Source: Candidatus Avelusimicrobium pullicaecorum
GTDB lineage: Bacteria > Elusimicrobiota > Elusimicrobia > Elusimicrobiales > Elusimicrobiaceae
DNA length: 64,000 nucleotides
Direction of reading: 5' to 3'
NCBI GenBank assembly: GCA_944322825.1
Contig: CALUQD010000005.1
Location: 1-64,000 of the forward strand
The notes under the pieces were generated by a model that was given only the letters and a program-made list of their open reading frames with translations, did no database searches and was not told the origin of the DNA. Position numbers and translations under genes: made by a program. This document shows positions 1-64,000 of this stretch, piece after piece (within the stretch, counting starts at the first letter, position 1; each line of letters begins with the position of its first letter).

Positions 1-146
1 TCGGTGATGGATTTTAAGGCAACAATGGCTTCCGTCAAGCGTGCTTTGCCGACCGCTTTTTCGTATTGCGGCAACGCCACCGCCGCTAAAATGCCGATAA
101 TTAAGACGACAACCAGCAGTTCTATTAAAGTAAAACCCTTTTTCAT
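1..146 (-). CDS. Type IV pilin / pseudopilin, N-terminal part (cut by window edge)
   Basis: The visible product starts [11 protein letters not shown], so it has a very short leader, a Gly-Phe prepilin peptidase site and Glu at mature position 5, followed by the hydrophobic helix ending in ALPQYEKAV. These are the hallmarks of type IV pilins and type II secretion pseudopilins, which are cleaved and N-methylated by PilD and assembled into a fibre. A Shine-Dalgarno AAGGAG lies just upstream (about 150-157). Unlike the pilins at 5354, 22215 and 43786 this copy has no start-codon palindrome, yet the same repeat element lies behind it from 229. The C-terminal part, which would decide major versus minor pilin, is outside the window. 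Confidence 0.85.
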
Positions 147-228
147 TAAAAACTCCTTAGCAAGTTGATTTTAGAGCTTAATTACAGCCCAATAATTAAC
201 AGCCCAAAAATCAACGCTAGGCCCAGTG

Positions 229-660
229 TATCAAAAAAAAAAAACAAATCAAGGCCCAGAGCCTGGGCTCCCCACTCTTTGCCCGCTAACACGACTGGTT
301 GAGCCACACTGTTTTCGGAATGTCGCGCTGTTTCAAAAAGGAAGTTGTTTCCGCTTATGTCGTTGTCGTTGCTGTTGCCGTTTATCCGGCCCTTTTGCCC
401 CGTCTATAAAAAGCCTTCCAAGCGGAAAAGAAATTTTATTGTTTGAGCGCGGGGAACCCCGCGCGAGTTATAAAATTTCCCGCTTGGAAGTGATTTTTAT
501 GGGGCCCTGGGCCGGGGCAGAGCCTGCCCTCCCCTCTTTGGTACTTTTTCCCGCCGGAAAAAGTACATCGGCCAGAGTCTGGCCTCTCTTTCCTTTACCC
601 GTTAGCCCGACTCCTGGGGCCATACTGTTTCGAAATGTCGCGCTCTTGCGCAACAGCCTT
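229..660. repeat. Pilin-linked mosaic hairpin repeat, copy A
   Basis: This non-coding stretch shares modules with 5867-6040, 22718-23310 and 44301-44945. In order it holds a run of exactly 12 A (233-244); a 6-bp hairpin 254-259/263-268 with loop AGC; a module beginning GCCCGCTAACACGA and continuing through GAGCCACACTGTTT to about 330; a three-part hairpin 415-490; a hairpin GGGCAG/CTGCCC 515-529; an 11-bp hairpin 541-551/556-566; a hairpin GGCCAG/CTGGCC 570-584; and a second GTTAGC...CCATACTGTTT module near 598-640. Long open frames on both strands run through the palindromes and have no family resemblance, so I treat them as chance. The rest of 147-761 holds only the pilin leader region and the terminator at 713-746. 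Confidence 0.75.
415..490. repeat. Three-segment long hairpin inside repeat A
   Basis: The outer stem CTTCCAAGCGG (415-425) pairs with 480-490. A middle stem pairs 430-439 with 470-479. The top stem GCGCGGGG (447-454) pairs with 457-464 over an AA loop. The same structure occurs at 22902-22976 with two compensated base changes in the outer stem, and at 44708-44782. Confidence 0.8.
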
Positions 661-712
661 CCAGCCCGCAAAATACAGCTGTCATACGCTGTCATCAATT
701 TCCGCACCACAC

Positions 713-746
713 AAAAACGCCCGGAGCTCTTGCCCCGGGCGTTTTT
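713..746. terminator. Bidirectional intrinsic terminator
   Basis: The 12-bp stem 713-724/735-746 is flanked by A and T runs on either side. It ends the minus-strand gene that stops at 762. Confidence 0.8.
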
Positions 747-761
747 AAACACCAACGAAAT

Positions 762-1976
762 TTACAAATAAATTTCCACCGTATCCAGTTCTTTGCCCAA
801 GTTGCTGTATACTTTGAGCGTTAGCTTGCGGTCCACAATCTTGCCGGACGCATAATGCCGCGCCGCCACAAAGCGCGCGGTGGAAGAATCCGAATGGGCG
901 CGCTTTTCCGGCGTGGGTGCCGAAGTACCCAGCGTCACATACGTCACCCCGCGCGGGTTGGGTTCCCCGCGATACATCGGAAATGTGCGTTCGTAATCGG
1001 CGTCGCCGCCTTGGATAACCAGTTTCACCCGGTAATCTTCAAAAATTTTAATCAAATTCGCGGCCACTTCCCCATTTGGCCCGCGCGTACCGGTGGAATA
1101 GGCCGGCGCATTCATCACCACGATTTTCCACTTTTCGCCCGCACCCGCCAAGGTGGTTTTGAGCCACTGCACCTGGGCCGATTTCTCGCCGATTTCCGGC
1201 GCCCAGGCGGCGCCTTCGGCTACGTTTGTATCCAAAAAGATAAACCGGGCGTTGGCCGTATCGAAAGAATAGTATTTGGGCGTAGCCTTGCTCCACGACA
1301 TATCGTGGTAGCGGGAATAGTTCGTGCGCAGGAAGGATTTGCTGTCCTGGTTTTCGCGGTCGGGCCCGTATTCATTCGGCCCCAGCGCCACAAACAACGG
1401 CGTATTGGCCAAGATGTTTTTGAACGGTTCGAAAAATTCGCGGTCGGCGTCTTCATTTAAACCGCTGTGGGTCATATTCCCGGTATGAATCAAAAAATCG
1501 GCCTTTTCCTGTTCCATCAGCGTGGCCAGCTGCGTGCGCGCGGCGGCGGCTTCGTCCACCACCGGGGTTCCGTCCGGCAGCGGCAGGGGAATATCCGCCC
1601 CCGTAGCGCCCAACGCCAAGAAATTGACTACTTTGCGCTCCGCCGAATATAAAGTGCGGAAGGTGCCCGTAACCGGTTCCTGCACGCCGTCGCCGGCGGA
1701 ATTATTTACGTATACGCGGTAACAAAAATCCTGATTTGGCACCAGCCCGTATAGGACGGCTTTATGCTGGGTAGTGGCCGGGACGACCGTCATAATCTGG
1801 TTGCAGCGCGGCGCGGGGCCGTATTCCAGCCAGGAAGGCGTTGCTTCGTCCGTCTGCCATTTTAAAATCATTGTGGTTTGGGTCGGGTCCTCTATATAAG
1901 GCCCGCGGATTATCCGCGCCGCATACACTTGGGCGCTCATACAAAAAAAAGTAAAAAGAATTAAAAATTTCTTCAT
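762..1976 (-). CDS. Exported purple-acid-phosphatase-like protein with lost metal ligands
   Basis: The protein has a signal peptide (MKKFLILFTFFCMSAQVYA), a fibronectin-III-like N-domain of about 100 residues (RGPYIEDPTQTTMILKWQTDE, typical of purple acid phosphatases), then a calcineurin-like metallophosphoesterase fold. Every metal-binding motif is altered: GDLG is GATG, GDxxY is GNMTH, GNHE is GPNE, the later His block reads MNAPAY, and GHxHxYER reads GGDADYER. The framework (FIFLDTN, YERT) survives, so this is probably a non-catalytic scaffold or ligand binder rather than a phosphatase. I chose the ATG at 1976 because the signal peptide begins there; a frame upstream to 2024 adds an unlikely extension. 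About 404 residues. Ends at a strong terminator. Confidence 0.75.
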   Translation of the reverse strand: MKKFLILFTFFCMSAQVYAARIIRGPYIEDPTQTTMILKWQTDEATPSWLEYGPAPRCNQIMTVVPATTQHKAVLYGLVPNQDFCYRVYVNNSAGDGVQEPVTGTFRTLYSAERKVVNFLALGATGADIPLPLPDGTPVVDEAAAARTQLATLMEQEKADFLIHTGNMTHSGLNEDADREFFEPFKNILANTPLFVALGPNEYGPDRENQDSKSFLRTNYSRYHDMSWSKATPKYYSFDTANARFIFLDTNVAEGAAWAPEIGEKSAQVQWLKTTLAGAGEKWKIVVMNAPAYSTGTRGPNGEVAANLIKIFEDYRVKLVIQGGDADYERTFPMYRGEPNPRGVTYVTLGTSAPTPEKRAHSDSSTARFVAARHYASGKIVDRKLTLKVYSNLGKELDTVEIYL

Positions 1977-2063
1977 CTTTTTTATTCTACAAAATATCTT
2001 TTTATAAAAGAAGAAACCTTGCAACCTTAAAAAACGTGCCGAAACAGCCTGAAATTTGGTTAA

Positions 2064-2951
2064 ATGAAGTATATGAAAAAATTTATCTTATTTTTTGCTT
2101 TCTGTATTTGTGCTTCCGCCTCTTTACACGCACGCACGGTGGACCTTTCCGCCGCGTATATCGGGGCCTCTCATTTTGACCAAGTCCGCGCGGGCTTGAC
2201 CGTCGCCCCCACCTTGAACCTGTTGGCCGGCGTAGAAGCCAAAATGGTCAACGAGCGCGCCTTTGAGGACCCGATTTATTCCGTCAATGTGCCCGTCCGG
2301 CTGGATTTTGACTTGATGAAAATTGAACTGACGCCCTTCTACTACTTTAAAAACAAAAGCGAAGACCCCCAATACCAAGACGCTTCCGCCTACGGCATCA
2401 GCGGCCGCCTTATTATGGCCTTACAGGATGATGAAGTAAACGACCTGTATACCCACGCGGCCATCGGCGTTTCGTACGCCCGCCAGGACGGCACCGTTTT
2501 TTATGACGACAACACCTTCGCAAATAAAGGCTATTCCCAAATGGCGTACACGCTGGAACTGTACAAAAACTTCTTTCGGTTGTTTGGTTTCCAAGCGTCG
2601 GCCACGTTGTTCCAATACCCGGACGGTATTACCGGCGTACAGGGGGTGCGCGGCGTAATGGACCAGCAAGAATTGGCCTTCACCCAGACCTTCGACGTCG
2701 TACACGATTTAGCCAAATATACCTTGGGCGCCCGCTTAACGCGGATGTGGCCAGACAGCAACGCCACCCTGTACCTGGCGTACCGCTACGGCGAGTATTA
2801 CACCGCCGACCCGGAACACTCGTTTATTGTGGGCAACTCGTTTGCGGCCAGCCGCTCCATCAGCGCCGATATCGCGTACAACCACGTGCGGACCATCCAT
2901 AACGAAAACAAACGCGATATCTTTTACGCCCGTTTGGTTTTCTCTTTTTAG
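2064..2951 (+). CDS. Outer-membrane beta-barrel-like protein
   Basis: The 295-residue protein has a signal peptide (MKKFILFFAFCICASASLHA) and many alternating amphipathic segments rich in Tyr/Phe. It ends in ...FYARLVFSF, a C-terminal Phe preceded by alternating hydrophobics, as in BAM-inserted barrels. No specific porin family is recognised. It is divergent from the phosphatase-like gene and is followed 9 bp later by a histidine kinase, so it heads a likely four-gene run to 5240. An alternative start is the second Met at 2073. Localisation is an inference from sequence pattern; substrate unknown. Confidence 0.6.
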   Translation: MKYMKKFILFFAFCICASASLHARTVDLSAAYIGASHFDQVRAGLTVAPTLNLLAGVEAKMVNERAFEDPIYSVNVPVRLDFDLMKIELTPFYYFKNKSEDPQYQDASAYGISGRLIMALQDDEVNDLYTHAAIGVSYARQDGTVFYDDNTFANKGYSQMAYTLELYKNFFRLFGFQASATLFQYPDGITGVQGVRGVMDQQELAFTQTFDVVHDLAKYTLGARLTRMWPDSNATLYLAYRYGEYYTADPEHSFIVGNSFAASRSISADIAYNHVRTIHNENKRDIFYARLVFSF

Positions 2952-2960
2952 GAGCCGGAT

Positions 2961-3713
2961 ATGAATGAACCGAAAGACGTAGTGATTACTTCCCGCGCAC
3001 TCTCGCTTATTTCGCATAAATTAAAAACGCCGCTCTCTATCATTAACGGCTATTCCGAGGCGATTTTGTCGCAGGCCAAAAAAGAAAAATTTTCGCCTTT
3101 TACGTCCAAAGCCTTGGAAGAAATCAATAAGCAGGGCGGGCGGATGTCGCTTTTGGTAGACAAGCTGATGGCATTCAATAAAGTAACCACCGCCCAAACG
3201 GAAGGCATCGAAAAACAGCCCGTTTATTTAAAAAATCTCATTAAAGATTGCGCTTCCAAAGCCATCGCCCAGGAAGAAGAATCCACCGCGCCGGCCCCTT
3301 CCGCCGACGATTCCACCGTCAAACGCGGTACCTTCGTGGAAATTGACTGCCCGGAGCATTTAAGCGTCACCGCCAACGAAGAAATGCTGCGCCTGTGTAT
3401 ACGCGAACTGCTGGCCAACGCCATCAAATTCAATAATAAAATGGAAAAAATCATCAAAGTCCAATGCGCCAACCACGGCGACAGTATTTCCATTTCCGTG
3501 CGGGATTATGGCGCCGGCATCCGCCCGCAGGACGTGAACCAAATTTTTGAACCGTTCTACCAAGTAGATGATTACTTTACCGGCCAAGTAAGCGGCTGGG
3601 GGTTGGGCCTGCCGATGGTTAAACGTATTTTGGATTTACACGACGGCTCCATCAGCGTCGTTTCGGACCGGGGGCTCGGTTCCATTTTTACCATTAACTT
3701 TCCTATTTTATGA
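2961..3713 (+). CDS. Soluble sensor histidine kinase (HisKA-HATPase)
   Basis: The 250-residue protein carries an H box (LISHKLKTPLSIINGYSE, phospho-acceptor His near residue 19), an N box (NAIKFNNK), a G1 box (VRDYGAGI), an F box (IFEPFYQ) and a G2 box (GWGLGLPMVKRI). There is no transmembrane segment or PAS/GAF sensor before the H box, so it is cytoplasmic and must take its signal from a partner. Start is supported by AGGAG at 2951-2955. The stop overlaps the next gene by ATGA. No response regulator is adjacent, so the cognate partner is unknown. Confidence 0.9.
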   Translation: MNEPKDVVITSRALSLISHKLKTPLSIINGYSEAILSQAKKEKFSPFTSKALEEINKQGGRMSLLVDKLMAFNKVTTAQTEGIEKQPVYLKNLIKDCASKAIAQEEESTAPAPSADDSTVKRGTFVEIDCPEHLSVTANEEMLRLCIRELLANAIKFNNKMEKIIKVQCANHGDSISISVRDYGAGIRPQDVNQIFEPFYQVDDYFTGQVSGWGLGLPMVKRILDLHDGSISVVSDRGLGSIFTINFPIL

Positions 3714-4234
3714 ATGCTGAAACATTGTTAGACCAAATTTCCGCCCAGTGCGATAGTTTCCGGGCAGACTTAATTGCGGCCGCGCATAACCTGCGCGATT
3801 TTACCCGCCGCTTAGACCAAATTATATTGCAGCTGCATAAAGATGTAGCCGTGCGAGATGAATCTTTCGCCGAGCAATTCAACCAATACTGCCAGGATTT
3901 GCGTAAAAAGTTGGATGATACGGAACCTTTTTGGACGCAAACCCGCAACCAGGCACGCTCCTGCAAAGACGCAGACTGGACCGGCGATCTGACCCTGGCG
4001 GCCAAAGGGCTTAACAGCCGGGCCAAAACACTTTCCCGCGCGTGCGACGAGTTCACCACGGCCTACGACGCTTTTTGCCACAGCTACAACGGGTTTACGG
4101 CGGCCAAACTTAATGTATGGTTGCTGACGTCCTGCCAGAACGATGCCGCCAGCCTAACCGGGAAAATTCTCTTTTTGGCGCGCGAAATCGCCAAGAAAAC
4201 CGAACGCAACAGGGGGCCGAATGTTTACGGATAA
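3710..4234 (+). CDS. Hypothetical helical protein coupled to a histidine kinase
   Basis: I do not recognise this 174-residue protein. It is predominantly helical by composition (long amphipathic stretches, few Pro/Gly), has four Cys, and has no signal peptide or clear membrane segment. It begins inside the kinase stop codon (ATGA) and overlaps the following transporter by 14 bases, so the three genes are translationally coupled. It may be an accessory or sensor partner of the kinase. That is inference from context only. Confidence 0.6.
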   Translation: MNAETLLDQISAQCDSFRADLIAAAHNLRDFTRRLDQIILQLHKDVAVRDESFAEQFNQYCQDLRKKLDDTEPFWTQTRNQARSCKDADWTGDLTLAAKGLNSRAKTLSRACDEFTTAYDAFCHSYNGFTAAKLNVWLLTSCQNDAASLTGKILFLAREIAKKTERNRGPNVYG

Positions 4235-5240
4235 ACCTACTTTCTATTACCTAAAAACCAGCGCCATTTGCTTAACCATTATTGCCGCTGGCGTGGTAAC
4301 CGCGTTTTTGGTATACACTAAAACGCTGTTGATACCTTTCGTCATCTCCATTTTGTTCTATACTATCCTCGCTCAAATGACGTTGTATATGAAGCACAAA
4401 TTTTCCTTCCCGTCTTGGCTGGCAATGACGATTTCCATCCTCCTGTGCGTAGCCGTGTTTGCGGGGGTCATCTTCTTTACCGTCAATTCGGTGGGGACTT
4501 TTCTCAAAGGGGCCGAAGTTTACCGCCAAAACTTAATTGACACCATTAATGACATTGCCCTGCGCTTGCAGCAGCACGGCATTACGCTGGACCAAAACTT
4601 TTTGGAAACATACCTGCGCGAATTGCCCGTTTTTAACTGGCTGCGCAACTTTGGCGGACAGGTGTTTAGTATCGTTTCCGATACTACGCTGATTATTCTG
4701 TTTATGGTGTTCTTTTTGCTGGGCAGCAAAAAAGCACCGCCGATTACCAACCCCGCTATTAAAGAAATGCTGGCCAATGTGTCGGTATATTTATCGGTCA
4801 AGCTGATGGCCTCGCTGGCCACAGGGTTGGTGGCCGCGGCGATCTTGTTTGGGTTCCAAGTGAAACTGGCCGCCTTGTTTGCGATGTTTATGTTCCTGCT
4901 CAACTTCATCCCCAGCGTGGGTTCCATCATCGCGGTATTGCTGCCGGCGCCGGTGCTCTTTTTGCAATTTGGGTTAGGGCCGCAATTCTTTATTGTATTG
5001 GGGCTGCTGGCCGCCACCGAGTTCACTATCGGCAACTTGGTAGAACCGCGCTTCCTGGGCGAAGGGATGGATTTACACCCCGCTACCGTGGTGGCGTGCT
5101 TAATCTTTTGGACGCTGGTATGGGGCGTGCCGGGGGCCTTCTTATCCGTACCGATTACGGCCTCCATCAAAATCGTATTAAGCAAAATCAAACATACCCG
5201 GCCGGTGGCTGAATTTTTAGCCGGCCGTCTGCCGCATTGA
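4221..5240 (+). CDS. AI-2E family transporter (UPF0118/PerM-like)
   Basis: This 339-residue polytopic membrane protein has the family layout: two N-terminal hydrophobic hairpins, a soluble central region (about 100-150), and a C-terminal block with the family-like FLLNFIPSVGSIIAVLLP segment and a glycine-rich NLVEPRFLGEGMDLHP motif. Members include AI-2 exporter TqsA and Na+/H+ antiporter-like proteins, so substrate cannot be assigned. It ends the kinase operon before a strong terminator (5257-5290). Confidence 0.85.
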   Translation: MFTDKPTFYYLKTSAICLTIIAAGVVTAFLVYTKTLLIPFVISILFYTILAQMTLYMKHKFSFPSWLAMTISILLCVAVFAGVIFFTVNSVGTFLKGAEVYRQNLIDTINDIALRLQQHGITLDQNFLETYLRELPVFNWLRNFGGQVFSIVSDTTLIILFMVFFLLGSKKAPPITNPAIKEMLANVSVYLSVKLMASLATGLVAAAILFGFQVKLAALFAMFMFLLNFIPSVGSIIAVLLPAPVLFLQFGLGPQFFIVLGLLAATEFTIGNLVEPRFLGEGMDLHPATVVACLIFWTLVWGVPGAFLSVPITASIKIVLSKIKHTRPVAEFLAGRLPH

Positions 5241-5256
5241 CACTCCCGTTTCATAC

Positions 5257-5290
5257 AAAACCCCGCGCCTATTTACCGCGCGGGGTTTTT
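5257..5290 (+). terminator. Intrinsic terminator after transporter
   Basis: Stem AAAACCCCGCGC (5257-5268) pairs with 5278-5289 and is followed by T's. Confidence 0.85.
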
Positions 5291-5353
5291 ATCAACTCAA
5301 CCGATATAACGAAACCAGATTGGGAGAATTTGTTTCGTTTTTAGAAAGACCCA

Positions 5354-5863
5354 TTATTTGAATACATAGAAATCTTCTCCGCTGGGATGGGTCCCGCCAT
5401 ACACGCCCCCCAAGGCTTTGCATATGCGGCCCAATTTCGTATCCCCTTTTGTCACCCGGCATTCCCGGGTACCCGAGTCATAAAAATACAGGTAGGCGGG
5501 CGTGTTGGGAGATCTGCCCGAAATTACATTGTAATCAGGATATAGATTCGAAATCGTAAATTTTTTATATTGTACGAAACTGCCATCCGCAGACACCGTC
5601 CCTCCCGCCGGGAGCGAAATATCCAAATCCTCTAATTTCTCCGCGTAAACGCCATTGGCCATAAAATAAACCTGCTGGGCGTCGTAAATAGAATTGGCTA
5701 AGGTAACCAGTTGCATATAGCGCGCTTTGGCCACAGCTACTTCGTACTGCGGCAGCGCCACCGCCGCCAGGATACCAATGATTAAAACGGCCACTAATAA
5801 CTCTATTAGCGTAAATCCGGCGTTTTTCCCCGCCGGGTAGGCTTTTTGATAAATTTTGCTCAT
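5354..5863 (-). CDS. Type IV pilin-like protein with start codon in a palindrome
   Basis: 169 residues from the ATG at 5861-5863: MSKIYQKAYPAGKNAG followed by [19 protein letters not shown] and ALPQYEVAVAKARY. Cleavage is expected between Gly and Phe with Glu5 present. The middle region DAQQVYFMANGVYAEKLEDLDISLP is shared with the pilins at 22215 and 43786; the C-terminal part is variable, with two Cys. The leader is unusually long (16 residues). No Shine-Dalgarno is visible, and the ATG is the loop of the inverted repeat 5843-5882. An upstream in-frame TTG (5869) also lies in that repeat. Confidence 0.85.
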   Translation of the reverse strand: MSKIYQKAYPAGKNAGFTLIELLVAVLIIGILAAVALPQYEVAVAKARYMQLVTLANSIYDAQQVYFMANGVYAEKLEDLDISLPAGGTVSADGSFVQYKKFTISNLYPDYNVISGRSPNTPAYLYFYDSGTRECRVTKGDTKLGRICKALGGVYGGTHPSGEDFYVFK

Positions 5864-5882
5864 AGCCAAAATTTATCAAAAA
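5843..5882. promoter_or_regulatory. 16-bp inverted repeat enclosing a pilin start codon
   Basis: TTTTTGATAAATTTTG (5843-5858) is perfectly complementary to 5867-5882. The loop holds the minus-strand ATG at 5863-5861. In mRNA this would form an AU-rich hairpin presenting or hiding the start codon. Confidence 0.8.
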
Positions 5883-6040
5883 AAAAAAACAAATCAAGGC
5901 CCAGAGCCTGGGCTCCCCACTCTATGCCCGCTAACACGACTGGTTGAGCCACACTGTTTTTGGAATACCGCGCTCCAACGAAACGGCACCTTGCCGGGGG
6001 CAGGCCCTTCCAGGTCCGGGAAATCCCCCTCTTGGCAGAT
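5867..6040. repeat. Pilin-linked mosaic hairpin repeat, copy B (short)
   Basis: The copy holds 12 A's, CAAATCAAGGCCC, the hairpin GCCCAG-AGC-CTGGGC (about 5902-5916), and the GCCCGCTAACACGACTGG...GAGCCACACTGTTT module. It then diverges from the other copies; the GCCGGGGGCAGGC segment near 5993-6005 recurs in copy D. It lacks the long three-part hairpin. It fills the gap between the pilin and the terminator at 6064. Confidence 0.75.
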
Positions 6041-6063
6041 TTCTCCAACCGAAAAAAGACACA

Positions 6064-6093
6064 AAAAAACCGCCTGTTTCCAGGCGGTTTTTT
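6064..6093. terminator. Bidirectional intrinsic terminator
   Basis: AAAAAACCGCCTG pairs with CAGGCGGTTTTTT around a TTTC loop. It ends the minus-strand operon that stops at 6105. Confidence 0.85.
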
Positions 6094-6104
6094 AAATGGC
6101 ACTT

Positions 6105-6596
6105 TTATTTGGCCGGAACCGTGGGAAGCTGCTCGCTGCGGACTTTGTCAAACAAATTGCTTTGCGTAGCGCGCTGTAAAAATTCCTCCCACTCCTGCGG
6201 CGTCATTTCGAAATCGTCCATTACAATGTACGATATTTCCTGGGCCGTATCTTTGCCCAAGAGATTATTCTTGGCGTATTCGTTTTCCAGCTCCACATAG
6301 CGGCTGGCAACCGCATAATCAATATCCGCTTGAGAATAGGTAGGGATATCCTGTCCGTCCGCGGGGGTTGCTTCGGGCGCGCCTGTTTGGGCTCCGTCGG
6401 TGGTAAGGGGCTGGTCCCCCGCCGGGGTGAACAATTCGCTATGGTCGCCCGCCGGCTGCGTAACCAACGGTTCCTCTTCCATCGAATTTGTTACCCGGCC
6501 CAGCATCAAGTTGGAACAGGCATACGGATGCACAATAAAATAAACACTTAAAATGATAAAAACCAAAATAACGGCTTTGACTAAAATTTTAAGCAC
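6105..6596 (-). CDS. Hypothetical single-TM protein
   Basis: The 163-residue protein has one N-terminal membrane segment (VKAVILVFIILSVYFIVHPYA). A Pro/Thr/Gly-rich acidic linker (about 40-90) follows, then a helical C-domain (DIDYAVASRYVELENEY... EMTPQEWEEFLQRA). No family is recognised. As an anchored extracytoplasmic protein downstream of an FKBP isomerase and another single-TM protein, it may belong to the envelope operon running from 10792 down to 6105. That is context only. Confidence 0.6.
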   Translation of the reverse strand: MLKILVKAVILVFIILSVYFIVHPYACSNLMLGRVTNSMEEEPLVTQPAGDHSELFTPAGDQPLTTDGAQTGAPEATPADGQDIPTYSQADIDYAVASRYVELENEYAKNNLLGKDTAQEISYIVMDDFEMTPQEWEEFLQRATQSNLFDKVRSEQLPTVPAK

Positions 6597-6644
6597 GGGG
6601 TAACCTCCTGTTACTTTATTATAGAATACTATATTTTTCCGCGG

Positions 6645-7232
6645 CTATTCCGTTTTTTTTGCTTCCGGGGCGGCCGGCGGGACGGCATTTGCGCCCTGCA
6701 ATTGCTTTACGCTTTGCACAAACTGCGGGTTCGTAAAAATTTCCTGCACGGTTTTGGCAAACTCCGGGTTCTGCATATTTTCCTGTACCACTTGGCGTAC
6801 TTGCGGGTTCTCCTTTAAAATGCGCACGAGTTCCACCCCGCTCAACGCACCCAAATCGCTTGCGCCGCCTTTTGTGGCGGCGGATAAATCTTTATTAAAT
6901 TTTTGCAAATGCGGATCTTCTTTATAATCGTCCAAGATAGAAACAATGGTTTCTTGCGCCTGCTGGGTTTTTTGCTCATCGGACAATACGCCGCTTTCCA
7001 AAAAGATAGCGCTCTGCGCCGGGGTGAACTCCACCGGGCGGTTGACGGGCTCCGGCTTAGGCGCCGCCAAAGAAACCGGCACGTTTTGGAAAGTAAAAGT
7101 AGCCGTTTGGGCGGCCGATTCGGCCGCTTTCTGCTGGGCTTTGCGGTCATATACCTGATAGATGCGGACCGCGCCCATATACGCGAGCGCGGCCACCATA
7201 ATACCTATCAAAACATAACTGGTTTTAGACAT
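6645..7232 (-). CDS. Hypothetical single-TM protein coupled to FKBP
   Basis: The 195-residue protein has an N-terminal membrane helix (YVLIGIMVAALAYMGAV), then an Ala/Gln-rich region and a helical C-terminal part containing a repeated NPQ/NPE motif (ENPQVRQVVQ, NPEFAKTVQE, NPQFVQSVKQ) spaced about every 15-20 residues. It begins at TAATG, sharing one base with the stop of the FKBP gene, so the two are co-translated. Function is not recognised. The repeated NPxF/V helices could bind a partner, which is inference. Confidence 0.6.
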   Translation of the reverse strand: MSKTSYVLIGIMVAALAYMGAVRIYQVYDRKAQQKAAESAAQTATFTFQNVPVSLAAPKPEPVNRPVEFTPAQSAIFLESGVLSDEQKTQQAQETIVSILDDYKEDPHLQKFNKDLSAATKGGASDLGALSGVELVRILKENPQVRQVVQENMQNPEFAKTVQEIFTNPQFVQSVKQLQGANAVPPAAPEAKKTE

Positions 7233-7930
7233 TATTTCCCCAGTTCAAGCACTTCAATATCAAACACCAAGACGGAGTTAGGCGGAATTTGCCCCACTGG
7301 ACGGTTTCCATAAGCCGTATCGGGCGGGCAAACCACTTTGGCGCGGGAACCCGGCTTCATCTGCTGCAAGGCCTTGGTCCAGCACGGGATGACATCCGTC
7401 AGTTTCGTTTCAAACGCTTCGTTGCGGTCGCGCGAACTGTCGAATTTCGTACCGTCAATTAAGGTGCCCGTATAATGCACTTTCACGGAACCGTCCGCTT
7501 TGGGCGCTTTGCCTTTTCCGGCACGGCTGAGTTTAATCATCGCGCCGTTATCCAAGGTTTTTACGCCTTTTTCTTTTTTAAAGCTGGTCATATATTCCTG
7601 CTGGGCAGCTTCGCGCTTGGCGGAAATGGTTTTGGCGTCGTCCTGGTATTTTTGGATGATAGAAGGCTTATATTGTTCCAAATCCGTTTGGGATTTTTTG
7701 TTGAGCAAACTGTCGCGCATTCCCTGCGACAAGGCTTTATAATCGTCTTCATTATCCAAAATCAGCTGGCGTTTTAAATTATCCCCCAATAAGAACCCCA
7801 GCGAATAGAGCATTTTGTTACGTTCAGCGACGCTCTGCACATCCGGCTGTGCGGCCGCCGGCTGGGCCGCTTCCTGCGCGGCGGCTAGCACCGGCCACGC
7901 CAATAAAACAGCAATTAGCACTTTCTTCAT
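7232..7930 (-). CDS. Exported FKBP-type peptidyl-prolyl isomerase (Mip/FkpA-like)
   Basis: The 232-residue protein has a signal peptide (MKKVLIAVLLAWPVLAAAQ), a helical N-terminal dimerisation-type region (about 30-125), and a C-terminal FKBP domain with VKVHYTGTLIDGTKFDSSRDRNEAFE, VIPCWTKALQQMKPGSRAKVVCPPDTAYG and PPNSVLVFDIEVLEL. Layout and length match periplasmic Mip/FkpA foldases, which catalyse prolyl cis-trans isomerisation and act as chaperones. AGGAG precedes the ATG. The active-site Trp of the IGW/VIPGW segment is present (PCW). Confidence 0.93.
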   Translation of the reverse strand: MKKVLIAVLLAWPVLAAAQEAAQPAAAQPDVQSVAERNKMLYSLGFLLGDNLKRQLILDNEDDYKALSQGMRDSLLNKKSQTDLEQYKPSIIQKYQDDAKTISAKREAAQQEYMTSFKKEKGVKTLDNGAMIKLSRAGKGKAPKADGSVKVHYTGTLIDGTKFDSSRDRNEAFETKLTDVIPCWTKALQQMKPGSRAKVVCPPDTAYGNRPVGQIPPNSVLVFDIEVLELGK

Positions 7931-7940
7931 TATGTTTCTC

Positions 7941-8876
7941 CTATTTCGTTTTTAAATATGTTTCCAAACGGCTGGAAATCTGTTTGGCGGCTTGTTCGCC
8001 TACGCTTTGCATACTCTTGCGCAGGGAATCAGCCGCGCGGGACGTGCCCGCCCGTTCGTGCACGTTAAACCGCGCAAACGTTACGCCGCGCGTAGCATCT
8101 ACCAAGCTGATGGCCGCCCCGCTGGAGCACCACACAAGCCCCTGCACCTTTTGGGAGTCGTATTCATCTACATCGGTTTGTATTTGCACCGCCAGCACTT
8201 TATCCGGGGCGGAGGCCTCCACCACGCCCAGCCCCATCCGGTTCAAGGCGTCCACCACATAGGTGACCATCACTTCACTCTCTACGCCCTGCACATCCAC
8301 CGCCACCAACACAGCGGCCAGTTTTTCCTGCAGCATATTTTTGTAAGGCGCGAACACTTCCGGCTGATAGCTTTGGCGGGAAGCGTCCAAGAACTGGTAC
8401 ATTTCATCCAATGCGGCGCGGCGGGTTACCACCGGCTGCATTTGAAAAGCCACCTTTAAATCCGCCAGCGGATTGGCCGGCGCAGAAAATTGGGCGGAAA
8501 GACCTTTTAATTTTTCATCTTCCTGGTCCAAAAGCGGCGTGAGCACTTTGCGCGCTTTGGATCGGGACAATACCGCCAGCGCATAGTAATGCTTGCCGGA
8601 AAAATCTTTATCCCGCCACACTTTTTCCACCGAGGCGTTGGCCATTAAATCCGTCACCACCCCTTGGTTGGCGGCCGCGGGCGCGTTTTGCACCATTTCC
8701 CGGCGCATATTTTCGAGCGCGTTATCGGAGGCGGATTCCTTGCTGGTTCCTTCCCCGGCCACTACATAATACTTGGCGGAATCATACTCATTTGCTTGGT
8801 AATTTACGGTATTTTTATTTATCCCCGCGCACGCACACAGCCACAGCGCCGCGGCCCCCAACATCCATTTTTTCAT
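7941..8876 (-). CDS. LPP20-like lipoprotein
   Basis: The 311-residue protein has a lipobox (LWLCAC) in MKKWMLGAAALWLCACAG, so it is probably a lipoprotein. The region YYVVAGEGTSKESASDNALENMRREM through WRDKDFSGKHYYALAVLSRSKARKVL resembles the LPP20 domain: small, often next to LpoB or CsgG-type genes. A C-terminal domain of about 130 residues follows. The adjacency to COG3014-like and LpoB-like genes points to a lipoprotein set involved in envelope or peptidoglycan synthesis control; the exact role is not known. Confidence 0.75.
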   Translation of the reverse strand: MKKWMLGAAALWLCACAGINKNTVNYQANEYDSAKYYVVAGEGTSKESASDNALENMRREMVQNAPAAANQGVVTDLMANASVEKVWRDKDFSGKHYYALAVLSRSKARKVLTPLLDQEDEKLKGLSAQFSAPANPLADLKVAFQMQPVVTRRAALDEMYQFLDASRQSYQPEVFAPYKNMLQEKLAAVLVAVDVQGVESEVMVTYVVDALNRMGLGVVEASAPDKVLAVQIQTDVDEYDSQKVQGLVWCSSGAAISLVDATRGVTFARFNVHERAGTSRAADSLRKSMQSVGEQAAKQISSRLETYLKTK

Positions 8877-8884
8877 AAGTCCTC

Positions 8885-10195
8885 TCAGTAAGCGGTGCGG
8901 TAATACAGGAATACGCGTTCCCCTTTTTTTACCGATACCTTTTCAAATACGTGTTCACCTACTATATTACCATATCCGTCGCGAAACAACAGACGTATAT
9001 TTTGCGTGCCCGGCTGCAAAAAAAGGCGTGCCATCCGCACTTCCGCCGGCAAGGTGAACCATTGGCGGGTGTCGGCCGTTTCGGTAGCGGCGCCCAGCGC
9101 GCTGACGAGCATCCCCGCCAGGTCGCCCCAGGTTTCGTCATTCGCCGCCGAGCTAACCGCGTGCCGGGCCTGCACCGAAGCCACCCGCTTGGTAACGGCG
9201 CGGGCTGCGGTACGGAATAAAATGCCGGGCATTTTTTCTTCCAGGTCCAGTTTGGCGGCGGCGGAAAAATCGGCCATTTTTTGGGTAAAGTACCGCTGGT
9301 TCCCCACCTGTACTTCCGAAAATTTCACCCGCGTGGGCTGCTCCACCCACCCCGGCACAGAAAGCGTAACGGCCGACCCTATTAATCCGGCCGTCAGGGC
9401 GTTTTGCACTTCGGGGGATACGCCGCCCGCCGTTTCCTGCGGGCTGGACGCCCATATTAGCGCACGGTCCCACGCGACTTGCAGCGTTTCCGACCTTTTC
9501 AGCGGCATGCGGCCGTTGTAATGCACCAAAATCACTTCCCCCAAGTCGTTTGCATTGTCCGGCACGTAGAATTCCGGCGCGGCTACGTGCAAATCCTTCC
9601 CCAGCCGCTCGTAGGCTTGCAAGGCGTTCAACCGTGCAATACGCGCATCGGAACGCTGGCCGACAGACTCAAATATCAGGCTGGCAAAATACTGCACAAA
9701 AGGGTCATCGTTATAACCGTCTTTTTTGTCGGCGCGCAGGTGGTCCAAAAAGAACACGGCTTTGCGCGCTTCCACCGCGGCGGAAGACACATCCCCTTGC
9801 TGTAAAAAATTTTGGGCGCGGTAGTAATATGTAAGGGCTTGCTCGTAGGCAGGGACGGAATAAGGGGCGGTCCAATCGTTTAGAAGAAATTGCCCGGCCG
9901 TACCGGAAATGCTTTTGGCGTAAGATTCGGAAATACGCGCTTGGGCCGAGGCAAAAAGCAAATCACTTTGGGCGGGGTCCTGGGCGTCGTGCAGGAGGGA
10001 GGCGCGGTCCAGCTCAAACAGGACTTCGTCTTTCTTTTGGTAAAGTTTCTTTTTCTTTTTTTCTATTTGTTGGGCGGCTTCTTTAAATTGGCCTTGGGCC
10101 GTCAGCTGGTTGATTTGCGTTTTATAACGCAAAGAAGGCGCCCCACACGCGGAGCAAAAAAGAATCAGCCCCAACAAGCATAGATGCGCCTTCAT
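8885..10195 (-). CDS. COG3014-family lipoprotein with TPR-like helices
   Basis: The 436-residue protein has a lipoprotein signal (LILFCSAC). It carries a helical repeat region (QFKEAAQQIEKKKK..., AYEQALTYYYRAQNFLQQGDVSSAAVEARKAVFFLDHL) with TPR character, and a C-terminal beta-rich domain ending VSVKKGERVFLYYRTAY. The pattern matches COG3014 proteins found beside LpoB. It sits 6 bp after lpoB and 8 bp before the LPP20-like gene. Probably an outer-membrane-anchored accessory of the Lpo system; that role is inferred from neighbourhood. Confidence 0.75.
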   Translation of the reverse strand: MKAHLCLLGLILFCSACGAPSLRYKTQINQLTAQGQFKEAAQQIEKKKKKLYQKKDEVLFELDRASLLHDAQDPAQSDLLFASAQARISESYAKSISGTAGQFLLNDWTAPYSVPAYEQALTYYYRAQNFLQQGDVSSAAVEARKAVFFLDHLRADKKDGYNDDPFVQYFASLIFESVGQRSDARIARLNALQAYERLGKDLHVAAPEFYVPDNANDLGEVILVHYNGRMPLKRSETLQVAWDRALIWASSPQETAGGVSPEVQNALTAGLIGSAVTLSVPGWVEQPTRVKFSEVQVGNQRYFTQKMADFSAAAKLDLEEKMPGILFRTAARAVTKRVASVQARHAVSSAANDETWGDLAGMLVSALGAATETADTRQWFTLPAEVRMARLFLQPGTQNIRLLFRDGYGNIVGEHVFEKVSVKKGERVFLYYRTAY

Positions 10196-10201
10196 AAAAA
10201 C

Positions 10202-10792
10202 CTACCAAGTTACTTTGCTGCGTTTGACGTACTTTTTAATTTGTTTTTGTCCGTTCCAAACAATTTGGTTGGTTTCGATATCAATTAGTTTAAGATTAAC
10301 TTGATAAAACACCACAGCTTTGCTGCCGGCCTGGTCCACCACTGAATTGAGCACGCCGCTTAGCATATAATCGGCGCCGATTTCCTGCCCAAACGCCTTG
10401 CGGGTTTCCTCGGAGGCAAATTCATCCTGCTCCAGCCGTTCGGTGCGTACTTCGCCCCGTTCCGCGGCAGAGGCCACAAAATCCACCTTGGCCGAATTGA
10501 TGAGCGCACGCTGCATCGCTTCAATAAACACACCGGTATTAATATGTTCCATCGTGTTGTTCGTTACGGTACCCACAATGACGGTAGGTTCTTTGCCGTA
10601 GCGGGTTAAAAAGCGGCTATACCAACCGCTTTGCAGGCAGTCGGTAATCATTTCCTGCGCCACCATCTGCGCGTCCGTATCGTTCCAGCCGCCGGAAACG
10701 TCTTTGACCAAATTGGTTTCCACGCGTTCTACGTGCGGCGCGCACGCAAAAACAAACGGCAGTAAACAAACAGCAAATAAGAGTTTTTTCAT
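10202..10792 (-). CDS. lpoB: LpoB-type penicillin-binding-protein activator
   Basis: The 196-residue lipoprotein (VCLLPFVFAC lipobox) has the LpoB/CsgG-like alpha/beta domain: DVSGGWNDTDAQMVAQEMI, PTVIVGTVTNNTMEHINTGVFIEAMQRALINSAKVDFV, GQEIGADYMLSGVLNSV and YQVNLKLIDIETNQIVW. LpoB proteins are outer-membrane lipoproteins that span the periplasm and activate PBP1b-type synthases. It is the first of the lipoprotein cluster, with AGGAAG before the ATG. The family is clear; the PBP partner is outside the window. Confidence 0.85.
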   Translation of the reverse strand: MKKLLFAVCLLPFVFACAPHVERVETNLVKDVSGGWNDTDAQMVAQEMITDCLQSGWYSRFLTRYGKEPTVIVGTVTNNTMEHINTGVFIEAMQRALINSAKVDFVASAAERGEVRTERLEQDEFASEETRKAFGQEIGADYMLSGVLNSVVDQAGSKAVVFYQVNLKLIDIETNQIVWNGQKQIKKYVKRSKVTW

Positions 10793-10804
10793 AATCTTCC
10801 TAAA

Positions 10805-11254
10805 TTATTTTTCTACCACATCCGTCAAATCCACCTGTCCGCAAATGTGGCTGCCGGCAATGGAACCTTCTTCGTGTGAACAGTCCACGGATCCTTTTTC
10901 CAAATCCAAATCGAACCACTTGGGCAGCCCTTTGTGTGCCACGCGCAAGATGTTGCCTTCTTCCAGCCGGTACACATACTGTTGGCATACCATCTCAATT
11001 TTTTCTCCGTCGCGTTCCACCGGGCACGGCAGGGGCACGTTTAACTGGGCGAAATCAGGCGTATAAGCGCCCTTTTGGGTTTTATAAACAGCTTCGGCAA
11101 AAGCCAGCGCTTTGCCCAATTCCAAAGCGTGTTTGGCCGCGCGAATCATTTGATATTTTTTGTATTGGGGCCATCCTAACGCCAAGCCAAAACCAATCAG
11201 CACTATTAAAATTAAGACAATCGTGTGAATAGAACCGCGTTGTCCGACAAACAT
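10805..11254 (-). CDS. Pilin-like protein lacking a prepilin processing site
   Basis: 149 residues. The N-terminal helix GSIHTIVLILIVLIGFGLALGWPQYKKYQMIRAAKHALELGKALAFAEAVYKTQKGAYT lines up with the local pilins (GFTLIELL...[13 protein letters not shown]...DAQQVYYMANGVYT). The Gly-Phe-Thr-Leu-Ile-Glu motif is gone: no Phe+1 and no Glu5. It could be a membrane-anchored pilin homologue or an assembly regulator. A four-Cys C-terminal domain follows. It lies 12 bp upstream of lpoB and could be co-transcribed with it. Confidence 0.65.
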   Translation of the reverse strand: MFVGQRGSIHTIVLILIVLIGFGLALGWPQYKKYQMIRAAKHALELGKALAFAEAVYKTQKGAYTPDFAQLNVPLPCPVERDGEKIEMVCQQYVYRLEEGNILRVAHKGLPKWFDLDLEKGSVDCSHEEGSIAGSHICGQVDLTDVVEK

Positions 11255-11299
11255 ATCTTCTCCTTTCGTTGGATTTTTTTATATTATAGCAAAAACCTT

Positions 11300-12247
11300 T
11301 CAGTGATATGGGGTGATATTCGGGTGGATGCCTTTGACCTTGGTAATATATAAGAATTTTCCGGTTCGGTATCCCTTTTCCAGGGAGGGCGCCAGCACCA
11401 CCAGCGTAACCGCCGCGATAATCAGCGCCGTCCCCCACGCCGTCGTGCGGGTGAACGGTTCGTGAAACACCCACACGCCCACCGCCATCGCCGTCAGCGG
11501 TTCCATCGCTCCCAATACCGAGGAAAACGTGGACCCAATCCGTTTAATGGCTTCCACCAACGCCAAATTGGAAATGACCGTAGGGATGAGCGCCAGCAGG
11601 GTTAAATTTAAATCGCTTTTCCAATCGGGCGCGGCTTGCAGACCTCCCCCCAAATGCGCTCCCAACAGCAAAAATGCCGCCGTAAAGGCAAACACATAAA
11701 ACGTCAGCTTATCGGCGGGCATATCCCGCACGCACGATTTATTGACCGCAATAATATAGGCCCCATAAGACGCCCCTGAAAGCACCGCCAACAGAAGCCC
11801 CGTAAAACTCACGCCGCCTTCGTGCCCGTTCCAGGAAAGCATCCCCACCCCGCCAATCGCCAGGCCAATGGCCAGCATCGTCCAAACAGAGTTTTTTTCC
11901 TTAAACACATAAATCATAATCAGCGCCACAAACACCGGGTACAGAAACATCAGCGTCGTGGCAATCCCGCTGGCCAGGTACTTGTACGACCCAAACAAAA
12001 ACACCGCCGACCCGATATACAGCACGCTCAGCGCGGCCAGCGCATACAGTTCCCGCAGCGTCACGCGCAAAGAACGGCGCGTAAAAAAAGCCAGCCCGCC
12101 TAACAGCAGCACCGCGACAAAAAAACGGTAAAACAAGATGGACGGTATCGTCATCCCGGCGCGCAGCAGCGGCAACGTGAACAACGGAATGAGCCCAAAG
12201 GTGGCGGAAGTAATGACCGCATATAAAAAGCCTTTCCAGTTCAGCAT
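11300..12247 (-). CDS. DMT-superfamily EamA transporter
   Basis: The 315-residue protein has ten predicted membrane helices in two EamA repeats. The first carries FYRFFVAVLLLGGL, the second GASYGAYIIAVNKSCV and a C-terminal SSVLGAMEPLTAMAVGVWVFHEP, the conserved EamA end motif. Family members export amino acids or metabolites, and substrate cannot be read from sequence. Transcribed alone; the upstream region 12248-12317 is short. Confidence 0.85.
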   Translation of the reverse strand: MLNWKGFLYAVITSATFGLIPLFTLPLLRAGMTIPSILFYRFFVAVLLLGGLAFFTRRSLRVTLRELYALAALSVLYIGSAVFLFGSYKYLASGIATTLMFLYPVFVALIMIYVFKEKNSVWTMLAIGLAIGGVGMLSWNGHEGGVSFTGLLLAVLSGASYGAYIIAVNKSCVRDMPADKLTFYVFAFTAAFLLLGAHLGGGLQAAPDWKSDLNLTLLALIPTVISNLALVEAIKRIGSTFSSVLGAMEPLTAMAVGVWVFHEPFTRTTAWGTALIIAAVTLVVLAPSLEKGYRTGKFLYITKVKGIHPNITPYH

Positions 12248-12317
12248 ACTTATATTGTAGCTAAATCCCCGCCGCCCGGGGAATCCATCCTCCTCCGGGG
12301 ATTTCCTTGTCCAAAAA

Positions 12318-12348
12318 CAAAATCCCCGGTTTAACGCGGGGATTTTTT
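12318..12348. terminator. Intrinsic terminator
   Basis: AAATCCCCG and CGGGGATTTTTT form a stem that ends the frameshifted pilin gene at 12362. T's follow on both strands. Confidence 0.75.
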
Positions 12349-12361
12349 ATTTTACAAACGT

Positions 12362-13367
12362 TTAATATAATCCTACTGCTCCCCCACCGGGCAATACGCC
12401 GGGTTCGTGGGACGGGCAGAGGGTTATTTCATCTACCAGGTCTTCTACGTAATGCTGCCCCACTCCGCTAGTATCCATCGGAATGTTTTCGTCTTGACCC
12501 GCTTGGGAAGAATCCACGCACACAAAATTGCCGTTGGAACAGACAAGTGTTTTAGGCGGGCGGCACACAGGCGCGGCACCGCTGCAACCCGCGTCTTCAA
12601 CATAATACAACCGATACACGTCATAACATACTTTTTTGATAGAGGACGACAAGCCAGACTCATCAAACTGTGCCAGATCATCGCCATCACAGGTATCGCT
12701 TTGCCCGCCCGCGGCGCCAAGGTATACTCTGCCCGGGACGCAGCAATCTGTTTCCTGTTTCGAGCATTCGCTCCATTCTCCCGCTGTCCACTGGCCGGTA
12801 GACGTATCACACGTCACGGTGCGGGTTTGCATTCCGCACTTGTTACATTCCTGCACACTTCCCGGTTTTTCACCCAGGCACTGGCAGGTGCATTCTCCTT
12901 CCCACGCGCCGGTCTGCCATTCCCCGGTGCTCGTATCGCACTCGACCGGGCGCGTTTGCGTACCGCAGCCGTTGGGGCAGCTTTGGGTAGAACTGGGTTC
13001 CGTATCCCGGCAGGCGCATTCACAGGCGCCCGTCTTGGTACGAAGGCATTTCCAACGTATAGCCGTATTTCCCTTTGCTGTACGCTTTGATACCCGTCGC
13101 CGTGGCGACATAAGTAAAGTTTTTCGTGTCGGTATTGGGAATAATGTGCGACAGCTGCGACAAATCCTGTACATATTTTTTGTCCAGCGTACAGCGCCTT
13201 TCTTGTTCCGTTCGTACGGCCGCCATTATTTCTTCGGCTTCGGTGGTTTTGCGCGTTTCTATTACTTTGTTGAACTTGGGCAATACAACCGCCGACAGCA
13301 CGCCTATCACCACAACCACTACCAACAATTCCGTTAAAGTAAAGGCTTTTTCCTTTTTAGCCGCCAT
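12362..13367 (-). pseudogene. Frameshifted Cys-rich pilin with thrombospondin-like repeats
   Basis: The N-terminal frame (13367-13020) encodes MAAKKEKAFTLTELL, a pilin helix and GYTLEMPSYQDGRL, then stops at TGA. The +1 frame continues from the same point as CECACRDTEPSSTQSCPNGCGTQTRPVECDTSTGEW and on to 12362. A full homologue at 23324-24352 reads through (PSYEDGRLCCED...), so the two frames belong to one gene broken by a one-base change at CTGTGAATG, unless a programmed +1 shift rescues it. The tail has two W..G..C-type repeats (CGxQTR.V.CDTSTG.W), like thrombospondin type 1 motifs, then a variable domain. AAGGAG precedes the start. Probably a minor or adhesive pilin. Confidence 0.7.
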
Positions 13368-13513
13368 AATTTCTCCTTAGAACGCAAGATAACGGGACCT
13401 TTTTCGGCCTTGCAGAAAGACCATCACCCCATCCGGCATTACACGTCCATCTCTTTTTTACTATATGAAAAACAAGAATACAAATCAAGTTACCCGCCCA
13501 GTACCATTTCCAA

Positions 13514-13542
13514 AAACGGGACGGATATAATCCGTCCCGTTT
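13514..13542 (-). terminator. Intrinsic terminator after hydA
   Basis: AAACGGGACGGAT pairs with ATCCGTCCCGTTT over a 3-nt loop, 25 bp after the hydA stop. The region 13368-13513 holds no gene I can see. Confidence 0.8.
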
Positions 13543-13566
13543 ATAAACGTTTCCGCCCGTTGACAG

Positions 13567-15306
13567 CTATTTTTGCTGACCGGTACGGTCCTTGCGGTCA
13601 TAATAATGCGTATGCAGCAGTTTATGCGCCAACGGACCGCCGACTTTGTCTAAAATCCGGCCATACAAGGCAAGCACGCCGCTGTTATCCTGGGACTTAT
13701 ACGCCAGTTCCGTATCTTCCTGGTACAAGCCTTCCGCGCGTTTTTGCCGCGGCGCCCAGCCGTCAAACTGGGGCTGGCCCGCGCCGGCCACACAGCCGCC
13801 TTGGCAGGACATTACTTCAATAAAGTCGTAATGATCTTTACCGGCTTTGATGTCGTCCAACAGTTTGCGCGCATTTTTAAGCCCGCTCACCACAGCCGTG
13901 CGGATTTTAATATCGCCGATTTCCACGGTCTTTTCCTTAAATACTTTGCTTTCGCGCAAGCTGGAAAATTTGACGCTGCGCGCATTGGCCGGGTCCAGCT
14001 CCGCCAGTGCATAACGCAAGGCCGCTTCCATCACGCCGCCCGACGCGCCGAAAATAACGCCCGCACCCGTCTTGGTGCCAAAGGGCATATCAAACCATTC
14101 GTTTTCCAAATTGACAAAATCAATGCCGGCTTCCTTAATCATACGCGCCAAGCCAACGGTGGTGACCACGTAATCCGTATCCGGGTTGTCATTAACGTAA
14201 AACTCGCCGCGTTTGGCTTCGGATTTTTTGGCCGAGCACGGCATCACCGCAACGACCACTAAATCCTCGCGTTTGCCGCCTTTGTCTTCGTAATCGGCTT
14301 TCAAAATGGGGCCCATCATCTGCATCGGCGAACGTGCGGTAGACAAATTGGGGATAAACTCGGGGGCGAATTTTTCCACATAGTTCACCCACGCCGGGCA
14401 GCAGCTGGTGAACTGCGGCAAATTGACGCCTTTTTTGAAGCGTTCCAAAAATTCGGTGGCTTCTTCCACAATCGTCAAATCCGCCGCAAAGGCCGTATCG
14501 TACACGTAATCGAACCCTAACATACGCAAGGCGGTGGCGATTTTGCCGTCCACATTCTGCCCCTGCGGCAAGCCGAACATTTCGCCCAAGCCCACACGCA
14601 CCGCCGGAGCGATGTGCACGGCTACTTTCTTTTTGGGGTCGTTGATGGCTTTAAAAACGTCTTCAATTTCCGACGAATTGGGCATCAAAGCGCCCGTAGG
14701 GCACACGCGCGCGCACTGGCCGCAGGACACGCATTCGTGGCTTTGGCCGAGCTCTTTGTTAAACGCGGTGGCAATTTTGGAGCGGAACCCGCGAAACGCA
14801 AAGTCAATGGCGCCAATGCCCTGCACTTCGTTGCAAATGCGCACGCAGTTGCCGCACAAAATGCATTTGCTGTGGTCGCGCACCAAGGCCGGGGAAGTGG
14901 CGTCTTTGTGGCTGTCGAGCTTTTTGGACTTAAAGCGGATTTCCGTCACGTCCATATCTTTGGCCAATTTCTGGAGTTTGCAGTTGTTGGATTTGCTGCA
15001 AAGGGTGCAGTCGTGGTTGCCCGAAGAAAGCAAGAGCTCCAGGTTGATGCGGCGCAAATGGCGGATTTCGTCGCTGTTGACGCGCACTTTCATCCCGTCT
15101 TTGGGCTTTACCGTACACGAGGCGACAATCCCCATTCCTTCCACTTCCACCAAGCACAGCCGGCACGCGCCGTAGGCGGCCAGTTCGGGGTGGTAGCAGA
15201 ACGTCATAATGTTAAAATTAGCCTTGCGGACAAGCTCCAACAGGTTCTTTTCGCCTTCAATCGGTACTCTTTTTCCTTCAATGGTGACAAATTGTTCTTT
15301 TTCCAT
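13567..15306 (-). CDS. hydA: [FeFe]-hydrogenase catalytic subunit
   Basis: The 579-residue protein has an N-terminal 2Fe-2S domain (CYHPELAAYGACRLCLVE), a His-Cys3 cluster (HDCTLCSKSNNC), two 4Fe-4S sites (CILCGNCVRIC, CVSCGQCARVC), and the H-cluster domain with all three signatures: TSCCPAW, MPCSAKKSE and EVMSCQGGCVAGAGQP. It reduces protons or oxidises H2 at the diiron H-cluster. With the NuoF/NuoE-like genes directly upstream it forms a trimeric cytoplasmic enzyme of the NADH/ferredoxin electron-bifurcating type, known from Thermotoga and fermenters. Direction in vivo is probably H2 production (inference). Maturases HydEFG are not in this window. Confidence 0.95.
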   Translation of the reverse strand: MEKEQFVTIEGKRVPIEGEKNLLELVRKANFNIMTFCYHPELAAYGACRLCLVEVEGMGIVASCTVKPKDGMKVRVNSDEIRHLRRINLELLLSSGNHDCTLCSKSNNCKLQKLAKDMDVTEIRFKSKKLDSHKDATSPALVRDHSKCILCGNCVRICNEVQGIGAIDFAFRGFRSKIATAFNKELGQSHECVSCGQCARVCPTGALMPNSSEIEDVFKAINDPKKKVAVHIAPAVRVGLGEMFGLPQGQNVDGKIATALRMLGFDYVYDTAFAADLTIVEEATEFLERFKKGVNLPQFTSCCPAWVNYVEKFAPEFIPNLSTARSPMQMMGPILKADYEDKGGKREDLVVVAVMPCSAKKSEAKRGEFYVNDNPDTDYVVTTVGLARMIKEAGIDFVNLENEWFDMPFGTKTGAGVIFGASGGVMEAALRYALAELDPANARSVKFSSLRESKVFKEKTVEIGDIKIRTAVVSGLKNARKLLDDIKAGKDHYDFIEVMSCQGGCVAGAGQPQFDGWAPRQKRAEGLYQEDTELAYKSQDNSGVLALYGRILDKVGGPLAHKLLHTHYYDRKDRTGQQK

Positions 15307-15308
15307 AA

Positions 15309-17192
15309 TTACGCTCCCGTTACCACGGCTCCAAATTTACAAGTGCTCTTGCACCCGCCGCATTTAATACATTTTTTGGGGTCAATGTGATGCGGTTTGC
15401 CCACTTCGCCGCTGATAGCGCCGACGGGGCAGGCACGTTTGCACATACCGCAGCCTTTGCATTTGCTGGGGACGATTTCAAACCGGGCCAACGCTTTGCA
15501 CACGCCAGCGGGGCAACATTTGTCCACCACGTGCGCCAGGTATTCCTCTCTAAAATGTTTAAGCGTAGAGAGCACCGGGTTCGGCGCCGTTTTGCCCAAC
15601 GCACACAAGGAAGCCTTCTGCACGGCTTTGGCCAAGTCTTCCAGGTTTTCCAGCGTTTTGAGCGTGGCGCGCCCTTCTACAATGTCGTTTAACATCGAAA
15701 GCATCTGTTCGGTGCCTTCCCGGCAGGGAACGCATTTTCCGCACGATTCGCGCTGGGTAAATTCCAAGAAAAAGCGGGCGACGTTTACCATACACGTCTT
15801 GTTGTTCATCACCACCAGCCCGCCGGAACCCACCATCGCGCCGGCGGATTTTAACGAATCGAAATCCAGCGGCAGGTCCAGATGTTCGCGCGTCAAGCAG
15901 CCGCCCGAAGGACCGCCGATTTGGGCCGCTTTAAAGGCCGATTTATTGACGGTGCCGTCGTCGTTGGTGGTACCGTCGGCCACGTCGTCAATCACCTGGC
16001 GCAAGGTGGTGCCCATCGGCACTTCCACCAGGCCCGTGTTGGCAATATGGCCCGTTACGGCGAATGTCTTGGTGCCCGGGCTGCCCAGGGTGCCGATTTT
16101 GCGGAATTCTTCCGCGCCCATTTCCATAATTTTCGGAACGGTGGCCAGCGTTTCGACGTTGTTAATCACCGTCGGTTTGCCGAACAAACCGCACTGGCTG
16201 GGGAACGGCGGTTTGATTTTGGGCATACCGCGTTTGCCTTCCACGGAGGCAATCAAAGCGGTTTCTTCGCCGCAGACGAACGCCCCCGCGCCTTCCATTA
16301 CGTTAATTTTAAAATTGAGGCCCGAGCCGAACACATTTTCGCCCAAGATGCCTAATTCTTCGGCCTGTTTAATAGCCGTGCGTACGCGCTGGATGGCCAG
16401 CGGATATTCCATACGCACGTAGATGTAGCCTTCGTCGGCGCCGATGGCGCGCGCGGCGATCATCATCCCTTCCAATACGGCGTTGGGGTTGCCTTCCATT
16501 ACGCTGCGGTCCATAAAAGCGCCGGGGTCGCCTTCGTCGGCGTTGCAAATGACGTATTTTTTGGGGCCCGGTTCCACACGGGTTAAATCCCATTTTTTGC
16601 CGGTGGGGAAGCCGCCGCCGCCGCGCCCGCGCAGGCCGGAAGTGATGAGTTCTTTGCAGATTTCTTCATCCGTCATTTCCGTGTAGGCGCGCTTGGCCTG
16701 GGCATAGCCGCCGTGGGCGATGTATTCGTTGATGTCCTCGGGGTTGATGCGGCCGCAGTCGTGCAGCAGGATGCGCTCTTGTTTGGCGTAAAAAGGAATG
16801 TCGGCCACGGTTTTGGCTTTTTGGTTGTTGGCCGGATTGTGGTAGAGCAGGCGGTCAATCACTTCGCCTTTTATTAACGTTTTTTCCACGATTTCCGGCA
16901 CGTCTTCGGGTTTTACTTTGGTATAGAAAATATCGCCCACGCTTACCAGCGGGCCCATCGCGCAGAAACCGCGGCAGCCGGAAAGGCTTAAATAATTTTC
17001 GTGGCAGTCTTTGGTGATTTGCAGGCAAAAACCGATTTTGCGTTTTTCCATTTCCTGTTGGAACGCTTCGTATACTTTTAAGGAACCGCCGGCAATACAG
17101 CCTGTTCCGCCGCAGATAACCACGCGGCCGGTGATTTTTTTGTAAGCGTCGTTGTAATCTTTGGCGATTTTTTCAATGTTTTTAGTCGGCAT
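15309..17192 (-). CDS. hydB: Bifurcating hydrogenase NuoF-like flavin subunit
   Basis: The 627-residue protein has an N-terminal thioredoxin-like 2Fe-2S domain (CGGTGCIAGGS, KDCHENYLSLSGCRGFC), then a NuoF domain with glycine-rich GLRGRGGGGFPTGKKW (FMN/NADH binding) and the CGEETALIASVEG segment. A 4Fe-4S motif CGKCVPCREGTEQM follows, and a C-terminal ferredoxin domain with two clusters (CKGCGMCKRACP, CIKCGGCKSTCK). It carries the NAD(H) and FMN site where electron bifurcation or confurcation takes place. Two bases separate it from hydA, and its start overlaps hydC by 11 bases. Confidence 0.95.
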   Translation of the reverse strand: MPTKNIEKIAKDYNDAYKKITGRVVICGGTGCIAGGSLKVYEAFQQEMEKRKIGFCLQITKDCHENYLSLSGCRGFCAMGPLVSVGDIFYTKVKPEDVPEIVEKTLIKGEVIDRLLYHNPANNQKAKTVADIPFYAKQERILLHDCGRINPEDINEYIAHGGYAQAKRAYTEMTDEEICKELITSGLRGRGGGGFPTGKKWDLTRVEPGPKKYVICNADEGDPGAFMDRSVMEGNPNAVLEGMMIAARAIGADEGYIYVRMEYPLAIQRVRTAIKQAEELGILGENVFGSGLNFKINVMEGAGAFVCGEETALIASVEGKRGMPKIKPPFPSQCGLFGKPTVINNVETLATVPKIMEMGAEEFRKIGTLGSPGTKTFAVTGHIANTGLVEVPMGTTLRQVIDDVADGTTNDDGTVNKSAFKAAQIGGPSGGCLTREHLDLPLDFDSLKSAGAMVGSGGLVVMNNKTCMVNVARFFLEFTQRESCGKCVPCREGTEQMLSMLNDIVEGRATLKTLENLEDLAKAVQKASLCALGKTAPNPVLSTLKHFREEYLAHVVDKCCPAGVCKALARFEIVPSKCKGCGMCKRACPVGAISGEVGKPHHIDPKKCIKCGGCKSTCKFGAVVTGA

Positions 17193-17667
17193 TTTTGGCC
17201 TCCGAAGCGATCACAGAATCAATAATTTCAACGGCTTTGGCCGGGGTAATCTGCCCGTGGACGACGTCATCCATCACCATCACGGGCGCCAATCCGCACG
17301 CCCCCAGGCAGGAAACGCATTCCAGCGTAAACATCATATCGTCGGTAGTGTCCTGGCCGTCTTTGAGTTTCAGTTTATCTTTTACGGTATTAATTACGAA
17401 AGAGGAGCCTTTTACGTGGCAGGCCGTACCGTTGCAGACTTTAATAATATGTTTGCCTTTGGGAGTAATGGCAAAATGGGCGAAAAAGGTGGCTACGCCA
17501 AACACTTTGGCAGGAGAGATATCTAACTCGTTTGCAATAAAACGCATAATATCTTCGGGGAGGTACTTATATTCGTCTTGTACTTTTTGCAGGATGGGAA
17601 TTAACTTGGCACTATCGTACTGGTGTTCTTCCAGGATCTTTGCGGCGGGGGCAAATCTGTCTGTCAT
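17182..17667 (-). CDS. hydC: Bifurcating hydrogenase NuoE-like subunit
   Basis: 161 residues from the ATG at 17667, chosen because AAAGGAG lies just upstream and the reading frame before it is unsupported. It is a thioredoxin-like 2Fe-2S protein with CNGTACHVKGS and CVSCLGACGLAP as cluster ligands and the NuoE N-terminal helix block (ILQKVQDEYKYLPEDIMRFIANEL). It transfers electrons with HydB. First gene of hydCBA, about 106 nt after the predicted transcription start. Confidence 0.93.
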   Translation of the reverse strand: MTDRFAPAAKILEEHQYDSAKLIPILQKVQDEYKYLPEDIMRFIANELDISPAKVFGVATFFAHFAITPKGKHIIKVCNGTACHVKGSSFVINTVKDKLKLKDGQDTTDDMMFTLECVSCLGACGLAPVMVMDDVVHGQITPAKAVEIIDSVIASEAKNAD

Positions 17668-17779
17668 ACTATCTCCTTTTCCAAACGATAATAAAACTCT
17701 CGGCGCGCCAACTACACGCACCGGTACGGCAGAGAACTGTTATAATCTGAAATACATCAAGCCAGGGACTTCTCCCCCT

Positions 17780-17808
17780 ATTATAACTTCCTCCGGGGTA
17801 CGTGTCAA
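17780..17808 (-). promoter_or_regulatory. Consensus sigma-70 promoter for hydCBA
   Basis: TTGACA (17803-17808) and TATAAT (17780-17785) read on the minus strand with an exact 17-bp spacer. Both hexamers match consensus at all positions. A leader of about 100 nt precedes hydC. Confidence 0.85.
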
Positions 17809-17834
17809 ACAAAATCCCCGCCTAAAACATTCCA

Positions 17835-17866
17835 CAAAAAAGGCGCGGAAGCATTTTTCCGCGCCC
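17835..17866 (-). terminator. Intrinsic terminator
   Basis: GGCGCGGAA pairs with TTCCGCGCC, followed by six T's on the minus strand. It lies 5'-ward of the hydrogenase promoter and ends within about 15 bp of the stop at 17879? On the minus strand it follows that gene directly. Confidence 0.8.
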
Positions 17867-17878
17867 TATGGATTTGCA

Positions 17879-18982
17879 TCAGCGTTTCCACCCGTACAGC
17901 TGGCGGTAATAGAAATAAGTCCGTACCTTTTCCAAAACGGCGGTCCCCCATTGGGAGTCGTATTCCCAGTTGAGGGGGCAAAAAATCATTCCGTCAAAGC
18001 CGGACTCAAACAACCGGCGGCCCACCCTGTCTTTTTCGGTAAAAGCGGTCAACGCCAAAATCGTCCCGTTGTAGCCGGCGTCGCGCAGCATTCCGGTCAA
18101 ATAAAAACCGCCGCCGCCCGGTACAATTAAATCGGTTATAATCAAATCGGGTTTCTCGGCTGCCCGGAGGACATCCTGCAATAATTTTTCCGTATCGGTA
18201 TAACAACGCACTTTCCAACCGGCCGGCACGCCGCCCATTTGCTGCATCCAAAGAAAGTTATTCAGCAGATCCGTTTCGTCATTTAATATAGCCACCCGCA
18301 GCTGTTTGGGAAGCGAATTATTCCACCGGGCGGATTTTTTCCCGCGCGGGGCGTGCAAAAAGAATTCGCTTTTCTTATATACCCGGCCCGGGCTGGCATA
18401 CATTGGGCGGGAAATCGCCCCACACAGCAGCGGGTCCACCACTTGGGCGGCATAGGCTACGTATTCGCACGCCGCCTGGTAGGCAGGATCCTTGGAAAAG
18501 ATAAACGGTTTCAGCCGTTCCAACTGGGAATGCATTTCGACAATTTTCCGGCTCCAGACGCTTTTTTCCGCACTGGAAAGGGTATGCCGTTCCAGCGGTT
18601 TGCTTTGGTAATACAGAAAAACATCCATTTCTTTGCGAAAGGATTCAAACTGCTTCATCGTTTGGTGGTACCTGTCCAACACCTCTGCCACCTGTTCCGC
18701 ACGCGCGCCTTCCAACAGGCTGATGCCGCGCGGGCGCACGGACTTAAACAAATGCCGCTCGATATCGTTTAAATACGGAGCTGCAACCGGTTTCCCCGAT
18801 GGCAGGATTTTACCCTGCACGATGCGGGCTTTATTCAACACGTCGATTCGTATCCTCTGGCGCAATAATTGGCTGGCGTTTTTTTCAAACGCCTCGCTGG
18901 TTATTTTTTTGATCACATTTCCTTGTGCCGCACACGGAAGCGCCAACCCCAGTGCCAAAGCACATACTGCCACGACTTTCAT
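17879..18982 (-). CDS. Exported protein with C-terminal receiver-like domain (paralogue 2)
   Basis: The 367-residue protein begins with a signal peptide (MKVVAVCALALGLALPCAAQ). A helical region of about 200 residues follows. The last 140 residues have the layout of a response-regulator receiver: acidic pair in VAILNDE (Asp235/Glu236), phospho-acceptor Asp284 in LIITDLIVPGGGG, Thr312 in LALTAF, and GFDGMIFCP where the family's conserved Lys is replaced by Cys. The tail VRTYFYYRQLYGWKR is shared with the paralogue at 19088. A receiver domain outside the cytoplasm would be unusual because ATP and histidine kinases face inward; the domain may be a non-phosphorylated binding module. Signal peptide and fold are inferred from sequence pattern. 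Confidence 0.7.
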   Translation of the reverse strand: MKVVAVCALALGLALPCAAQGNVIKKITSEAFEKNASQLLRQRIRIDVLNKARIVQGKILPSGKPVAAPYLNDIERHLFKSVRPRGISLLEGARAEQVAEVLDRYHQTMKQFESFRKEMDVFLYYQSKPLERHTLSSAEKSVWSRKIVEMHSQLERLKPFIFSKDPAYQAACEYVAYAAQVVDPLLCGAISRPMYASPGRVYKKSEFFLHAPRGKKSARWNNSLPKQLRVAILNDETDLLNNFLWMQQMGGVPAGWKVRCYTDTEKLLQDVLRAAEKPDLIITDLIVPGGGGFYLTGMLRDAGYNGTILALTAFTEKDRVGRRLFESGFDGMIFCPLNWEYDSQWGTAVLEKVRTYFYYRQLYGWKR

Positions 18983-19037
18983 TTTTTCTCCTTGCTGCGG
19001 GCTTCCCCGCTGATATTATTTCCTTAAAAACCCAAAG

Positions 19038-19066
19038 AAAGTGGGCGGCCACACCGCCCACTTTTT
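19038..19066 (-). terminator. Intrinsic terminator
   Basis: AAAGTGGGCGG pairs with CCGCCCACTTT. It lies 22 bp after the minus-strand gene ending at 19088. Confidence 0.75.
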
Positions 19067-19087
19067 AATTCATCAACAACGGTTTGG

Positions 19088-20257
19088 CTATCTGTTCCAG
19101 TGATGCAAATCCCGATAATAAAAATAGTTTTGTAAGCGCTTCATAATCAGCAGCTGCCAATGGTCGCTCATTTCGAAACCAAGGCCCTGCGGAATCATTC
19201 CGTCAAAACCGATATCGAACAATTTGCGGCCGATTTCATCGTCTTCCTGGAAAGCGGATAAGGCAATAATAACGCCTTTAAAACCCCGTTCGCGCAGTTT
19301 CCCCGTCAAATAGTTTCCGCCGCCGCCCGGCACGATGATATCCGTCAAAATCACATCAAACGAAGTGGGGTTGGCGGACGCGGCCGCCAGCATTTCTTCG
19401 GTATTGCGGTAGTAGGAAAGTTCCCATCCCGGGAAAAACCGGTTTGCTTCGTGCATTTCTCTCATCCGGCGCAGCACGCTGTATTCGTCGTTTAAGACGG
19501 CCATTTTTAAGCCCTTGGGCAACTTTTCGGCCAGTTTTTTGGCGCGTGCAACAGGAGTAAGCACGCCGTTCCAGATGGCTTCTCTATTCGCTTTGGGTGT
19601 ATACAAAAAGAATTCTTCAAAATCATATTTTCGGTCGGTTCGTTCGAAAGTGTTGGCTAACACCGTACCCCGCAAAAACGGCGAAAGAATTTCCGCGGCA
19701 AACGTAACATATTCGCGGGCCCCCCGATATATGGGATCTTGCGGGGAAATATAAGGTTTTAAACGCTCCAACTGGTTGTGCATATTGGCAATTTTAGCCG
19801 ACCATTCGCCCCGTTCACTGGAGGTTAAAACACGCCGTTCATTCGGTTGGCTTTGATAATACAAAAAAGGATCTGCTTCTTCCTTAAAGGCGCGGAATTT
19901 AGCCATTGCCTCCAGGTATAGGTTCCGTGCCTGCTGGCGCTGTTCCTCGGTTGGTTGTTTCAGCAAGGTCTGTATGGTAAAATCGTTTGGAATATGCAAC
20001 AGGAGGTTGCGTTCCCGCTCAGACAGGCAGTTAGGCGGAACAACGGTTGCATTTGGCAGAATCTTTCCCTGTACAACCCGGGCATTAAGCTGGCGTAAAA
20101 GCTGCGCCCGTGTTTTTTCCGCCACAACGGCAGATGTGGCATTTTTGGAAAAAACATTTTTAATTCCGCTTTTGCTCGTTAATCCTTTTAAAAAATTTTT
20201 CTGGGCATAACACGGAACAGCCAATACCAATGCCAATAACAAAGCCAAGCTTCTCAT
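19088..20257 (-). CDS. Exported protein with C-terminal receiver-like domain (paralogue 1)
   Basis: 389 residues from the ATG at 20257, which has AAGGAG six bases upstream. It has a signal peptide (MRSLALLLALVLAVPCYAQ), a helical middle including PFLYYQSQPNERR and NMHNQLERLKPYI, both conserved in the neighbour at 17879, then a receiver-like domain: MAVLNDE, VILTDIIVPGGGGNYLTG, IIALSAF and GFDGMIPQG. The phospho-acceptor Asp, acidic pair and Ser/Thr are kept while the conserved Lys is lost. The two genes are a tandem duplication with their own terminators. Function unknown. Confidence 0.7.
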   Translation of the reverse strand: MRSLALLLALVLAVPCYAQKNFLKGLTSKSGIKNVFSKNATSAVVAEKTRAQLLRQLNARVVQGKILPNATVVPPNCLSERERNLLLHIPNDFTIQTLLKQPTEEQRQQARNLYLEAMAKFRAFKEEADPFLYYQSQPNERRVLTSSERGEWSAKIANMHNQLERLKPYISPQDPIYRGAREYVTFAAEILSPFLRGTVLANTFERTDRKYDFEEFFLYTPKANREAIWNGVLTPVARAKKLAEKLPKGLKMAVLNDEYSVLRRMREMHEANRFFPGWELSYYRNTEEMLAAASANPTSFDVILTDIIVPGGGGNYLTGKLRERGFKGVIIALSAFQEDDEIGRKLFDIGFDGMIPQGLGFEMSDHWQLLIMKRLQNYFYYRDLHHWNR

Positions 20258-20321
20258 ACACAACTCCTTAGAAATAGGATGTATTTACTACAAGAATAGC
20301 ACTCGAAGGGAACAGGGGCAA

Positions 20322-20358
20322 GGGTCAAAAGACCCAATTTGTATTGGGACTGGGCCCA
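20322..20358 (-). promoter_or_regulatory. Overlapping alternative hairpins in the upstream region of the exported receiver gene
   Basis: GGGTC/GACCC (20322-20335) and CCCAAT/ATTGGG (20333-20348) share bases, so only one can form at a time. The palindrome TGGGCCCA follows at 20351-20358. It lies 65-100 bp upstream of the minus-strand start at 20257 and next to the stop at 20371. Its role is unknown. Confidence 0.35.
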
Positions 20359-20370
20359 TATGGAGCCACA

Positions 20371-21432
20371 TTAAAGGATAATGGAAAGCGCAATAAAATA
20401 GCCGGCCATCAGTGCCAATCCCGTCGGCACGGCGATAGAAGCCCATTCGCGGCTTTTAATACCCAGTTTTTCGGCAGCTACGATGTTGGGCAAGTTTCCC
20501 TGTACCAGCATACTGCCAAACGCCGCCAAGCCAATCACCATATAGACAAGGTCCTTTTGGGAAATGGTAGGGATAATTTCAATAGCGGCCAAGGTGGCGT
20601 TGTCTATAATCGCCGATATGGCATTGGCCCAAAACAACACTTTTCCACCCAATTGCGTGATGGTGCTTTGCGCCAGCGGACGCAAGCCGGTGCTGATTAA
20701 GTTCAGCGCCGCCACAAACATATAGATATGCAAGGTGCGCCGCAGCATAGAAGCGTAGGTTTCTTTATCTTCGCGGATATGCATTTGCATCGTCGTACCG
20801 GCGTTGCGGGCGCAGTAACCAGCCGCCACCGACAACAGCACAACAGCAGGCGCAAGCCACCAAAAGAAATGTTTTAATAAAAAGAAGAAATCCGCGTGAT
20901 GCGGCGCGCCGGAAAGAGCATTGTTGATAATCAGCCCCAAGGGTTCGGCCAGCGGCGTCAGCACCGCCCCCAAACCAATTGCGTAACAGGCAAATACGGT
21001 AATGCGCACCGTAGCGGTGCGTTCCAAATTGACTACTTTTAACACTTCAGCCAAAACCAACGCCGAAACCGTCACGCTCACCAACGAGGACGTCATCCCC
21101 AACAAAAAGATGAGCAATGCGAAACTGTACCGCGGTTCCAATGTGCGAAAGAACGCAAACAACACACGGAAAATATACCGGGAATAATTGTTGAAAATCA
21201 CGCTGACTACCAATACGATAAAAGCCACATTTACCGGATAATTCAGCGTTTCATACAAAAATGCCGTACTCCAGCCGCCGCTGATGGTTACAGCGGCCGC
21301 CCCCACCCCCAACAAAAACAATTCCAAATGGCTTTCCACCCAACGCGAAGTAAGCGGCCATATCAACAAATTAATAGCCACTATGCCTAATAATACATTC
21401 ACCCACCAAGGGGTGGCCGCCAGGGTTTCCAT
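20371..21432 (-). CDS. DUF1646-like polytopic membrane protein
   Basis: The 353-residue protein has about ten membrane helices and resembles the DUF1646 family of the ion-transporter superfamily: LGAVLTPLAEPLGLIINNALSG, an internal charged loop (HIREDKETYASML), then FWANAISAIIDNATLAAIEI and MLVQGNLPNIVAAEKLGI, similar to the inverted-repeat NT(P/A) motifs of ion transporters. Substrate unknown. Stands alone between the receiver pair and a divergent Ala/Lys-rich protein. Confidence 0.7.
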   Translation of the reverse strand: METLAATPWWVNVLLGIVAINLLIWPLTSRWVESHLELFLLGVGAAAVTISGGWSTAFLYETLNYPVNVAFIVLVVSVIFNNYSRYIFRVLFAFFRTLEPRYSFALLIFLLGMTSSLVSVTVSALVLAEVLKVVNLERTATVRITVFACYAIGLGAVLTPLAEPLGLIINNALSGAPHHADFFFLLKHFFWWLAPAVVLLSVAAGYCARNAGTTMQMHIREDKETYASMLRRTLHIYMFVAALNLISTGLRPLAQSTITQLGGKVLFWANAISAIIDNATLAAIEIIPTISQKDLVYMVIGLAAFGSMLVQGNLPNIVAAEKLGIKSREWASIAVPTGLALMAGYFIALSIIL

Positions 21433-21491
21433 ATATTTATTTTACAAAAAATATCGTCTATTACGGGCGCAAGATTTTATACAAAAGCACA

Positions 21492-21520
21492 TTGAGCTTC
21501 CAATAGAATTGTAGTAAAAT
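21492..21520 (+). promoter_or_regulatory. Probable promoter of the Ala/Lys-rich gene
   Basis: TTGAGC (21492-21497), a 17-bp spacer and TAAAAT (21515-21520) lie about 40 bp before the AAGGAG and ATG at 21558. Confidence 0.55.
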
Positions 21521-21557
21521 AAAAAAGTAAAGTAATTTTATTTACAAGGAGAACAAA

Positions 21558-22151
21558 ATGAAAAAAATTATTGTACTCGCTTTTGTGTTGACGATGGGCG
21601 CCGCCTGGCCGACCAGCGTCCGCGCAGCGGATGACTGCGGCTGCGCCGCAGGAGATGTAGCCTGCATCAATAGCTGCACGCTGTCTAAAATTACGACTTT
21701 GAGAAAAAATATCCAAAGCCAGAAAGAAGCCGCTCTTGCTAAAATTCAGGCGGCCAAAACCGCGGCCGAAGCCAACACGGACGCCAAGGCCCAGTTAGAA
21801 GAAGCCAAGGCAAACGCCAAAGCCCAAGCTAACGCCGCCAAGGAAGAAGCTAAAGCCAAAGCCGAAGCCGCCAAAGAAGAAGCTAAGGCCGCCAAAGAAG
21901 AGGCTAAAGCCAAAGCTAAGGCCGCCAAAGAAGAGGCTAAAGCCAAAGCCAAGGCCGCTAAAGAACAGGCCAAACAAGAAGCTGCCGCCAAAAAAGCGGC
22001 TTTGAAACAAGCCAAAGAAGACGCCAAGGCCAAAGCCAAAGCAGAAAAAGAAGCCGCCGAAGCCAAAAAAGAAGCGGCCAAGCAAGCCGCTAAAGACGCC
22101 AAAGAAGCCTTAAAAGCGGAAAAAGAAGCCTGGAAAGCCCTTGGCAAATAA
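21558..22151 (+). CDS. Exported Ala/Lys/Glu-rich helical protein
   Basis: The 197-residue protein has a signal peptide (ending VRA|ADDCG), a short Cys-rich head (DDCGCAAGDVACINSC, four Cys), then about 140 residues built almost only from Ala, Lys, Glu and Gln, with a repeating AKEEAKAKA unit. This would form a long single alpha-helix or coiled coil in the periplasm. No family is assigned; such proteins can act as spacers or DNA/peptidoglycan-binding rods, which is speculation. Strong ribosome binding site AAGGAG; own promoter and terminator, so possibly highly expressed. Confidence 0.75.
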   Translation: MKKIIVLAFVLTMGAAWPTSVRAADDCGCAAGDVACINSCTLSKITTLRKNIQSQKEAALAKIQAAKTAAEANTDAKAQLEEAKANAKAQANAAKEEAKAKAEAAKEEAKAAKEEAKAKAKAAKEEAKAKAKAAKEQAKQEAAAKKAALKQAKEDAKAKAKAEKEAAEAKKEAAKQAAKDAKEALKAEKEAWKALGK

Positions 22152-22165
22152 GTTAATCCTTGTCA

Positions 22166-22201
22166 AAAATCCCCGGAGCGTTTTTTGCTCCGGGGATTTT
22201 T
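22166..22201. terminator. Bidirectional intrinsic terminator
   Basis: AAAATCCCCGGAGC (22166-22179) pairs with 22187-22200, with T's on both sides. It serves the converging Ala/Lys-rich gene and pilin. Confidence 0.85.
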
Positions 22202-22214
22202 GTTTGTTGAAACT

Positions 22215-22730
22215 TTAATTGGCAATTACCCAGCGCGGGGCCGTATCACTCCCCGCATTGTTCGACAAATCCGCCCCCAACGCCGCGCATAATTGGCGAG
22301 AAAAAGACAAGCTGGAAGCCGAAGGGCTGACCGTTCCGCAAAGGATCTTCCCCCCGCCTACCGAAGTGGATACCCGGAAAACTAAAATATACCATTTCGT
22401 TTTAGAGATAGCCGTTAAGGCCGAATTATCGGCAATTGCATAATTAAAATGCTTACTTTCCGGGATTTCTATATCTAAATCGTCCAGGTTTGTGGCGTAC
22501 GAACCATTGGCCATATAATACACTTCCTGCGCCTCGCGTAAACTTTTCAGTAGGGATAACGGTTCCGCCGCGCGCGCTTTTTCCACCGCCAGTTCGTACT
22601 TGGGAAGCGCCACCGCCGCCAAAATACCAATGATTAAAACGACCACTAACAGCTCTATCAGCGTAAACCCGGCGTTTTTCCCCGCCGGGAGGGTTTTTGA
22701 TAAATTTTGCTCATAGCCAAAATTTATCAA
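22215..22730 (-). CDS. Type IV pilin-like protein, reading frame entered only from a TTG
   Basis: 171 residues. The pilin helix [31 protein letters not shown] and YYMANGSYATNLDDLDIEIP match the pilins at 5354 and 43786. Two Cys lie in the variable C-terminal domain. The ATG that starts its sisters is present (22714-22712), but here the run after it has five A's and then CCC instead of AAAGCC or AAAACCC, so the ATG frame is out by one. The pilin frame is open only from TTG at 22730, giving leader MINFGYEQNLSKTLPAGKNAG. It may be a TTG start, a slippage-controlled gene or a recent mutation. Confidence 0.75.
   Translation of the reverse strand: MINFGYEQNLSKTLPAGKNAGFTLIELLVVVLIIGILAAVALPKYELAVEKARAAEPLSLLKSLREAQEVYYMANGSYATNLDDLDIEIPESKHFNYAIADNSALTAISKTKWYILVFRVSTSVGGGKILCGTVSPSASSLSFSRQLCAALGADLSNNAGSDTAPRWVIAN
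22697..22730. promoter_or_regulatory. 13-bp inverted repeat enclosing a pilin start codon
   Basis: TTGATAAATTTTG (22697-22709) pairs with 22718-22730, and the loop contains the minus-strand ATG. The sequence is shared with 5843-5882 and 44277-44318. Confidence 0.75.
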
Positions 22731-23310
22731 GGGGCGAGCCGGGCCAGCGGCTGGCCTCCCTTTCCTTTACCCGTTAGCACGATTAGTTTGGGCCACACTG
22801 TTTCCGCAATGTCGCGCTGTTTCAGAAAGGAAGTTTTTTCCGCTTATGTTGTTGTGCGCTGTTGCCGTTTAACCGCCCCTTTAGAGCCGTCTACAAAAAG
22901 CCTTTCAAACGGAAAAGAAATTTTATTGTCTGAGCGCGGGGAACCCGCGCGAGTTATAAAATTTCCCGTTTGAAAGTGATTTTTGTGGCTCCCTGGCACC
23001 GAGCCGGTGCTCCCCTCTCGTTGCCCGTTAGCACGATTCCTGGAGCCACACTGTTTGCGCACGGCCGCGCCCTTGCGCTCCCTTCTTTGGTACTTTTTCT
23101 GGCGTCAGAAAAAGGGCTCCCCGCACCGCGCCGGGGGGCATGGCCTTCCAGACCGCGGGGTTCTGCCTCGGACAGGGTTCCGCCTAATACGGTGCTTACG
23201 CAATTAGGGAACAACTTGTTGAGGATACTTGCGCAAAAGGCGATCCCGGCCAGGGGCTGGCCTCCTTTTTCTAGGCCCGCTAACACGACTCCTAGGCCCA
23301 CACGGTTCGC
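22718..23310. repeat. Pilin-linked mosaic hairpin repeat, copy C
   Basis: It lacks the A12 run. It holds hairpins GGCCAG/CTGGCC (22742-22756), GCACCG/CGGTGC (22996-23010) and GGCCAG/CTGGCC (23248-23262). The long three-part hairpin lies at 22902-22976, a 9-bp hairpin CTTTTTCTG/CAGAAAAAG at 23093-23114, and there are three GTTAGC/GCTAAC...CCACAC modules (about 22770, 23022, 23277). A segment with CCTAATACGGTGCTTACGC (about 23187-23205) recurs in copy D. No gene is supported in this interval. Confidence 0.75.
22902..22976. repeat. Three-segment long hairpin inside repeat C (compensated stem)
   Basis: CTTTCAAACGG (22902-22912) pairs perfectly with 22966-22976. Relative to copies A and D, two outer-stem pairs have changed on both sides, keeping pairing. 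Inner GAAATTTTAT/ATAAAATTTC and GCGCGGG/CCCGCGC stems are kept. Confidence 0.8.
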
Positions 23311-23323
23311 TTTAAATCCTCAT

Positions 23324-24352
23324 CTATCGCGCTGTTATTTCAGGCTGTAAGGCCGCCGCCGGTTCCGCGGGCGCGGCGGATGAATGGACTTCATTCCCCA
23401 TTGAAATCGGGTCCGCCGCAACGTCAGCGGGGGCCGCGCTTCCTGCCGCGGGAGCGACAGCCACAGACGTCACATTTTCTCCCGCCGCGTTGCCTTCATT
23501 GGCCATCAAGGAAGGGGAAATGCCTTCCCCCGCTGGCGCAGGAGTTGCCGCAGACCCAGCGGCGGAGTCCGTTTCAGCCTGCGAAACATCTTCCGCGGGA
23601 GCGATATCCGGCACCGCCGCGGGAAGGCTTTCTTGTTTGCAATCTCCCCACGGGTCCGCAATCCACTGGCCGGTTAAGGTATCGCACGAAAAACCGCGGC
23701 TTTGCGTTCCTCCCTGCGGGCACGGCTGTTCCTGCGGGGCGGGGCGCGGGCCGGATACGGCCGAACAATCGCACGTCAGCGGGATACTGCATTCGCCCCA
23801 GTCGCTCCAGGTATCGGTTGCCGGATCGCAGGTGCGGGTTTGTACACCTTTTTCCTGGCAGCCGCACGGACGAGAATCCGGACCGGGACACAGTGCAATC
23901 TTTTTAGCCGGGGAACATTCCTCCCCGGAATGGAAATCAGCCCGGGCGGTTAAATCGGTGCAAGAAGGGTAATTCTTCCCCAAACGCTGGCACGAGGCGG
24001 CATCCTCGCAGCACAGGCGGCCGTCTTCGTAAGAGGGCATCCGCAAGGTGTATCCATACCCTCCTTTGCGCTGCGCTTCCGCGCCGGTAGGCAACAGCGT
24101 GTAGATAAAATACTTGCTCTCCCCTGTGTTTAATACGCCCGGCAGGGCGGCGAAATCCGTTTCATAACGCTTATCTAATACGCAGCGTTTTTCTTGTTCC
24201 GTGCGAAAAAAAGCCAGCATTTCTTCCGCCTCGGATGTTTTGCGCTGTTCCACTGTTTTGTAAATCCACGGTATAACGGCTGCCGCTAAAATCCCCAACA
24301 CGACTACCGTAACCAATAATTCTGTTAAGGTAAAAGCATTTTTTGTTTTCAT
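23324..24352 (-). CDS. Pilin-like protein with Cys-rich thrombospondin-like tail
   Basis: 342 residues from the ATG at 24352 (GGGAG upstream); the longer frame to 24472 is not supported. The N-terminus MKTKNAFTLTELLVTVVVLGILAAAV is a prepilin signal with Ala-Phe cleavage and Glu5. Residues to about 115 (RTEQEKRCVLDKRYETD..., GYGYTLRMPSYEDGRLCCEDAASCQRLG) form the conserved pilin body. The tail has three W..C / G.Q.R..C units (GVQTRTCDPATDTWSDWGEC, GGTQSRGFSCDTLTGQW) and ends in a low-complexity Ala/Pro/Glu region. It is the intact homologue of the broken gene at 12362-13367. Probably a fibre-tip or adhesive minor pilin; role inferred. Confidence 0.75.
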   Translation of the reverse strand: MKTKNAFTLTELLVTVVVLGILAAAVIPWIYKTVEQRKTSEAEEMLAFFRTEQEKRCVLDKRYETDFAALPGVLNTGESKYFIYTLLPTGAEAQRKGGYGYTLRMPSYEDGRLCCEDAASCQRLGKNYPSCTDLTARADFHSGEECSPAKKIALCPGPDSRPCGCQEKGVQTRTCDPATDTWSDWGECSIPLTCDCSAVSGPRPAPQEQPCPQGGTQSRGFSCDTLTGQWIADPWGDCKQESLPAAVPDIAPAEDVSQAETDSAAGSAATPAPAGEGISPSLMANEGNAAGENVTSVAVAPAAGSAAPADVAADPISMGNEVHSSAAPAEPAAALQPEITAR

Positions 24353-24433
24353 ATTTTTCTCCCGCCGGCCTTTCAACAGTCTCTTTCTTATAGTATACCT
24401 TGCTTTGCCCAAGAAACAAGAAAATTTTTCCAT

Positions 24434-24466
24434 AAAAAAGCCCCGCTTTCTTAGTGAAAGCGGGGC
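24434..24466 (-). terminator. Intrinsic terminator
   Basis: GCCCCGCTTTC pairs with GAAAGCGGGGC, followed by T's on the minus strand. It ends the MntP-like pair. Confidence 0.85.
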
Positions 24467-24481
24467 ACACAAAACAGAACT

Positions 24482-25039
24482 TTAGATAATAATCATTTTA
24501 ACCGCCATTACAATCAAAATAAGGCCGGCTATCAGTTCCACCCGCTTGCTAACGATGGTTTTAGAGGTTTTTTTACCCAGATGAAATCCCACCAGCGTCA
24601 GCCCAAAGGAAAAAACCAACAGCAGCAATACCTGCGGCAGAAAAGCCTTATCCATGGTTTCCACGGCATATCCCACCAGCAGAGAATTAAGGCCAATAAT
24701 CGTGGATACTTTGACCAATTTGCGCATATCATCTGCATCCACATTGCTGAAACTGGGCGATTTTTCAATCGATTCAAGCATAAACTTAATCCCCAATAAT
24801 AATAAAAAGGCAAACGCCACCCAATTATTGGCAAAATGCACCCACCCGCGGAAGAACACCATACTCAAAATGTAGCCGATGGTAAACCATAATGCATTAA
24901 ATCCCGCAAAAAACAACGCAAGTTTGATGGAAAAAATGCTTTTTTTCTCCGGCGACATTTTAATCGCCGACATATTGGCCGAAACCATATTGTCCACACA
25001 AATACACAAGAAAATAATCATTACGGAAATGATGCCCAT
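24482..25039 (-). CDS. MntP-like (DUF204) membrane protein, divergent paralogue
   Basis: The 185-residue protein has six membrane helices in two three-helix repeats, as in the manganese efflux pump family. The first repeat keeps the acidic motif as CICVDNMVSAN, the second has LLVGYAVETMDKAF in place of the usual Asp-Ala motif. It lies 27 bp downstream of a canonical MntP, so it may act with it or have changed substrate. Mn2+ export is established for the family in E. coli and others; for this divergent member it is inference. Confidence 0.7.
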   Translation of the reverse strand: MGIISVMIIFLCICVDNMVSANMSAIKMSPEKKSIFSIKLALFFAGFNALWFTIGYILSMVFFRGWVHFANNWVAFAFLLLLGIKFMLESIEKSPSFSNVDADDMRKLVKVSTIIGLNSLLVGYAVETMDKAFLPQVLLLLVFSFGLTLVGFHLGKKTSKTIVSKRVELIAGLILIVMAVKMIII

Positions 25040-25066
25040 AGCCGACCTCCATTTAGATACCAGATT

Positions 25067-25633
25067 CTACCAAATGCCCACGCCTTCAAGCAACAATTTA
25101 ACGCCAATCAGTATCAATACAACGCCGCCCAGCGCTTCCATCACTTTGCCAAATTTTCGTCCTAAATAGGCCCCAACATAAAACCCGCTCCAGCTGGTTG
25201 CAAATACGCATACCGTCAGTGTCAGCACGGTGGCCCAAAACGGCGCCGCCGTAAACGCCAGTCCCATCCCCACCAAAAGCGCATCCAAACTGGTCGCCAC
25301 CGCCAACGCGCACAGCGTTTTAAAAGAATGCAGTACACACGCCTGCTCCTCGGCTTTTTCCTCGCGGGATTCTTTCACCATCCGCGCGCCGATAAACAGC
25401 AAAATGGCAAACGCTATCCAATGGTCCACCGCGCCAATATACTTGCCCACCCCGGCCCCGCACAGCCATCCGCCGGAAAACATTACAAAATGTGCCGCGG
25501 CAAACAGCGCACTGACCTTAAAAATATACGCTTTGGCAATCGCTTCACGGTGCGAACAGCCCGAAGCGATGGTAACTGCCCAGTTGTCCATCGACAACCC
25601 CAGCGCCACCAATAGAGAAGACAGTATATTCAT
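25067..25633 (-). CDS. mntP: Manganese efflux pump MntP
   Basis: 188 residues from the Met at 25633 (MNILSSLLVALGLSMDNWAVTIASG), the normal length of the family; the frame extending to 25771 would run into the divergent serine dehydratase gene. It has six helices with paired acidic motifs (GLSMDNWAV and ATSLDALLVGMG) that bind Mn2+. It has a divergent promoter region of about 50 bp shared with the gene at 25683. No manganese riboswitch can fit in that space. Confidence 0.85.
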   Translation of the reverse strand: MNILSSLLVALGLSMDNWAVTIASGCSHREAIAKAYIFKVSALFAAAHFVMFSGGWLCGAGVGKYIGAVDHWIAFAILLFIGARMVKESREEKAEEQACVLHSFKTLCALAVATSLDALLVGMGLAFTAAPFWATVLTLTVCVFATSWSGFYVGAYLGRKFGKVMEALGGVVLILIGVKLLLEGVGIW

Positions 25634-25682
25634 ACCAAATATGATAACATTTTTTATATAGCACCCGTTGCAAGGAAACACT

Positions 25683-26912
25683 ATGGAATCATTACGCGAG
25701 TTGTACAAAATAGGAATGGGCCCCTCCAGCAGCCACACCATGGGCCCACGCAAAGCGGCCGATGCTTTCAACCGCGCTTACCCCGCCGCGACCAGTTTTA
25801 AAGCCGTCTTATACGGTTCCTTGGCCGCAACCGGCAAAGGACACTTAACCGATTTTACCATTAAAGAAGCCTTCTACCCCAAACCGGTGGAAATTGTATG
25901 GGAATATAATACGTTCCTGCCCCAACACCCCAACGCCCTGCGCTTGCAAGCCCTGGATAAAGCCGGCCATATTGTGGGTGACAAAGTGTTTTACAGCATT
26001 GGCGGCGGAGCTATCCGCGACGATGAAACCATCGGCCAGCAAATCAACAACATCTATCCTCACCATTCGATGGCGGAAATTTTGGAATATACCTCCCAAA
26101 AACGCATGCTTTTATGGGAATATGTGGAAGAATGCGAAGGCACTGATATTTGGAGCTACCTGGAAACCGTTTGGAAAACCATGCAGGCCACGATGAACCG
26201 CGGCCTGGAAAAGCGCGGCGTGCTGCCGGGTTCGCTCAATTTGGAACGCAAGGCCCGCCGCTATCTATACAAGGCCGAGAATTCCCCCCAATACCTGCGG
26301 CGTATGAACAACCTGTTTGCCTATGCACTGGCCTGCGCGGAAGAAAACGCCTCCGGCGGCGTGGTTGTTACAGCCCCTACGTGCGGTTCGTGCGGCGTGG
26401 TGCCCGCCGTGTGCCGGCTGGTACAAGAAATCTGCGAATTTGAAGACAATACCATTATCCGCGCACTGGCTACCGCCAGCTTATTTGGCAATATGGCCAA
26501 AGCCAACGCGTCCATTTCCGGGGCCGAAGTCGGCTGCCAGGGAGAAGTGGGCGTAGCGTGCGCAATGGCCGCCGCGGCCACCTGTCAACTTGAAGGCGCC
26601 GACAACCGCCGTATTGCTTACGCGGCCGAAATGGGGCTGGAACACCACCTGGGCCTCACGTGCGACCCGGTGGACGGCCTCGTGCAAATCCCGTGTATAG
26701 AGCGCAACGCGCTGGCCGCTTCGCGCGCGCTGGACTGTGCTACCTATGCCTTAATGTCGGACGGGGACAACCGCGTTTCTTACGACGACGTCCTGGCCAC
26801 TATGATGCAAACCGGCCTGGATATGAACAAAGACTACCGCGAAACCGCCCGCGGCGGTTTGGCGCGGTTTTTTAAAGAAAAAGTACTACGTATTAAGGGG
26901 GAAAGCAAATGA
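25683..26912 (+). CDS. sdaA: L-serine ammonia-lyase (iron-sulphur type)
   Basis: 409 residues from the ATG at 25683, which has AAGGA seven bases upstream. It has the SSSHTMGP motif at the N-terminal (beta) domain and Cys-containing CGSCGVVPA, GCQGEVGVACAMAAAA and GLEHHLGLTCDPVDGLVQIPC in the alpha domain, where Cys residues hold the oxygen-sensitive 4Fe-4S cluster. It converts L-serine to pyruvate and ammonia. Both domains are in one chain. It is coupled to the nitroreductase gene by an ATGA overlap. Confidence 0.93.
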   Translation: MESLRELYKIGMGPSSSHTMGPRKAADAFNRAYPAATSFKAVLYGSLAATGKGHLTDFTIKEAFYPKPVEIVWEYNTFLPQHPNALRLQALDKAGHIVGDKVFYSIGGGAIRDDETIGQQINNIYPHHSMAEILEYTSQKRMLLWEYVEECEGTDIWSYLETVWKTMQATMNRGLEKRGVLPGSLNLERKARRYLYKAENSPQYLRRMNNLFAYALACAEENASGGVVVTAPTCGSCGVVPAVCRLVQEICEFEDNTIIRALATASLFGNMAKANASISGAEVGCQGEVGVACAMAAAATCQLEGADNRRIAYAAEMGLEHHLGLTCDPVDGLVQIPCIERNALAASRALDCATYALMSDGDNRVSYDDVLATMMQTGLDMNKDYRETARGGLARFFKEKVLRIKGESK

Positions 26913-27418
26913 AAGTAATGGAAGCTATCTTAAAAAGAAGAAGTATCCGGCAATTTACCAACCAGCCCATCGCCAAAGATGATTTGACCACGCTTCTGCG
27001 GGCCGCTATGATGGCCCCCACGGCACGCAATTGCCAGGAATGGGAATTTGTGGTCGTACGTGATAAAAATACATTTAAAGAAATGATGCACGTCCACCCC
27101 TATGCCAAAATGCTGGAGCAGGCCGCCTGCGCCATCATTGTCTTCGGCAATACCCAACGCGAACACGCCCCCGGCTATTGGATGGCCGACTGCGGTGCCG
27201 CTACGCAGAATATCCTGTTGGCGGCTACCTCGCTGGGCATCGGCAGCGTGTGGCTGGGCGTATATCCAAACGAAGAACGGATGAACGGCCTGGCCCAAAT
27301 CCTCGGTCTGCCGGATTACGTAAAACCGCTTAACATTATTGCGCTGGGTTACCCCGCGGAGAAAAAAGAAGACCTGGACCGCTTTGACCCTGCCAAAATA
27401 CACGTAGAAAAATGGTAA
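26909..27418 (+). CDS. Nitroreductase-family FMN oxidoreductase
   Basis: The 169-residue protein has the typical N-terminal LKRRSIRQFTNQPI and APTARNCQEWEFVVV motifs for FMN binding, and a C-terminal GVYPNEERMNGLAQILGLPDYVKPLNIIALGYPAEKK. It is probably an NAD(P)H-dependent flavin reductase, substrate unknown. It follows sdaA with a 4-base overlap and ends at a terminator. Confidence 0.9.
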   Translation: MKVMEAILKRRSIRQFTNQPIAKDDLTTLLRAAMMAPTARNCQEWEFVVVRDKNTFKEMMHVHPYAKMLEQAACAIIVFGNTQREHAPGYWMADCGAATQNILLAATSLGIGSVWLGVYPNEERMNGLAQILGLPDYVKPLNIIALGYPAEKKEDLDRFDPAKIHVEKW

Positions 27419-27422
27419 TATC

Positions 27423-27452
27423 AAAAGGAGCCGCCCCGGCGGCTCCTTTTTT
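27423..27452 (+). terminator. Intrinsic terminator
   Basis: GGAGCCGCC pairs with GGCGGCTCC with a T6 tail, immediately after the nitroreductase. Confidence 0.85.
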
Positions 27453-27469
27453 ACAAGAGAGGCGCCCCT

Positions 27470-29701
27470 GTGAAAAAAACTTTTTCTTTCTGGCAATTTT
27501 CCGTTTTATTATTAATCTGCACCGCCGTTCTGTCCACCGGCATTTTTCTGTATGTAAACCGCCTGAGCACCCTGCTGCACAACGATATGAAAACGTATCT
27601 ATCCGAAGTAGCCAAGCAAAGGGTAAACACCATTGAAGCCAAAGTGCAGGACGATTTAAATCTGCTGCAAAGCATCGCCACCGCCGTCGGCACATTGCCC
27701 GATCCCACCGAAAAAGCCATCATCCAACTGATGAAAGCCGAAACCCAAACAAACAATTTTAAGCGGATGGGCTTTGTCTACCCGGATGGAATGGCCGTGC
27801 TAAGCGACAACCTGCTGCTGGATATTTCCCAGGAGGACCACTTCAAAAAAGCCATCGCCGGCGAGGCCAACATCTCTAACCTGATTATTGATGCGGCCGA
27901 CGGAAAACGCGTTATAGTGGAAGCCGTTCCTGTACGCCACAACGAAGAGATTATCGGCGTGCTGTTTGCCACCCGCGCTACCAAAGAATATGCCGAAGCC
28001 TTGGACATCCCCAGCTTCGGGGGAGAAGGCTATTCCGTAGTAGTACAAACCAACGGGGACAAAATCATCGGCGCGCGCCACAAAAATGCCGTCAGCGGAT
28101 TTTATAACATTTTCAACTCCCCCGATGATCCGCAGCACGAATTGGCCAAAAACATCCAAGAGGATTTTCAACAGCGCAAAAGCGGAACCATCCACTACAA
28201 TTCCGCCGAAAAAGGGGAACTGCACATCAGCTATGAGCCGGTAAAAGTGAACGATTGGTACTTGCTCTCCGTGGTACCAACAGCCCGCTTGTCCGCCCAG
28301 CTAAACGCATTCGTTACGCTGCTGTTAATCCTGTGTCTGGCAATAGCACTGGCCGGCCTGCTGATATGGGGATATGTTTTCCTGCAACAAAAACGTAACC
28401 AGGAAAAAATTTTTTCTTACGCTTACACGGATCCTATCACCGGATTTCCCAATTCCGAAGCCACCCGCCCCGAAATAGAAAAATTGCTCCAAGAAAACCC
28501 GGACAAGCATTTCGCCATCGTGGCGATGGACGTCAGTAAGTTTAAAATTTTTAACGAGCAATACGGCTACGACACGGGCAATATCCTATTAAAGCACATT
28601 GCTCAGACGATCCAGTCCAATTTAAAATCCGGCGAACGGTGCACCCGTATTTACGGGGATTACTTCGCACTGCTTTTGCAGTACTCCACCGAAGGCGCCC
28701 TCAAAAACCGCTTAGAATTGTTGGGAGAACAAATTACCAACTTCCAAACGGAAAACCGCCAAGCCTATCCTTTGCTCATCTCTTTCGGCGTCTACCCGGT
28801 GGAAGACCGCACCATGCCGCTGCGCGTGATGTACAATCGGGCGGCCGTGGCCAAAAGCCGCGTGAAAGGCCGCTACGACGAAATCGTCGCCTTCTACCGC
28901 CCTGACTGGCAGCAAACCCTGGAAGAAGAAGATTTTATGGAACGCCATATGCAGCAAGCGCTCAAAAAAGGGCAAATGCACTTTTTGCTGGAACCCATCG
29001 TTGACCTGAAAGACGGTAAAATCGGCGCCGCAATGGCCCGAGCCGAGTGGTATATCCCGCAACGCCAAGCACCTTTAACGATGAAACAATTCCTGCCGGT
29101 ATTTCGCAAAAATGGATTTATCTATCAGTTTGACCGCTTTTTGTTTGAAGAAGCCTGCAAAACGTTGGCGAAATGGAAAAAAGAAAATACGCCGTTAATC
29201 CACATCGTGGTTAATATCTCCAATGAATTATTATACGACGGAAACTTTGTCCAACAGCTCGCCCAAAAAGCGGCCTCTTACGGCATAGAAAACAAGTGGT
29301 TGGTCGTGGAACTAACGGAAACGGCCCGAACCGATTTCCTGCCCCAATTACAGCGCGCAGGAAAAGAACTGCGCAAGGCTGGATTCGGCCTCACCGTACG
29401 CTATGAGGGAAAAGGCGTAACGCTTTCCAACATTTTCCAACACCTGCCGGTGGAAGGCATTAAAGTAGCCCCCGGCATTTGGACACCAAATGCCGATGAA
29501 AAACAACAGGTCATTGCAAAAGCTATGACGAATATCTGCCAACAGCTGAAAATTTTTCTGGCGGCAGACGGCGTACAAACCGCCCAGGAACAGACACACA
29601 TCAAACAATTGGGCTTTCAATATGCGCTGGGCGCAGCGGAAGCACCCGTCCAAACGCCGGACGAATTAGCCCAACAACTGCAAGAAAAGAAATCTTCCTA
29701 A
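27470..29701 (+). CDS. Cache-GGDEF-EAL protein, both catalytic motifs degenerate
   Basis: 743 residues: membrane helix (about 8-29), extracytoplasmic Cache-type sensor domain (about 35-280), second helix (about 283-308), GGDEF domain and EAL domain. The GGDEF signature reads RIYGDYF. EAL reads AMARAEW, the DDFG motif reads VRYEGKG and the AEGVET motif reads ADGVQT. So neither c-di-GMP synthesis nor hydrolysis is expected; the protein is likely a sensor or c-di-GMP/partner-binding regulator. Its domain plan and length match the paralogue at 49153-51381, which keeps an intact EAL site. Start has an upstream GAGAGG. Confidence 0.85.
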   Translation: MKKTFSFWQFSVLLLICTAVLSTGIFLYVNRLSTLLHNDMKTYLSEVAKQRVNTIEAKVQDDLNLLQSIATAVGTLPDPTEKAIIQLMKAETQTNNFKRMGFVYPDGMAVLSDNLLLDISQEDHFKKAIAGEANISNLIIDAADGKRVIVEAVPVRHNEEIIGVLFATRATKEYAEALDIPSFGGEGYSVVVQTNGDKIIGARHKNAVSGFYNIFNSPDDPQHELAKNIQEDFQQRKSGTIHYNSAEKGELHISYEPVKVNDWYLLSVVPTARLSAQLNAFVTLLLILCLAIALAGLLIWGYVFLQQKRNQEKIFSYAYTDPITGFPNSEATRPEIEKLLQENPDKHFAIVAMDVSKFKIFNEQYGYDTGNILLKHIAQTIQSNLKSGERCTRIYGDYFALLLQYSTEGALKNRLELLGEQITNFQTENRQAYPLLISFGVYPVEDRTMPLRVMYNRAAVAKSRVKGRYDEIVAFYRPDWQQTLEEEDFMERHMQQALKKGQMHFLLEPIVDLKDGKIGAAMARAEWYIPQRQAPLTMKQFLPVFRKNGFIYQFDRFLFEEACKTLAKWKKENTPLIHIVVNISNELLYDGNFVQQLAQKAASYGIENKWLVVELTETARTDFLPQLQRAGKELRKAGFGLTVRYEGKGVTLSNIFQHLPVEGIKVAPGIWTPNADEKQQVIAKAMTNICQQLKIFLAADGVQTAQEQTHIKQLGFQYALGAAEAPVQTPDELAQQLQEKKSS

Positions 29702-29718
29702 AAAGATTTCGGCACTTG

Positions 29719-29745
29719 GGCTAAAATACAAAAGTATTTTAGCCA
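29719..29745. repeat. Perfect palindrome of unknown role
   Basis: GGCTAAAATAC pairs with GTATTTTAGCC around AAAA, 18 bp after the Cache-GGDEF-EAL stop. No T-run follows, so it is a weak terminator candidate at best. Confidence 0.5.
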
Positions 29746-29772
29746 AAACTCCGTCTATTGCCGACGGTATTT

Positions 29773-29801
29773 TTGCAGCAAAAGAAGGAAATTGGTATAA
29801 T
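29773..29801 (+). promoter_or_regulatory. Probable tRNA-His promoter
   Basis: TTGCAG (29773-29778), a 17-bp spacer and TATAAT (29796-29801) lie 16 bp before the tRNA. Confidence 0.55.
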
Positions 29802-29817
29802 AAGATATAGATTTATG

Positions 29818-29894
29818 GTGGATGTAGCTCAGCTGGTTAGAGCGCCGGTCTGTGGAACCGGAGGTCGCGGGTTCAAATCTCGTCATCCACCCCA
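29818..29894 (+). tRNA. trnH: tRNA-His (GTG)
   Basis: The cloverleaf is complete: acceptor GTGGATG (29818-29824) with CATCCAC (29884-29890), D arm GCTC/GAGC, anticodon stem CCGGT/ACCGG with loop CTGTGGA and anticodon GTG (29852-29854), T arm with GTTCAAATC. Discriminator C29891 can pair with an encoded G-1 at 29817, the identity mark of tRNA-His. CCA is encoded (29892-29894). Its 3' end overlaps the att site of the integrated element and the last codons of the serine recombinase. Confidence 0.97.
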
Positions 29895-31391
29895 TATTAA
29901 ATGCTTAGAACTTTTAGGGGATTTTCCCTTAATTTCTAAGCATTTTTTATTTCCTTCTGCAAAAATATTGAACGGTTCGCGGTATTTTGGGTAAATTTTG
30001 TGTCCGTCCAATACAAAATCGCTGGCTATATGACGCAAAAGCGGCTTTTTTTCTGAAAGCGGAGCCGCGCGATAGATAGTACCCATATTACATACCAACT
30101 TTAAAATATCCGTGCTTTTTTGCCGTACGACTTCCGGCTGTATCGTTTGGGCTTGTATTTGCTGTGTAAGCTCGGCAATAGCCGTTTTTAAGCGTTCTTC
30201 CGTGCGTTTTATAAACTCCGCCGGATAGCCCTTTTCCCAGCCCTCGTCATATAACCGCTCTAATTCCGTTTGCTTTTTGCTGAGTTCCGCTTTAAGCCCG
30301 CCCGTCGCCTTGTTTTGGGCCTTTTCCAAGTGTTTTAAGCGTATTTCTATGGCTTTTTGTAGCCACGCCACTACTCCCGGCTTTAAACTAATAGCATCTA
30401 TCAAGGCTGCAAACGCCTCATCCAGCTGATGTTCCCGGATGTATTTTTCGTGCGGATGTTGCCCTTTAGAAAAGGAACAGCGGTAATACATATATTTCTT
30501 TTTGGCGAAATCCCCCACAATAGAACAGCCGCAATCTTTGCAATGAAGCAGATTAGAAAAAGGATAATTGCGGGTGGTAACACGGGGACGCTCAAAAAGG
30601 GAGAGAGCCTTATTGGCCCTCTCGAATAAGTCTTTTGTGATGAGCGGTTCGTGAATGCCCGGATAGAGTTTCTTGCCCCAACGGAAAGTGCCATAATACA
30701 TCGGGTTATGAAGCACCCGATACAGGGTACTTTTACGTACTCTACCATTATGCAAACGCTCTCTTAACCCCTCCGCATACAGGATATCCTCTATCATTTG
30801 CAAAGAATATTCCCCGCTGGCCGCCATTTCAAACAAACGCTGTACAAAAGGGGCGCGTTCCGGGTCAACATCAATTTTGATTGTACGGTGGTTGTTTAGG
30901 TAGCCAATCGGCGCGCGGGCCGGATAAATACCCTGTTCGGCCTTTTCTGTCATACCCATTGTGGTTTTGCGGGAAATGTCATTGGATAGTTTTTTGGCAA
31001 CGGCAACCTGCACATCCATCATAAATTCCTCGTCAGAGCTGGACTCCCGACTGTACATCTTATTATCGCGGGAAAAATGAACCACTTTGTCATATTGCTT
31101 TACTAATTGGGCAATTTTAAGTTTATCCACATCATTGCGGGTCATACGGTCTAGCACATCAAAAATAATATGTCTAACCTCGTGATGCTTTTTCATAAAA
31201 GCCAGCATTTCAGAAAAATTGGTTCTTTCAATCTTTCCCCAAGCTGATTCCGCCCCTTTCCATATTTTGACCACCTCTAATCCTTTCTTGGCGGCATATT
31301 CTCGGGCCAGCTTTTCCTGTGCGTCCAGAGAATAGCCGTTTTCTTCCTGTCCTTTGCTGGATACTCTTAAATAGATAACTGTCTTGTCCAT
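29883..31391 (-). CDS. Large serine recombinase (integrase of the tRNA-His element)
   Basis: The 502-residue protein has an N-terminal resolvase domain (VIYLRVSSKGQEENGYSLDAQ, catalytic Ser in the RVSS motif, plus DRMTRN), a recombinase domain (GYLNNHRTIKID..., HNPMYYGTFRWGKKLYPG), a Cys-rich zinc ribbon (CKDCGCSIVGDF...YYRCS) and a coiled-coil stretch. Enzymes of this type catalyse attP x attB integration through Ser-DNA links. The final Gly-Gly and stop codon come from the tRNA-His 3' end, so the gene end differs between integrated and excised states. AAAGGAG precedes the start. Confidence 0.93.
   Translation of the reverse strand: MDKTVIYLRVSSKGQEENGYSLDAQEKLAREYAAKKGLEVVKIWKGAESAWGKIERTNFSEMLAFMKKHHEVRHIIFDVLDRMTRNDVDKLKIAQLVKQYDKVVHFSRDNKMYSRESSSDEEFMMDVQVAVAKKLSNDISRKTTMGMTEKAEQGIYPARAPIGYLNNHRTIKIDVDPERAPFVQRLFEMAASGEYSLQMIEDILYAEGLRERLHNGRVRKSTLYRVLHNPMYYGTFRWGKKLYPGIHEPLITKDLFERANKALSLFERPRVTTRNYPFSNLLHCKDCGCSIVGDFAKKKYMYYRCSFSKGQHPHEKYIREHQLDEAFAALIDAISLKPGVVAWLQKAIEIRLKHLEKAQNKATGGLKAELSKKQTELERLYDEGWEKGYPAEFIKRTEERLKTAIAELTQQIQAQTIQPEVVRQKSTDILKLVCNMGTIYRAAPLSEKKPLLRHIASDFVLDGHKIYPKYREPFNIFAEGNKKCLEIKGKSPKSSKHLIWGG
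29889..29898. other. attL: 10-bp core repeat at the tRNA-His end
   Basis: ACCCCATATT covers the last six bases of the tRNA (with CCA) plus TATT. It is identical to 37463-37472. Confidence 0.6.
29899..29948 (+). terminator. Replacement terminator for tRNA-His, inside the recombinase gene
   Basis: AAATGCTTAGAA (29899-29910) pairs with 29934-29945, with an inner GGG/CCC pairing, followed by a T6 run (29943-29948) on the plus strand. It lies 4 bp after the tRNA, antisense to the recombinase C-terminal codons. It is element-borne and would restore termination lost on integration. Confidence 0.6.
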
Positions 31392-31404
31392 ATTCTTTGC
31401 TCCT

Positions 31405-31608
31405 TTACTGTTTATTTGACGCGCCGGACAGCTGGTTTAAGCGAACTAATATATCCGCAAATTCCAGCCAAGATTGAATTATTTGCAACGCTTGCGCGGC
31501 GGTTATTTTGCGCCCGCAACTGTCCACGATCAACTTTTGTGTTTCTTTAATAAAGTCGGCCGGGACATCTTGCGCTGTAATAAAAAATCTTTTTCCTTGG
31601 TTTGTCAC
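31405..31608 (-). CDS. Small hypothetical protein upstream of the recombinase
   Basis: 67 residues from a GTG (MTNQGKRFFITAQDVPADFIKETQKLIVDSCGRKITAAQALQIIQ...). It has no recognised family and is short and helical at the C-terminal end. It ends 13 bp before the recombinase start and may be co-transcribed, as excisionase or regulatory genes often are. There is no DNA-binding motif I can name. Ribosome site is weak. Confidence 0.45.
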   Translation of the reverse strand: MTNQGKRFFITAQDVPADFIKETQKLIVDSCGRKITAAQALQIIQSWLEFADILVRLNQLSGASNKQ

Positions 31609-31666
31609 GAAAGCATCTTATCTTTCTTTGTGACAAACTCTGAAGGGGCAGTTATAACCGATATTT

Positions 31667-32080
31667 TTATCGAACTCTTTTATTTCGCTTTTTAGACATC
31701 GACGAATTCCACGGTTTTCCAAAGAAAAATTTTTCCACTTCTTGCAACGCTTTTTTTGCCTGTATCCGAATCACATCCTCGCTACCCTGTACTTCCTCGG
31801 CAATTTTGATATAAGATTTCTTTTGTATATGCTCAACCACTCCCTGATAAGCGTTCAAGCTAACTGTAGGGAAATCATATACCGGAAGCATTGCAAAATC
31901 ATATTGGTGTTCCTTATATAACCGTTTTATCTCCGCTACTAGCTTTGTCATAGATATTTGAGTTTGAATTCCAATAAACACGCCTTGATAAACTGGTTGG
32001 AATTCTCCTTTACTGCGCAAAACGCTATCAAATATCAAATCATTTGCCCGGACAGGCTCTAAAACTCCATACAACACCAA
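31667..32080 (-). CDS. Hypothetical element cargo protein
   Basis: 137 residues, opening MVLYGVLEPVRANDLIFDSV and ending in a basic tail (SMSKKRNKRVR). Start is uncertain: the ORF opens at TTG (32080), but the GTG at 32077 after AGGG is an alternative; no ATG is in frame near the beginning. No family is recognised. It begins 6 bases after the stop of the preceding gene, so co-transcription is likely. Confidence 0.45.
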   Translation of the reverse strand: MVLYGVLEPVRANDLIFDSVLRSKGEFQPVYQGVFIGIQTQISMTKLVAEIKRLYKEHQYDFAMLPVYDFPTVSLNAYQGVVEHIQKKSYIKIAEEVQGSEDVIRIQAKKALQEVEKFFFGKPWNSSMSKKRNKRVR

Positions 32081-32085
32081 AAGCC

Positions 32086-32490
32086 CTAGATTTGTATATC
32101 CTGTATGGGTAAAAGCCCGAAAAAAGAACGGAAGATTGACGGCTTTTTCAAATAAAATTTTCTCATTAGTGGCGGAAAATTTTTATTCCAATCCCCACCG
32201 CGAGGATTTTCTTTAAGATGCTGTTTCGCGCTCAAGAGATATGCTTTTTCGCCATACCCCCCTTCTGGAATATTCAATTCTTTTCTTAAGGACAAAATAA
32301 AATCCTCTACTTTAGGGATATATTGCAAAATAGACAATGCCCTAAATTCAGCGGGTTTAAAAGTTAAATAAATGCGTGGGCTATTTGTATATTTTTTTAA
32401 TGACTCGTGCGCTGAAATGCTACAAATAGGATGCCAGCATTCTTTAGAATAACCCGGAGCTTCTTTAACTATAAATTTTATAGGAAGCAT
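32086..32490 (-). CDS. Hypothetical element cargo protein
   Basis: 134 residues from the ATG at 32490, chosen because AAGGGGGG lies upstream; an open frame continues to 32565 but carries no start signal. The sequence MLPIKFIVKEAPGYSKECWHPICSISAHESL has no signal peptide, and the C-terminus is basic and hydrophobic (MRKFYLKKPSIFRSFFGLLP). Family not recognised. Confidence 0.5.
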   Translation of the reverse strand: MLPIKFIVKEAPGYSKECWHPICSISAHESLKKYTNSPRIYLTFKPAEFRALSILQYIPKVEDFILSLRKELNIPEGGYGEKAYLLSAKQHLKENPRGGDWNKNFPPLMRKFYLKKPSIFRSFFGLLPIQDIQI

Positions 32491-32564
32491 AAGATTCCCC
32501 CCTTTGTTAGTTATATCCCTCATTCTAACAAAGTAAAAGGCCGACTTTGAGGTCGGCCTTTGCA

Positions 32565-33020
32565 TTACAAAAAGAACAGTAGAGAGGATAAGAAATCGCT
32601 CAGTTTTTTTAAGAAACTCTTTGACTCTTTGGGAGTTTCTGAGGTTTCTTTTGGCTGATTATCCTCTACTCCGGGAATAGGTGCGCCTTGCTGATAGGTG
32701 GTATCCATATAATTCCTAAAGGTCTGTTCTTTGGTAGTAGCGGAAGAAGATTTAAATTCTTCTTCAGAAACCGAAACAGGTTTTATATCCGGGTTTCCCT
32801 GTTCCAAACGCTTGTCTAAATCCGCTATAAGTTCAGCCGCCGTATAACATTGCTCTGCGCCTCCCCGGTTAATGCAATAATAGGTCGTTTTGCCAAAGGT
32901 ACGGGATGTTACTTCCGGCCCGGAAATAGTCCAAGTACCATCACTGTTTTTAACCGCATCAAAGCCATACGCAACCTCGCTTAATAAACATACACATAAA
33001 ACGATAAGCGTCTTTTTCAT
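32565..33020 (-). CDS. Small exported protein of the element
   Basis: 151 residues with a signal peptide (MKKTLIVLCVCLLSEVAYG). A domain with a Cys pair (YYCINRGGAEQCYTAAELI) and an acidic/Ser-rich linker follow, then a hydrophobic C-terminal end (FLKKLSDFLSSLLFFL). It overlaps the HsdR-N-like gene by four bases (ATGA type), so the two are co-translated. Function unknown; an exported partner for a nuclease gene is unusual. Confidence 0.55.
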   Translation of the reverse strand: MKKTLIVLCVCLLSEVAYGFDAVKNSDGTWTISGPEVTSRTFGKTTYYCINRGGAEQCYTAAELIADLDKRLEQGNPDIKPVSVSEEEFKSSSATTKEQTFRNYMDTTYQQGAPIPGVEDNQPKETSETPKESKSFLKKLSDFLSSLLFFL

Positions 33021-33823
33021 TTTGTTTCCTCCGTAGGATTTTCCCCATTTAAGGCCTCATTTGCGCCCTCTTTAGCCATCGTAACCACTTTAATTTCGGG
33101 CTGAGCGGGCTTATCTTTCTTCTTAGGGGCGCGAAAGCCCCGTATGTTTTCGGGCAAATTCGGGCATAATTCGCGAATTTTGGCTTCCAGGGTATCCACA
33201 TCCACGCGCGCACCCACTTTGCGCCTTAAAACGCCGCTAATGGCTTTTAATACTTCGTCGCTAAACAAGACGCGGGCTATATTTTCCACACTCAAGGCCC
33301 GTTTTTCTTCTAAAATACCCTCTTTTAAGCGTTTGGCAATCGCTTCCCGGCATAAAGGGAGCAAAAGTTCACGATGGGCCGCTTGGCGATGGCTTAATTC
33401 CAATACATCAAAATCCCAAATTAATTCCGCAGTTACGGGCTGGGCTTTAATATCCACATAGTACAACTGCCAATAAGCCCCGTTTGTTAAAATGCCCCAA
33501 GGAACATTCAAGGTGGCGCAATACTCTATCACTTGGCGGATGTGCTTGTTAAAGTCTTTTTTATCCGTTCCTATTCGCTTGCATTCAAACACATAAAAGA
33601 CTTTCTTATCGTCTTTAATAACGGCATCGCAAGAACGCCCGTTATTGCCGTATTGCCCGAAAACGTGCTCTAAATCATAACCGAACACATCGCAAAGCAT
33701 ATCCATCGCTATTTTTTCGGTAGGGGCCTCTTTAGCATCTAACTCTTGTAAGCGCAATAATTGTTTTTGATACTTTTTAAGGTTTTCTTTAATGCGGGTA
33801 TCTACCCGGATTCCTAAGTTCAT
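33017..33823 (-). CDS. HsdR N-terminal-like PD-(D/E)XK nuclease domain protein
   Basis: 268 residues from the second of two adjacent Met codons (33823), better placed for AAAGGAG. Residues about 35-150 match the type I restriction HsdR N-terminal (HSDR_N-like) fold: PTEKIAMDMLCDVFGYD, GRSCDAVIKDDKKVFYVFECKRIG with the D...ExK nuclease triad, HIRQVIEYCATL and GILTNGAYWQLYYVD. There are no helicase motifs, so it is not a full restriction subunit. It may be a nuclease or a phage-derived defence or replication protein. It sits between the non-coding structured segment and an exported protein. Confidence 0.75.
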   Translation of the reverse strand: MNLGIRVDTRIKENLKKYQKQLLRLQELDAKEAPTEKIAMDMLCDVFGYDLEHVFGQYGNNGRSCDAVIKDDKKVFYVFECKRIGTDKKDFNKHIRQVIEYCATLNVPWGILTNGAYWQLYYVDIKAQPVTAELIWDFDVLELSHRQAAHRELLLPLCREAIAKRLKEGILEEKRALSVENIARVLFSDEVLKAISGVLRRKVGARVDVDTLEAKIRELCPNLPENIRGFRAPKKKDKPAQPEIKVVTMAKEGANEALNGENPTEETK

Positions 33824-33876
33824 CATACGCTCCTTTTAGAAGATAATCTGTAAAGCGGAACCGAGGAAACGGGAAA

Positions 33877-34130
33877 GGATATAAAAAATGGCGGCTGTTA
33901 TATCCGAGCCAGCTAGACTAACCCAAATATAAACAGCCGCAGTTTCCCGCCCCGAAGGGCAGGAAACATTCGACACAGAACAAGCGGGTAATTAGGCCGC
34001 TTACTCTGTGTCTAAACTCGGCTGTTTTTGGAGTCTAGCTGTGCCTTTGGTATCCCAAAAGCGCACCGCATTCCTCATACGGTTCCAAAAACAGACTCAA
34101 ATTGTGTTTAAGCCGTCAAAACGGCTTAAA
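33877..34130. ncRNA. Highly structured non-coding segment, candidate structured RNA
   Basis: The 456-bp gap 33824-34279 has no credible gene. It contains at least seven stems: 33877-33884/33898-33905; 33891-33899/33932-33940; 33942-33947+33949-33952 with 33957-33960+33962-33967 (loop CGAA); 33972-33979/34005-34012 enclosing 33982-33987/33997-34002; 33910-33919/34032-34041 (10 bp); 34022-34032/34084-34094 (11 bp); 34107-34116/34121-34130. Some stems exclude or cross others, so alternative folds or a pseudoknot are possible. Strand is unknown. An AT-rich stretch (34140-34279) separates it from the pAgo stop. Confidence 0.5.
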
Positions 34131-34279
34131 AAGCCAGAAAAAATACTCCTTCAGAATAAATAACTTATAAATAAGATATATAATAGAAAATACAATTATT
34201 TCCTATAAATAATATACCATTTTAGCCCAAAAATTGTATTTTTTGTCCTAAAATAGGATTTAATCCTCAAACGAGGATA

Positions 34280-35635
34280 TTACATAAAATAAATATAATT
34301 ATATGTCTCGCCAAAAGGAATATCATGATTTTGAATAATTTGAGCAAATTTCTGAGAATAAGTTAGGGTAATTGGCAAAGATTTATATAATAAATTATTA
34401 TTCCAATCCATTTTTGTTAAACCAAGAATACCAGAACAAATTTCATGCCAATTAGCATTTCCTAAATAACGCTTGATTAAAACAGACTTTGGAACAGAAT
34501 ACGCTTCTTTAAAATAATTAGAATCTGTTGTCAGATTGACTGCTCCTTGTAGCCAAAGGACACATTCACGATTAGATAAAGGTAAATAAGTTCCTCGAAA
34601 ACAAGGATGTTTTGAAATTACACGATTGTCGTCAATTCTTACAGCCCTCCACACACTGGATCTAATGATCTGAATCAATTCTACCTGTATTTGATTTCCA
34701 AAAGCATCTTGACAACCAGCTATCTCTTGCTCGGTAAAGTGCGTATTTTTATGAAAAAAAATTCGTTTAGGTAACTTTCCCTGATGTGCCCTTTGATAAA
34801 TATTTAAACTCTTTGAAACCAGAGAGGCCATTTCTACATAAGAAAGATAAGGATTTTTTGCAAAATCAAGAGCATATTCTCGTGTCTGATATGCAACAAA
34901 CTCAAACCCCGTTCCATCTGGTTCAAAAACTTGGCTACAGCAAGTAATATACTGAGGTGTTTTCGCGTCTTCTGCCATTTTTAAACTATAACTTATACCT
35001 AAAAAGGCTTCCTCTGTGTTTGCAGATTTTAGTTTCCAAGGGATTCCGCCAGCCTTAGCATAGATTGCAACGCTTAAGCCCCAAAGGACATTTACTCTGT
35101 TAGACTCAGAAAATGCCTTTTCTGTTAAAATTTGAAGAGGAATTCTATATTTAGCAGCCATCATTTTTATATCTTTATAGAATTCGTTCCAAGACGGGGG
35201 CATAAGCAACAGGAGAACATGAAAAGATAGTCTATTAGCAGCAATACAAGAAAATAAACTTTTCAATCTGCTTGCAATTTCTTGCTTAGAATTTCTAGAA
35301 ATAGCATCCTCTAGTTCTTTAGGAAAATCAAAAATATACTTTTGATCAAGTGTTAAAGATGCTTTAAATATTCTTTTAAACCCCAAATACGGCACATAAT
35401 ATTGATGATAATAAGTAATTTTGCTACTTGAAGTATTTAATTCTTCTACAAGAGCTTCAATCTCTCTTTTCCTTTTTGTTGGGCACAAACACCCAAGTGT
35501 TATATCATTAGGAAATCCTAAAGAATACGGGCCGTGTTGTGTGAGACCCATCAATGGATGGATATTTTCTTTTTTGTTACCAAATACTAAAACGGGTTCT
35601 GGAATTTGACAATACCCTTGTATTTCTGCTTTCAT
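34280..35635 (-). CDS. Short prokaryotic Argonaute (MID-PIWI), catalytically inactive
   Basis: 451 residues from the ATG at 35635; an upstream in-frame Met at 35677 would overlap the SIR2 gene by 41 bases. The N-terminus [27 protein letters not shown] is typical of short pAgos. The middle has the family's KAGGIPWKL motif, the MID-like [15 protein letters not shown], and the end has [28 protein letters not shown] with [12 protein letters not shown]. It lacks N and PAZ domains. The first catalytic Asp position reads GIS instead of GID, so no slicing is expected. It would bind a guide and target nucleic acid and switch on the SIR2 partner. Confidence 0.88.
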
Positions 35636-35636
35636 A

Positions 35637-37355
35637 TCACAGCATTCCTGTAAAGCAATTTTTTGGACAGACTTCAAAGATGGGGTTGTTGCTCTTTAAA
35701 TGAGCAAATGGAGTTAAAAGACAATGATGATCTGTCGTTACCGGTATATTACAAAAAAGAATCTCCGACCAAGCATCTAAATATTTGTTATAGTAAAGAT
35801 TGGATCTCTTCTTCAATCTGCTTTTTATAAAAAGCTTATACTCTTCTCTTGCTTCTTTAGGCTCTATCCATATTGAAGGTTTTAGAATTATAAAAAAGGT
35901 ATCATCGATATTTTCTAAATGAATCTCAACAGCTTCTTGCCACTTCATATTCTTGATATGCCCTTGTATTTCATGATTAGTAGCAGAATTTAATGTTTTT
36001 ACTATCATATCCCCCGTCTTTATTGCAGGAGAGAGCGTAATAAAGTATTTTGTCCCCAATCGCTTAATTGAAAGAGGTTTCTCACGCACCATTGCACGCA
36101 TAAGAGCTTTCAATATTAGATTTTGATATTGCTTACTTGCAAAAAATTCTTTCGGAACATCCATTTCCTCTAAATTTTCTTTAGGCAAAGAAATTTTTTC
36201 TAATTCGGCAGGATTTCCCCAAAATAATATTCTATCTCCTTTTGAAAAAATTAGAGATAATTGAGAAAATTCAGTCGTCAACTCTTTATATGTTTTTATT
36301 TGAGGAATTGAAACAGCCATAATTCTATTAGGAATTTTTAAAATTTTAAAAGCATTTATCCTTAATTTGGGGAATTTTTTCCCAAATGTTTCTTTAAAAG
36401 GGCTCATTGTATGTTTTGAAGACCACCGAACCTTCTCTTGCATTTCTTGGGGTTTCTTATCAATTAATTCCCATATCCTTCGCATAACATCATCGTAATT
36501 TCCTGCACCATCTATAATGTGAGCATTAAATCCTTTAGCTTTAGCATTTTCAATAAATTTGTGAACTGGCTCGGGCAAATCTCTTGATTTTCTTGTCAGC
36601 CAAAAAATACCTTGAGGAAACATATTGGGCATTTCCAACATTTTATTTAACTCTTCCATCACACTAAAATCACGCCCGCTATATCCACTGAAGACTATTC
36701 CATAGCGTACAGCTAATTTTTGAAAAGCTTTCATTAATTCTTGATTTTGGGATTTGAGCGAATCTGAAAGATTTTTGATATGGGTATAACGAAAATCTCC
36801 ATGTATTTTAATATATATTGGGAAATATTCCTTATCTACCGCATTTACGACATCATGAGCTGCCTCTAAATGATATACAAAAGACAGCGGTTTATTTGAC
36901 ATATAAGAAAAAGCCCGTTCAATAACATCATCAAAATTAGTGGTCAAAACTGCTTTTATATATCCCAACTCCAACAAAGCAGCAAAAATTTTATGCCCAC
37001 TGGAAAGATTGTTATTTATAACTTTGCTTTGAAAGTATGCTTGCTGGGCCCTGTTATCATTTTTAAAATATTCTTCTAAATAATAGGAGTATTCCTCAAG
37101 AGCCCCTACAGGAGGATAGCCCCCCCTAGAAGCGAAAAAAGAATTAATTCTTTCGATCTTAGCTTCATTTAAAACAGCATATTCAGATATATCAACATGA
37201 TTATACTGGCAATATAATTTTGTTTTTATGTCATTAATAATATCTTGAGCAGTGGCAATTTGGGCAGAATAAGATGCGCCTGCACCTAAAAACCACATAA
37301 ATTGTGGAGAATGAGAAATATAATATCTTAGAAATTCATCAAAATTCATAGTCAT
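35637..37355 (-). CDS. SIR2-APAZ effector of a SPARSA-type Argonaute system
   Basis: The 572-residue protein has an N-terminal SIR2 NADase domain (residues about 1-290) with [36 protein letters not shown] (catalytic His) and [15 protein letters not shown]. The remaining C-terminal half fits APAZ, the Argonaute-partner domain analogous to N-L1-L2 of long pAgos. Its stop (TGA, 35639-35637) is directly followed by the pAgo ATG. In characterised SPARSA systems, target recognition by the complex activates NAD+ depletion and aborts invading plasmids or phage. Family and order match that design. AT-rich relative to core genes. Confidence 0.88.
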
Positions 37356-37462
37356 ATTATATTAAATATCTACTCGCCAAATAGCCCCTTTCCTTTTTCC
37401 TACTCAGCGCAAGAGTAGTATTATCTTGTAATTAAAAAATTATAAAAAGCATTGACCACAGT

Positions 37463-37472
37463 ACCCCATATT
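37463..37472. other. attR: 10-bp core repeat
   Basis: ACCCCATATT, identical to the tRNA-His 3' end copy at 29889-29898, lies about 110 bp upstream of the SIR2-APAZ start. Confidence 0.6.
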
Positions 37473-37476
37473 TACT

Positions 37477-37503
37477 CCCATCGAACTTTGGATGGGATTT
37501 TTT
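37477..37503 (+). terminator. Displaced tRNA-His terminator
   Basis: CCCATC (37477-37482) pairs with GATGGG (37491-37496), followed by ATTTTTT. It has no plus-strand gene upstream except across the element, and sits 4 bp after attR, where the tRNA terminator should be. Confidence 0.65.
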
Positions 37504-37522
37504 AATGCCTTTTTAGCTTGTT

Positions 37523-37550
37523 TATCCCCGACTATCGTCGGGGATTTTTT
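37523..37550. terminator. Intrinsic terminator
   Basis: ATCCCCGAC pairs with GTCGGGGAT with a T6 tail. A second terminator in tandem with 37477-37503. Confidence 0.75.
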
Positions 37551-37575
37551 GTTTTAAGCCGCTCTGGGGCAAACA

Positions 37576-37645
37576 GATACTTTTGCCTATGGTGCATTTG
37601 GGACCCAAAAGCAAGGGCAAAAGGTATCTTTGTATCCTTTTGCCC
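37576..37645 (+). promoter_or_regulatory. Mutually exclusive hairpins upstream of a membrane protein gene
   Basis: Segment GATACTTTTGCC (37576-37587) can pair with GGCAAAAGGTATC (37616-37628), which can instead pair with CCTTTTGCCC (37636-37645). A small hairpin TTTGGG/CCCAAA lies between (37597-37609). The start codon follows at 37688, resembling a leader with alternative folds. The interval 37356-37687 otherwise holds the attR site and two terminators. Confidence 0.4.
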
Positions 37646-37687
37646 TTCATTTAACTGCCCGAAATTTAGTTTTGTATGAGGAGGAAT

Positions 37688-38395
37688 ATGATTAACTTAA
37701 TTAAAACTCTTTTTGCTACTTGGCAAGGGTGGAGCGAAATTATTATTCCAGCCTGCGGTGCCATTATCATTCCACTATTAATTTTATGGTTAACTTGGTT
37801 TTTTGGGTCATACCGAACTGAAAAAATAGCCGAAAAGAAACGGAGCGAAAGCAAACTAATTTATCTGCGTTCTTTATTTATTTACGCCATAAAAGATTTC
37901 CTAATGTTTCGCAACAATATTTTGTCCAAAAGGAAGTATTTGCGAAATTACAACGACATCACTAACGAAGAGAAAAAACGACTCTTTTCTGCAATTGTCT
38001 TTTATGATACTTATTCCAAATTTGAACCACAAGACTATGCTCTATTAAGTGAGACCCGTCATACTTTTATAGCTAATATCTTGCAAGCAAAAACTTATAT
38101 ACTCCATGTGTATGCAAAACTTAATTTCTTCAATGAAAGCTTGAAAGAAGGACCCAAAAATTTGCAGGGGTTGTTATCTGTTCTTCCAGATAATTTGCGC
38201 AATTTACAACTAGATATTGATGATGCTATTAACAGCATGTTAATAGTACTGGATGATATTGCATTTTTGGAACAACATTTAAATTTAAAACTAATCCATA
38301 TAGATTTAGAAAATTTTGAAAAAGAAGAACTAAAACAAGCCTTGGCTGAGCATCAAATATTCTGTATTCCACCACAGGTACCTAATTCAAATTAA
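37688..38395 (+). CDS. Hypothetical membrane-anchored protein near the defence region
   Basis: 235 residues from the ATG at 37688 behind GAGGAGG. One strong membrane segment (EIIIPACGAIIIPLLILWLTWFFG) near the N-terminus, then a charged, helical cytoplasmic part of about 180 residues. No family is recognised. It is AT-rich like the pAgo operon and converges on the recombinase remnant with a 9-base overlap. It could be a cell-surface or phage-response component of the island; not assignable. Confidence 0.6.
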   Translation: MINLIKTLFATWQGWSEIIIPACGAIIIPLLILWLTWFFGSYRTEKIAEKKRSESKLIYLRSLFIYAIKDFLMFRNNILSKRKYLRNYNDITNEEKKRLFSAIVFYDTYSKFEPQDYALLSETRHTFIANILQAKTYILHVYAKLNFFNESLKEGPKNLQGLLSVLPDNLRNLQLDIDDAINSMLIVLDDIAFLEQHLNLKLIHIDLENFEKEELKQALAEHQIFCIPPQVPNSN

Positions 38396-39208
38396 AGCGA
38401 GAATCTGGCTCACGCGGGCGGGACTCATGCCAAGTGCCGCGGCACATTCCCGCTGGGAAAGGTTATTTACCCTCATATATTCCCGTATCTGCAAGGCAAG
38501 TGCTTTATAATACGTCTTTTTGTCTATTTTGGGTGCTTCGGGGTTGGCTTTAACCCGTTTGTTGCGCCGCACATAATTGGGTTTTACCGCCGCGTGGAAG
38601 GCAAAACTTACCCCGTTAGGGAGCAAAACCTCTATATTTTCCCCTTGGTATGCGTAAGTAATCCGCCGCACCACTTGGGACAGCGTTTCCGTTTGTTGCT
38701 CTAATTCCTGTTGTTCCAGTTCCGCCCTATTGATTAACGCTCGTTCTGCCAACTGTTTTAAAACCGCCTCATTAAACTCCGGCTGGCGCACCGTTCGGGT
38801 AGGGCAGGAGGCATACCCCTCCTTTTGGCAGCGGTGGCAGATATAATAAAAATGTTTTATTCCATTCTTCTTAGCATACACCGGCACCATATCCGAGCCG
38901 CACTCCTTACAGTAGAGGAGACCCCGTAAGAGCCCGGGTATCCGTTTGCGGGTAAAACCGTGGTTTAGGCGGCGGGAACGCAGTAGATCCTGCACCTTAT
39001 CATATGTTTCCCGCGAAATAATGCCTTCGTGTTCGCCTTCGTATATTTTCCCTTTATAAAGCACTTGGCCGATATAGGTAGGGTTGTGGATAATGCGGTA
39101 TAAATGGGCGCGGGATATGGGGCGGGCTTGCCATACTCCTCCATGGCGCAGTTTGCGTTCCGGGAAGCCGGCGCAAATTACGCAAAACGCATCGGCCAGT
39201 TTTTGCAA
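38387..39208 (-). pseudogene. Truncated large serine recombinase, C-terminal part
   Basis: About 273 residues. It retains part of the recombinase domain (ISRAHLYRIIHNPTYIGQVLYKGKIYEGEH), a Cys-rich zinc ribbon (CKECGSDMV... CHRCQKEGYASC) and a C-terminal helix-turn-helix (NNLSQRECAAALGMSPARVSQILAL). The N-terminal catalytic resolvase domain is missing; an in-frame TAA lies just upstream of the first residues. It is the remnant of a second integration, distinct from the intact recombinase at 29883. No product is expected to recombine DNA. Confidence 0.8.
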
Positions 39209-39296
39209 GAAAATTTATAACCCGCTTTCGCCGCCCCGGCAAAACGAATCCTCCCAACGACCGCTCGGTATTGCCGGCGAACTTCTTTTTTGGCCG

Positions 39297-41174
39297 TCAA
39301 ACAGCGGCAGCAAGTTGTTTTTTTATTTCTTCGTTTAAAATCCGGCTCATATCCGTTTGATGCTGCAACGCTTGCGCCTCCGTCCAACAACCGCTTTCGC
39401 GAGTCATCGCCGCCATCCAAAGGAGTTTGAGGCTTTGAGCGGCAACGGCCGGATATTCGATTTTCCCTTTGGGCGGCAAATTAGAGAACTTGGAATTGCC
39501 CGAAACCGTAATTAAAGCCAAATTACCAAAACAATTTAATGTTTCATTGTCCCACGGCTGGAAAGAGCTGTCGGGATGCTGCGGAAAGAAATGTTCAATG
39601 GAATTACGAAATTGGAAGGACCAATTATTCGGCACCGAATAATTGGCCGGCGCCATTTTTTTGATAGACGGCTCATTCCTATCCCGAAACAGTAAATAAT
39701 CCAAATAAGTAAACACAATGCGCTCTATGTGAAAGCCGGAGTGTTTGTCAAATTCGGCGTTTTTTACTTTTTCGCAGCAATACTTTTCCAGCTCCTGGAG
39801 CAAGGAGCCCTTAGCGGAAGGCACGGAACTTTCGCCCAAAGGCTCCGTGGAGAGCAAAAATCGGAGCGTCAGCGTAATCCAGTGCATGCTTTTAGCGGAA
39901 GTGTAGGTCACGCGCAGGCAGGACTCCAATGTTTTTACCAGCGTGTTTTCCACCGGGTCGTTCCAGGTGGAACGATATTCCGGTTTGTTATTTCGCTGTA
40001 TTAATTGTTGCAAGGACCATTGGCTCTGCTGCGGGAAACCGGATTCGTATTCACGTTTTACGATATAGGCATCAAACAGCACGCGGCAGCGCAGCAACCC
40101 AAACACAAAATTCTTTGCCTGCTGTTCATCGGACCAATTCTTTTTTAAATTGTCGAAAAAATACCTGTCGTCTAACAATCTTTCGGTCTGCTCCGTGGGC
40201 TGCGCCGCCGAGGCGGAGAAAGCCGTGTTAGGGGAGGCCAACAGCAGCGCCGCATGGGCGTGAAGCAAAAAATGTTGGAAAGAAAGCAGCGATTCAAACC
40301 GTTGTTCCGCTGTCTGGCTCTGTTCGGCTGCCTGCACGGGAGCAGGAGCTTGGGGCGCTTGAAGCAGCTGATAAAGGGTGGGGTTTTTTTCGCCCGGTGC
40401 GCAATCCAACACCGCCGCTTCGGAGGCGGAGGCATTTAAATAGGCAGCGGTTTGGTCAAAATCCGCCGTGCACAGCCGGCTCCAATTCTCACCGAACAAC
40501 TGGCGGCGCACCCCCATTGGAAAATTCATCTGCACATAACGTTCCATATCGGCGCACGCGTCCCAAATGCGGGCGGCGGCCTGTTGGTCCGACGAATTGA
40601 GCACGCTTAGGATTTTCCCTTTGGCAATTTCGTGCGGTTCGAGCTGTTCGCCGCGGGTATTCATAATTTCGAAATAATGGTTTAAATCTATATTTTTAGG
40701 GACAGGAATTTGAATTAAGAAAATGTGTTTCAGGCGTTTCTGAAGGTCCGTTTTCTGAACATGCTTTTCCTGCAAGTAATTTTGGATAATTCGGTATCCG
40801 TCTATCAGTTCATCCGCATAAGCGTTTTCTCCCAAAAGGGGGTCCAAATTGTCCAAATCTTTTAAAGTAAGCGTATATTTGCTGCGGGCGGCAAACTGTA
40901 AAGCATCTTTTCGGAAATCCAGTTGCAGCGCACGGAACAGCAAATAGAGGGTGGTTAAACGCTGCTGGCCGTCTATCACCTCTGCCCGGTGGTCGGGCAG
41001 CTCGTTTATCACCAAAGAGCCCAAATAATAGTTCACTTCGGCAGGCGTGGTCAGAATATCCTCCAACATCTGTTCTATTTGGCTTTCCCAGGCATAGTTT
41101 CGCTGGTAAATAGGAACGATGTAGGTAATATCGTCAAAAATTTTATCTACGGGAATTCGGGGCAATTTTCTCAT
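39297..41174 (-). CDS. DUF262 (GmrS/ParB-like) protein with HNH-type C-terminus
   Basis: 625 residues from the ATG at 41174, which overlaps the stop of the upstream gene (ATGA). The N-terminal DUF262 domain has VPIYQRNYAWE, GSLVINE and VIDGQQRLTTLYLLFRAL. The C-terminal half holds a DUF1524-like HNH segment: NSIEHFFPQHP, CFGNLALITVSGNSKFSN and K near 600. The GmrSD type IV restriction enzymes and SspE share these domains and act against modified phage DNA. Neighbouring DUF262 gene and recombinases support a defence role. Target unknown. Confidence 0.85.
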   Translation of the reverse strand: MRKLPRIPVDKIFDDITYIVPIYQRNYAWESQIEQMLEDILTTPAEVNYYLGSLVINELPDHRAEVIDGQQRLTTLYLLFRALQLDFRKDALQFAARSKYTLTLKDLDNLDPLLGENAYADELIDGYRIIQNYLQEKHVQKTDLQKRLKHIFLIQIPVPKNIDLNHYFEIMNTRGEQLEPHEIAKGKILSVLNSSDQQAAARIWDACADMERYVQMNFPMGVRRQLFGENWSRLCTADFDQTAAYLNASASEAAVLDCAPGEKNPTLYQLLQAPQAPAPVQAAEQSQTAEQRFESLLSFQHFLLHAHAALLLASPNTAFSASAAQPTEQTERLLDDRYFFDNLKKNWSDEQQAKNFVFGLLRCRVLFDAYIVKREYESGFPQQSQWSLQQLIQRNNKPEYRSTWNDPVENTLVKTLESCLRVTYTSAKSMHWITLTLRFLLSTEPLGESSVPSAKGSLLQELEKYCCEKVKNAEFDKHSGFHIERIVFTYLDYLLFRDRNEPSIKKMAPANYSVPNNWSFQFRNSIEHFFPQHPDSSFQPWDNETLNCFGNLALITVSGNSKFSNLPPKGKIEYPAVAAQSLKLLWMAAMTRESGCWTEAQALQHQTDMSRILNEEIKKQLAAAV

Positions 41175-42523
41175 ATATTCCATCCATTGATTTCATTTAG
41201 TTTTTTCTTGATTGCATCGTATTTTGATTTTTCTTCTTCCGTTTCTTCCGTTTCGCCCGGCTGGTCCAAACGTTTTAGTTCCATCCATTCTATTTCCTGG
41301 GAGTTTTTCATTCCGCTTATTTTTTGGAAAAGCGCCCCGTTGTCCCAGCCGGGGTGTATGCCCAGCGCATATTTATTAATTGTTTCTCTATACACCCTGG
41401 ACATTTTTACCCGCAGGCTATAACTCCACGTATAGCATTGGTGCATCACGCCGGCAGTTACATTCTCCAAACCAAACCGGTCCGCAAAAAACAGCACGGC
41501 ACACTCAAACAAACATTTAACATATCGATCCCCCGCTCTTTGCTCTGGCAGGCAATCGGGCGGAAAAACGTTCTGTATTTTCTTTTGTATTTCGCGCAAC
41601 AACCGATTATAGTGCAGCACATAAGCAAAAAACCGTTTTCCATCTATAACCGGCTGCGTCAGCTGGAAGGGATAAATTTCCTCCCCGCCGTTTATAAGCG
41701 CGTAACCGCCGGCGTTGTATGCTTCGGCAAACAGATGGCTGGCTTTGTGATAATTAGAATAGGTATATTTATCCCACACGCGCACGCCTTTAAATGCATC
41801 TATTTTAAGGCTATTATACCCCAACCCGTTTTCTTTTTTATACCACCGGGTAAGCGGGTACAAATAATTTTTAAACAATACTTCCAAGTACTTTTGATTG
41901 ATATCTTCCCACTGGTTTACCCATTTTTGGATTTCTTCTTTGGGCAAGTTTCTCATTTCGCGCAAGTGATACGATTTTAATAAATCGTGCGGCGCCAAAG
42001 AAGCGCCGCGATTGTTTTGGGAATCGAAAAATTGGAAGGATTCCTGTTCGCTGGCCGCGATAATTTTTACCATATCGCATTGAGTGAGCAAGTATTTCTT
42101 ATACTGTTCCCGTTCAGCAGGCAGCAGATTCCGCACCCTTTTGGCCAGCAGCTGAAAATTCTGCCAAACGGCCTGTTGCGACAGCGGCCCAAAGGGTTCG
42201 TTTAATAATAAGCTGTCAACGTGTACGACGTCTTCTTCTTTTAAATGGCCGTGTTCATCTTTTTCCCCTAAGCAATAAAGCAAAATGCTTAGCGTGGTCA
42301 AGCGCTGCTGTCCGTCCACCACAAAATAGACTCCGTTGGACTGGTGCAAAATAACGGTACCCAGGCGGTATTCCTCTTGATTGTTTTTAAAAGCCTGGTA
42401 GGTATCGTTAAAAAGGGTAAGGGCTGTTTTTACGCCCCAGCGGTAAGGGCGCTGATACGAAGGCAATTTAAGCCCCAGTTTCAGCAAGTCTTGTATAGCA
42501 AGAATATCGTTTTGGGTATCCAT
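41171..42523 (-). CDS. DUF262 protein, partner of the preceding gene
   Basis: 450 residues from the ATG at 42523, which has AGGAA eight bases upstream; the first Met at 42547 has no ribosome site. The DUF262 core reads LPSYQRPYRWG, GTVILHQSN, VVDGQQRLTTLSILLYCLG and SFQFFDSQNNRGASLAPHDLLKSY. Unlike its partner it has no obvious HNH block in the C-terminal half, which is helical and ends in a charged coiled region. Two DUF262 proteins in one overlapping operon suggest a heteromeric restriction system (inference). Confidence 0.85.
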   Translation of the reverse strand: MDTQNDILAIQDLLKLGLKLPSYQRPYRWGVKTALTLFNDTYQAFKNNQEEYRLGTVILHQSNGVYFVVDGQQRLTTLSILLYCLGEKDEHGHLKEEDVVHVDSLLLNEPFGPLSQQAVWQNFQLLAKRVRNLLPAEREQYKKYLLTQCDMVKIIAASEQESFQFFDSQNNRGASLAPHDLLKSYHLREMRNLPKEEIQKWVNQWEDINQKYLEVLFKNYLYPLTRWYKKENGLGYNSLKIDAFKGVRVWDKYTYSNYHKASHLFAEAYNAGGYALINGGEEIYPFQLTQPVIDGKRFFAYVLHYNRLLREIQKKIQNVFPPDCLPEQRAGDRYVKCLFECAVLFFADRFGLENVTAGVMHQCYTWSYSLRVKMSRVYRETINKYALGIHPGWDNGALFQKISGMKNSQEIEWMELKRLDQPGETEETEEEKSKYDAIKKKLNEINGWNI

Positions 42524-42643
42524 AAAAAGTTCCTGTTTATTTTGCATTTATTATACCTTAAATTAATCGAAACCCGTCTTCTAATCTATTTTTTATGCTG
42601 GCGGAGCGCTTTTTCTTTCTTATAATGGGCTTAGGGAGGTTTT

Positions 42644-43741
42644 ATGAAAAAGATATTTACAGGACTATTGGCCAGTGTACTGGCCCTGGGGCCGGCGTGG
42701 CCGGCCGATGCGTGTACGGGCATTTCGTTTACGACGCAAGATAAATCTTTCTTGCAGGCGCGCACGATTGAATGGGGCGGATTTTCGTTGGACAGCAAGC
42801 TCGTCATTCTGCCGCGCGGACAAAAGAATACTTCCCTTACGCCGCAAGGCCCCAACGGGCTTAGCTGGACGAATAAATACGGCGCGGTAGGCATCAGCGT
42901 GGTAAAAGACGCGTTCATCGGCGAAGGCGTCAACGAAAAGGGTTTGGGCGCGGGAATTTTTTACTTTTTCGGTTACGGCAGTCTGGCGCCGTTTAACGCC
43001 AAAAAAGCTAAAAAATCCGTGGCGGACGTGGAATTGGTGCGCTGGATGCTGACCAATTTCGCCACGGTGGAAGAAGTTATCAACGGGCTGAAGAAAATAG
43101 AAATCGTCACCATCTACCCGCCGCAGGAAGGCCAGCAAACGGCTTCCACCGGGCATTGGCGCATTTCGGACGCTACCGGCCGCAGCGTGGTGCTGGAAAT
43201 CGAAAATAACGGCCAGCGCCATATTTACGAAAATACCGTCGGCGTACTGACCAATTCGCCTTCGTTCCCGTGGCAGGTGACGAACTTGAAGAATTATGTG
43301 CATTTACAGGCGGGGGACGTGAAACCCGTTGAGTACGGCCAGACGAAACTTTCCGCCTTTGGCGCGGGAGCGGGGATGTGGGGACTGCCCGGCGACATTA
43401 CGCCCCCGTCGCGCTTTGTGCGGGCGTTTTTCTACCTGCATACGGCTCCGGCCGCAGCCACGTCGCAGGACGGCGTATTACAGGCGTTCCACATTTTAAA
43501 TAACTTCGATATTCCGATTGGCGTGGAATTTGCCGCCGGCGAAAAAATACCGGCTTTGCCCAGCGCCACCCAGTGGACGAGCGTCAGCAATTTAACACAC
43601 CCTGCGTTTTATTACCGCACGATGCACAACAGCCAAATCCGCTCCGTGGATTTGACGGCCATCAATTTTGCCGGAGTAAAAGCGCAGGTGCTGCCGCTGG
43701 ATAAAGAGCCGGAACAAATTCACCCGGTTGTATTGGAATAA
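42644..43741 (+). CDS. Exported linear amide C-N hydrolase (choloylglycine hydrolase family)
   Basis: The 365-residue protein has a signal peptide ending ...WPADA and then Cys as the first mature residue (DACTGISFTTQD), the N-terminal nucleophile of Ntn hydrolases. Conserved ARTIEWG (Arg), DSKLVILPRG and GVLTNSPSFPWQ follow. The family includes bile salt hydrolases and penicillin V acylases, and substrate specificity cannot be read from sequence alone. In a gut bacterium, bile-acid or N-acyl amide hydrolysis is plausible. GAGG upstream of the ATG. Export is likely from the signal sequence, unlike cytoplasmic BSHs of Gram-positives. Confidence 0.85.
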   Translation: MKKIFTGLLASVLALGPAWPADACTGISFTTQDKSFLQARTIEWGGFSLDSKLVILPRGQKNTSLTPQGPNGLSWTNKYGAVGISVVKDAFIGEGVNEKGLGAGIFYFFGYGSLAPFNAKKAKKSVADVELVRWMLTNFATVEEVINGLKKIEIVTIYPPQEGQQTASTGHWRISDATGRSVVLEIENNGQRHIYENTVGVLTNSPSFPWQVTNLKNYVHLQAGDVKPVEYGQTKLSAFGAGAGMWGLPGDITPPSRFVRAFFYLHTAPAAATSQDGVLQAFHILNNFDIPIGVEFAAGEKIPALPSATQWTSVSNLTHPAFYYRTMHNSQIRSVDLTAINFAGVKAQVLPLDKEPEQIHPVVLE

Positions 43742-43755
43742 AATTGGTTCAGATG

Positions 43756-43787
43756 AAAAAGCCCCGGCTGTTTGCCGGGGCTTTTTT
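43756..43787. terminator. Bidirectional intrinsic terminator
   Basis: AAAAAGCCCCGGC pairs with GCCGGGGCTTTTTT. Shared by the C-N hydrolase and the converging pilin. Confidence 0.85.
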
Positions 43788-44298
43788 ATTGGGATATTTT
43801 GTAAAAAGCACGTCCGTTAGAACTCCAATCCAAGGGACCATAACTTTTGCATATGGAAACTTGCAACGAATTGTTCTCCTCCGCCACACACCACTTTTTC
43901 CCGCGAAAATTCTCTGACCCTTCATTTAAAAGATGAAATTCTATATACAAAGGCATATTGGCCACTAGTGCCAAGGCCGAACAAGTACGAACTACGTCGC
44001 CACCGCCGGTATTGCACGAATACTTAAAGTTTTTTCCGGTCGGATTGACTTGAATATCCAATAAGCTCAAATCATCCGTATAGGCGCCATTGGCCATATA
44101 ATACACTTCCTGGGCATCCACAATGGATTTTAAGGTTACAATGGCTTCCGTCGTGCGGCTTTTGGATACCGCTTTCTGATACTGCGGCAACGCCACCGCC
44201 GACAAAATACCGATGATTAAAACGACCACTAACAGTTCTATTAGCGTGAATCCGGCGTTTTTCCCCACCGGGAGGGTTTTTTGATAAATTTTGCTCAT
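43786..44298 (-). CDS. Type IV pilin-like protein with start codon in an 18-bp palindrome
   Basis: 170 residues from the ATG at 44298: MSKIYQKTLPVGKNAG, then [19 protein letters not shown] and ALPQYQKAVSKSRTTEAIVTLKSIVDAQEVYYMANGAYTDDLSLLDI. The C-terminal domain is variable, with Cys pairs. The reading frame from this ATG is intact here (A6 run). Closest in leader to the pilin at 5354. The upstream repeat (44301 on) contains A12. Expected to be processed by PilD; whether it is the major pilin cannot be told. Confidence 0.85.
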   Translation of the reverse strand: MSKIYQKTLPVGKNAGFTLIELLVVVLIIGILSAVALPQYQKAVSKSRTTEAIVTLKSIVDAQEVYYMANGAYTDDLSLLDIQVNPTGKNFKYSCNTGGGDVVRTCSALALVANMPLYIEFHLLNEGSENFRGKKWCVAEENNSLQVSICKSYGPLDWSSNGRAFYKISQ

Positions 44299-44318
44299 AC
44301 GCAAAATTTATCAAAAAA
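44277..44318. promoter_or_regulatory. 18-bp inverted repeat enclosing a pilin start codon
   Basis: TTTTTTGATAAATTTTGC (44277-44294) pairs perfectly with 44301-44318. The 6-nt loop holds the minus-strand ATG. The longest of the three such repeats. Confidence 0.8.
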
Positions 44319-44945
44319 AAAAAACAAATCAAGGCCCCGAGCCGGGGCTCCCCACTCTAGGCCCGTTAACACGATTAGTGGGGCCACACTGTTTTTAGAA
44401 TGTCGCTCCCCTGGTGCAACGGCTCCTTGCCGGGGGCAGGCTTTTTGGCCCCGGCCAAGGGGGCGCCTAATACGGTGCTTACGCCATTAGGGAACAACTG
44501 ATTGAGGATGTTTTTGCAAGAGGCCCAGCGCCTGGGCTCCCTTTCCTTTACCCGCTAACACGATTAGTGGAGCCACACTGTTTGTGGAATGTCGCACTAC
44601 TAAAAAAGGAAAGTCGTTTCCGCTTATGTAGTTGCCGTGGTTGTTGTCGTGGTTGTAGCCGTTGCCGTTGCTGTTTAACCGGCCCTTTCGCCCCGTCTAT
44701 AAAAAGCCTTCCAAGCGGATAAGAAATTTTATTGTTTGAGTGCGGGGAACCCGCGCGAGTTATAAAATTTCCCGCTTGGAAGTGATTTTTATGGGGCCCT
44801 GGGCCGGGGCAGAGCCTGCCCTCCCATCTTTGGTACTTTTTCCCGCCGGAAAAAGTACATCTAAAACAAGTGATTTTTGTGGCTCCCTGGGGGCCAGAGC
44901 CTGGCCCCCTTCTTTGGTACTTTTTCCCGCCGGAAAAACACCCCA
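44301..44945. repeat. Pilin-linked mosaic hairpin repeat, copy D
   Basis: It holds the A12 run; hairpins GCCCCG/CGGGGC (44334-44348), GCCCAG/CTGGGC (44523-44537) and a GGGCAG/CTGCCC near 44810; two GTTAAC/GCTAAC...GCCACACTGTTT modules (about 44362 and 44550); the three-part hairpin 44708-44782; and 11-bp hairpin 44833-44843/44848-44858, with an imperfect second copy at 44917-44938. A GCGCCTAATACGGTGCTTACG stretch recurs in copy C. No supported gene lies within 44299-45018. Confidence 0.75.
44708..44782. repeat. Three-segment long hairpin inside repeat D
   Basis: Outer stem 44708-44718/44772-44782 has the same sequence as copy A. Inner stems are conserved; one top-stem position becomes a G-U pair. 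Confidence 0.8.
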
Positions 44946-44967
44946 GAAGGTAGGGGCCGGATAGCCA

Positions 44968-45007
44968 AAAAAATCCGCCACCTGCCAAAAGCAAGCGGCG
45001 GATTTTT
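44968..45007. terminator. Intrinsic terminator after isocitrate dehydrogenase
   Basis: AAATCCGCC (44971-44979) pairs with GGCGGATTT (44997-45005), with A/T runs on both sides. It ends the TCA-branch operon. Confidence 0.75.
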
Positions 45008-45018
45008 CAAACAAGCCA

Positions 45019-46026
45019 CTATTTCAAATGCGCTATTACCGCACGGGCAAATTCATCCGTTGTGGCGGTTCCGCCCAAATCAAACGTCAGCGTCTTGCCT
45101 TCCTGCAACACGCGCATTAATGCGTTTTCCACCCGCTGGGCACAGGAATCTTCGCCCAAGTGGCGCAGCATCAAACACGCACTTAACAGCAGGGCCGTGG
45201 GGTTGGCCTTATTCTGCCCGGCCAGCGTGGGGCTGCTGCCGTGCACGGCTTCAAACACGGCGGCGTGGGTGCCGATATTGGCCCCCGGGGCTACGCCCAA
45301 GCCGCCCGTCAAGCCGGCAGCCAGGTCGGACACGATATCCCCATACAAATTAGGCAACACCAGCACATCGTACGCTTCGGGGTTAATCACCAATTGCATA
45401 CACAAATTGTCCACCAGTACTTCTTCGTAGGCAATCTGCGGATACTGCCGGGCCACCGCACGCACGGCGTCCAAAAAAAGTCCGTCCGAAAATTTACAAA
45501 TGTTGGCTTTGCTGACGGCCGTTACTTTGCGGCGGTTGTTTTTAACCGCGTAATCAAACGCGTAGCGCGCAATCCGTTCGGAGGCGCCGCGCGTAATGCG
45601 CTTGATGGACTCGGCAGTATCGTCATCCACTTTGCGTTCTATGCCGGCGTACAAATCTTCGGTATTTTCGCGCACGATGACCAAATCCACCCCGGTATAG
45701 CGGCTTTTTACGCCGGGCAGCGTTTTGGCCGGGCGCACGCAGGCGTACAAATCCAAGGCTTTGCGAAGCGCCACATTTACACTGCGAAAGCCCTTCCCAA
45801 TCGGCGTGGTAATCGGCCCTTTTAAAGCCACTTTGTTTTGGGCAATGCTGTCTAACACGCGCTGGGGGAGAACTTCCCCCTCTTTTTCCAGCACGGCCGC
45901 GCCGGCGGTTTGTACTTCCCAGGCTATGGGAGCACCTGCCGCCTGCAAAATATCCGTTACCGCGCGGGTAATTTCCGGGCCGATGCCATCGCCGGGGATT
46001 AACGTAACCAAATGTTTGTGCGTCAT
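45019..46026 (-). CDS. icd: NAD-type isocitrate dehydrogenase
   Basis: 335 residues. [74 protein letters not shown] and AVHGS place it in the beta-decarboxylating dehydrogenase family. The [16 protein letters not shown] block resembles NAD-dependent (IDH3-like) enzymes rather than isopropylmalate dehydrogenases. It would oxidise isocitrate to 2-oxoglutarate, and the neighbours supply citrate synthesis and isomerisation. Homoisocitrate dehydrogenase is the main alternative. Start overlaps the end of the small isomerase subunit by four bases. Confidence 0.85.
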
Positions 46027-46523
46027 ACCAAGTCGAACCCGCCGTGTTTTTGAATGTGCGCCATCAGGCCGCCTTCGTTCAAAATTTTAATCATCACATC
46101 CGGCAGCGGCGTGACGGGAATATCGATTTTTTGCGTGCGGTTGTGCACCACGCCGGCTTTCACATCCACTTCCAGTTCGTCGCCGGCGTTGATTTTGTCC
46201 GTGTCGCATTCCACGAGCAAAAGCCCAATGTTAATGGCGTTACGGAAGAAAATACGCGCAAAACTTTTGGCCAATACCGCGTTTACGCCTGCCAATTTGA
46301 TGATGGTCGGCGCGTGCTCGCGCGAAGAACCCAACCCAAAATTCCGGCCGGCTACCACAAAATCGCCTTTCTGCATAGAGGACGCAAAGTTCGGGTCCGC
46401 ATCTTCCAGCACGTGCTTGGCCAGTTCCGGCAAGTTGCTGCGCAGGTGGAACAAGCGGCCGGGGGCAATGTGGTCGGTGCTGATATCGTCGCCAAATTTC
46501 CAGGCTTTTCCTTTTAATTGCAT
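46023..46523 (-). CDS. Aconitase/isopropylmalate-isomerase-type small subunit
   Basis: 166 residues with the swivel-domain signature of LeuD/Hac[44 protein letters not shown] and [18 protein letters not shown]. It completes the active site of the large subunit at 46525. Given the flanking Re-citrate synthase and isocitrate dehydrogenase, it probably serves a two-subunit aconitase for citrate to isocitrate. Isopropylmalate or homocitrate substrates cannot be excluded by sequence alone. Confidence 0.85.
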
Positions 46524-46524
46524 A

Positions 46525-47778
46525 TTAAATCTCCCTCGGGTCGGTAATGTGTCCGGTCAGCGCGCTGGCCGCGGCCGTGGCGGGGCTGCACAGGTAAATA
46601 AACCCTTTGGTGTTGCCCATACGGCCTTGGAAGTTGCGGTTTTGGGTAGAAAGGCACGCTTCGCCGTCGCCCAAAATGCCGCCGTGCACGCCCACGCACG
46701 GGCCGCAGCCCGGCGTTTGCACAGACGCGCCGCTTTGCACAAAAATTTCAATCAGCCCTTCTTTTAACGCCTGGAGCATTACATCGCGCGATGCGGGCGT
46801 GACAAACAAACGTATGCCGTCGGCTACGCGTTTGCCTTTTAAAATAGCGGCGGCCGTGCGCAAATCTTCTATGCGTCCGTTGGTGCAAGTGCCGATATAG
46901 ATTTGGTTGATTTTAACGTCCGCCAACGCTTTGGCTTTTTTGACGTTGTCCACCGTGTGCGGGCAGGATACGACCGGCTCCAGTTTAGAAGCGTCTATTT
47001 TTATCACGCGTTCGTAAACGGCGCCTTCGTCGGCTTTCATTTCCTTAAATTTATCGCCGCGGCCGTGTTCCTGCAAATACTTTTTGGTTTTTTCGTCCGG
47101 CGCAATGAGCCCAGCTTTCGCGCCGGCTTCCACCGCCATATTGGAAAGGGTAAACCGATCGGCCATTTCCATATTTTCAATGGTTTCGCCGCAAAATTCC
47201 AACGCCTTATACGTGGCGCCGTCCGCGCCGATAAGCCCGATTAAATGCAAAATCAAATCTTTCGCGCCGACGCCGGGCTGAAATTTCCCCGTCACTTCCA
47301 CTTTAAAAGTAGCCGGCACTTTCAGCCACGTTTTGCCAATGGCCATCCCTACCGCTACGTCCGTGGAACCCATCCCCGTCGCAAACGCGCCCAGCGCGCC
47401 GGACGTGCAGGTGTGGGAATCGGCCCCGATGAGGATTTCGCCGGGGTTGACGTATTTTTCCACCAGCAGCTGGTGGCAAACGCCTTCGCCGATTTCACTT
47501 AAAACAGCGCCGGTGCGCTTGGCAAAATCGCGCAAAACAATATGCGTGTTGGAAAGCTCCTTGCGGGGGCTGGGGGCGGCGTGGTCGATAAATAAAATGG
47601 TGCGGCTGGGGTTTTTAACCGTAGTAAAGCCGGCTTTTTCCAGTTGGGCCACCGTCAGCGGGCCGGTGCCGTCTTGCACGGCGGTCACGTCCACATCCGC
47701 CACCACAAAATCGCCGGCGCGCACGGGCGAGGGCGTATGGGCGGAAATAATTTTTTCGGCTAACGTCTGTTTAAGCAT
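46525..47778 (-). CDS. Aconitase/isopropylmalate-isomerase-type large subunit
   Basis: 417 residues, LeuC/HacA family. FIDHAAPSPRKELSNTH, EGVCHQLLVEKYVNPGEILIGADSHTCTSGALGAFATGMGSTDVA (first cluster Cys), GTCTNGRIEDLRTAAAIL and TPGCGPCVGVHGG with two cluster Cys hold the 4Fe-4S. Together with the 166-residue subunit it dehydrates and rehydrates a tricarboxylate. Its stop is one base before the small subunit start. Its own start overlaps the Re-citrate synthase-like gene. Confidence 0.88.
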   Translation of the reverse strand: MLKQTLAEKIISAHTPSPVRAGDFVVADVDVTAVQDGTGPLTVAQLEKAGFTTVKNPSRTILFIDHAAPSPRKELSNTHIVLRDFAKRTGAVLSEIGEGVCHQLLVEKYVNPGEILIGADSHTCTSGALGAFATGMGSTDVAVGMAIGKTWLKVPATFKVEVTGKFQPGVGAKDLILHLIGLIGADGATYKALEFCGETIENMEMADRFTLSNMAVEAGAKAGLIAPDEKTKKYLQEHGRGDKFKEMKADEGAVYERVIKIDASKLEPVVSCPHTVDNVKKAKALADVKINQIYIGTCTNGRIEDLRTAAAILKGKRVADGIRLFVTPASRDVMLQALKEGLIEIFVQSGASVQTPGCGPCVGVHGGILGDGEACLSTQNRNFQGRMGNTKGFIYLCSPATAAASALTGHITDPREI

Positions 47779-49030
47779 TTTTTCCCTCTCCCAAGTAATG
47801 CGGGGTAATCGTCATCACCTTGGCGGCGATGTCCGGGTGGTGGTAAATAAAGCGCAGTTCGCTTTCCACCAGCGGCAGTTGGTTGTGTACGTTGGCGTAG
47901 CGCACGAGTTCCAAAATCTCGCGGGCGTGCGCGTCGTTTTTAAATTCCAATTCCAACTTTTCGTACACGTTGCGGAACCCCTTAATGCCGCCGTATTCCC
48001 CGGTAGTAATGACGCGGCCGGTTTCAATTACTTCCGGCTCTCCGCGGCCGAGTTCTTCAAAATCGTACAGCTCGTAGTTGCGGCGGTCTTTAAGCGCTCC
48101 GTCGGCGTGGATGCCCGATTCGTGCGCAAAAGCGTTGGCCCCCACGGCCGGCTGGTTAATCGGTATCGGTACGCCAAACGCGTACGAAGCGTATTTGGCC
48201 AGCTGCCAGGCTTTGTTCAGGCGGATGTTGGGGTTTAATTTATAATCTTTCATCCCGCTGCCGTGCACAATGGCCAACAGGCAGGAAACCAAATCGGCGT
48301 TTCCCGCGCGTTCGCCCAACCCGTTTACCGTCGTGTTGATGAACGCTTCCGAACCGCCGTCTACCGCGCCTTTGGCGCCCATCACGGAATTGGCCACCGC
48401 CATACCCAAATCGTTGTGGCAGTGCAGTTCAATGGCGATATGCGTCGCCTCGGCGATTTTGCGGATACGGTCGTAAATGACGTCGGGCGTATCGTACCCC
48501 AAAGTATCGCAATAGCGAAAGCGCACCGCGCCGGCTTCTTTGGCGGCGCCGGCGAATTCAATCAAAAAATCTAAATCCGTGCGGGAAGCGTCCTCGGCGT
48601 TTACACCAATGCCCAGGGCGCCTTTTTCTTTGGCCAGGCGCACGGCGCGGACGGCTTTATCCATAATATCTTTGCGGTTAAACTTGCCGCCAAATTTGCC
48701 GGCCAGCATTTGGTCCGACGTAGACATAGACAAATTGCAATACTTCAGCCCCGGTACGTTTTTAAAAGCCAAGGTTACGTCTTCTTCCACGGCGCGCAGC
48801 CAGCCGCTTAGGCGGGTTTTATTAATTACCCCTTGTTCAACGAGTTCCAAATTGGCATTTAAGTAATTGGTTTCGTGGTTGGCAGTAGGGAAACCAAATT
48901 CGGAAAAAGCCACCCCCAGTTCGTTTAGGTAGCAGTTGAGCATCGTTTTTTGCAGTTTGGACAGGCCCAGCCGGGAGGTTTGCACCCCGTCGCGGTTAGT
49001 CACGTCCACAATCCAAATGGTATGTTTCAT
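47771..49030 (-). CDS. Re-citrate synthase / homocitrate synthase family protein
   Basis: 419 residues, DRE-TIM aldolase family (IPMS/HCS/Re-CS): VDVTNRDGVQTSRLGLSKLQK, ELHCHNDLGMAVANS, INTTVNGLGERAGNADL and AHESGIHADG. It condenses a 2-oxoacid with acetyl-CoA. The next three genes carry isomerase subunits and an isocitrate-type dehydrogenase, which fits oxaloacetate to citrate with Re stereochemistry, as in Clostridium kluyveri, leading to glutamate. Homocitrate synthase for a lysine-type route is the alternative. First gene of the operon. Confidence 0.75.
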   Translation of the reverse strand: MKHTIWIVDVTNRDGVQTSRLGLSKLQKTMLNCYLNELGVAFSEFGFPTANHETNYLNANLELVEQGVINKTRLSGWLRAVEEDVTLAFKNVPGLKYCNLSMSTSDQMLAGKFGGKFNRKDIMDKAVRAVRLAKEKGALGIGVNAEDASRTDLDFLIEFAGAAKEAGAVRFRYCDTLGYDTPDVIYDRIRKIAEATHIAIELHCHNDLGMAVANSVMGAKGAVDGGSEAFINTTVNGLGERAGNADLVSCLLAIVHGSGMKDYKLNPNIRLNKAWQLAKYASYAFGVPIPINQPAVGANAFAHESGIHADGALKDRRNYELYDFEELGRGEPEVIETGRVITTGEYGGIKGFRNVYEKLELEFKNDAHAREILELVRYANVHNQLPLVESELRFIYHHPDIAAKVMTITPHYLGEGKNA

Positions 49031-49110
49031 ACCGGGTCCTCCAAAATCGGTTTTATATTTGTAGATTTTACCATATTTGGACCGCCGAGCCTTCCGGGAA
49101 TTTCCCCGTA

Positions 49111-49137
49111 AAAAAAGGAACGCCGAAGCGTTCCTTT
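49111..49137 (-). terminator. Intrinsic terminator
   Basis: AAAGGAACGC pairs with GCGTTCCTTT around CGAA, with T's following on the minus strand. It ends the GGDEF-EAL gene at 49153. Confidence 0.85.
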
Positions 49138-49152
49138 AAAAAATTTTAAGAA

Positions 49153-51381
49153 TTAAGCCGCCGGCGGAGTGGATTTTTTAAGCAGTGTTTCAAACCGGTC
49201 GGCCGGCAGCGGGCGCGAAAAGAAGTACCCCTGGGCCAAATCGCAGCCGGTTTGGCGCAGGAAATCGGCCTGTTCGCGCGTTTCCACCCCTTCCGCCACC
49301 ACCTGGATGCCCAGCGATTTAATCATCGATACCGCGCCTTCAATTACTTTATGGGCGTGGGGATTGTCTTCAAACCCGGCTAAAAATTCCTTATCCAGTT
49401 TAATGCTGTCAAACTGCAGGCTTTTAAGCACATTAAGCGACGAATACCCCGAGCCGAAATCGTCCATCGCCACCGAAAACCCGTTGCGGTGCAGACGGGT
49501 GATTACATCCTGCGCGCGGGTTAAGTTGTTAAAAATGACGCTTTCCGTCAGCTCCACTTCAATCATTTCGTGCGGTACGTTGTATTTATCCACCAGGCGC
49601 AGCATCTGCGGGATGTAGCGGGCGTCATTTAAGTGCAGGCGCGAAAAATTCACCGCCACGGGAACCGTTTCCAAACCTTTCACTTTCCACGCCGCCAATA
49701 ACCGCGACACGCTTTCCAAAATAAACATATCCAAACGCAGAATGAAACCGTTTTTTTCGAAAATCGGAATAAAATCATCCGGGCGGACGATTCCTTCAGC
49801 CAAGCGGTTCCAGCGCACCAGCGCTTCGGCGCCGCGCATTTGGCCGGTGGCGAAGTCGCATTTCGGCTGGAGGTAGACGGTAAAATCGCCGTGGTCCAAG
49901 GCGGCTTCCATCGTGTTTTCGATTTGTTTTTCCGCCACGATGCGCTTGCGGTCGGCCTCGTCGTAGAACTGGCATTTGTCAAACGACATTTTTTTGGCGT
50001 TTTCCAACGCCAGGTGGGCGCGGTCCAGCATAATATAGAAGGGGATGTCTTCGGTAATTTCATATACGCCGAAGGCAACATCTATCATCAGGCAGGAATC
50101 CTCCACCGTGCAGTCCCGCCGCAGCTGGGTGGCCAGCGCGTGGATGCGGGAGAGGAACGTTTTGCGGTCGGCATATCGTAACAGCAAGATGAAATTATCC
50201 GCCGTGGAACGGCAGAAGATTTCGCCCGGGAGCATATTTTCGCGCAGTACGCGCGCCACCCGCTGGAGCACTTGGTTGCCGCGTTCGTAGCCGTGCAAAT
50301 CGTTAATGACTTTAAACTTGTTGATATCAAAAATAACCAGCGCGGCCTGCCCGTTTAATCCTTCCAGTTTGCTTGCGAACTGTTCGCACATCCGGTTGAA
50401 GTTATCCGCCCCGGTCAGTTGGTCCACAAAGGCCGTCGTAAACAGTTGGCGGTTGCTGTAATCGCGCATATGCAAGATGTAGAAAATTAAGGCAAAGAAA
50501 ATAATAAACACCGATACAAACAACAGGAACGACAACCACGTTAAATGCTGGGCTTGCTGCGCTACATAAGTGGTAGGAAGGGCCGAGATGAGGTACCAAT
50601 CATTAATTTGCAACGGGATAAAATGCAAGAAACGGTGCCCGCTCGTGGCGCGGTATCCCACCAGCAACGAATCGCCTTCCTGCACGGCCGCGCGGAGCTT
50701 ATCCACCGTCATTTCTTCATCGAAGGAAGCGTGGGAAAGCAGGTCGAACACATTCGAAAAAGACGTCTTATAATACCCCAGTACCGGCACCCCGCTGCGC
50801 TGCACCACCATCGAATACCCGCGGTTGCCCATCGCCGACAACGCCAAAAGCGGCCGGTAGCGTTCCGGCATTTGCAGCGCAAACAACGCGCCGACCGGAC
50901 GGTCTTTTTGCTTCAGCGCCACGGACTGGACGAGCACATCTTCGCCGTCTACCGGGTCCGCCTGGCGCACGGAGAGGTAATGCCCTTCTTCCAAAGTCTT
51001 GGCTTTTACATCCGCCACGAAGACAGGATCCAGCTCGGCCGGAGCGGAAAGGAAAATTTTTCCGTCTTCGGTAATAACCCCCAACAGTTTAAAATAGTTA
51101 TGCCGCATCTGGCGTTTTAAAAATTCCGTCAGCCGGGCCGGGTCTTCCCACGGGTAGGTGTCCTCTACCGTAATGGCAATGGATTCGAGCACTTGTTGGT
51201 CGGTTTGGATTAAGCGGTTAAAGTCGGAGGCGGCTTCTTCGCCGGCGGCGGCCACGTGGGTTTTGACGTCCCGTTCCAAAATGTGGCTCACTTGCCGCCA
51301 ATACAGCGCCACGCCCGTGCCTATTACAAGCGCGGCCGCCATAAAAATAAAAATAAATAAACGGAAGGAAATGCGCTGCAC
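49153..51381 (-). CDS. Cache-GGDEF-EAL protein with intact EAL phosphodiesterase
   Basis: 742 residues from a GTG at 51381 behind GGGAGA, with the membrane helix starting straight after it; longer frames upstream lack support. Cache-type sensor domain (about 40-290), second helix, GGDEF domain whose signature reads STADNF (inactive as cyclase) and an EAL domain with all major motifs: GAEALVRW, VNFS, EVELTESV, DDFGSGYSSL, DSIKLDKEF and VVAEGVET. It should hydrolyse c-di-GMP in response to an external ligand. It is a paralogue of 27470-29701, which has lost the EAL site. Confidence 0.88.
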   Translation of the reverse strand: MQRISFRLFIFIFMAAALVIGTGVALYWRQVSHILERDVKTHVAAAGEEAASDFNRLIQTDQQVLESIAITVEDTYPWEDPARLTEFLKRQMRHNYFKLLGVITEDGKIFLSAPAELDPVFVADVKAKTLEEGHYLSVRQADPVDGEDVLVQSVALKQKDRPVGALFALQMPERYRPLLALSAMGNRGYSMVVQRSGVPVLGYYKTSFSNVFDLLSHASFDEEMTVDKLRAAVQEGDSLLVGYRATSGHRFLHFIPLQINDWYLISALPTTYVAQQAQHLTWLSFLLFVSVFIIFFALIFYILHMRDYSNRQLFTTAFVDQLTGADNFNRMCEQFASKLEGLNGQAALVIFDINKFKVINDLHGYERGNQVLQRVARVLRENMLPGEIFCRSTADNFILLLRYADRKTFLSRIHALATQLRRDCTVEDSCLMIDVAFGVYEITEDIPFYIMLDRAHLALENAKKMSFDKCQFYDEADRKRIVAEKQIENTMEAALDHGDFTVYLQPKCDFATGQMRGAEALVRWNRLAEGIVRPDDFIPIFEKNGFILRLDMFILESVSRLLAAWKVKGLETVPVAVNFSRLHLNDARYIPQMLRLVDKYNVPHEMIEVELTESVIFNNLTRAQDVITRLHRNGFSVAMDDFGSGYSSLNVLKSLQFDSIKLDKEFLAGFEDNPHAHKVIEGAVSMIKSLGIQVVAEGVETREQADFLRQTGCDLAQGYFFSRPLPADRFETLLKKSTPPAA

Positions 51382-51539
51382 AGTGTTCTCCCGGCACACG
51401 CCAAGCGGGGTGGCCCCTCTGGGTATTATTATAGCATTTATCTGCGCGCCCGCCTGGCGGGAATCCATCCGCTCCAAAACGCCGGGTTCTCCCGCTAAAA
51501 AACAGATTTTAAATGCGCAAAAATACTATAATCCTATAT

Positions 51540-52475
51540 ATGAAAACCGCTTTGCTGATACCCGTATACAACGAAGAAGAAGTCCTGCCTTTTTTGTGGC
51601 AGGACACCCAGGCCGTTTTGCAAAAACTGCCGCAGGAAACCTTCGAATATATCTTTGTAAACGACGGCAGCACGGACGGCACCCTGGCGCAATTAAAACT
51701 GCTGGCGCAGGAACACTCCAACGTCAAAGTAATTTCGCTTTCGCGCAATTTTGGCAAAGAAGCCGCCTTAAGCGCCGGACTGGCCGAAGGCGCCAAAGCG
51801 GACGCCGTGATTATCCTGGACGCCGATTTGCAGGACCCGCCGGAGCTGATTGTGCCGTTCCTGGAAAAATTCCGCGAAGGGTTTGATGTGGTTTACGGAC
51901 AGCGCACGGACCGGCAAAAAGACAGTTTTTTAAAGCGGGTGACGGCTCGTTGTTTTTATAAATTCTACAACGCACTGGCCGCGCGCCCCCTGCCCGAAAA
52001 CGCCGGCGACTGCCGCCTGTTAAGCCGCCGCGCCGCACAAGCGGTGCTGCGCCTGCCGGAGCGGGAACGGTTTATGAAGGGCCTGTTTAATTGGGTTGGG
52101 TTTCGCACGGCGGGAGTGCCGTTTGCGCGCCAGAAACGCAAAGCCGGCAAAACCAAATGGAATTATTGGCAATTGTGGAATTTTGCGTTGGAAGGGCTGA
52201 GCGCCTCCAGCACGCTGCCGCTTCGGTTATGGACGTATTGCGGTTTTTTGGTATCCGGTTTTGCGTTTGTGTATGCGCTGTGGGTGGCGGCCAAAAAGAT
52301 TTTGTACGGAAACCCCGTCAGCGGGTATGCTTCGCTGATGGTGGCGATTTTGTTTTTCAGCGGCGTGCAGCTTATTTCGCTGGGTGTTATCGGCGAGTAT
52401 TTGGGCCGCGTGTTTACGGAAGTCAAACAACGTCCTTTGTATTTGATAGACGAAAAAATAAATTGCGAACCGTAA
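51540..52475 (+). CDS. GT2 glycosyltransferase of the DPM1/GtrB type
   Basis: 311 residues from the Met at 51540 (MKTALLIPVYNEEEVLP), after which the Rossmann-type donor site VNDGSTDGT, the DxD-type ILDADLQDPPEL and QRTDRQKDSFLKR follow. Two C-terminal membrane helices (about 230-250 and 265-285) are typical for bactoprenol or dolichol-phosphate glycosyltransferases. It probably loads a sugar on undecaprenyl phosphate for surface polysaccharide. The upstream in-frame Met at 51513 overlaps a TATAAT-like -10. Confidence 0.88.
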   Translation: MKTALLIPVYNEEEVLPFLWQDTQAVLQKLPQETFEYIFVNDGSTDGTLAQLKLLAQEHSNVKVISLSRNFGKEAALSAGLAEGAKADAVIILDADLQDPPELIVPFLEKFREGFDVVYGQRTDRQKDSFLKRVTARCFYKFYNALAARPLPENAGDCRLLSRRAAQAVLRLPERERFMKGLFNWVGFRTAGVPFARQKRKAGKTKWNYWQLWNFALEGLSASSTLPLRLWTYCGFLVSGFAFVYALWVAAKKILYGNPVSGYASLMVAILFFSGVQLISLGVIGEYLGRVFTEVKQRPLYLIDEKINCEP

Positions 52476-52501
52476 AAAAGCCGCCCAACCGGGCGGCTTT
52501 T
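52474..52501. terminator. Bidirectional intrinsic terminator
   Basis: AAAAAAGCCGCCC pairs with GGGCGGCTTTT around AACC. Shared by the converging genes ending at 52475 and 52509. Confidence 0.8.
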
Positions 52502-52508
52502 AAATGGC

Positions 52509-53036
52509 TTACGAATGTGCCTGCGGGGCCGAAGCATCTTCCTGTTGCTGTTTAAACAGCCCCAGCGTCTGCTGCGAGTAAGCAAAGAACGGATAGAAAT
52601 TATTCTCCGGGTTACGCAAAACAGCTTCGGGCAGTTCGGTATAGAATAGTTTCTCTTTAGAAACCGCAAACAGCCGCACCATTTCCGTGGACGAAGGCGG
52701 CGGAAGTTCTCCGCCCGCGCCGACGGCGGTCATTTCTCCCGTCAGCTTGCTGGCGTGCGCCAGCATATGGGCGGCCGCATCCTGCAAGGCTTCGTGCCCG
52801 TGCCCGCCAATTACGCCCCCCAAGCCGCTTTTGCTGTTATTTTCAAAATACAAACTGCTGTCCCCCAGCGAGTTGGTGGCCAAAAACAAATGTTTCACTT
52901 CGCCGCCGTCCTGCATAGCCATTTCGATGCCGGCGACGGAAATTTTATCCGGTCCGATTTCAATCACGCCTTTACGGTTTTCCAAATTTTTGACGTCCAG
53001 CCAAAAATTCCGCATATTGATATACGCTTGTTTCAT
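52509..53036 (-). CDS. Hypothetical protein, gene adjacent to deoB
   Basis: 175 residues from the ATG at 53036 behind AAGGGGGA. No recognised family and no signal peptide or membrane segment. A Gly/His-rich stretch (GGVIGGHGHEALQDAAAHML) might bind a metal, which is only a guess. Divergently transcribed from phosphopentomutase with about 114 bp between the starts. Confidence 0.6.
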   Translation of the reverse strand: MKQAYINMRNFWLDVKNLENRKGVIEIGPDKISVAGIEMAMQDGGEVKHLFLATNSLGDSSLYFENNSKSGLGGVIGGHGHEALQDAAAHMLAHASKLTGEMTAVGAGGELPPPSSTEMVRLFAVSKEKLFYTELPEAVLRNPENNFYPFFAYSQQTLGLFKQQQEDASAPQAHS

Positions 53037-53150
53037 ACATCCCCCTTGTGGATATATCATATCACATTTTACCGTCCGTTTTGGCCGGACAAAACGGGCT
53101 AAGCGCAAGATGCTTTTTTGGGGTATAATAAAAGAAAAGCCGGAGGTCGT

Positions 53151-54359
53151 ATGACAAAAAAAGGACGCGCCGTAATTTTAATGATGGACTCTTTTGGACT
53201 GGGCGGAGCCGAAGACGCCGCCCGCTTTGGCGACGAAGGCGCCAATACCCTGGGCCATATTGCCGCCGTACGCGGCGGGCTGAAAATTCCCAACCTGGCC
53301 GCCCTGGGATTATTAAAAGCCGCCCAAGCCTCCTGCGGCAAAATGCCGCTGGCCGGCCCGCAGGAAGGGGCCAAAATCAATTTGCCTTCCAAATACGGTT
53401 TTATGCGTGAAATCAGCCACGGCAAAGACACCTCCTCCGGGCATTGGGAAATGGCGGGTTCCCCCGTAGAATTTGAGTGGGGATACTTTAAGCCCGAATA
53501 CCCTTCCTTCCCGCCGGAATTGATTGAAAAAATTTGCGCAGAAGCCGGCCTGCCCGGCATTTTGGGCAATAAGGCCGCCTCCGGCACGGTCATCATCGAT
53601 GAACTGGGCGAAGAACATATCCAAACGGGAAAACCCATTTGTTATACCTCCGCCGACAGTGTATTCCAAATCGCCGCGCACGAAAAACATTTTGGATTGG
53701 ACCGCTTATATCATGTGTGCGAAATTGCGTTTAAACACGTGGCGCCCTACAACATCGCCCGTGTGATTGCACGCCCGTTTGAAGGCGAAAAGAAAGGCGA
53801 ATTTAAACGCACCAAAAATCGCCACGATTATTCCGTCAAACCGCCGATGAAAACCGTGTTGGACGAAATTAAAGAAGCGGGCGGGGAAGTAATTTCCGTC
53901 GGAAAAATTTCGGATATTTTTGCCAAGCAAGGCATTACCCAAGCGGTAAAAGCCTCGGGCCTGGAAGAACTGTGGGATGTAACACTGGCCCAAGCCGCCG
54001 CCGCGCCGGACTTTAGTTTGGTGTTTACCAACTTTGTGGATTTTGATATGACCTGGGGCCACCGCCGCGACGTGGAAGGCTACGCCAAAGGGCTGGAATA
54101 CTTCGACTCCCGCCTGCCTGAACTGGCCGCCCAAATGCAGGAAGGGGATATTGCCTTCATCACCGCCGACCACGGCTGCGACCCGACCTATCAAGGCACC
54201 GACCACACCCGCGAACACGTGCCCGTCATTCTGTTCGGCCCCGGCATTCGGCCGCAAGCCTTGGGCGGACGCGATTCGTATGCGGACTTGGGCCAAACGC
54301 TGGCGGATTATTTTAAACTGCCGCCGCTGAAATTTGGCAAAAGTTTTTTAAACAACTAA
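53151..54359 (+). CDS. deoB: Phosphopentomutase
   Basis: 402 residues from the ATG at 53151 (CGGAGG upstream). Alkaline-phosphatase-superfamily fold: [29 protein letters not shown] (metal Asp, Thr nucleophile in the ANT motif), [13 protein letters not shown], and [21 protein letters not shown] at the C-terminus. It interconverts ribose-1-phosphate and ribose-5-phosphate (and the deoxy forms) in nucleoside salvage. Length is normal. A TATAAT lies at 53124-53129. It ends at a strong terminator. Confidence 0.95.
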
Positions 54360-54361
54360 CT

Positions 54362-54391
54362 AAAACCCCGGGCTTAAAACCCGGGGTTTTT
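54362..54391. terminator. Bidirectional intrinsic terminator
   Basis: AAAACCCCGGG (54362-54372) pairs with 54380-54390, followed by T's. Confidence 0.85.
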
Positions 54392-54419
54392 AAATGACAT
54401 CCGCCGCCAAAGAAACCCG

Positions 54420-55475
54420 TCAGCGGTTAATGGAAATGCTGGCCAGGCCGCTTTTCATCACCCAGCGGCGCAAGAAAGGCTGGTACATAAAAGGGCACTT
54501 GAGTAATTTGCTCCACAATTTTACGCGCAAACCGAACGTTCCCTGGGCATACCGGCGGTGCTCCGCCAAACCGGGGGAAGAGCCCAGGGCCGCGGCTAAC
54601 GCTTGGGCGCTGATCATCGCGCTGGAAATACCCTCCAAACTGCTGGGGCTGATAAACCCTGCGGCTTCGCCAATCAAAAATACGCCGTTTTCCCCTAGGC
54701 AAAATTCGCGCCAACCGGACGGGCGCAGCACGCGGCAGGCCTCCGTCTTAAGCGGCGCCCCAAATTGAAAACCATACGTTTCTAACCGTTTCTTTTGGCG
54801 TTCAAACCGGGCCCGGCAACCCGCCGCCGGATACGCCCCGCCAAAAATAAAATAGCCGTCCTTGGATACGGACCAGGAATAGCAGTCGGTTTCCTGTGAA
54901 TCAAAAATACAGGAATAAAAAGGGCTTGTATGCGTTTCTTTAAACCACTGCTGCACCGCCACATAACTGCGCACCCGGTAACGCGGGAAAAACGTCCGGC
55001 GCACCAGCGAATCCGCTCCGTCCGCCCCTACCACGCGGCGGGCCACGGCCGTATGTTCCTGCGCCCCACAGCGGTAGAACATTTCAAACATACCGTCTGG
55101 GCGGCGGGACAAGCGCGTCCTCTGTGCGCCGGTTACCACCTGTACGGACGCGGGGATAAGCGTTTGAAGCCAATGATCAAATTTTTGACGGTCCATATTC
55201 ATATAGAACCGTTGATAATGGCGTATCAGCCCGGAAGCAAGGTCTATCGTCCGCACGGCAAAAAGCTGCGGGTCCACTAAAACTGACTTGGGAAGATTTA
55301 AATCAAACCGGGCCAGCGCTTTCTGCGCATCCGGCGCCAACAGGCCGCCGCAGGGTTTTTCAAAGCCGCCAGGCTGAAAGTTTTTTTTATCCAGGCACAG
55401 CACTTTTTTGCCGTTTAATAGGCGCGCCAGCGTACTGCCCGCCGGCCCCAGCCCGATAATGATAACGTCAAACAT
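54420..55475 (-). CDS. FAD-dependent geranylgeranyl-reductase-type oxidoreductase
   Basis: 351 residues from the ATG at 55475 (GAGG upstream). N-terminal dinucleotide fold MFDVIIIGLGPAGSTLARLL, a conserved KPCGGLL motif of the geranylgeranyl reductase family, VGADGADSLVRR, and GVFLIGEAAGFISPSSLEGISSAM as the FAD-binding DG/GD motif. It probably reduces prenyl double bonds or an unknown quinone-like substrate. Transcribed together with nadE (46 bp apart) or from its own promoter. Confidence 0.8.
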   Translation of the reverse strand: MFDVIIIGLGPAGSTLARLLNGKKVLCLDKKNFQPGGFEKPCGGLLAPDAQKALARFDLNLPKSVLVDPQLFAVRTIDLASGLIRHYQRFYMNMDRQKFDHWLQTLIPASVQVVTGAQRTRLSRRPDGMFEMFYRCGAQEHTAVARRVVGADGADSLVRRTFFPRYRVRSYVAVQQWFKETHTSPFYSCIFDSQETDCYSWSVSKDGYFIFGGAYPAAGCRARFERQKKRLETYGFQFGAPLKTEACRVLRPSGWREFCLGENGVFLIGEAAGFISPSSLEGISSAMISAQALAAALGSSPGLAEHRRYAQGTFGLRVKLWSKLLKCPFMYQPFLRRWVMKSGLASISINR

Positions 55476-55484
55476 AGGTCCTCG

Positions 55485-55514
55485 CAAAAGAACCGCCGCG
55501 CAAAAGCGCGGCGG
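55485..55514 (-). terminator. Hairpin between nadE and the reductase gene
   Basis: CCGCCGCGC pairs with GCGCGGCGG around AAAA, then TTCTTTT on the minus strand. It is a possible partial terminator. Confidence 0.5.
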
Positions 55515-55520
55515 AGAAAT

Positions 55521-57452
55521 TTACCGCAGGCTTTCGGCTTCCGCCAGCCACACTTGGGCGCTGGCGTCGCTGGGCATACGCCAATCGCCCCGCGGCGAAA
55601 GACCCACCGAACCCACCTTCGGGCCATCCGGCAGGCAGGAACGTTTAAACTGCTGGGCAAAGAAACGGCGGAAAAATACTTTCAGCCACTTTTTAATTAC
55701 GCTGGGGGCAAATTGTTTGTCAAAGGCTTGGCGAGCCAAAAAGTAAATTTTCGCCGGACCGAACCCATAGCGCAGAAAATAGAACAAAAAGAAGTCGTGC
55801 AGTTCATACGGGCCGACCAGGTCTTCGGTTTTTTGCGCGATGTGCCCGTCTTTCGCGGCGGGCAGCAATTCGGGGCTGATGGGCGTGTCCACAATATCCG
55901 CCAGTACCGCCTGGGCTTTTTTGCTGGTTTCGTGCTGGGCCGCCCACGACACCAGCGACCGAACCAACGTTTTCGGCACGCCCGCATTGACGCCGTACAT
56001 AGACATATGGTCGCCGTTATACGTGGCCCAGCCGAGCGCCAGTTCGGACAGATCCCCCGTACCAATGACAATACCGCCGGTTTGGTTGGCCATATCCATC
56101 AGCACCTGCGTGCGCTCGCGCGCTTGGGTGTTTTCGTAGGTAACGTCTTTCTTTGCTTCATCGTGGCCGATATCGCAAAAATGCTGCTGGCAAGCCTTTT
56201 TGATGTTTACTTCCCGCTGGGTTACGCCTAAGTGTTTCATCAGCGACAGTGCGTTTTGATAGGTGCGGTCCGTCGTGCCGAAGCCGGGCATGGTTACGCC
56301 AATAATATCTTTGCGCGAAAGGCCCAACTTATCAAACGTTTTGGCGCAAACGAGCAGGGCCAGCGTGGAATCCAACCCGCCGGAAACGCCCACCACCGCC
56401 GTCTTGGCGCAGGCCGCCTTTAAACGTGTGGCCAAACCCGTTACTTGAATATTAAAAATTTCCTGGCAGTTTTCGTTTAGCATATTGCCTTTGGGCACAA
56501 ACGGCAAGGGCGACACATAGCGCGACAAGCGCATCACGGGCACGGAAGGCATTCCCGTTTCGATGACTTCATAGGGATCGGCCGCTTCCACGGCGGCGTC
56601 CGAGCGGAAAGTGGTGCTGACGGCACGCTCCGTGCGCAGCCGTTCCACATCAATTTCCGCACAAACCAGCTGGGCTTCCAGCGAGAACCGTTCCGAAAAA
56701 GCCAACGGGGTGCCGTTTTCGTAAATCAGTGCGTTGCCGCCGAAAACGACGTCCGTGGTGGACTCCCCAAACCCGCACGAAGCATATACATACCCGCACA
56801 AGCACCGGGCCGACTGTTGCTGCACCAGCTGGCGCACATAGGCGTGTTTACCCGCCAAGGCGTTGCTGGCCGAAAGGTTGAAAATCACATCCGCCCCTTG
56901 CAGCACCAGGCGGGAAGACGGCGGCACCACGGCCCATAAATCTTCGCAAATTTCCACGCCAAATTTCATTCCGCCGGCTTCAAATAACAAATCCGTTCCC
57001 GCCGGAACCGTTTGGCCGCACAGGTCCACTTCGCCGCCGCCCCATTCCAAGGCAGACGTAAACCAGCGCTGTTCGTAAAATTCTTTATAATTGGGCAAAT
57101 GCGTTTTGGGAACCACTCCCAAAATTTCCCCCCGGTAACAAACGGCCGCCGCGTTTAGCAACGCACTGCCCGCCCGCACCGGAAGGCCCGCCATAAACAC
57201 AATATCCAGGCTTTCCGTCCGGCGCAGCAGCGCCGCAAGCACACGTTCCGCTACGTCCAAGAGCAAGGGTTTGGAAAACAAATCGCCGCACGTGTATCCC
57301 GTCACACACAGTTCCGGGAATACCACCGCGCGCACGCCTTCCTGCGCGGCGCGGGTCAGGCACGCTTCCAATTGGGCGGCGTTATAAGCGGGATCCGCCA
57401 CTTTGACGGACGGCACACACGCCGCTACTTTTACAAAACCAAAATCGTTCAT
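55521..57452 (-). CDS. nadE: Glutamine-dependent NAD+ synthetase
   Basis: 643 residues in two domains. The N-terminal nitrilase-type amidohydrolase (to about 280) has VVFPELCVTGYTCGDLF with the Glu, KTHLPNYKEFYEQRWF with the Lys, and FGVEICEDLW with the catalytic Cys. The C-terminal NAD synthetase domain has GVSGGLDSTLALLV (ATP PP-motif), GTGDLSELALGWATYNGDHMSMYGVNAG and a KK.QR-type end. It amidates deamido-NAD+ with glutamine-derived ammonia. It would help refill NAD+ in a genome carrying an NADase defence system, though the two are not linked. Confidence 0.95.
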   Translation of the reverse strand: MNDFGFVKVAACVPSVKVADPAYNAAQLEACLTRAAQEGVRAVVFPELCVTGYTCGDLFSKPLLLDVAERVLAALLRRTESLDIVFMAGLPVRAGSALLNAAAVCYRGEILGVVPKTHLPNYKEFYEQRWFTSALEWGGGEVDLCGQTVPAGTDLLFEAGGMKFGVEICEDLWAVVPPSSRLVLQGADVIFNLSASNALAGKHAYVRQLVQQQSARCLCGYVYASCGFGESTTDVVFGGNALIYENGTPLAFSERFSLEAQLVCAEIDVERLRTERAVSTTFRSDAAVEAADPYEVIETGMPSVPVMRLSRYVSPLPFVPKGNMLNENCQEIFNIQVTGLATRLKAACAKTAVVGVSGGLDSTLALLVCAKTFDKLGLSRKDIIGVTMPGFGTTDRTYQNALSLMKHLGVTQREVNIKKACQQHFCDIGHDEAKKDVTYENTQARERTQVLMDMANQTGGIVIGTGDLSELALGWATYNGDHMSMYGVNAGVPKTLVRSLVSWAAQHETSKKAQAVLADIVDTPISPELLPAAKDGHIAQKTEDLVGPYELHDFFLFYFLRYGFGPAKIYFLARQAFDKQFAPSVIKKWLKVFFRRFFAQQFKRSCLPDGPKVGSVGLSPRGDWRMPSDASAQVWLAEAESLR

Positions 57453-57501
57453 ATCTTGCTCCTTGCTGGATATCTTTCTTTTATTCTATCAATTCTAACG
57501 C

Positions 57502-57533
57502 AAAAAGGCCGGATTCCTGCAGGAACCCGGCCC
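57502..57533 (-). terminator. Intrinsic terminator after copA
   Basis: GGCCGG..TTCC pairs across TGCA, followed by TTTTT on the minus strand, 16 bp after the copA stop. Confidence 0.8.
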
Positions 57534-57548
57534 TTGGAAAAACCCGCT

Positions 57549-60038
57549 TTAGCGAATGGCTACCACTTCGTAGCCGGCATTCTGCACGGCTTTTTTGAGG
57601 GTTTCGTCATCCACTTCCCCGGCTGACTCTACCTCGGCGCATTTTTGGCTTAAATTCACCTTTGCCCGCACACCCGGAAGCGCATTTAAAGCACGCTCCA
57701 CGTGGCTGGCACAATGCTGGCAGCTCATTCCTTCAATAATTAATGTTTTATGCATATTTTTGTCCCCTTTTTGTTTTTTGGCAAGACGCGCCGGCTTAAA
57801 AAACCGCAGCCGCAGCGCGTTGCTGACAACACATACCGAGCTTAAACTCATTGCAGCAGCCGCCGCCATTGGGCTTAACTTCCAACCAAACGGCAAGTAC
57901 AGCACGCCAGCCGCCAACGGGATGCCCAGCACATTGTAAATAAACGCCCAAAATAAATTCTGTTTGACGTTACGCAACACGGCGCGGCTTAACTGCAGGG
58001 CTGTGGCCACTGCGGTTAAATCGTCCTTCATCAGCACAATATCGGCCGACTCCACCGCTACATCCGTTCCGGCCCTCAGAGCTAAGCCTACATCGGCCCG
58101 CACCAAGGCCGGGGCATCGTTCACGCCGTCCCCCGCCATCGCTACCACTTCGCCTTCGTTTTGCAAACGGCGCACGATGGCTTCTTTGTCTTGCGGCAAT
58201 ACACCCGCAATCACGCGGTCAATGCCCACTTTCTGCGCCACGCGGCGGGCGGTATGTTCGCTGTCCCCGGTCAGTAAAATGACTTTTAGATGCATCTTTT
58301 TCAATAAATGTACCGCATCCGCGGCCGACGGTTTTATCGTATCGGCAAAAGAAATCATTCCCAAATATCGATTTGCACGCGCAAAGAAAAGCGGCGTGCG
58401 CCCTTCGGCTGCTTCTTGTTCCAAGCGCTTTTTGCCTTCCGGTACGGATATGCCTGCTTCCTGCATATAGGTTAAATTGCCGCCCAACAATTCGTCTTGG
58501 CCTTCACGGGCGCGCACCCCGCGGCCTGGAATGAGTTCAAAATCAGACGTCTGCACCAAAGGAGCTTGTTGTTCCTCCGCATACGCAACCAGCGCCCGTG
58601 CAAACGGATGCTGCGAAAAATGCTCCAGCGAGGCCGCTTGGCTCAACAGCTGTTCCCGCGCAACTCCTTCCGCCGGCTCTGCCCGCACCACTTGCATTTG
58701 CCCCAAAGTGACCGTTCCCGTTTTATCCAATATCACCGCCGTCACTTTATAGGCCCGCTCCAACGCCGCGGCGGATTTGACCAAAATGCCTTGCCGCGCC
58801 GCGCTGCCGGTGCCCACCATAATGGCCGTAGGCGTTGCGAGCCCCAAGGCACACGGGCACGAAATGACCAGTACAGAGATGGCCGAAGACAGGGCAAAGC
58901 TAAAGCTCGTCCCTTGCGAAAGCCATACCACGAATGTTAAGAGCGCCACCGCAATCACCGCCGGCACGAACACAGCGCTCACGCGGTCCGCCAACCGCGC
59001 AATAGGCGCTTTGCTGCCGGCCGCCTCTTCTACCAATGTAATAATTTGCGCAAGCACCGTATCTTTCCCGGTGCGTTCCACGCTCAGCTCCACATACCCG
59101 CTGACAAGCAGTGTGCCTGCCGCCAGCTCGGCCCCAATCGGTTTATCCTGCGGAACGCTCTCCCCCGTAAGGGCTGACTCATCTGCCGCGCCGCCGCCCT
59201 CTGCCACCACACCGTCCGCGGCAATCCGTTCGCCGGCACGCACTACGATAATATCCCCTTTCACCAAGCCTTGCACCGGCACACGCACCTCTTTTCCGCC
59301 GCGCAGGACGGACGCCTCCTGCGGCACCAAACGCACCAAGGCGGAAATAGCGTCGGATGTTTTTACTTTTGCACGCGCTTCCAACCATTTGCCCAGCGTA
59401 ACCAGCGTTAAAATCATTGCGGCCGACTCGAAATACAAGTGCCCCGCACGTTCGGCCGCGGCTTCCACGTTCGGCACACCCAACAAATACGTCACACCAA
59501 AAAGCCCCCACACGCCAAACACAACAGCGGAACCGGAACCCAGTGCAATTAAACTGTCCATATTGGGTGCCCCGGCAAACAAACGCTTAAATCCGTTGGT
59601 GAAAAATTTGCGGTTTACCGCCAAAACAGGCAGCGTTAAGATAAACTGCGTCAGCGCAAAGAGCCCCGGATTGCTGTGCAGCACCTCCGGGAGCGGCAAC
59701 GCCAGCATAGAACCCATTGCTACATATAAAAGCGGCAGCAAAAAGACAAGGGAAACGATAAAACGATATTTCAGCCGGCGCGCCTCCTCTTTGGCGGCCC
59801 GCTGGGGAGAAAACAAAACCGATTGTTCGCCGGGGGCAAATGCATCATATCCTGCCCCGCGCACAGCGGCAATAATATCCTGTGCGTTCAGGCGGTCCTC
59901 ATCGTATTCCGCCGTGAGCGTGTTTTGCAATAAATTGGCCGACGCGTACCGTACGCCGGGTAATTTGGCAACGGCCCGTTCCACGTGCGCCTGGCAGGCG
60001 GAACAGGTCATACCAGTAACATTAAATTTTTTCTTCAT
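57549..60038 (-). CDS. copA: Cu(I)-exporting P1B-type ATPase with a C-terminal CopZ-like domain
   Basis: 829 residues. N-terminal HMA domain (GMTCSACQAHVER), membrane helices, A-domain TGES (DESALTGESVPQDKP), CPC ion site (ISCPCALGLATP), phospho-Asp (ILDKTGTVTLG), HP motif (FSQHPFARALVAY) and GDGVNDAPAL. Past the normal end (RLRFFKPARLAKKQKGDKN) comes a full second HMA domain (MHKTLIIEGMSCQHCASHVER). This Met has AAGGGGAC in front of it, so a separate CopZ-like chaperone may also be made by internal initiation. Exports Cu+ across the inner membrane. Confidence 0.92.
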   Translation of the reverse strand: MKKKFNVTGMTCSACQAHVERAVAKLPGVRYASANLLQNTLTAEYDEDRLNAQDIIAAVRGAGYDAFAPGEQSVLFSPQRAAKEEARRLKYRFIVSLVFLLPLLYVAMGSMLALPLPEVLHSNPGLFALTQFILTLPVLAVNRKFFTNGFKRLFAGAPNMDSLIALGSGSAVVFGVWGLFGVTYLLGVPNVEAAAERAGHLYFESAAMILTLVTLGKWLEARAKVKTSDAISALVRLVPQEASVLRGGKEVRVPVQGLVKGDIIVVRAGERIAADGVVAEGGGAADESALTGESVPQDKPIGAELAAGTLLVSGYVELSVERTGKDTVLAQIITLVEEAAGSKAPIARLADRVSAVFVPAVIAVALLTFVVWLSQGTSFSFALSSAISVLVISCPCALGLATPTAIMVGTGSAARQGILVKSAAALERAYKVTAVILDKTGTVTLGQMQVVRAEPAEGVAREQLLSQAASLEHFSQHPFARALVAYAEEQQAPLVQTSDFELIPGRGVRAREGQDELLGGNLTYMQEAGISVPEGKKRLEQEAAEGRTPLFFARANRYLGMISFADTIKPSAADAVHLLKKMHLKVILLTGDSEHTARRVAQKVGIDRVIAGVLPQDKEAIVRRLQNEGEVVAMAGDGVNDAPALVRADVGLALRAGTDVAVESADIVLMKDDLTAVATALQLSRAVLRNVKQNLFWAFIYNVLGIPLAAGVLYLPFGWKLSPMAAAAAMSLSSVCVVSNALRLRFFKPARLAKKQKGDKNMHKTLIIEGMSCQHCASHVERALNALPGVRAKVNLSQKCAEVESAGEVDDETLKKAVQNAGYEVVAIR

Positions 60039-60184
60039 ACGATAAACCCCTATGTTATTAGGATATGCTTATCGTCGGGGATTGTCAAGCAATTCTTACC
60101 CAAGCATCCGCCCGCCGGGCGAAAGGTTCTTTGCACGACGGGGACTCCTTTTGTTTTACCCCTTTTTTTGCTACACTATATCCC

Positions 60185-61483
60185 ATGACGATACTAATCA
60201 TCATACTGATGCTTGTTTTAAACGCCTTGCTGGCCGCCTACGAAATGGCGCTGGCATCCGTTTCTCGCACGAAATTGTCTATTTTGGCCCAGGAGAAACG
60301 CTTAGGAGCCGAACAGGCCCTTTTTATGAAGGACCATATGGAAGGAAGCCTGGCGGTGGTGCAAATTGGTATTACGCTGGTCGGCGCCATTGCGGCGGCC
60401 GCCGGCGGCGCCGGAGCAGACGAGATGTTCTCTCCTGTTTTGCAGGAATGGCTTTCCATCCCCAAGCGGCTGGCAGACGCACTTTCCGTGGCGGTGGTGG
60501 TCGTACCGCTGAGCTTTATCACCATTGTATTTGCCGAGCTGACGCCTAAAACGTTTGCCATTAAAAATAAAGAATTTGTCACGCTGAAATTTTCGCCGGT
60601 GATGCGGGTGCTGTATTCCATTTTGTCGCCCATTGTGCGCATTATGGAAGCGATGGTGCGCTTCTTCACCCAAAAAACCTTAACCAACAAAACGCCCGAC
60701 CCCAAAGAAGCCCAAAAAGCCGCTATGACCGACTTGCGGACTGCGGCGGCCATTGCTTCTTCTTCGCGGTTATTTGGCAAAACGGAAGAAAAAATCGTGC
60801 TTTCCAGCGCGATGTTCTGCATCCGCAAAATCCGCGAAATTCAAGTTCCCTTGGACCAAGTGTATATGCTAGACGCCGGGGACTCCATCGCCGATACGTT
60901 CGTTAAAGCGCACCTGGATATGCACACGCGTTTCCCGGTGCGGGAAAACCCGTCCGACCCGCAGAGCATTATTGGGTATTTGAACTTTAAGGACATTTTC
61001 CTTTCCACCAAAATGGCGGGCAACGCTCCCACCTCCGCCCGGACGATTATCCGCCCCATTTTGCGCCTGGAAGCGGATACAATTATTTCCGCCGCCCTGC
61101 AAAAAATGATGAAAGAAAAACAGCATATCTGCTTGGTAACGGAAAACGAAAAAATAACCGGTATTTTGACGCTGGAAGACATCTTTGAAGAAATGGTGGG
61201 CGAAATCGAAGACGAGTACGATTTCTTCCCCGCCTACATCCGGCCGATTGGTTCCTCGCTGGTGGCCAGCGCCACCGCCAAAATGGCCGACGTGTTTGCC
61301 CAGTTGAATGTGCCGCTGCCCGACGGCCTGCCGCCCACCATAAACGTAGCCCAATGGGCTGAACAGCAGTTGGGCCGCGCCTTAGATAAAAACGATAAGC
61401 TAAAAGCCGACGGCCTGTTGGTGGACCCGCGCAAGTTCCGGCGCCACAAACTAATGGAAGTTTTGGTAAGCAAAGCCGAATAA
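60185..61483 (+). CDS. CNNM/CorC-type (HlyC) membrane protein with CBS pair
   Basis: 432 residues from the ATG at 60185; the frame extends back to 60065 but overlaps the copA promoter region. DUF21/CNNM membrane domain (MTILIIILMLVLNALLAAYEMALASVSRTKL, VQIGITLVGAIAAAAGGAG, FAELTPKTFAIKN), a pair of CBS domains (about 215-330, with IIGYLNFKDIFLS and GILTLEDIFEEMVGEIEDEYD) and a C-terminal transporter-associated HlyC/CorC domain. Family proteins mediate Mg2+/Co2+ transport or its regulation. Confidence 0.85.
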   Translation: MTILIIILMLVLNALLAAYEMALASVSRTKLSILAQEKRLGAEQALFMKDHMEGSLAVVQIGITLVGAIAAAAGGAGADEMFSPVLQEWLSIPKRLADALSVAVVVVPLSFITIVFAELTPKTFAIKNKEFVTLKFSPVMRVLYSILSPIVRIMEAMVRFFTQKTLTNKTPDPKEAQKAAMTDLRTAAAIASSSRLFGKTEEKIVLSSAMFCIRKIREIQVPLDQVYMLDAGDSIADTFVKAHLDMHTRFPVRENPSDPQSIIGYLNFKDIFLSTKMAGNAPTSARTIIRPILRLEADTIISAALQKMMKEKQHICLVTENEKITGILTLEDIFEEMVGEIEDEYDFFPAYIRPIGSSLVASATAKMADVFAQLNVPLPDGLPPTINVAQWAEQQLGRALDKNDKLKADGLLVDPRKFRRHKLMEVLVSKAE

Positions 61484-61487
61484 CGCA

Positions 61488-61518
61488 AAAAAATCCCCGG
61501 CGTCCGCCGGGGATTTTT
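61488..61518. terminator. Bidirectional intrinsic terminator
   Basis: AAATCCCCGGCG pairs with CGCCGGGGATTT. Shared by the CorC-type gene and the HAD gene. Confidence 0.85.
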
Positions 61519-61551
61519 TACCCGTCATTTGATCTATAAAAACAACATCCG

Positions 61552-62166
61552 CTAAAAAGAAACCACCTGCAAAAGTCCGCGCCGCACCAATTCGGCCCGC
61601 AGGGCTTCCCCGCCGGCAAACAATACTGTTTCAAACCCCAGGTGTACGGCTTCGGCAATGTTGGCGGCGTTGTCATCGATAAAAACGCAATTGGGCGCCC
61701 GCAGCTGGAAGCGTTTAAGCAAGCGCGCGTAAATGGCCGGGTCCGGCTTGACCAGCCGTTCTTCCCCGGAAATAACTACACCGTCAAACAATTTCAAAAA
61801 ATCGTATTTTTCGCGCGCGATGGGGAATGTTTCGGCCGACCAGTTGCTAAGCGCATACAGATGGTATCCTTTTTCCTTCAGTTCTTTTAGCACGGCCACC
61901 GCCGGTTTAATGGGGCCGCCGAGCATTTCTTCCCAACGGTTAAAGTAATCGTCAATCTGCGCCGCGTATTTGGGATACTTTTCCTTCGCCACCTCCAGAC
62001 CTTTGGCAAACGGACGGCCGGCATCCTGCTGGGTGTTCCACTGCGGCGTGCAGACATTGGTCAAAAACCATTCCATTTCTTCTTCGGACGCAAAAATTTT
62101 CTTATATAGATAGCGTGGGTTCCAGTCAATCAGAACCCCGCCTAAATCAAAAATAATATCTTTCAT
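61552..62166 (-). CDS. HAD-superfamily hydrolase
   Basis: 204 residues from the ATG at 62166 (AAGGGGG upstream). Motif I DIIFDLGGVLIDW, motif II ALSNWSAE, motif III Lys in VKPDPAIYARLL, motif IV VFIDDNAANIAEA: the HAD-IA group, similar to YihX-type sugar phosphatases. The substrate is unknown; a small sugar phosphate or nucleotide is probable. Cap domain helical, as in C1 HADs. Confidence 0.9.
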   Translation of the reverse strand: MKDIIFDLGGVLIDWNPRYLYKKIFASEEEMEWFLTNVCTPQWNTQQDAGRPFAKGLEVAKEKYPKYAAQIDDYFNRWEEMLGGPIKPAVAVLKELKEKGYHLYALSNWSAETFPIAREKYDFLKLFDGVVISGEERLVKPDPAIYARLLKRFQLRAPNCVFIDDNAANIAEAVHLGFETVLFAGGEALRAELVRRGLLQVVSF

Positions 62167-62218
62167 AAATCCCCCTTTTTTATTATAACCCCGCGGCGCC
62201 CGGGCGCGCAACACGCCC

Positions 62219-62245
62219 TAAAAAGCCCCGCTTACGCGGGGCTTG
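62219..62245 (-). terminator. Intrinsic terminator after purA
   Basis: GCCCCGC (62225-62231) pairs with GCGGGGC, followed by TTTTT on the minus strand. Confidence 0.8.
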
Positions 62246-62251
62246 CAAATA

Positions 62252-63268
62252 CTATAAGACTAAGGTGTCTTCCATATCCGGGCCGGTGGAAATAAGTGCA
62301 ATTTTCGGGTGCGGATAGGTGCGGGCGCACAGCTGTTTTAGATCTTCCAAAAACGCCTGCGCCTGCGGCGTAAAATCCACCGGCGATTTGATACAGTCGT
62401 TGCCGGGGAACATATCCATATGCGTCAGCGCGATTTTGGTGCAATTGTTAATCATAATCGCACGGGCGGCGGAGCGTTTTTCGAACGCGCCAATGCGGCG
62501 CAAGCGTTTGCTGACGCTGCCGATTTCGTGCCCTTTGGTGTGATAGACTTTTAATTCCTTTTCGTCGGTCATTTCCTGCTCCAAAGGACCGGGACCCACG
62601 CGGGTGATGTAGGGTTTAAACACCACATACACGTCGCGCACGGACTTGGGGCCCAAGCCGGCTTCGCCCAAGAAAGTGCTGGCGGTGGTATCGCGCGAAG
62701 TGACGAACGGATATTCCCCGTGCAGCAGGGAAAGTTTTATCCCTTGCGTGCCTTCCAGCAAAATTTGCCCGCCTTTATCCAGGCAGTCGTTTAACAATTC
62801 AGGGACATCCTGTATAAAATCTTTCAGTAACGGTTCGTCTTTGGCGAATTTAATATCGCGCCGTTCAATGCGTTCCCGCACCGCCTGGCCCAGCCCGGTG
62901 CCCACGCTGCCGATGTGCTGCATAAAATGCGAGGCGCCCTTTTCAGCCGCGGTTTGTTCGTCGGAAATCAACACGGCGTACGGGTCGATAATCAAGCGGT
63001 CGCGCGTACCGGTGATTTTCAGTTCGTCCAACAGCCATTCGGTTTTGGTATAAGCCCCCGCGCCCAGCACCAGCTTGGTATGCGGGTTTAAAAACCCGGA
63101 TGGAATGTTTTTAAGCGTATAGGATTTCCCATCCTGCACCACGGTATGCCCCGCATTGGGGCCGCCTACGCGCACGCAATAATCGTAATTGCCTTTGTAA
63201 GATAAATACGCGGAAATTTTCCCTTTTCCTTCGTCGCCGGCTTGTCCGCCGCAAACAATATCAATCAT
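62252..63268 (-). CDS. purA: Adenylosuccinate synthetase, short form
   Basis: 338 residues from the ATG at 63268 (GGAGGAAAC upstream). GTP site GGQAGDEGKGK (GDEGKGK motif), GGPNAGHTVV, IGSVGTGLGQAVRERI, LLEGTQGIKLSLLHGEYPFVTSRDTT and GPGPLEQEM. It ligates IMP and aspartate using GTP to give adenylosuccinate. At about 338 residues it is nearly 90 residues shorter than the E. coli type, and similar in size to archaeal enzymes. It overlaps purB by eight bases, so the two consecutive AMP-forming steps are co-translated. Confidence 0.92.
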   Translation of the reverse strand: MIDIVCGGQAGDEGKGKISAYLSYKGNYDYCVRVGGPNAGHTVVQDGKSYTLKNIPSGFLNPHTKLVLGAGAYTKTEWLLDELKITGTRDRLIIDPYAVLISDEQTAAEKGASHFMQHIGSVGTGLGQAVRERIERRDIKFAKDEPLLKDFIQDVPELLNDCLDKGGQILLEGTQGIKLSLLHGEYPFVTSRDTTASTFLGEAGLGPKSVRDVYVVFKPYITRVGPGPLEQEMTDEKELKVYHTKGHEIGSVSKRLRRIGAFEKRSAARAIMINNCTKIALTHMDMFPGNDCIKSPVDFTPQAQAFLEDLKQLCARTYPHPKIALISTGPDMEDTLVL

Positions 63269-64000
63269 ATGTTTCCTCCGCAAGTTTCCGTGCGCGGCCC
63301 ACATACGTTTCCGGCGTCAGCGCACGCAGTTTGGTACGGGTTGGCCCGTCCACAGGCAACCCTTCTATAAATTCTTTCCACAAAGCCGCCGTCATCGGGC
63401 GGCCGCGCGTAAAATCGCGCAGTTTTTCATAAGCGCCGGGATAACCCGCCGCGCGCAAAATGGTTTGCACCGCTTCGGCCAGCACTTCCGGGTGGGCGCA
63501 AAGCTCCGCCCGCGCGGCCGCGCGGTCAAATGAAATTTTGGATAACCCCTTTAACACAGATTGGTACGCCACCAGCGCATATCCAAAGGCCACCGCCATA
63601 TTGCGAAGCACCGTAGAATCCGACAAATCCCGCTGCAAGCGCGAAACAGGCAGCTTGCGCGAAAAAAGTTCAAACAGCGCATCCGCCAACTGCAAATTGC
63701 CTTCGGCATTTTCAAAATCAATGGGGTTCACCTTTTGCGGCATCGTAGAAGAACCCACCTCACCGGGGACGGCTTTTTGATGCACCAGCCCGGCGGAAAT
63801 ATACTGCCACATATCGCGGCACAAATCCAATAAAATTACATCAGCTCGGCGAATATTGTCAAACAGTTCGGCGTAACTGTCGCGGTTGTCGACTTGGGTG
63901 GTAACGGGCGAAAGCGCCAGTTTGATTTTGCTCCCGCGGCTGAGCCGCGCCGCCATTTGCCGGGCCGCCCGCGGCCAGTTAACCGCCGGGAAAGCCGCCA
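63261..64000 (-). CDS. purB: Adenylosuccinate lyase, C-terminal part (cut by window edge)
   Basis: About 246 residues are visible: SRGSKIKLALSPVTTQVDNRDSYAELFDNIRRADVILLD, then the fumarase/aspartase-superfamily signature GEVGSSTMPQKVNPIDFENAEGN with the flexible catalytic-loop serines, and RDLSDSTVLRNMAVAFGYAL. It cleaves adenylosuccinate to AMP and fumarate and also acts in the SAICAR step. The gene precedes purA with an 8-base overlap. The N-terminal half lies beyond the window, so the start cannot be set. Confidence 0.92.
   Translation of the reverse strand, partial: AAFPAVNWPRAARQMAARLSRGSKIKLALSPVTTQVDNRDSYAELFDNIRRADVILLDLCRDMWQYISAGLVHQKAVPGEVGSSTMPQKVNPIDFENAEGNLQLADALFELFSRKLPVSRLQRDLSDSTVLRNMAVAFGYALVAYQSVLKGLSKISFDRAAARAELCAHPEVLAEAVQTILRAAGYPGAYEKLRDFTRGRPMTAALWKEFIEGLPVDGPTRTKLRALTPETYVGRARKLAEETYD

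Follow-up and report, generated by a model that had tools for sequence, protein, structure and literature searches.

A genus-specific family of predicted exported pseudo-receiver proteins in the Elusimicrobiaceae

The receiver domain, one of the commonest of all protein domains, is understood to be a phospho-switch that works in the cytoplasm. Here we describe two adjacent genes, A and B, in the window (the whole stretch of 64,000 nucleotides that was analysed), whose predicted products start with a Sec-type signal peptide and end in a receiver fold. By sequence and modelled fold the family to which they belong is a pseudo-receiver family, new by its predicted location and by the active-site residues that it keeps. 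Apparently, a classic intracellular switch domain has been reused outside the cytoplasm. As the most likely role, held with moderate confidence, we propose an exported module that acts independently of phosphorylation, holds a divalent metal and serves interactions at the cell envelope.

Genes A and B are tandem paralogues on the minus strand with 40% identity over 376 aa (Table 1). A Shine-Dalgarno-like AAGGAG precedes the ATG at 20257 (gene A) as well as that at 18982 (gene B). Both proteins share the same order of parts: signal peptide of the Sec type, variable linker, helical domain and C-terminal receiver fold. The upstream neighbour of gene A encodes a transporter-like membrane protein, while NuoE/NuoF/HydA-type hydrogenase genes follow downstream of gene B. 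An operon with the hydrogenase genes was ruled out by the terminator after each gene of the pair and the 12/12 promoter ahead of the hydrogenase genes. The same transporter and hydrogenase genes flank the family genes in 16 of 41 stretches. Given the own terminators and the separate promoter, this conserved map position is therefore no evidence of a joint function with the hydrogenase.

Table 1. Features of the gene pair and its surroundings (positions in the window; ↓ stands before the residue that follows the signal peptide).
Feature	Position	Strand	Description	Basis
Gene A	19088..20257	(-)	389 aa, predicted exported helical + pseudo-receiver protein; upstream member of the pair	ORF, PF00072, AF2 model
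Gene B	17879..18982	(-)	367 aa, predicted exported helical + pseudo-receiver protein	ORF, PF00072
Predicted signal peptide, gene A	20204..20257	(-)	MRSLALLLALVLAVPCYA↓Q	sequence; passes strict rule
Predicted signal peptide, gene B	18926..18982	(-)	MKVVAVCALALGLALPCAA↓Q	sequence; strict rule
Helical domain, gene A	19598..19966	(-)	residues 98-220	model secondary structure, alignments
Helical domain, gene B	18350..18715	(-)	residues 90-211	alignment, profile search
Receiver-fold domain, gene A	19091..19522	(-)	residues 246-389	profile, AF2 model, fold comparison
Receiver-fold domain, gene B	17882..18313	(-)	residues 224-367	PF00072 match 254-336, alignment
Asp257 codon, gene A	19487..19489	(-)	CheY D13 equivalent	66/66 invariant
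Asp306 codon, gene A	19340..19342	(-)	CheY D57 equivalent	66/66 invariant
Ser334 codon, gene A	19256..19258	(-)	CheY T87 equivalent	Ser/Thr in 61/66
Asp235 codon, gene B	18278..18280	(-)	CheY D13 equivalent	alignment
Asp284 codon, gene B	18131..18133	(-)	CheY D57 equivalent	alignment
Intrinsic terminator downstream of gene A	19038..19064	(-)	12-bp stem, 7 G-C	
Intrinsic terminator downstream of gene B	17840..17867	(-)	11-bp stem, 7 G-C	
Sigma-70-like promoter of hydrogenase genes	17780..17808	(-)	12/12 consensus	sequence

Judged by profiles and the predicted structure, the C-terminal part of both proteins is a true receiver homologue. The Pfam receiver family PF00072 was matched by gene B with an E-value of 8.4e-7 and by gene A with 1.1e-5, at scores of 29.6 and 25.9 bits against a gathering cut-off of 30.2; gene B scored 32 bits in the genome search. 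Searched singly, 63 of the 66 family members matched PF00072 (E<=0.01). A family profile from 66 relatives matched the receivers of solved response regulators with E-values down to ~1e-12, and a designed receiver-like protein outscored these solved receivers. The AlphaFold2 model of the gene A product had a mean pLDDT of 85.8; residues 246-389 reached a pLDDT of 90-98 and displayed the strand-helix alternation of receivers. Top Foldseek matches to this model, in a search that covered the receiver part, were overwhelmingly receivers, and comparison with CheY (VIA-align) gave a Z of 15.2 and an rmsd of 2.2 over 126 residues. The C-terminal response-regulator-type domain of the preliminary description is thus borne out by PF00072, the family profile, the AlphaFold2 model and the similarity to CheY; structure prediction and fold search, which could have revealed a non-receiver fold, returned a receiver fold.

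The helical domain is characterized by the conserved motifs Y..M..F..(F)KKE.D.(F)LYYQ and EFFL and had no significant sequence match in Pfam or the PDB. RapH_N was rejected for this domain, its E-value of 0.11 in two of 57 members being at chance level. The FYYR..L..W.R tail, which had been taken for a family trait, does occur family-wide, with a Trp within the last four residues in 55 of the 67 members.

Signal peptides were scored with a strict rule that demands a basic n-region, an uncharged hydrophobic core and an AxA-type site. It replaced an earlier loose rule that 108 of 234 mixed ORFs had passed, many of them false positives. The strict rule was passed by 58 of 67 family members versus none of 77 cytoplasmic controls (NuoE, NuoF, HydA, serine dehydratase and nitroreductase). 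In a second control set of 13 visibly exported proteins, 11-13 passed; some membrane proteins and prepilins also passed, as expected of such a rule. Among the nine family members that failed there are several fragments or ORFs with a wrong start; most others are near misses with one disqualifying residue. No clear second membrane segment was found past residue 60 of the short members, in which the buried third strand usually scores highest.

The products of genes A and B both open with a short, basic and hydrophobic stretch of the A-x-A↓Q type, and we infer from these sequence features that they are Sec-exported. The clear signal peptides seen in the preliminary description are in line with the counts, and neither the rule nor the family conservation contradicted the nature of the N-terminal segment. 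The same holds for its suggestion that an extracytoplasmic receiver would be a new use of the fold, which is supported by the receiver fold, the family-wide signal peptides and the lack of a clear further transmembrane segment. Conversely, the proteins might be cytoplasmic, with an N-terminal stretch that is no working signal peptide, and be ordinary atypical response regulators. Receiver domains are otherwise cytoplasmic, which favours this explanation. However, signal peptides occur across highly divergent members, often with an A-x-A↓Q end, and in none of the controls, such that we consider a cytoplasmic location very improbable.

Active-site residues were counted in 66 aligned family members, with three cytoplasmic receivers, recovered out of seven in the window's genome, as references. 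These cytoplasmic receivers begin at strand 1, carry no signal peptide and keep the conserved Lys. At the first acidic position the family has Asn in 58 of 66 members and an acidic residue in none, turning the VDD/ADD of the cytoplasmic receivers into LND. The second acidic position (CheY D13) is Asp in 66/66, and the phospho-acceptor Asp (CheY D57) is likewise present in 66/66. The position at the end of strand 4 (CheY T87) is Ser or Thr in 61/66 and Ala in the other five, while the Lys after strand 5 is kept in a single member (1/66). The preliminary description had listed an intact acidic pair, of which only the second residue stands, whereas its phospho-acceptor Asp, its Thr/Ser and its missing Lys all agree with the counts. 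What it had read as a GGGG insertion has to be revised: VPGGGG aligns gap-free to LPKMDG/MPKKTG of the cytoplasmic receivers, and on this alignment GGGG is a substitution in the loop between strand 3 and helix 3.

A recognised receiver is by definition a pseudo-receiver when any of the five active-site residues is missing (Bourret et al., 2025, PMC12632262). Since both the Lys and the first acidic residue are lost, the family falls under this definition. The second acidic position contacts the metal directly and the first one via a water; ~80% of bacterial pseudo-receivers lack acidity at the second position and ~35% lack the phospho-acceptor Asp (PMC12632262). Compared with these losses among pseudo-receivers at large, it is unusual to keep exactly the direct metal-ligand positions. 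Phosphorelay chemistry should be absent, so that something else must conserve the pocket. Folding alone could also account for the retention of its residues.

An extracytoplasmic phospho-switch, in which some donor outside the cytoplasm would phosphorylate Asp306, appears improbable to us, and less likely than the C-terminal targeting role discussed below. We know of no ATP pool outside the cytoplasm. The invariant phospho-acceptor Asp and the Ser/Thr kept in 61/66 members agree with phosphorylation, which can survive in part when DD, T or K are changed (PMC12632262). Against it stand the family-wide loss of the Lys and the first acidic residue and the lack of a conserved partner kinase gene at the window locus. 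The periplasmic phosphate donor considered in the preliminary description is poorly supported, with two of the five catalytic positions lost and no conserved kinase gene at the locus.

In the mechanism that we favour, the products of genes A and B would be exported and their signal peptides removed. The exported pseudo-receiver would take no part in a His-Asp phosphorelay; its acidic pocket, formed by the Asp pair, would hold a divalent cation, Mg2+ or Ca2+, both of which are available outside the cytoplasm. The bound cation may stabilise or switch a surface to which the helical domain also contributes and which would bind another protein of the envelope or cell surface, or a ligand, with contacts probably made by the helical domain and the aromatic tail. 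An adaptable exported interaction module of this kind fits the tandem duplication of the genes, their fast divergence and the varied N-terminal parts to which the module is fused.

The family comprises ~100 loci. They lie in 42 of the 62 genomes that were searched in the window's genus (probably Candidatus Avelusimicrobium, Elusimicrobiaceae), with 1-5 matches per genome, frequently in tandem arrays. With the helical-domain profile, a search of 341 genomes of the phylum found nothing outside this genus (42 matching genomes, all within). A pattern scan of the genomes of 84,980 species, with an alignment of a closer family subset as query, returned only Elusimicrobia-type genomes or 'uncultured bacterium' bins, some of them from rumen samples, as well as two weak, generic matches to receivers. 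The genomes of the relatives appear to be metagenome-assembled. A phage origin was rejected, the family having no relative in viral contigs. One genome, G186, holds an array of five family genes (L038:7585-8760), one copy of which contains an internal TAA.

Several other genes recur in the surroundings. A histidine kinase gene whose product has one N-terminal membrane segment is the tail-to-tail neighbour of a family gene in four genomes (L067, L070, L071 and L072); the shared map position may explain this pairing. An extremely Ala/Lys/Glu-rich, predicted exported protein with a Cys-rich start is encoded at 21558-22151 (+), and relatives of it lie beside the transporter gene in 13 of 41 stretches. 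Prepilin-like genes are scattered in large numbers near the family loci, in the window at 22215-22730 and 23324-24472 (-) and in 29/41 stretches overall, seemingly in excess of what a single pilus requires.

Genes A and B each have a 1:1 orthologue in a related genome, G174, in which the gene order is kept. Identity to these orthologues is 65% for gene A and 57.5% for gene B, compared with 97-98% for the flanking hydrogenase proteins and 91% for the transporter. Correspondingly, dN between the two genomes is 0.26 (A) and 0.32 (B) and 0.012-0.047 for the neighbours, at a dN/dS of ~0.2-0.3 for the pair. Genes A and B thus evolve ~20x faster than the adjoining hydrogenase, under purifying selection. 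Within gene A the receiver changed slowest (82% identity) and the linker fastest (33%), while the parts of gene B differ little. A few broken copies, such as the one with the TAA in G186, might suggest that the two genes are decaying leftovers without function. Purifying selection contradicts this, as seen from the dN/dS of ~0.2-0.3, the orthologues in fixed order and the invariant positions, and such decay is extremely unlikely.

In seven genomes the module of helical domain and pseudo-receiver forms the C-terminus of ~1800-2170-aa proteins, and those of these giants that have a complete start carry signal peptides. The four module-bearing giants in the tree group as a single clade nested within the family (100/100), as expected from a single fusion. 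An internal domain of the giants, often present in two copies, was modelled with a clan CD-like fold (pLDDT 93.3); MALT1 ranked top in Foldseek, and Raptor, MALT1, legumain and caspases gave Z values of 10-12. The predicted catalytic His is found in 18 of 20 copies and the predicted catalytic Cys in all 20. Five further genomes encode giants whose chain stops directly behind the caspase-like domain and which lack the module. From the fused giants in seven genomes and the module-free ones in five it follows that the module is a separable cassette.

The giants vary in their composition. Those at L034-L037 and L149-L156 have one or two caspase-like domains, with no confident Pfam assignment in the two that were scanned, and in two genomes the second caspase-like copy has an Arg replacing the catalytic His. 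A more distant caspase-like domain (YGHGAI ... PTCLTG) lies in a 4592-aa open frame of G210 (C9:12743-13729, L157), and further divergent caspase-like copies occur at L158 and L160.

The fusion is a lead that the module may act with exported proteases. By analogy with it, the short proteins could regulate exported caspase-like proteases in trans. The module fused to giants in seven genomes would agree with this, as would the caspase-like fold of the giants (Z 10-12), in which most copies keep the His (18/20) and all keep the Cys (20/20). A short member and a giant were, however, never found in one genome (0/35 versus 12 giant-bearing genomes, Fisher p 3e-5, uncorrected for ancestry), and the window's own genome had no match to the caspase-like domain of the giants. 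Trans-regulation hence seems quite improbable, slightly more so than the phospho-switch.

The main rival to the metal-binding interaction module is that the C-terminal module mainly targets, anchors or caps exported proteins, which we regard as unlikely. Exported caspase-like proteins in Bacteroidota use C-terminal sorting domains, and the module-bearing giants belong to this class of predicted exported proteins. The module sits at the extreme C-terminus of all 67 members, the 1800-2170-aa giants among them, and ends in the conserved aromatic/Arg tail. Giants without the module in five genomes indicate, though, that it is not needed for making and presumably exporting them, and a sorting tag leaves the invariant Asp residues of the pocket unexplained. 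A type IX sorting tail was rejected, as the sorting domain TIGR04183 (Por_Secre_tail) was unmatched in all four genomes searched (0/4). We give marginally less weight still to the idea that the receiver fold is an extracytoplasmic switch, whose invariant Asp pair would bind a divalent cation or receive a covalent modification from a small-molecule donor. This would alter the interaction of the helical domain with an envelope protein or, in the fused relatives, control the caspase-like domain.

Like PF00072/CheY receivers, the family has a (beta-alpha)5 fold, the phospho-acceptor Asp, the second acidic residue, the Ser/Thr and a G.DG before strand 5. Unlike them, it is predicted to be exported, lacks the Lys and usually has Asn as the first acidic residue. 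It also differs from response regulators in that the receiver is C-terminal behind a helical domain, with no DNA-binding or kinase domain and no kinase gene adjoining the window locus. As in bacterial pseudo-receivers, the set of five catalytic residues is incomplete and no phosphorelay is evident; typical ones lose the second acidic residue, whereas this family keeps the direct metal ligands (PMC12632262). Unlike bacterial pseudo-receivers, it is limited to one genus, often in tandem arrays. The exported caspase-like giants of the same genus share the helical and pseudo-receiver module in seven cases; the window proteins have no caspase-like domain and some giants no module. No earlier description of an exported receiver or pseudo-receiver was found in the open-licence literature searched, and the 2025 pseudo-receiver review by Bourret et al. 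mentions neither periplasm nor extracellular location nor signal peptide (PMC12632262).

The mode of action of bacterial pseudo-receivers is an open question (PMC12632262), for which a predicted exported family that retains just the positions of the direct metal ligands offers a natural experiment. For the gut bacteria concerned, genes A and B belong to a genus-specific multigene family of predicted exported proteins, and the fusion to the giants is a lead to its function.

What the first reader, a model, noticed from the sequence alone, without database searches (positions are those of the whole stretch)
33877..34130. Dense 250-nt structured non-coding segment next to the pAgo operon
At least seven perfect stems of 6-11 bp are packed into 250 bp without a credible gene, including two long-range pairings (33910/34032, 34022/34084) and a CGAA-capped hairpin. 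Several stems exclude each other. This could be a structured RNA, a replication or transfer origin, or a packaging signal of the element. A link with the adjacent guide-binding Argonaute cannot be excluded.
Basis: partly seen in the sequence, partly recalled or inferred. Interest (0 to 1): 0.65.

Follow-up and report, generated by a model that had tools for sequence, protein, structure and literature searches.

The report
New leader RNA upstream of pilins
The stretch encodes a previously unclassified folded RNA that sits just before genes, mostly pilus (surface fibre) genes, in gut bacteria of the phylum Elusimicrobiota, with one to well over a hundred copies per genome, each carrying its own private internal pairing sequence; it probably switches the following gene on or off.

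Summary
The segment encodes a ~225-nt structured RNA on the MINUS strand (fold z -10.9). It belongs to a large family with no Rfam match: 62 of 66 genomes of the genus carry it and 87 of 294 sampled in the phylum (Elusimicrobiota). Copies per genome run from a few to at least 125 in one 1.7-Mb genome. Copies lie mostly 30-90 nt upstream of a start codon; all 70 copies sampled in that genome precede type IV pilin-like genes. In the window the downstream gene is a HSDR_N-like ORF. In the window's lineage both arms were replaced together while the rest stayed ~98% identical. Two helices (H1a, H4a) keep their sequence and have alternative partners: a possible antiterminator and an SD-hiding hairpin. 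Best explanation: a cis-acting leader RNA controlling read-through and translation. The switch model is inferred; the window copy itself shows no significant SD hairpin. The same RNA plus gene occurs in two relatives without pAgo.

The parts
33886..34109 (-). core of the structured leader RNA (match to model R1, positions 1-226)
   Evidence: 233.9 bits; family of homologues
34107..34130 (-). H0, 5' hairpin (arms 34121-34130 / 34107-34116); sequence differs between copies
   Evidence: I13; alignment; folding of this region across copies only weakly above shuffles (mean z -1.0)
34084..34094 (-). H1a 5' strand CTGTTTTTGGA, almost invariant in sequence
34022..34032 (-). H1a 3' strand TCCAAAAACAG; with the following CCG it is also the perfect complement of the H4a 5' strand (possible antiterminator)
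34066..34082 (-). H1b hairpin
34043..34062 (-). H1c hairpin
34032..34041 (-). kissing arm 1 (CAGCTAGACT), private sequence in the H1 junction
33910..33919 (-). kissing arm 2 (AGTCTAGCTG), loop of H4b
33969..34015 (-). H2 hairpin
33942..33967 (-). H3 hairpin, UUCG cap
33892..33939 (-). H4: outer stem CGGCTGTT/AACAGCCG (33932-33939 / 33892-33899), weak inner stem H4b, kissing loop
33883..33888 (-). U-run after H4 (terminator-like)
   Evidence: a T run of >=5 in 123 of 138 copies
33830..33837 (-). Shine-Dalgarno AAAAGGAG of the downstream gene
33017..33826 (-). downstream gene, 269 aa, HSDR_N_2 (type I restriction R-subunit N-terminal fold)
   Evidence: Pfam 6.8e-08; conserved behind the RNA in L024, L025/L081, L026

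Best explanation
It is a cis-acting 5' leader RNA, transcribed from the minus strand towards the downstream gene. SHOWN by comparison: conserved fold with covariation; strand; position just upstream of a Shine-Dalgarno (SD) site; U-run after the last hairpin; a kissing pairing between the H1 junction and the H4 loop that is conserved in pairing but not in sequence. INFERRED: it is a two-state switch. OFF: H1a closed, kissing loop locked, H4 acting as terminator, and (in many copies) the SD hidden in its own hairpin. ON: the H1a 3' strand plus CG (AACAGYCG) pairs with the H4a 5' strand (CGGCTGTT), undoing the terminator; the freed H1a 5' strand (CTGTTTTTGGAA) invades the SD hairpin (TTCCAAAAACAG) and frees the SD. 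The private 10-bp kissing sequence acts as a lock inside each molecule. The trigger (metabolite, protein, RNA, temperature) is unknown; I think a diffusible regulator common to all copies most likely.
For: Fold z -10.9. 28 of 72 pairs change on both sides in 16 MAFFT-aligned copies, shuffles 19.7, slid controls 7-16; within one genome 48 of 65 pairs (CM-fitted alignment). Kissing arms, not part of the model: >=8 consecutive Watson-Crick pairs in 98 of 101 full rows of A5 (95 of 98 after dropping 3 loci fetched twice), 69 of 70 in genome G069 with 70 different sequences; re-paired arms reach >=8 in about 2.4% and 1.6%. G-U 658 versus A-C 55 fixes the strand. Median distance RNA end to start codon 39 nt over the 134 of 141 copies with a start found. 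U-run >=5 in 123 of 138; -10-like hexamers 50-69 nt upstream of the core 57 versus 20.6 in shuffles in 110 f1 copies (no such peak in 28 f15 copies). SD pairing 0.705 versus 0.486 with SD-fixed shuffles in 97 f1 copies, 38 with p<=0.05; arms of that hairpin covary, 3.59 of 5 versus 2.42 +/- 0.17 re-paired, in the 29 of 141 copies showing it. Antiterminator helix: all 8 pairs in 90 of 100 A5 rows and 62 of 70 in G069. Downstream complement to the core >=9 nt in 44 of 141 versus 5.6% in shuffles, mostly to H1a.
Against: No expression data. The window copy and its orthologues show no significant SD hairpin (L005 p 0.42, L160 p 0.50) and only a 7-nt match of downstream sequence to the H1a/H1b 5' strand. 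The downstream partner is not copy-specific for H1a (own versus other leaders z 1.5); H1a and H4a are near-invariant, so alternative pairing is argued from conservation plus a few covarying copies. In the second family (f15) the antiterminator has all 8 pairs in only 10 of 30. Switched states cost 0.8-14.2 kcal/mol in the 12 hand-chosen copies (pseudoknot ignored). Cargo is mixed, which is unusual for a metabolite riboswitch. Pilin genes outnumber the RNAs, and G000, the window's genome, has 98 pilin hits but 3 RNAs at E<=0.001 (a weak 4th row at E<=0.01).
Confidence: 0.7

Rival explanations
1. A stand-alone small RNA gene with its own terminator that merely sits next to genes and acts in trans.
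For: Own -10-like signal and U-run; very high copy number.
Against: Fixed short distance to an SD site leaves little room for a separate promoter of the gene; SD-hairpin covariation downstream; private kissing arms are complementary within, not between, copies.
Confidence: 0.15
2. A mobile or selfish repeat (MITE/REP-like) that spread into promoter regions, with structure kept for mobility.
For: Dispersed, multi-copy, variable in number between species; the same RNA and gene shared at ~98-100% across genera.
Against: Copies inside one genome are diverged (highest identity in G069 0.81), unlike a recent expansion; position tied to gene starts; compensatory evolution throughout the family; no transposase noticed by eye next to the copies. 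Empty sites were not examined.
Confidence: 0.08
3. A single-stranded DNA recombination site (attC-like) for shuffling gene cassettes.
For: Almost strict Watson-Crick kissing arms (3 G-U in 945 cells); single-gene units; island context in the window with serine recombinases.
Against: Other helices use G-U freely and asymmetrically by strand, 658 versus 55, an RNA signature; the element is placed before the SD and oriented with the gene wherever a start was found.
Confidence: 0.05
4. Guide, substrate or partner RNA of the neighbouring short pAgo/SIR2 pair.
For: Adjacency in the window and in L025/L081.
Against: RNA + HSDR_N without pAgo in L024 and L026; all 70 sampled G069 copies precede pilins.
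Confidence: 0.02

Closest known systems
Riboswitches and other cis-acting attenuator leaders with terminator or SD-sequestering expression platforms (recalled knowledge)
   Same: 5' leader position, mutually exclusive helices, terminator-like hairpin, SD-hiding hairpin, one RNA class before many genes
   Different: No match to any Rfam 15 family; hypervariable yet complementary kissing arms; >=125 copies in one genome; cargo mostly pilins and exported proteins; no ligand known
c-di-GMP riboswitches before pilus genes (recalled)
   Same: Control of pilus and surface genes from the 5' leader
   Different: No match to any Rfam family
Loop-loop (kissing) control RNAs of plasmids, ColE1 RNAI/RNAII type (recalled)
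   Same: Loop-loop pairing whose sequence differs between types while complementarity is kept
   Different: Here both arms lie in one molecule and belong to a dispersed leader family
Large ornate RNAs such as HEARO, GOLLD, ROOL (recalled)
   Same: Complex structured RNA with pseudoknot, sometimes near mobile elements
   Different: No Rfam match; 225-nt leader of a gene, no linked nuclease family

Membership tests
Any family of Rfam 15 | covariance-model score at or above gathering | tested here: not met
   window, only a tRNA elsewhere; permissive scan of the segment gave only implausible weak hits; 18 other loci, 0 matches
cis-acting leader (riboswitch-like) | located in the 5' leader of genes, same strand | tested here: met
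   141 copies, median 39 nt to the start codon where one was found (134 of 141); 70 of 70 in G069 before pilins, 69 by motif and 1 by eye
cis-acting leader (riboswitch-like) | conserved covarying structure | tested here: met
cis-acting leader (riboswitch-like) | mutually exclusive expression platform | tested here: inconclusive
   SD hairpin supported in a subset; antiterminator by conservation; H1a partner not copy-specific; not supported for the window copy
Riboswitch (strict) | direct ligand binding changes expression | not testable with these tools
   needs binding and reporter assays
pAgo-associated RNA | co-occurrence with pAgo | tested here: not met
   pAgo absent in L024, L026
attC-like DNA recombination site | structure held at the DNA level, so no strand bias in wobble pairs expected (recalled criterion) | tested here: not met
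   658 versus 55

The most novel reading that the evidence does not exclude
Elusimicrobiota run a surface wardrobe of up to >100 pilin genes, each behind its own copy of one switch RNA, and each copy carries a private ~10-bp kissing 'key' that must match within the molecule. The keys insulate the leaders from each other or make them individually addressable, and they can be rewritten on both arms at once, as in the window's lineage. This would be an RNA identity code for selective expression of surface proteins.
Probability: 0.3. Interest if true: 0.95.

Novelty: new variant of a known kind. Interest (0 to 1): 0.85.

Why it matters
A new, very abundant class of structured leader RNA in a little-studied phylum, with >=125 copies in one 1.7-Mb genome, would be among the densest cis-regulatory RNA families (comparison recalled, not searched). 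The kissing arms show a rare pattern: complementarity kept almost perfectly while sequence is free. It gives a handle on how gut and rumen Elusimicrobiota choose among scores of pilins, and a natural set of orthogonal RNA kissing pairs.

Tried and rejected
Rejected: pAgo partner; plasmid, phage or virus element (no match; one viral contigs pattern, 0 hits); known Rfam class; plus-strand RNA (weaker fold and wobble bias).

Negative results kept: kissing arms show no avoidance of cross-complementarity inside a genome (mean run 3.19 versus 3.24 between genomes). Codes are usually conserved between orthologous cargo; the only clean en-bloc change between orthologues is the window lineage. Three copies (L033, L164, L167) lack matching arms; L033 mixes arms of two known codes; all three come from fragmented assemblies, so recombination and misassembly cannot be told apart. 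One f15 copy (L154:132-347) has no matching arms, one is truncated (L147), and one of 30 G070 copies reaches only 4 pairs. The swap test for the downstream partner was weak for H1a, modest for H4. P = 2.9e-8 for 12 of 16 arm sites changed at the fourfold-site rate treats the two arms as independent, which they are not. Literature searches for this RNA or for pilin leaders in Elusimicrobiota (search listings only) found nothing relevant in the held library; subscription papers are mostly absent.

Full report
OBSERVATION. The segment 33860-34140 folds much better than dinucleotide shuffles, most on the minus strand (z -10.9; plus strand -7.0). The 'CGAA' cap is a UUCG cap on the minus strand.

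A FAMILY. A DNA search found 24 of 61 related genomes with copies, all in the window's genus, including two further copies in the own genome. From 16 MAFFT-aligned copies (A2) I built a covariance model R1 without the pseudoknot. R1 finds the RNA in 62 of 66 genomes of the genus and in 87 of 294 sampled genomes of the phylum (9 of 90 genera, families f1 and f15, with stricter filters and only 7 candidates scored per genome, so absences are weak). The phylum is Elusimicrobiota: of three named records carrying the same downstream gene, two are labelled Elusimicrobiales and Elusimicrobium, the third only 'uncultured bacterium'. Copy numbers at E<=1e-20 with 150 candidates scored: G069 125, G066 40, G075 23, G084 15, G089 13, G099 6; G070 has about 48 (62 rows including antisense echoes). 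No Rfam family matches.

STRUCTURE. Helices H1a, H1b, H1c, H2, H3, H4a, H4b plus a kissing pairing between the H1 junction and the H4b loop. In A2, 28 of 72 pairs change on both sides (shuffled 19.7, 0 of 500; slid versions 7-16). Within the single genome G069, 70 copies give 48 of 65 pairs with double changes (CM-fitted, so it leans to the structure). G-U pairs number 658 in the minus-strand reading against 55 A-C cells (which would be G-U on the other strand), so the RNA is the minus strand.

THE KISSING ARMS. They were not part of R1. In A5 (102 rows, 101 full length, 3 loci fetched twice) 98 of 101 rows have at least 8 consecutive Watson-Crick pairs, with 67 different arm strings among those 98; random re-pairing gives about 2.4%. 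G-U makes up 3 of 945 cells, against 2.6-31% in the other helices. In G069 69 of 70 reach 8 pairs, the last reaches 7, and all 70 sequences differ. In G070 29 of 30 reach 8, all different; in f15 most copies have 8-12 pairs. In the window's lineage both arms were replaced: window CAGCTAGACT/AGTCTAGCTG against CAATCGTAGT/ACTACGATTG in L024 (the same place as L160), L025 (the same as L005) and L163, while the rest of the RNA is 97.5-98.5% identical and fourfold sites of the downstream gene differ at 13 of 99 and 8 of 96. Other orthologue sets keep their code, so this is one clean event; differing codes among other close leaders (L161/L162 at 92%, L091/L092 at 91%) point the same way.

POSITION AND CARGO. 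In 141 distinct copies, the start codon follows the RNA by a median 39 nt where one was found (134 of 141). By simple motif, 71 precede pilin-like genes, 21 genes with a signal/TM N-terminus, 42 other, 7 none found; the motif misses some pilins. In G070 26 of 30 are pilins by motif; in G069 70 of 70 (69 by motif, L249 by eye). Pilin N-terminal hits number 98 in G000, 114 in G070 and at least 150 in G069, so many pilins lack the RNA, and G029 and G117 have pilins but no RNA found. In the window the gene is HSDR_N_2. In f1 a -10-like hexamer is enriched 50-69 nt upstream of the core, and a U-run of at least 5 follows H4 in 123 of 138 copies.

HOW IT MAY SWITCH (inferred). H1a and H4a keep their sequence while other helices drift. 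The H1a 3' strand plus the following bases (AACAGYCG) can pair with the H4a 5' strand (CGGCTGTT): all 8 pairs in 90 of 100 A5 rows, 62 of 70 G069 rows, 10 of 30 f15 rows, with own pairs slightly better than re-paired ones in f1 (0 and 4 of 500 shuffles) but not in f15 (89 of 500). Downstream of the U-run many copies hide the SD in a hairpin: mean SD pairing 0.705 against 0.486 in SD-fixed shuffles (97 f1 copies; 38 with p<=0.05; f15 4 of 15), with covarying arms in the 29 of 141 copies of the YYYCC...GGAGN type (3.59 against 2.42). The hairpin's 5' arm and loop (TTCCAAAAACAG) are complementary to the H1a 5' strand (CTGTTTTTGGAA). In 12 hand-picked copies forcing that helix changes SD openness from 0.00-0.39 to 0.32-0.97 at 0.8-14.2 kcal/mol. 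For the window copy and its orthologues the SD hairpin is not significant, so the model rests on the family, not on this copy.

pAgo. The pAgo (34280-35677, Piwi) and SIR2 (35637-37355) genes accompany the RNA in G021 (L025/L081) but are missing in L024 and L026, which keep RNA, HSDR_N gene and recombinase. The neighbourhood looks like an accessory island beside tRNA-His; the RNA belongs to the HSDR_N side.

VERDICT. Real, and more interesting than proposed: a new, abundant family of leader RNAs with private kissing keys. Membership in a known class fails; it works like a riboswitch or attenuator leader, but ligand binding is untested.

Noticed in passing
window 34280-37355 (-): Piwi-domain short pAgo overlapping a SIR2-domain gene: a short pAgo/SIR2 pair, present in G021 but absent from the related islands L024 and L026.
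   Followed up: partly
window 29818-31391: tRNA-His overlapped at its 3' end by a 502-aa serine recombinase ORF on the other strand, suggesting island integration at the tRNA; a second recombinase with an HTH-like C-terminus lies at 38387-39208.
   Followed up: partly
genomes G000, G069, G070, G117: Very large type IV pilin-like gene families (80-150 or more N_methyl hits per 1.5-1.7 Mb genome), with or without the RNA.
   Followed up: partly
L163 (G128): Same RNA locus with the HSDR_N gene missing, so the RNA is now followed by the remains of the next gene.
   Followed up: no
L033, L164, L167: RNA copies whose two kissing arms do not match; L033 looks like a chimera of two known codes (recombination or misassembly).
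   Followed up: no
upstream of H0, e.g. window 34146-34151 (-): An AAGGAG motif just 5' of the RNA in many copies without an evident start codon; different motif (AGTAGTAC) in several G070 copies.
   Followed up: no
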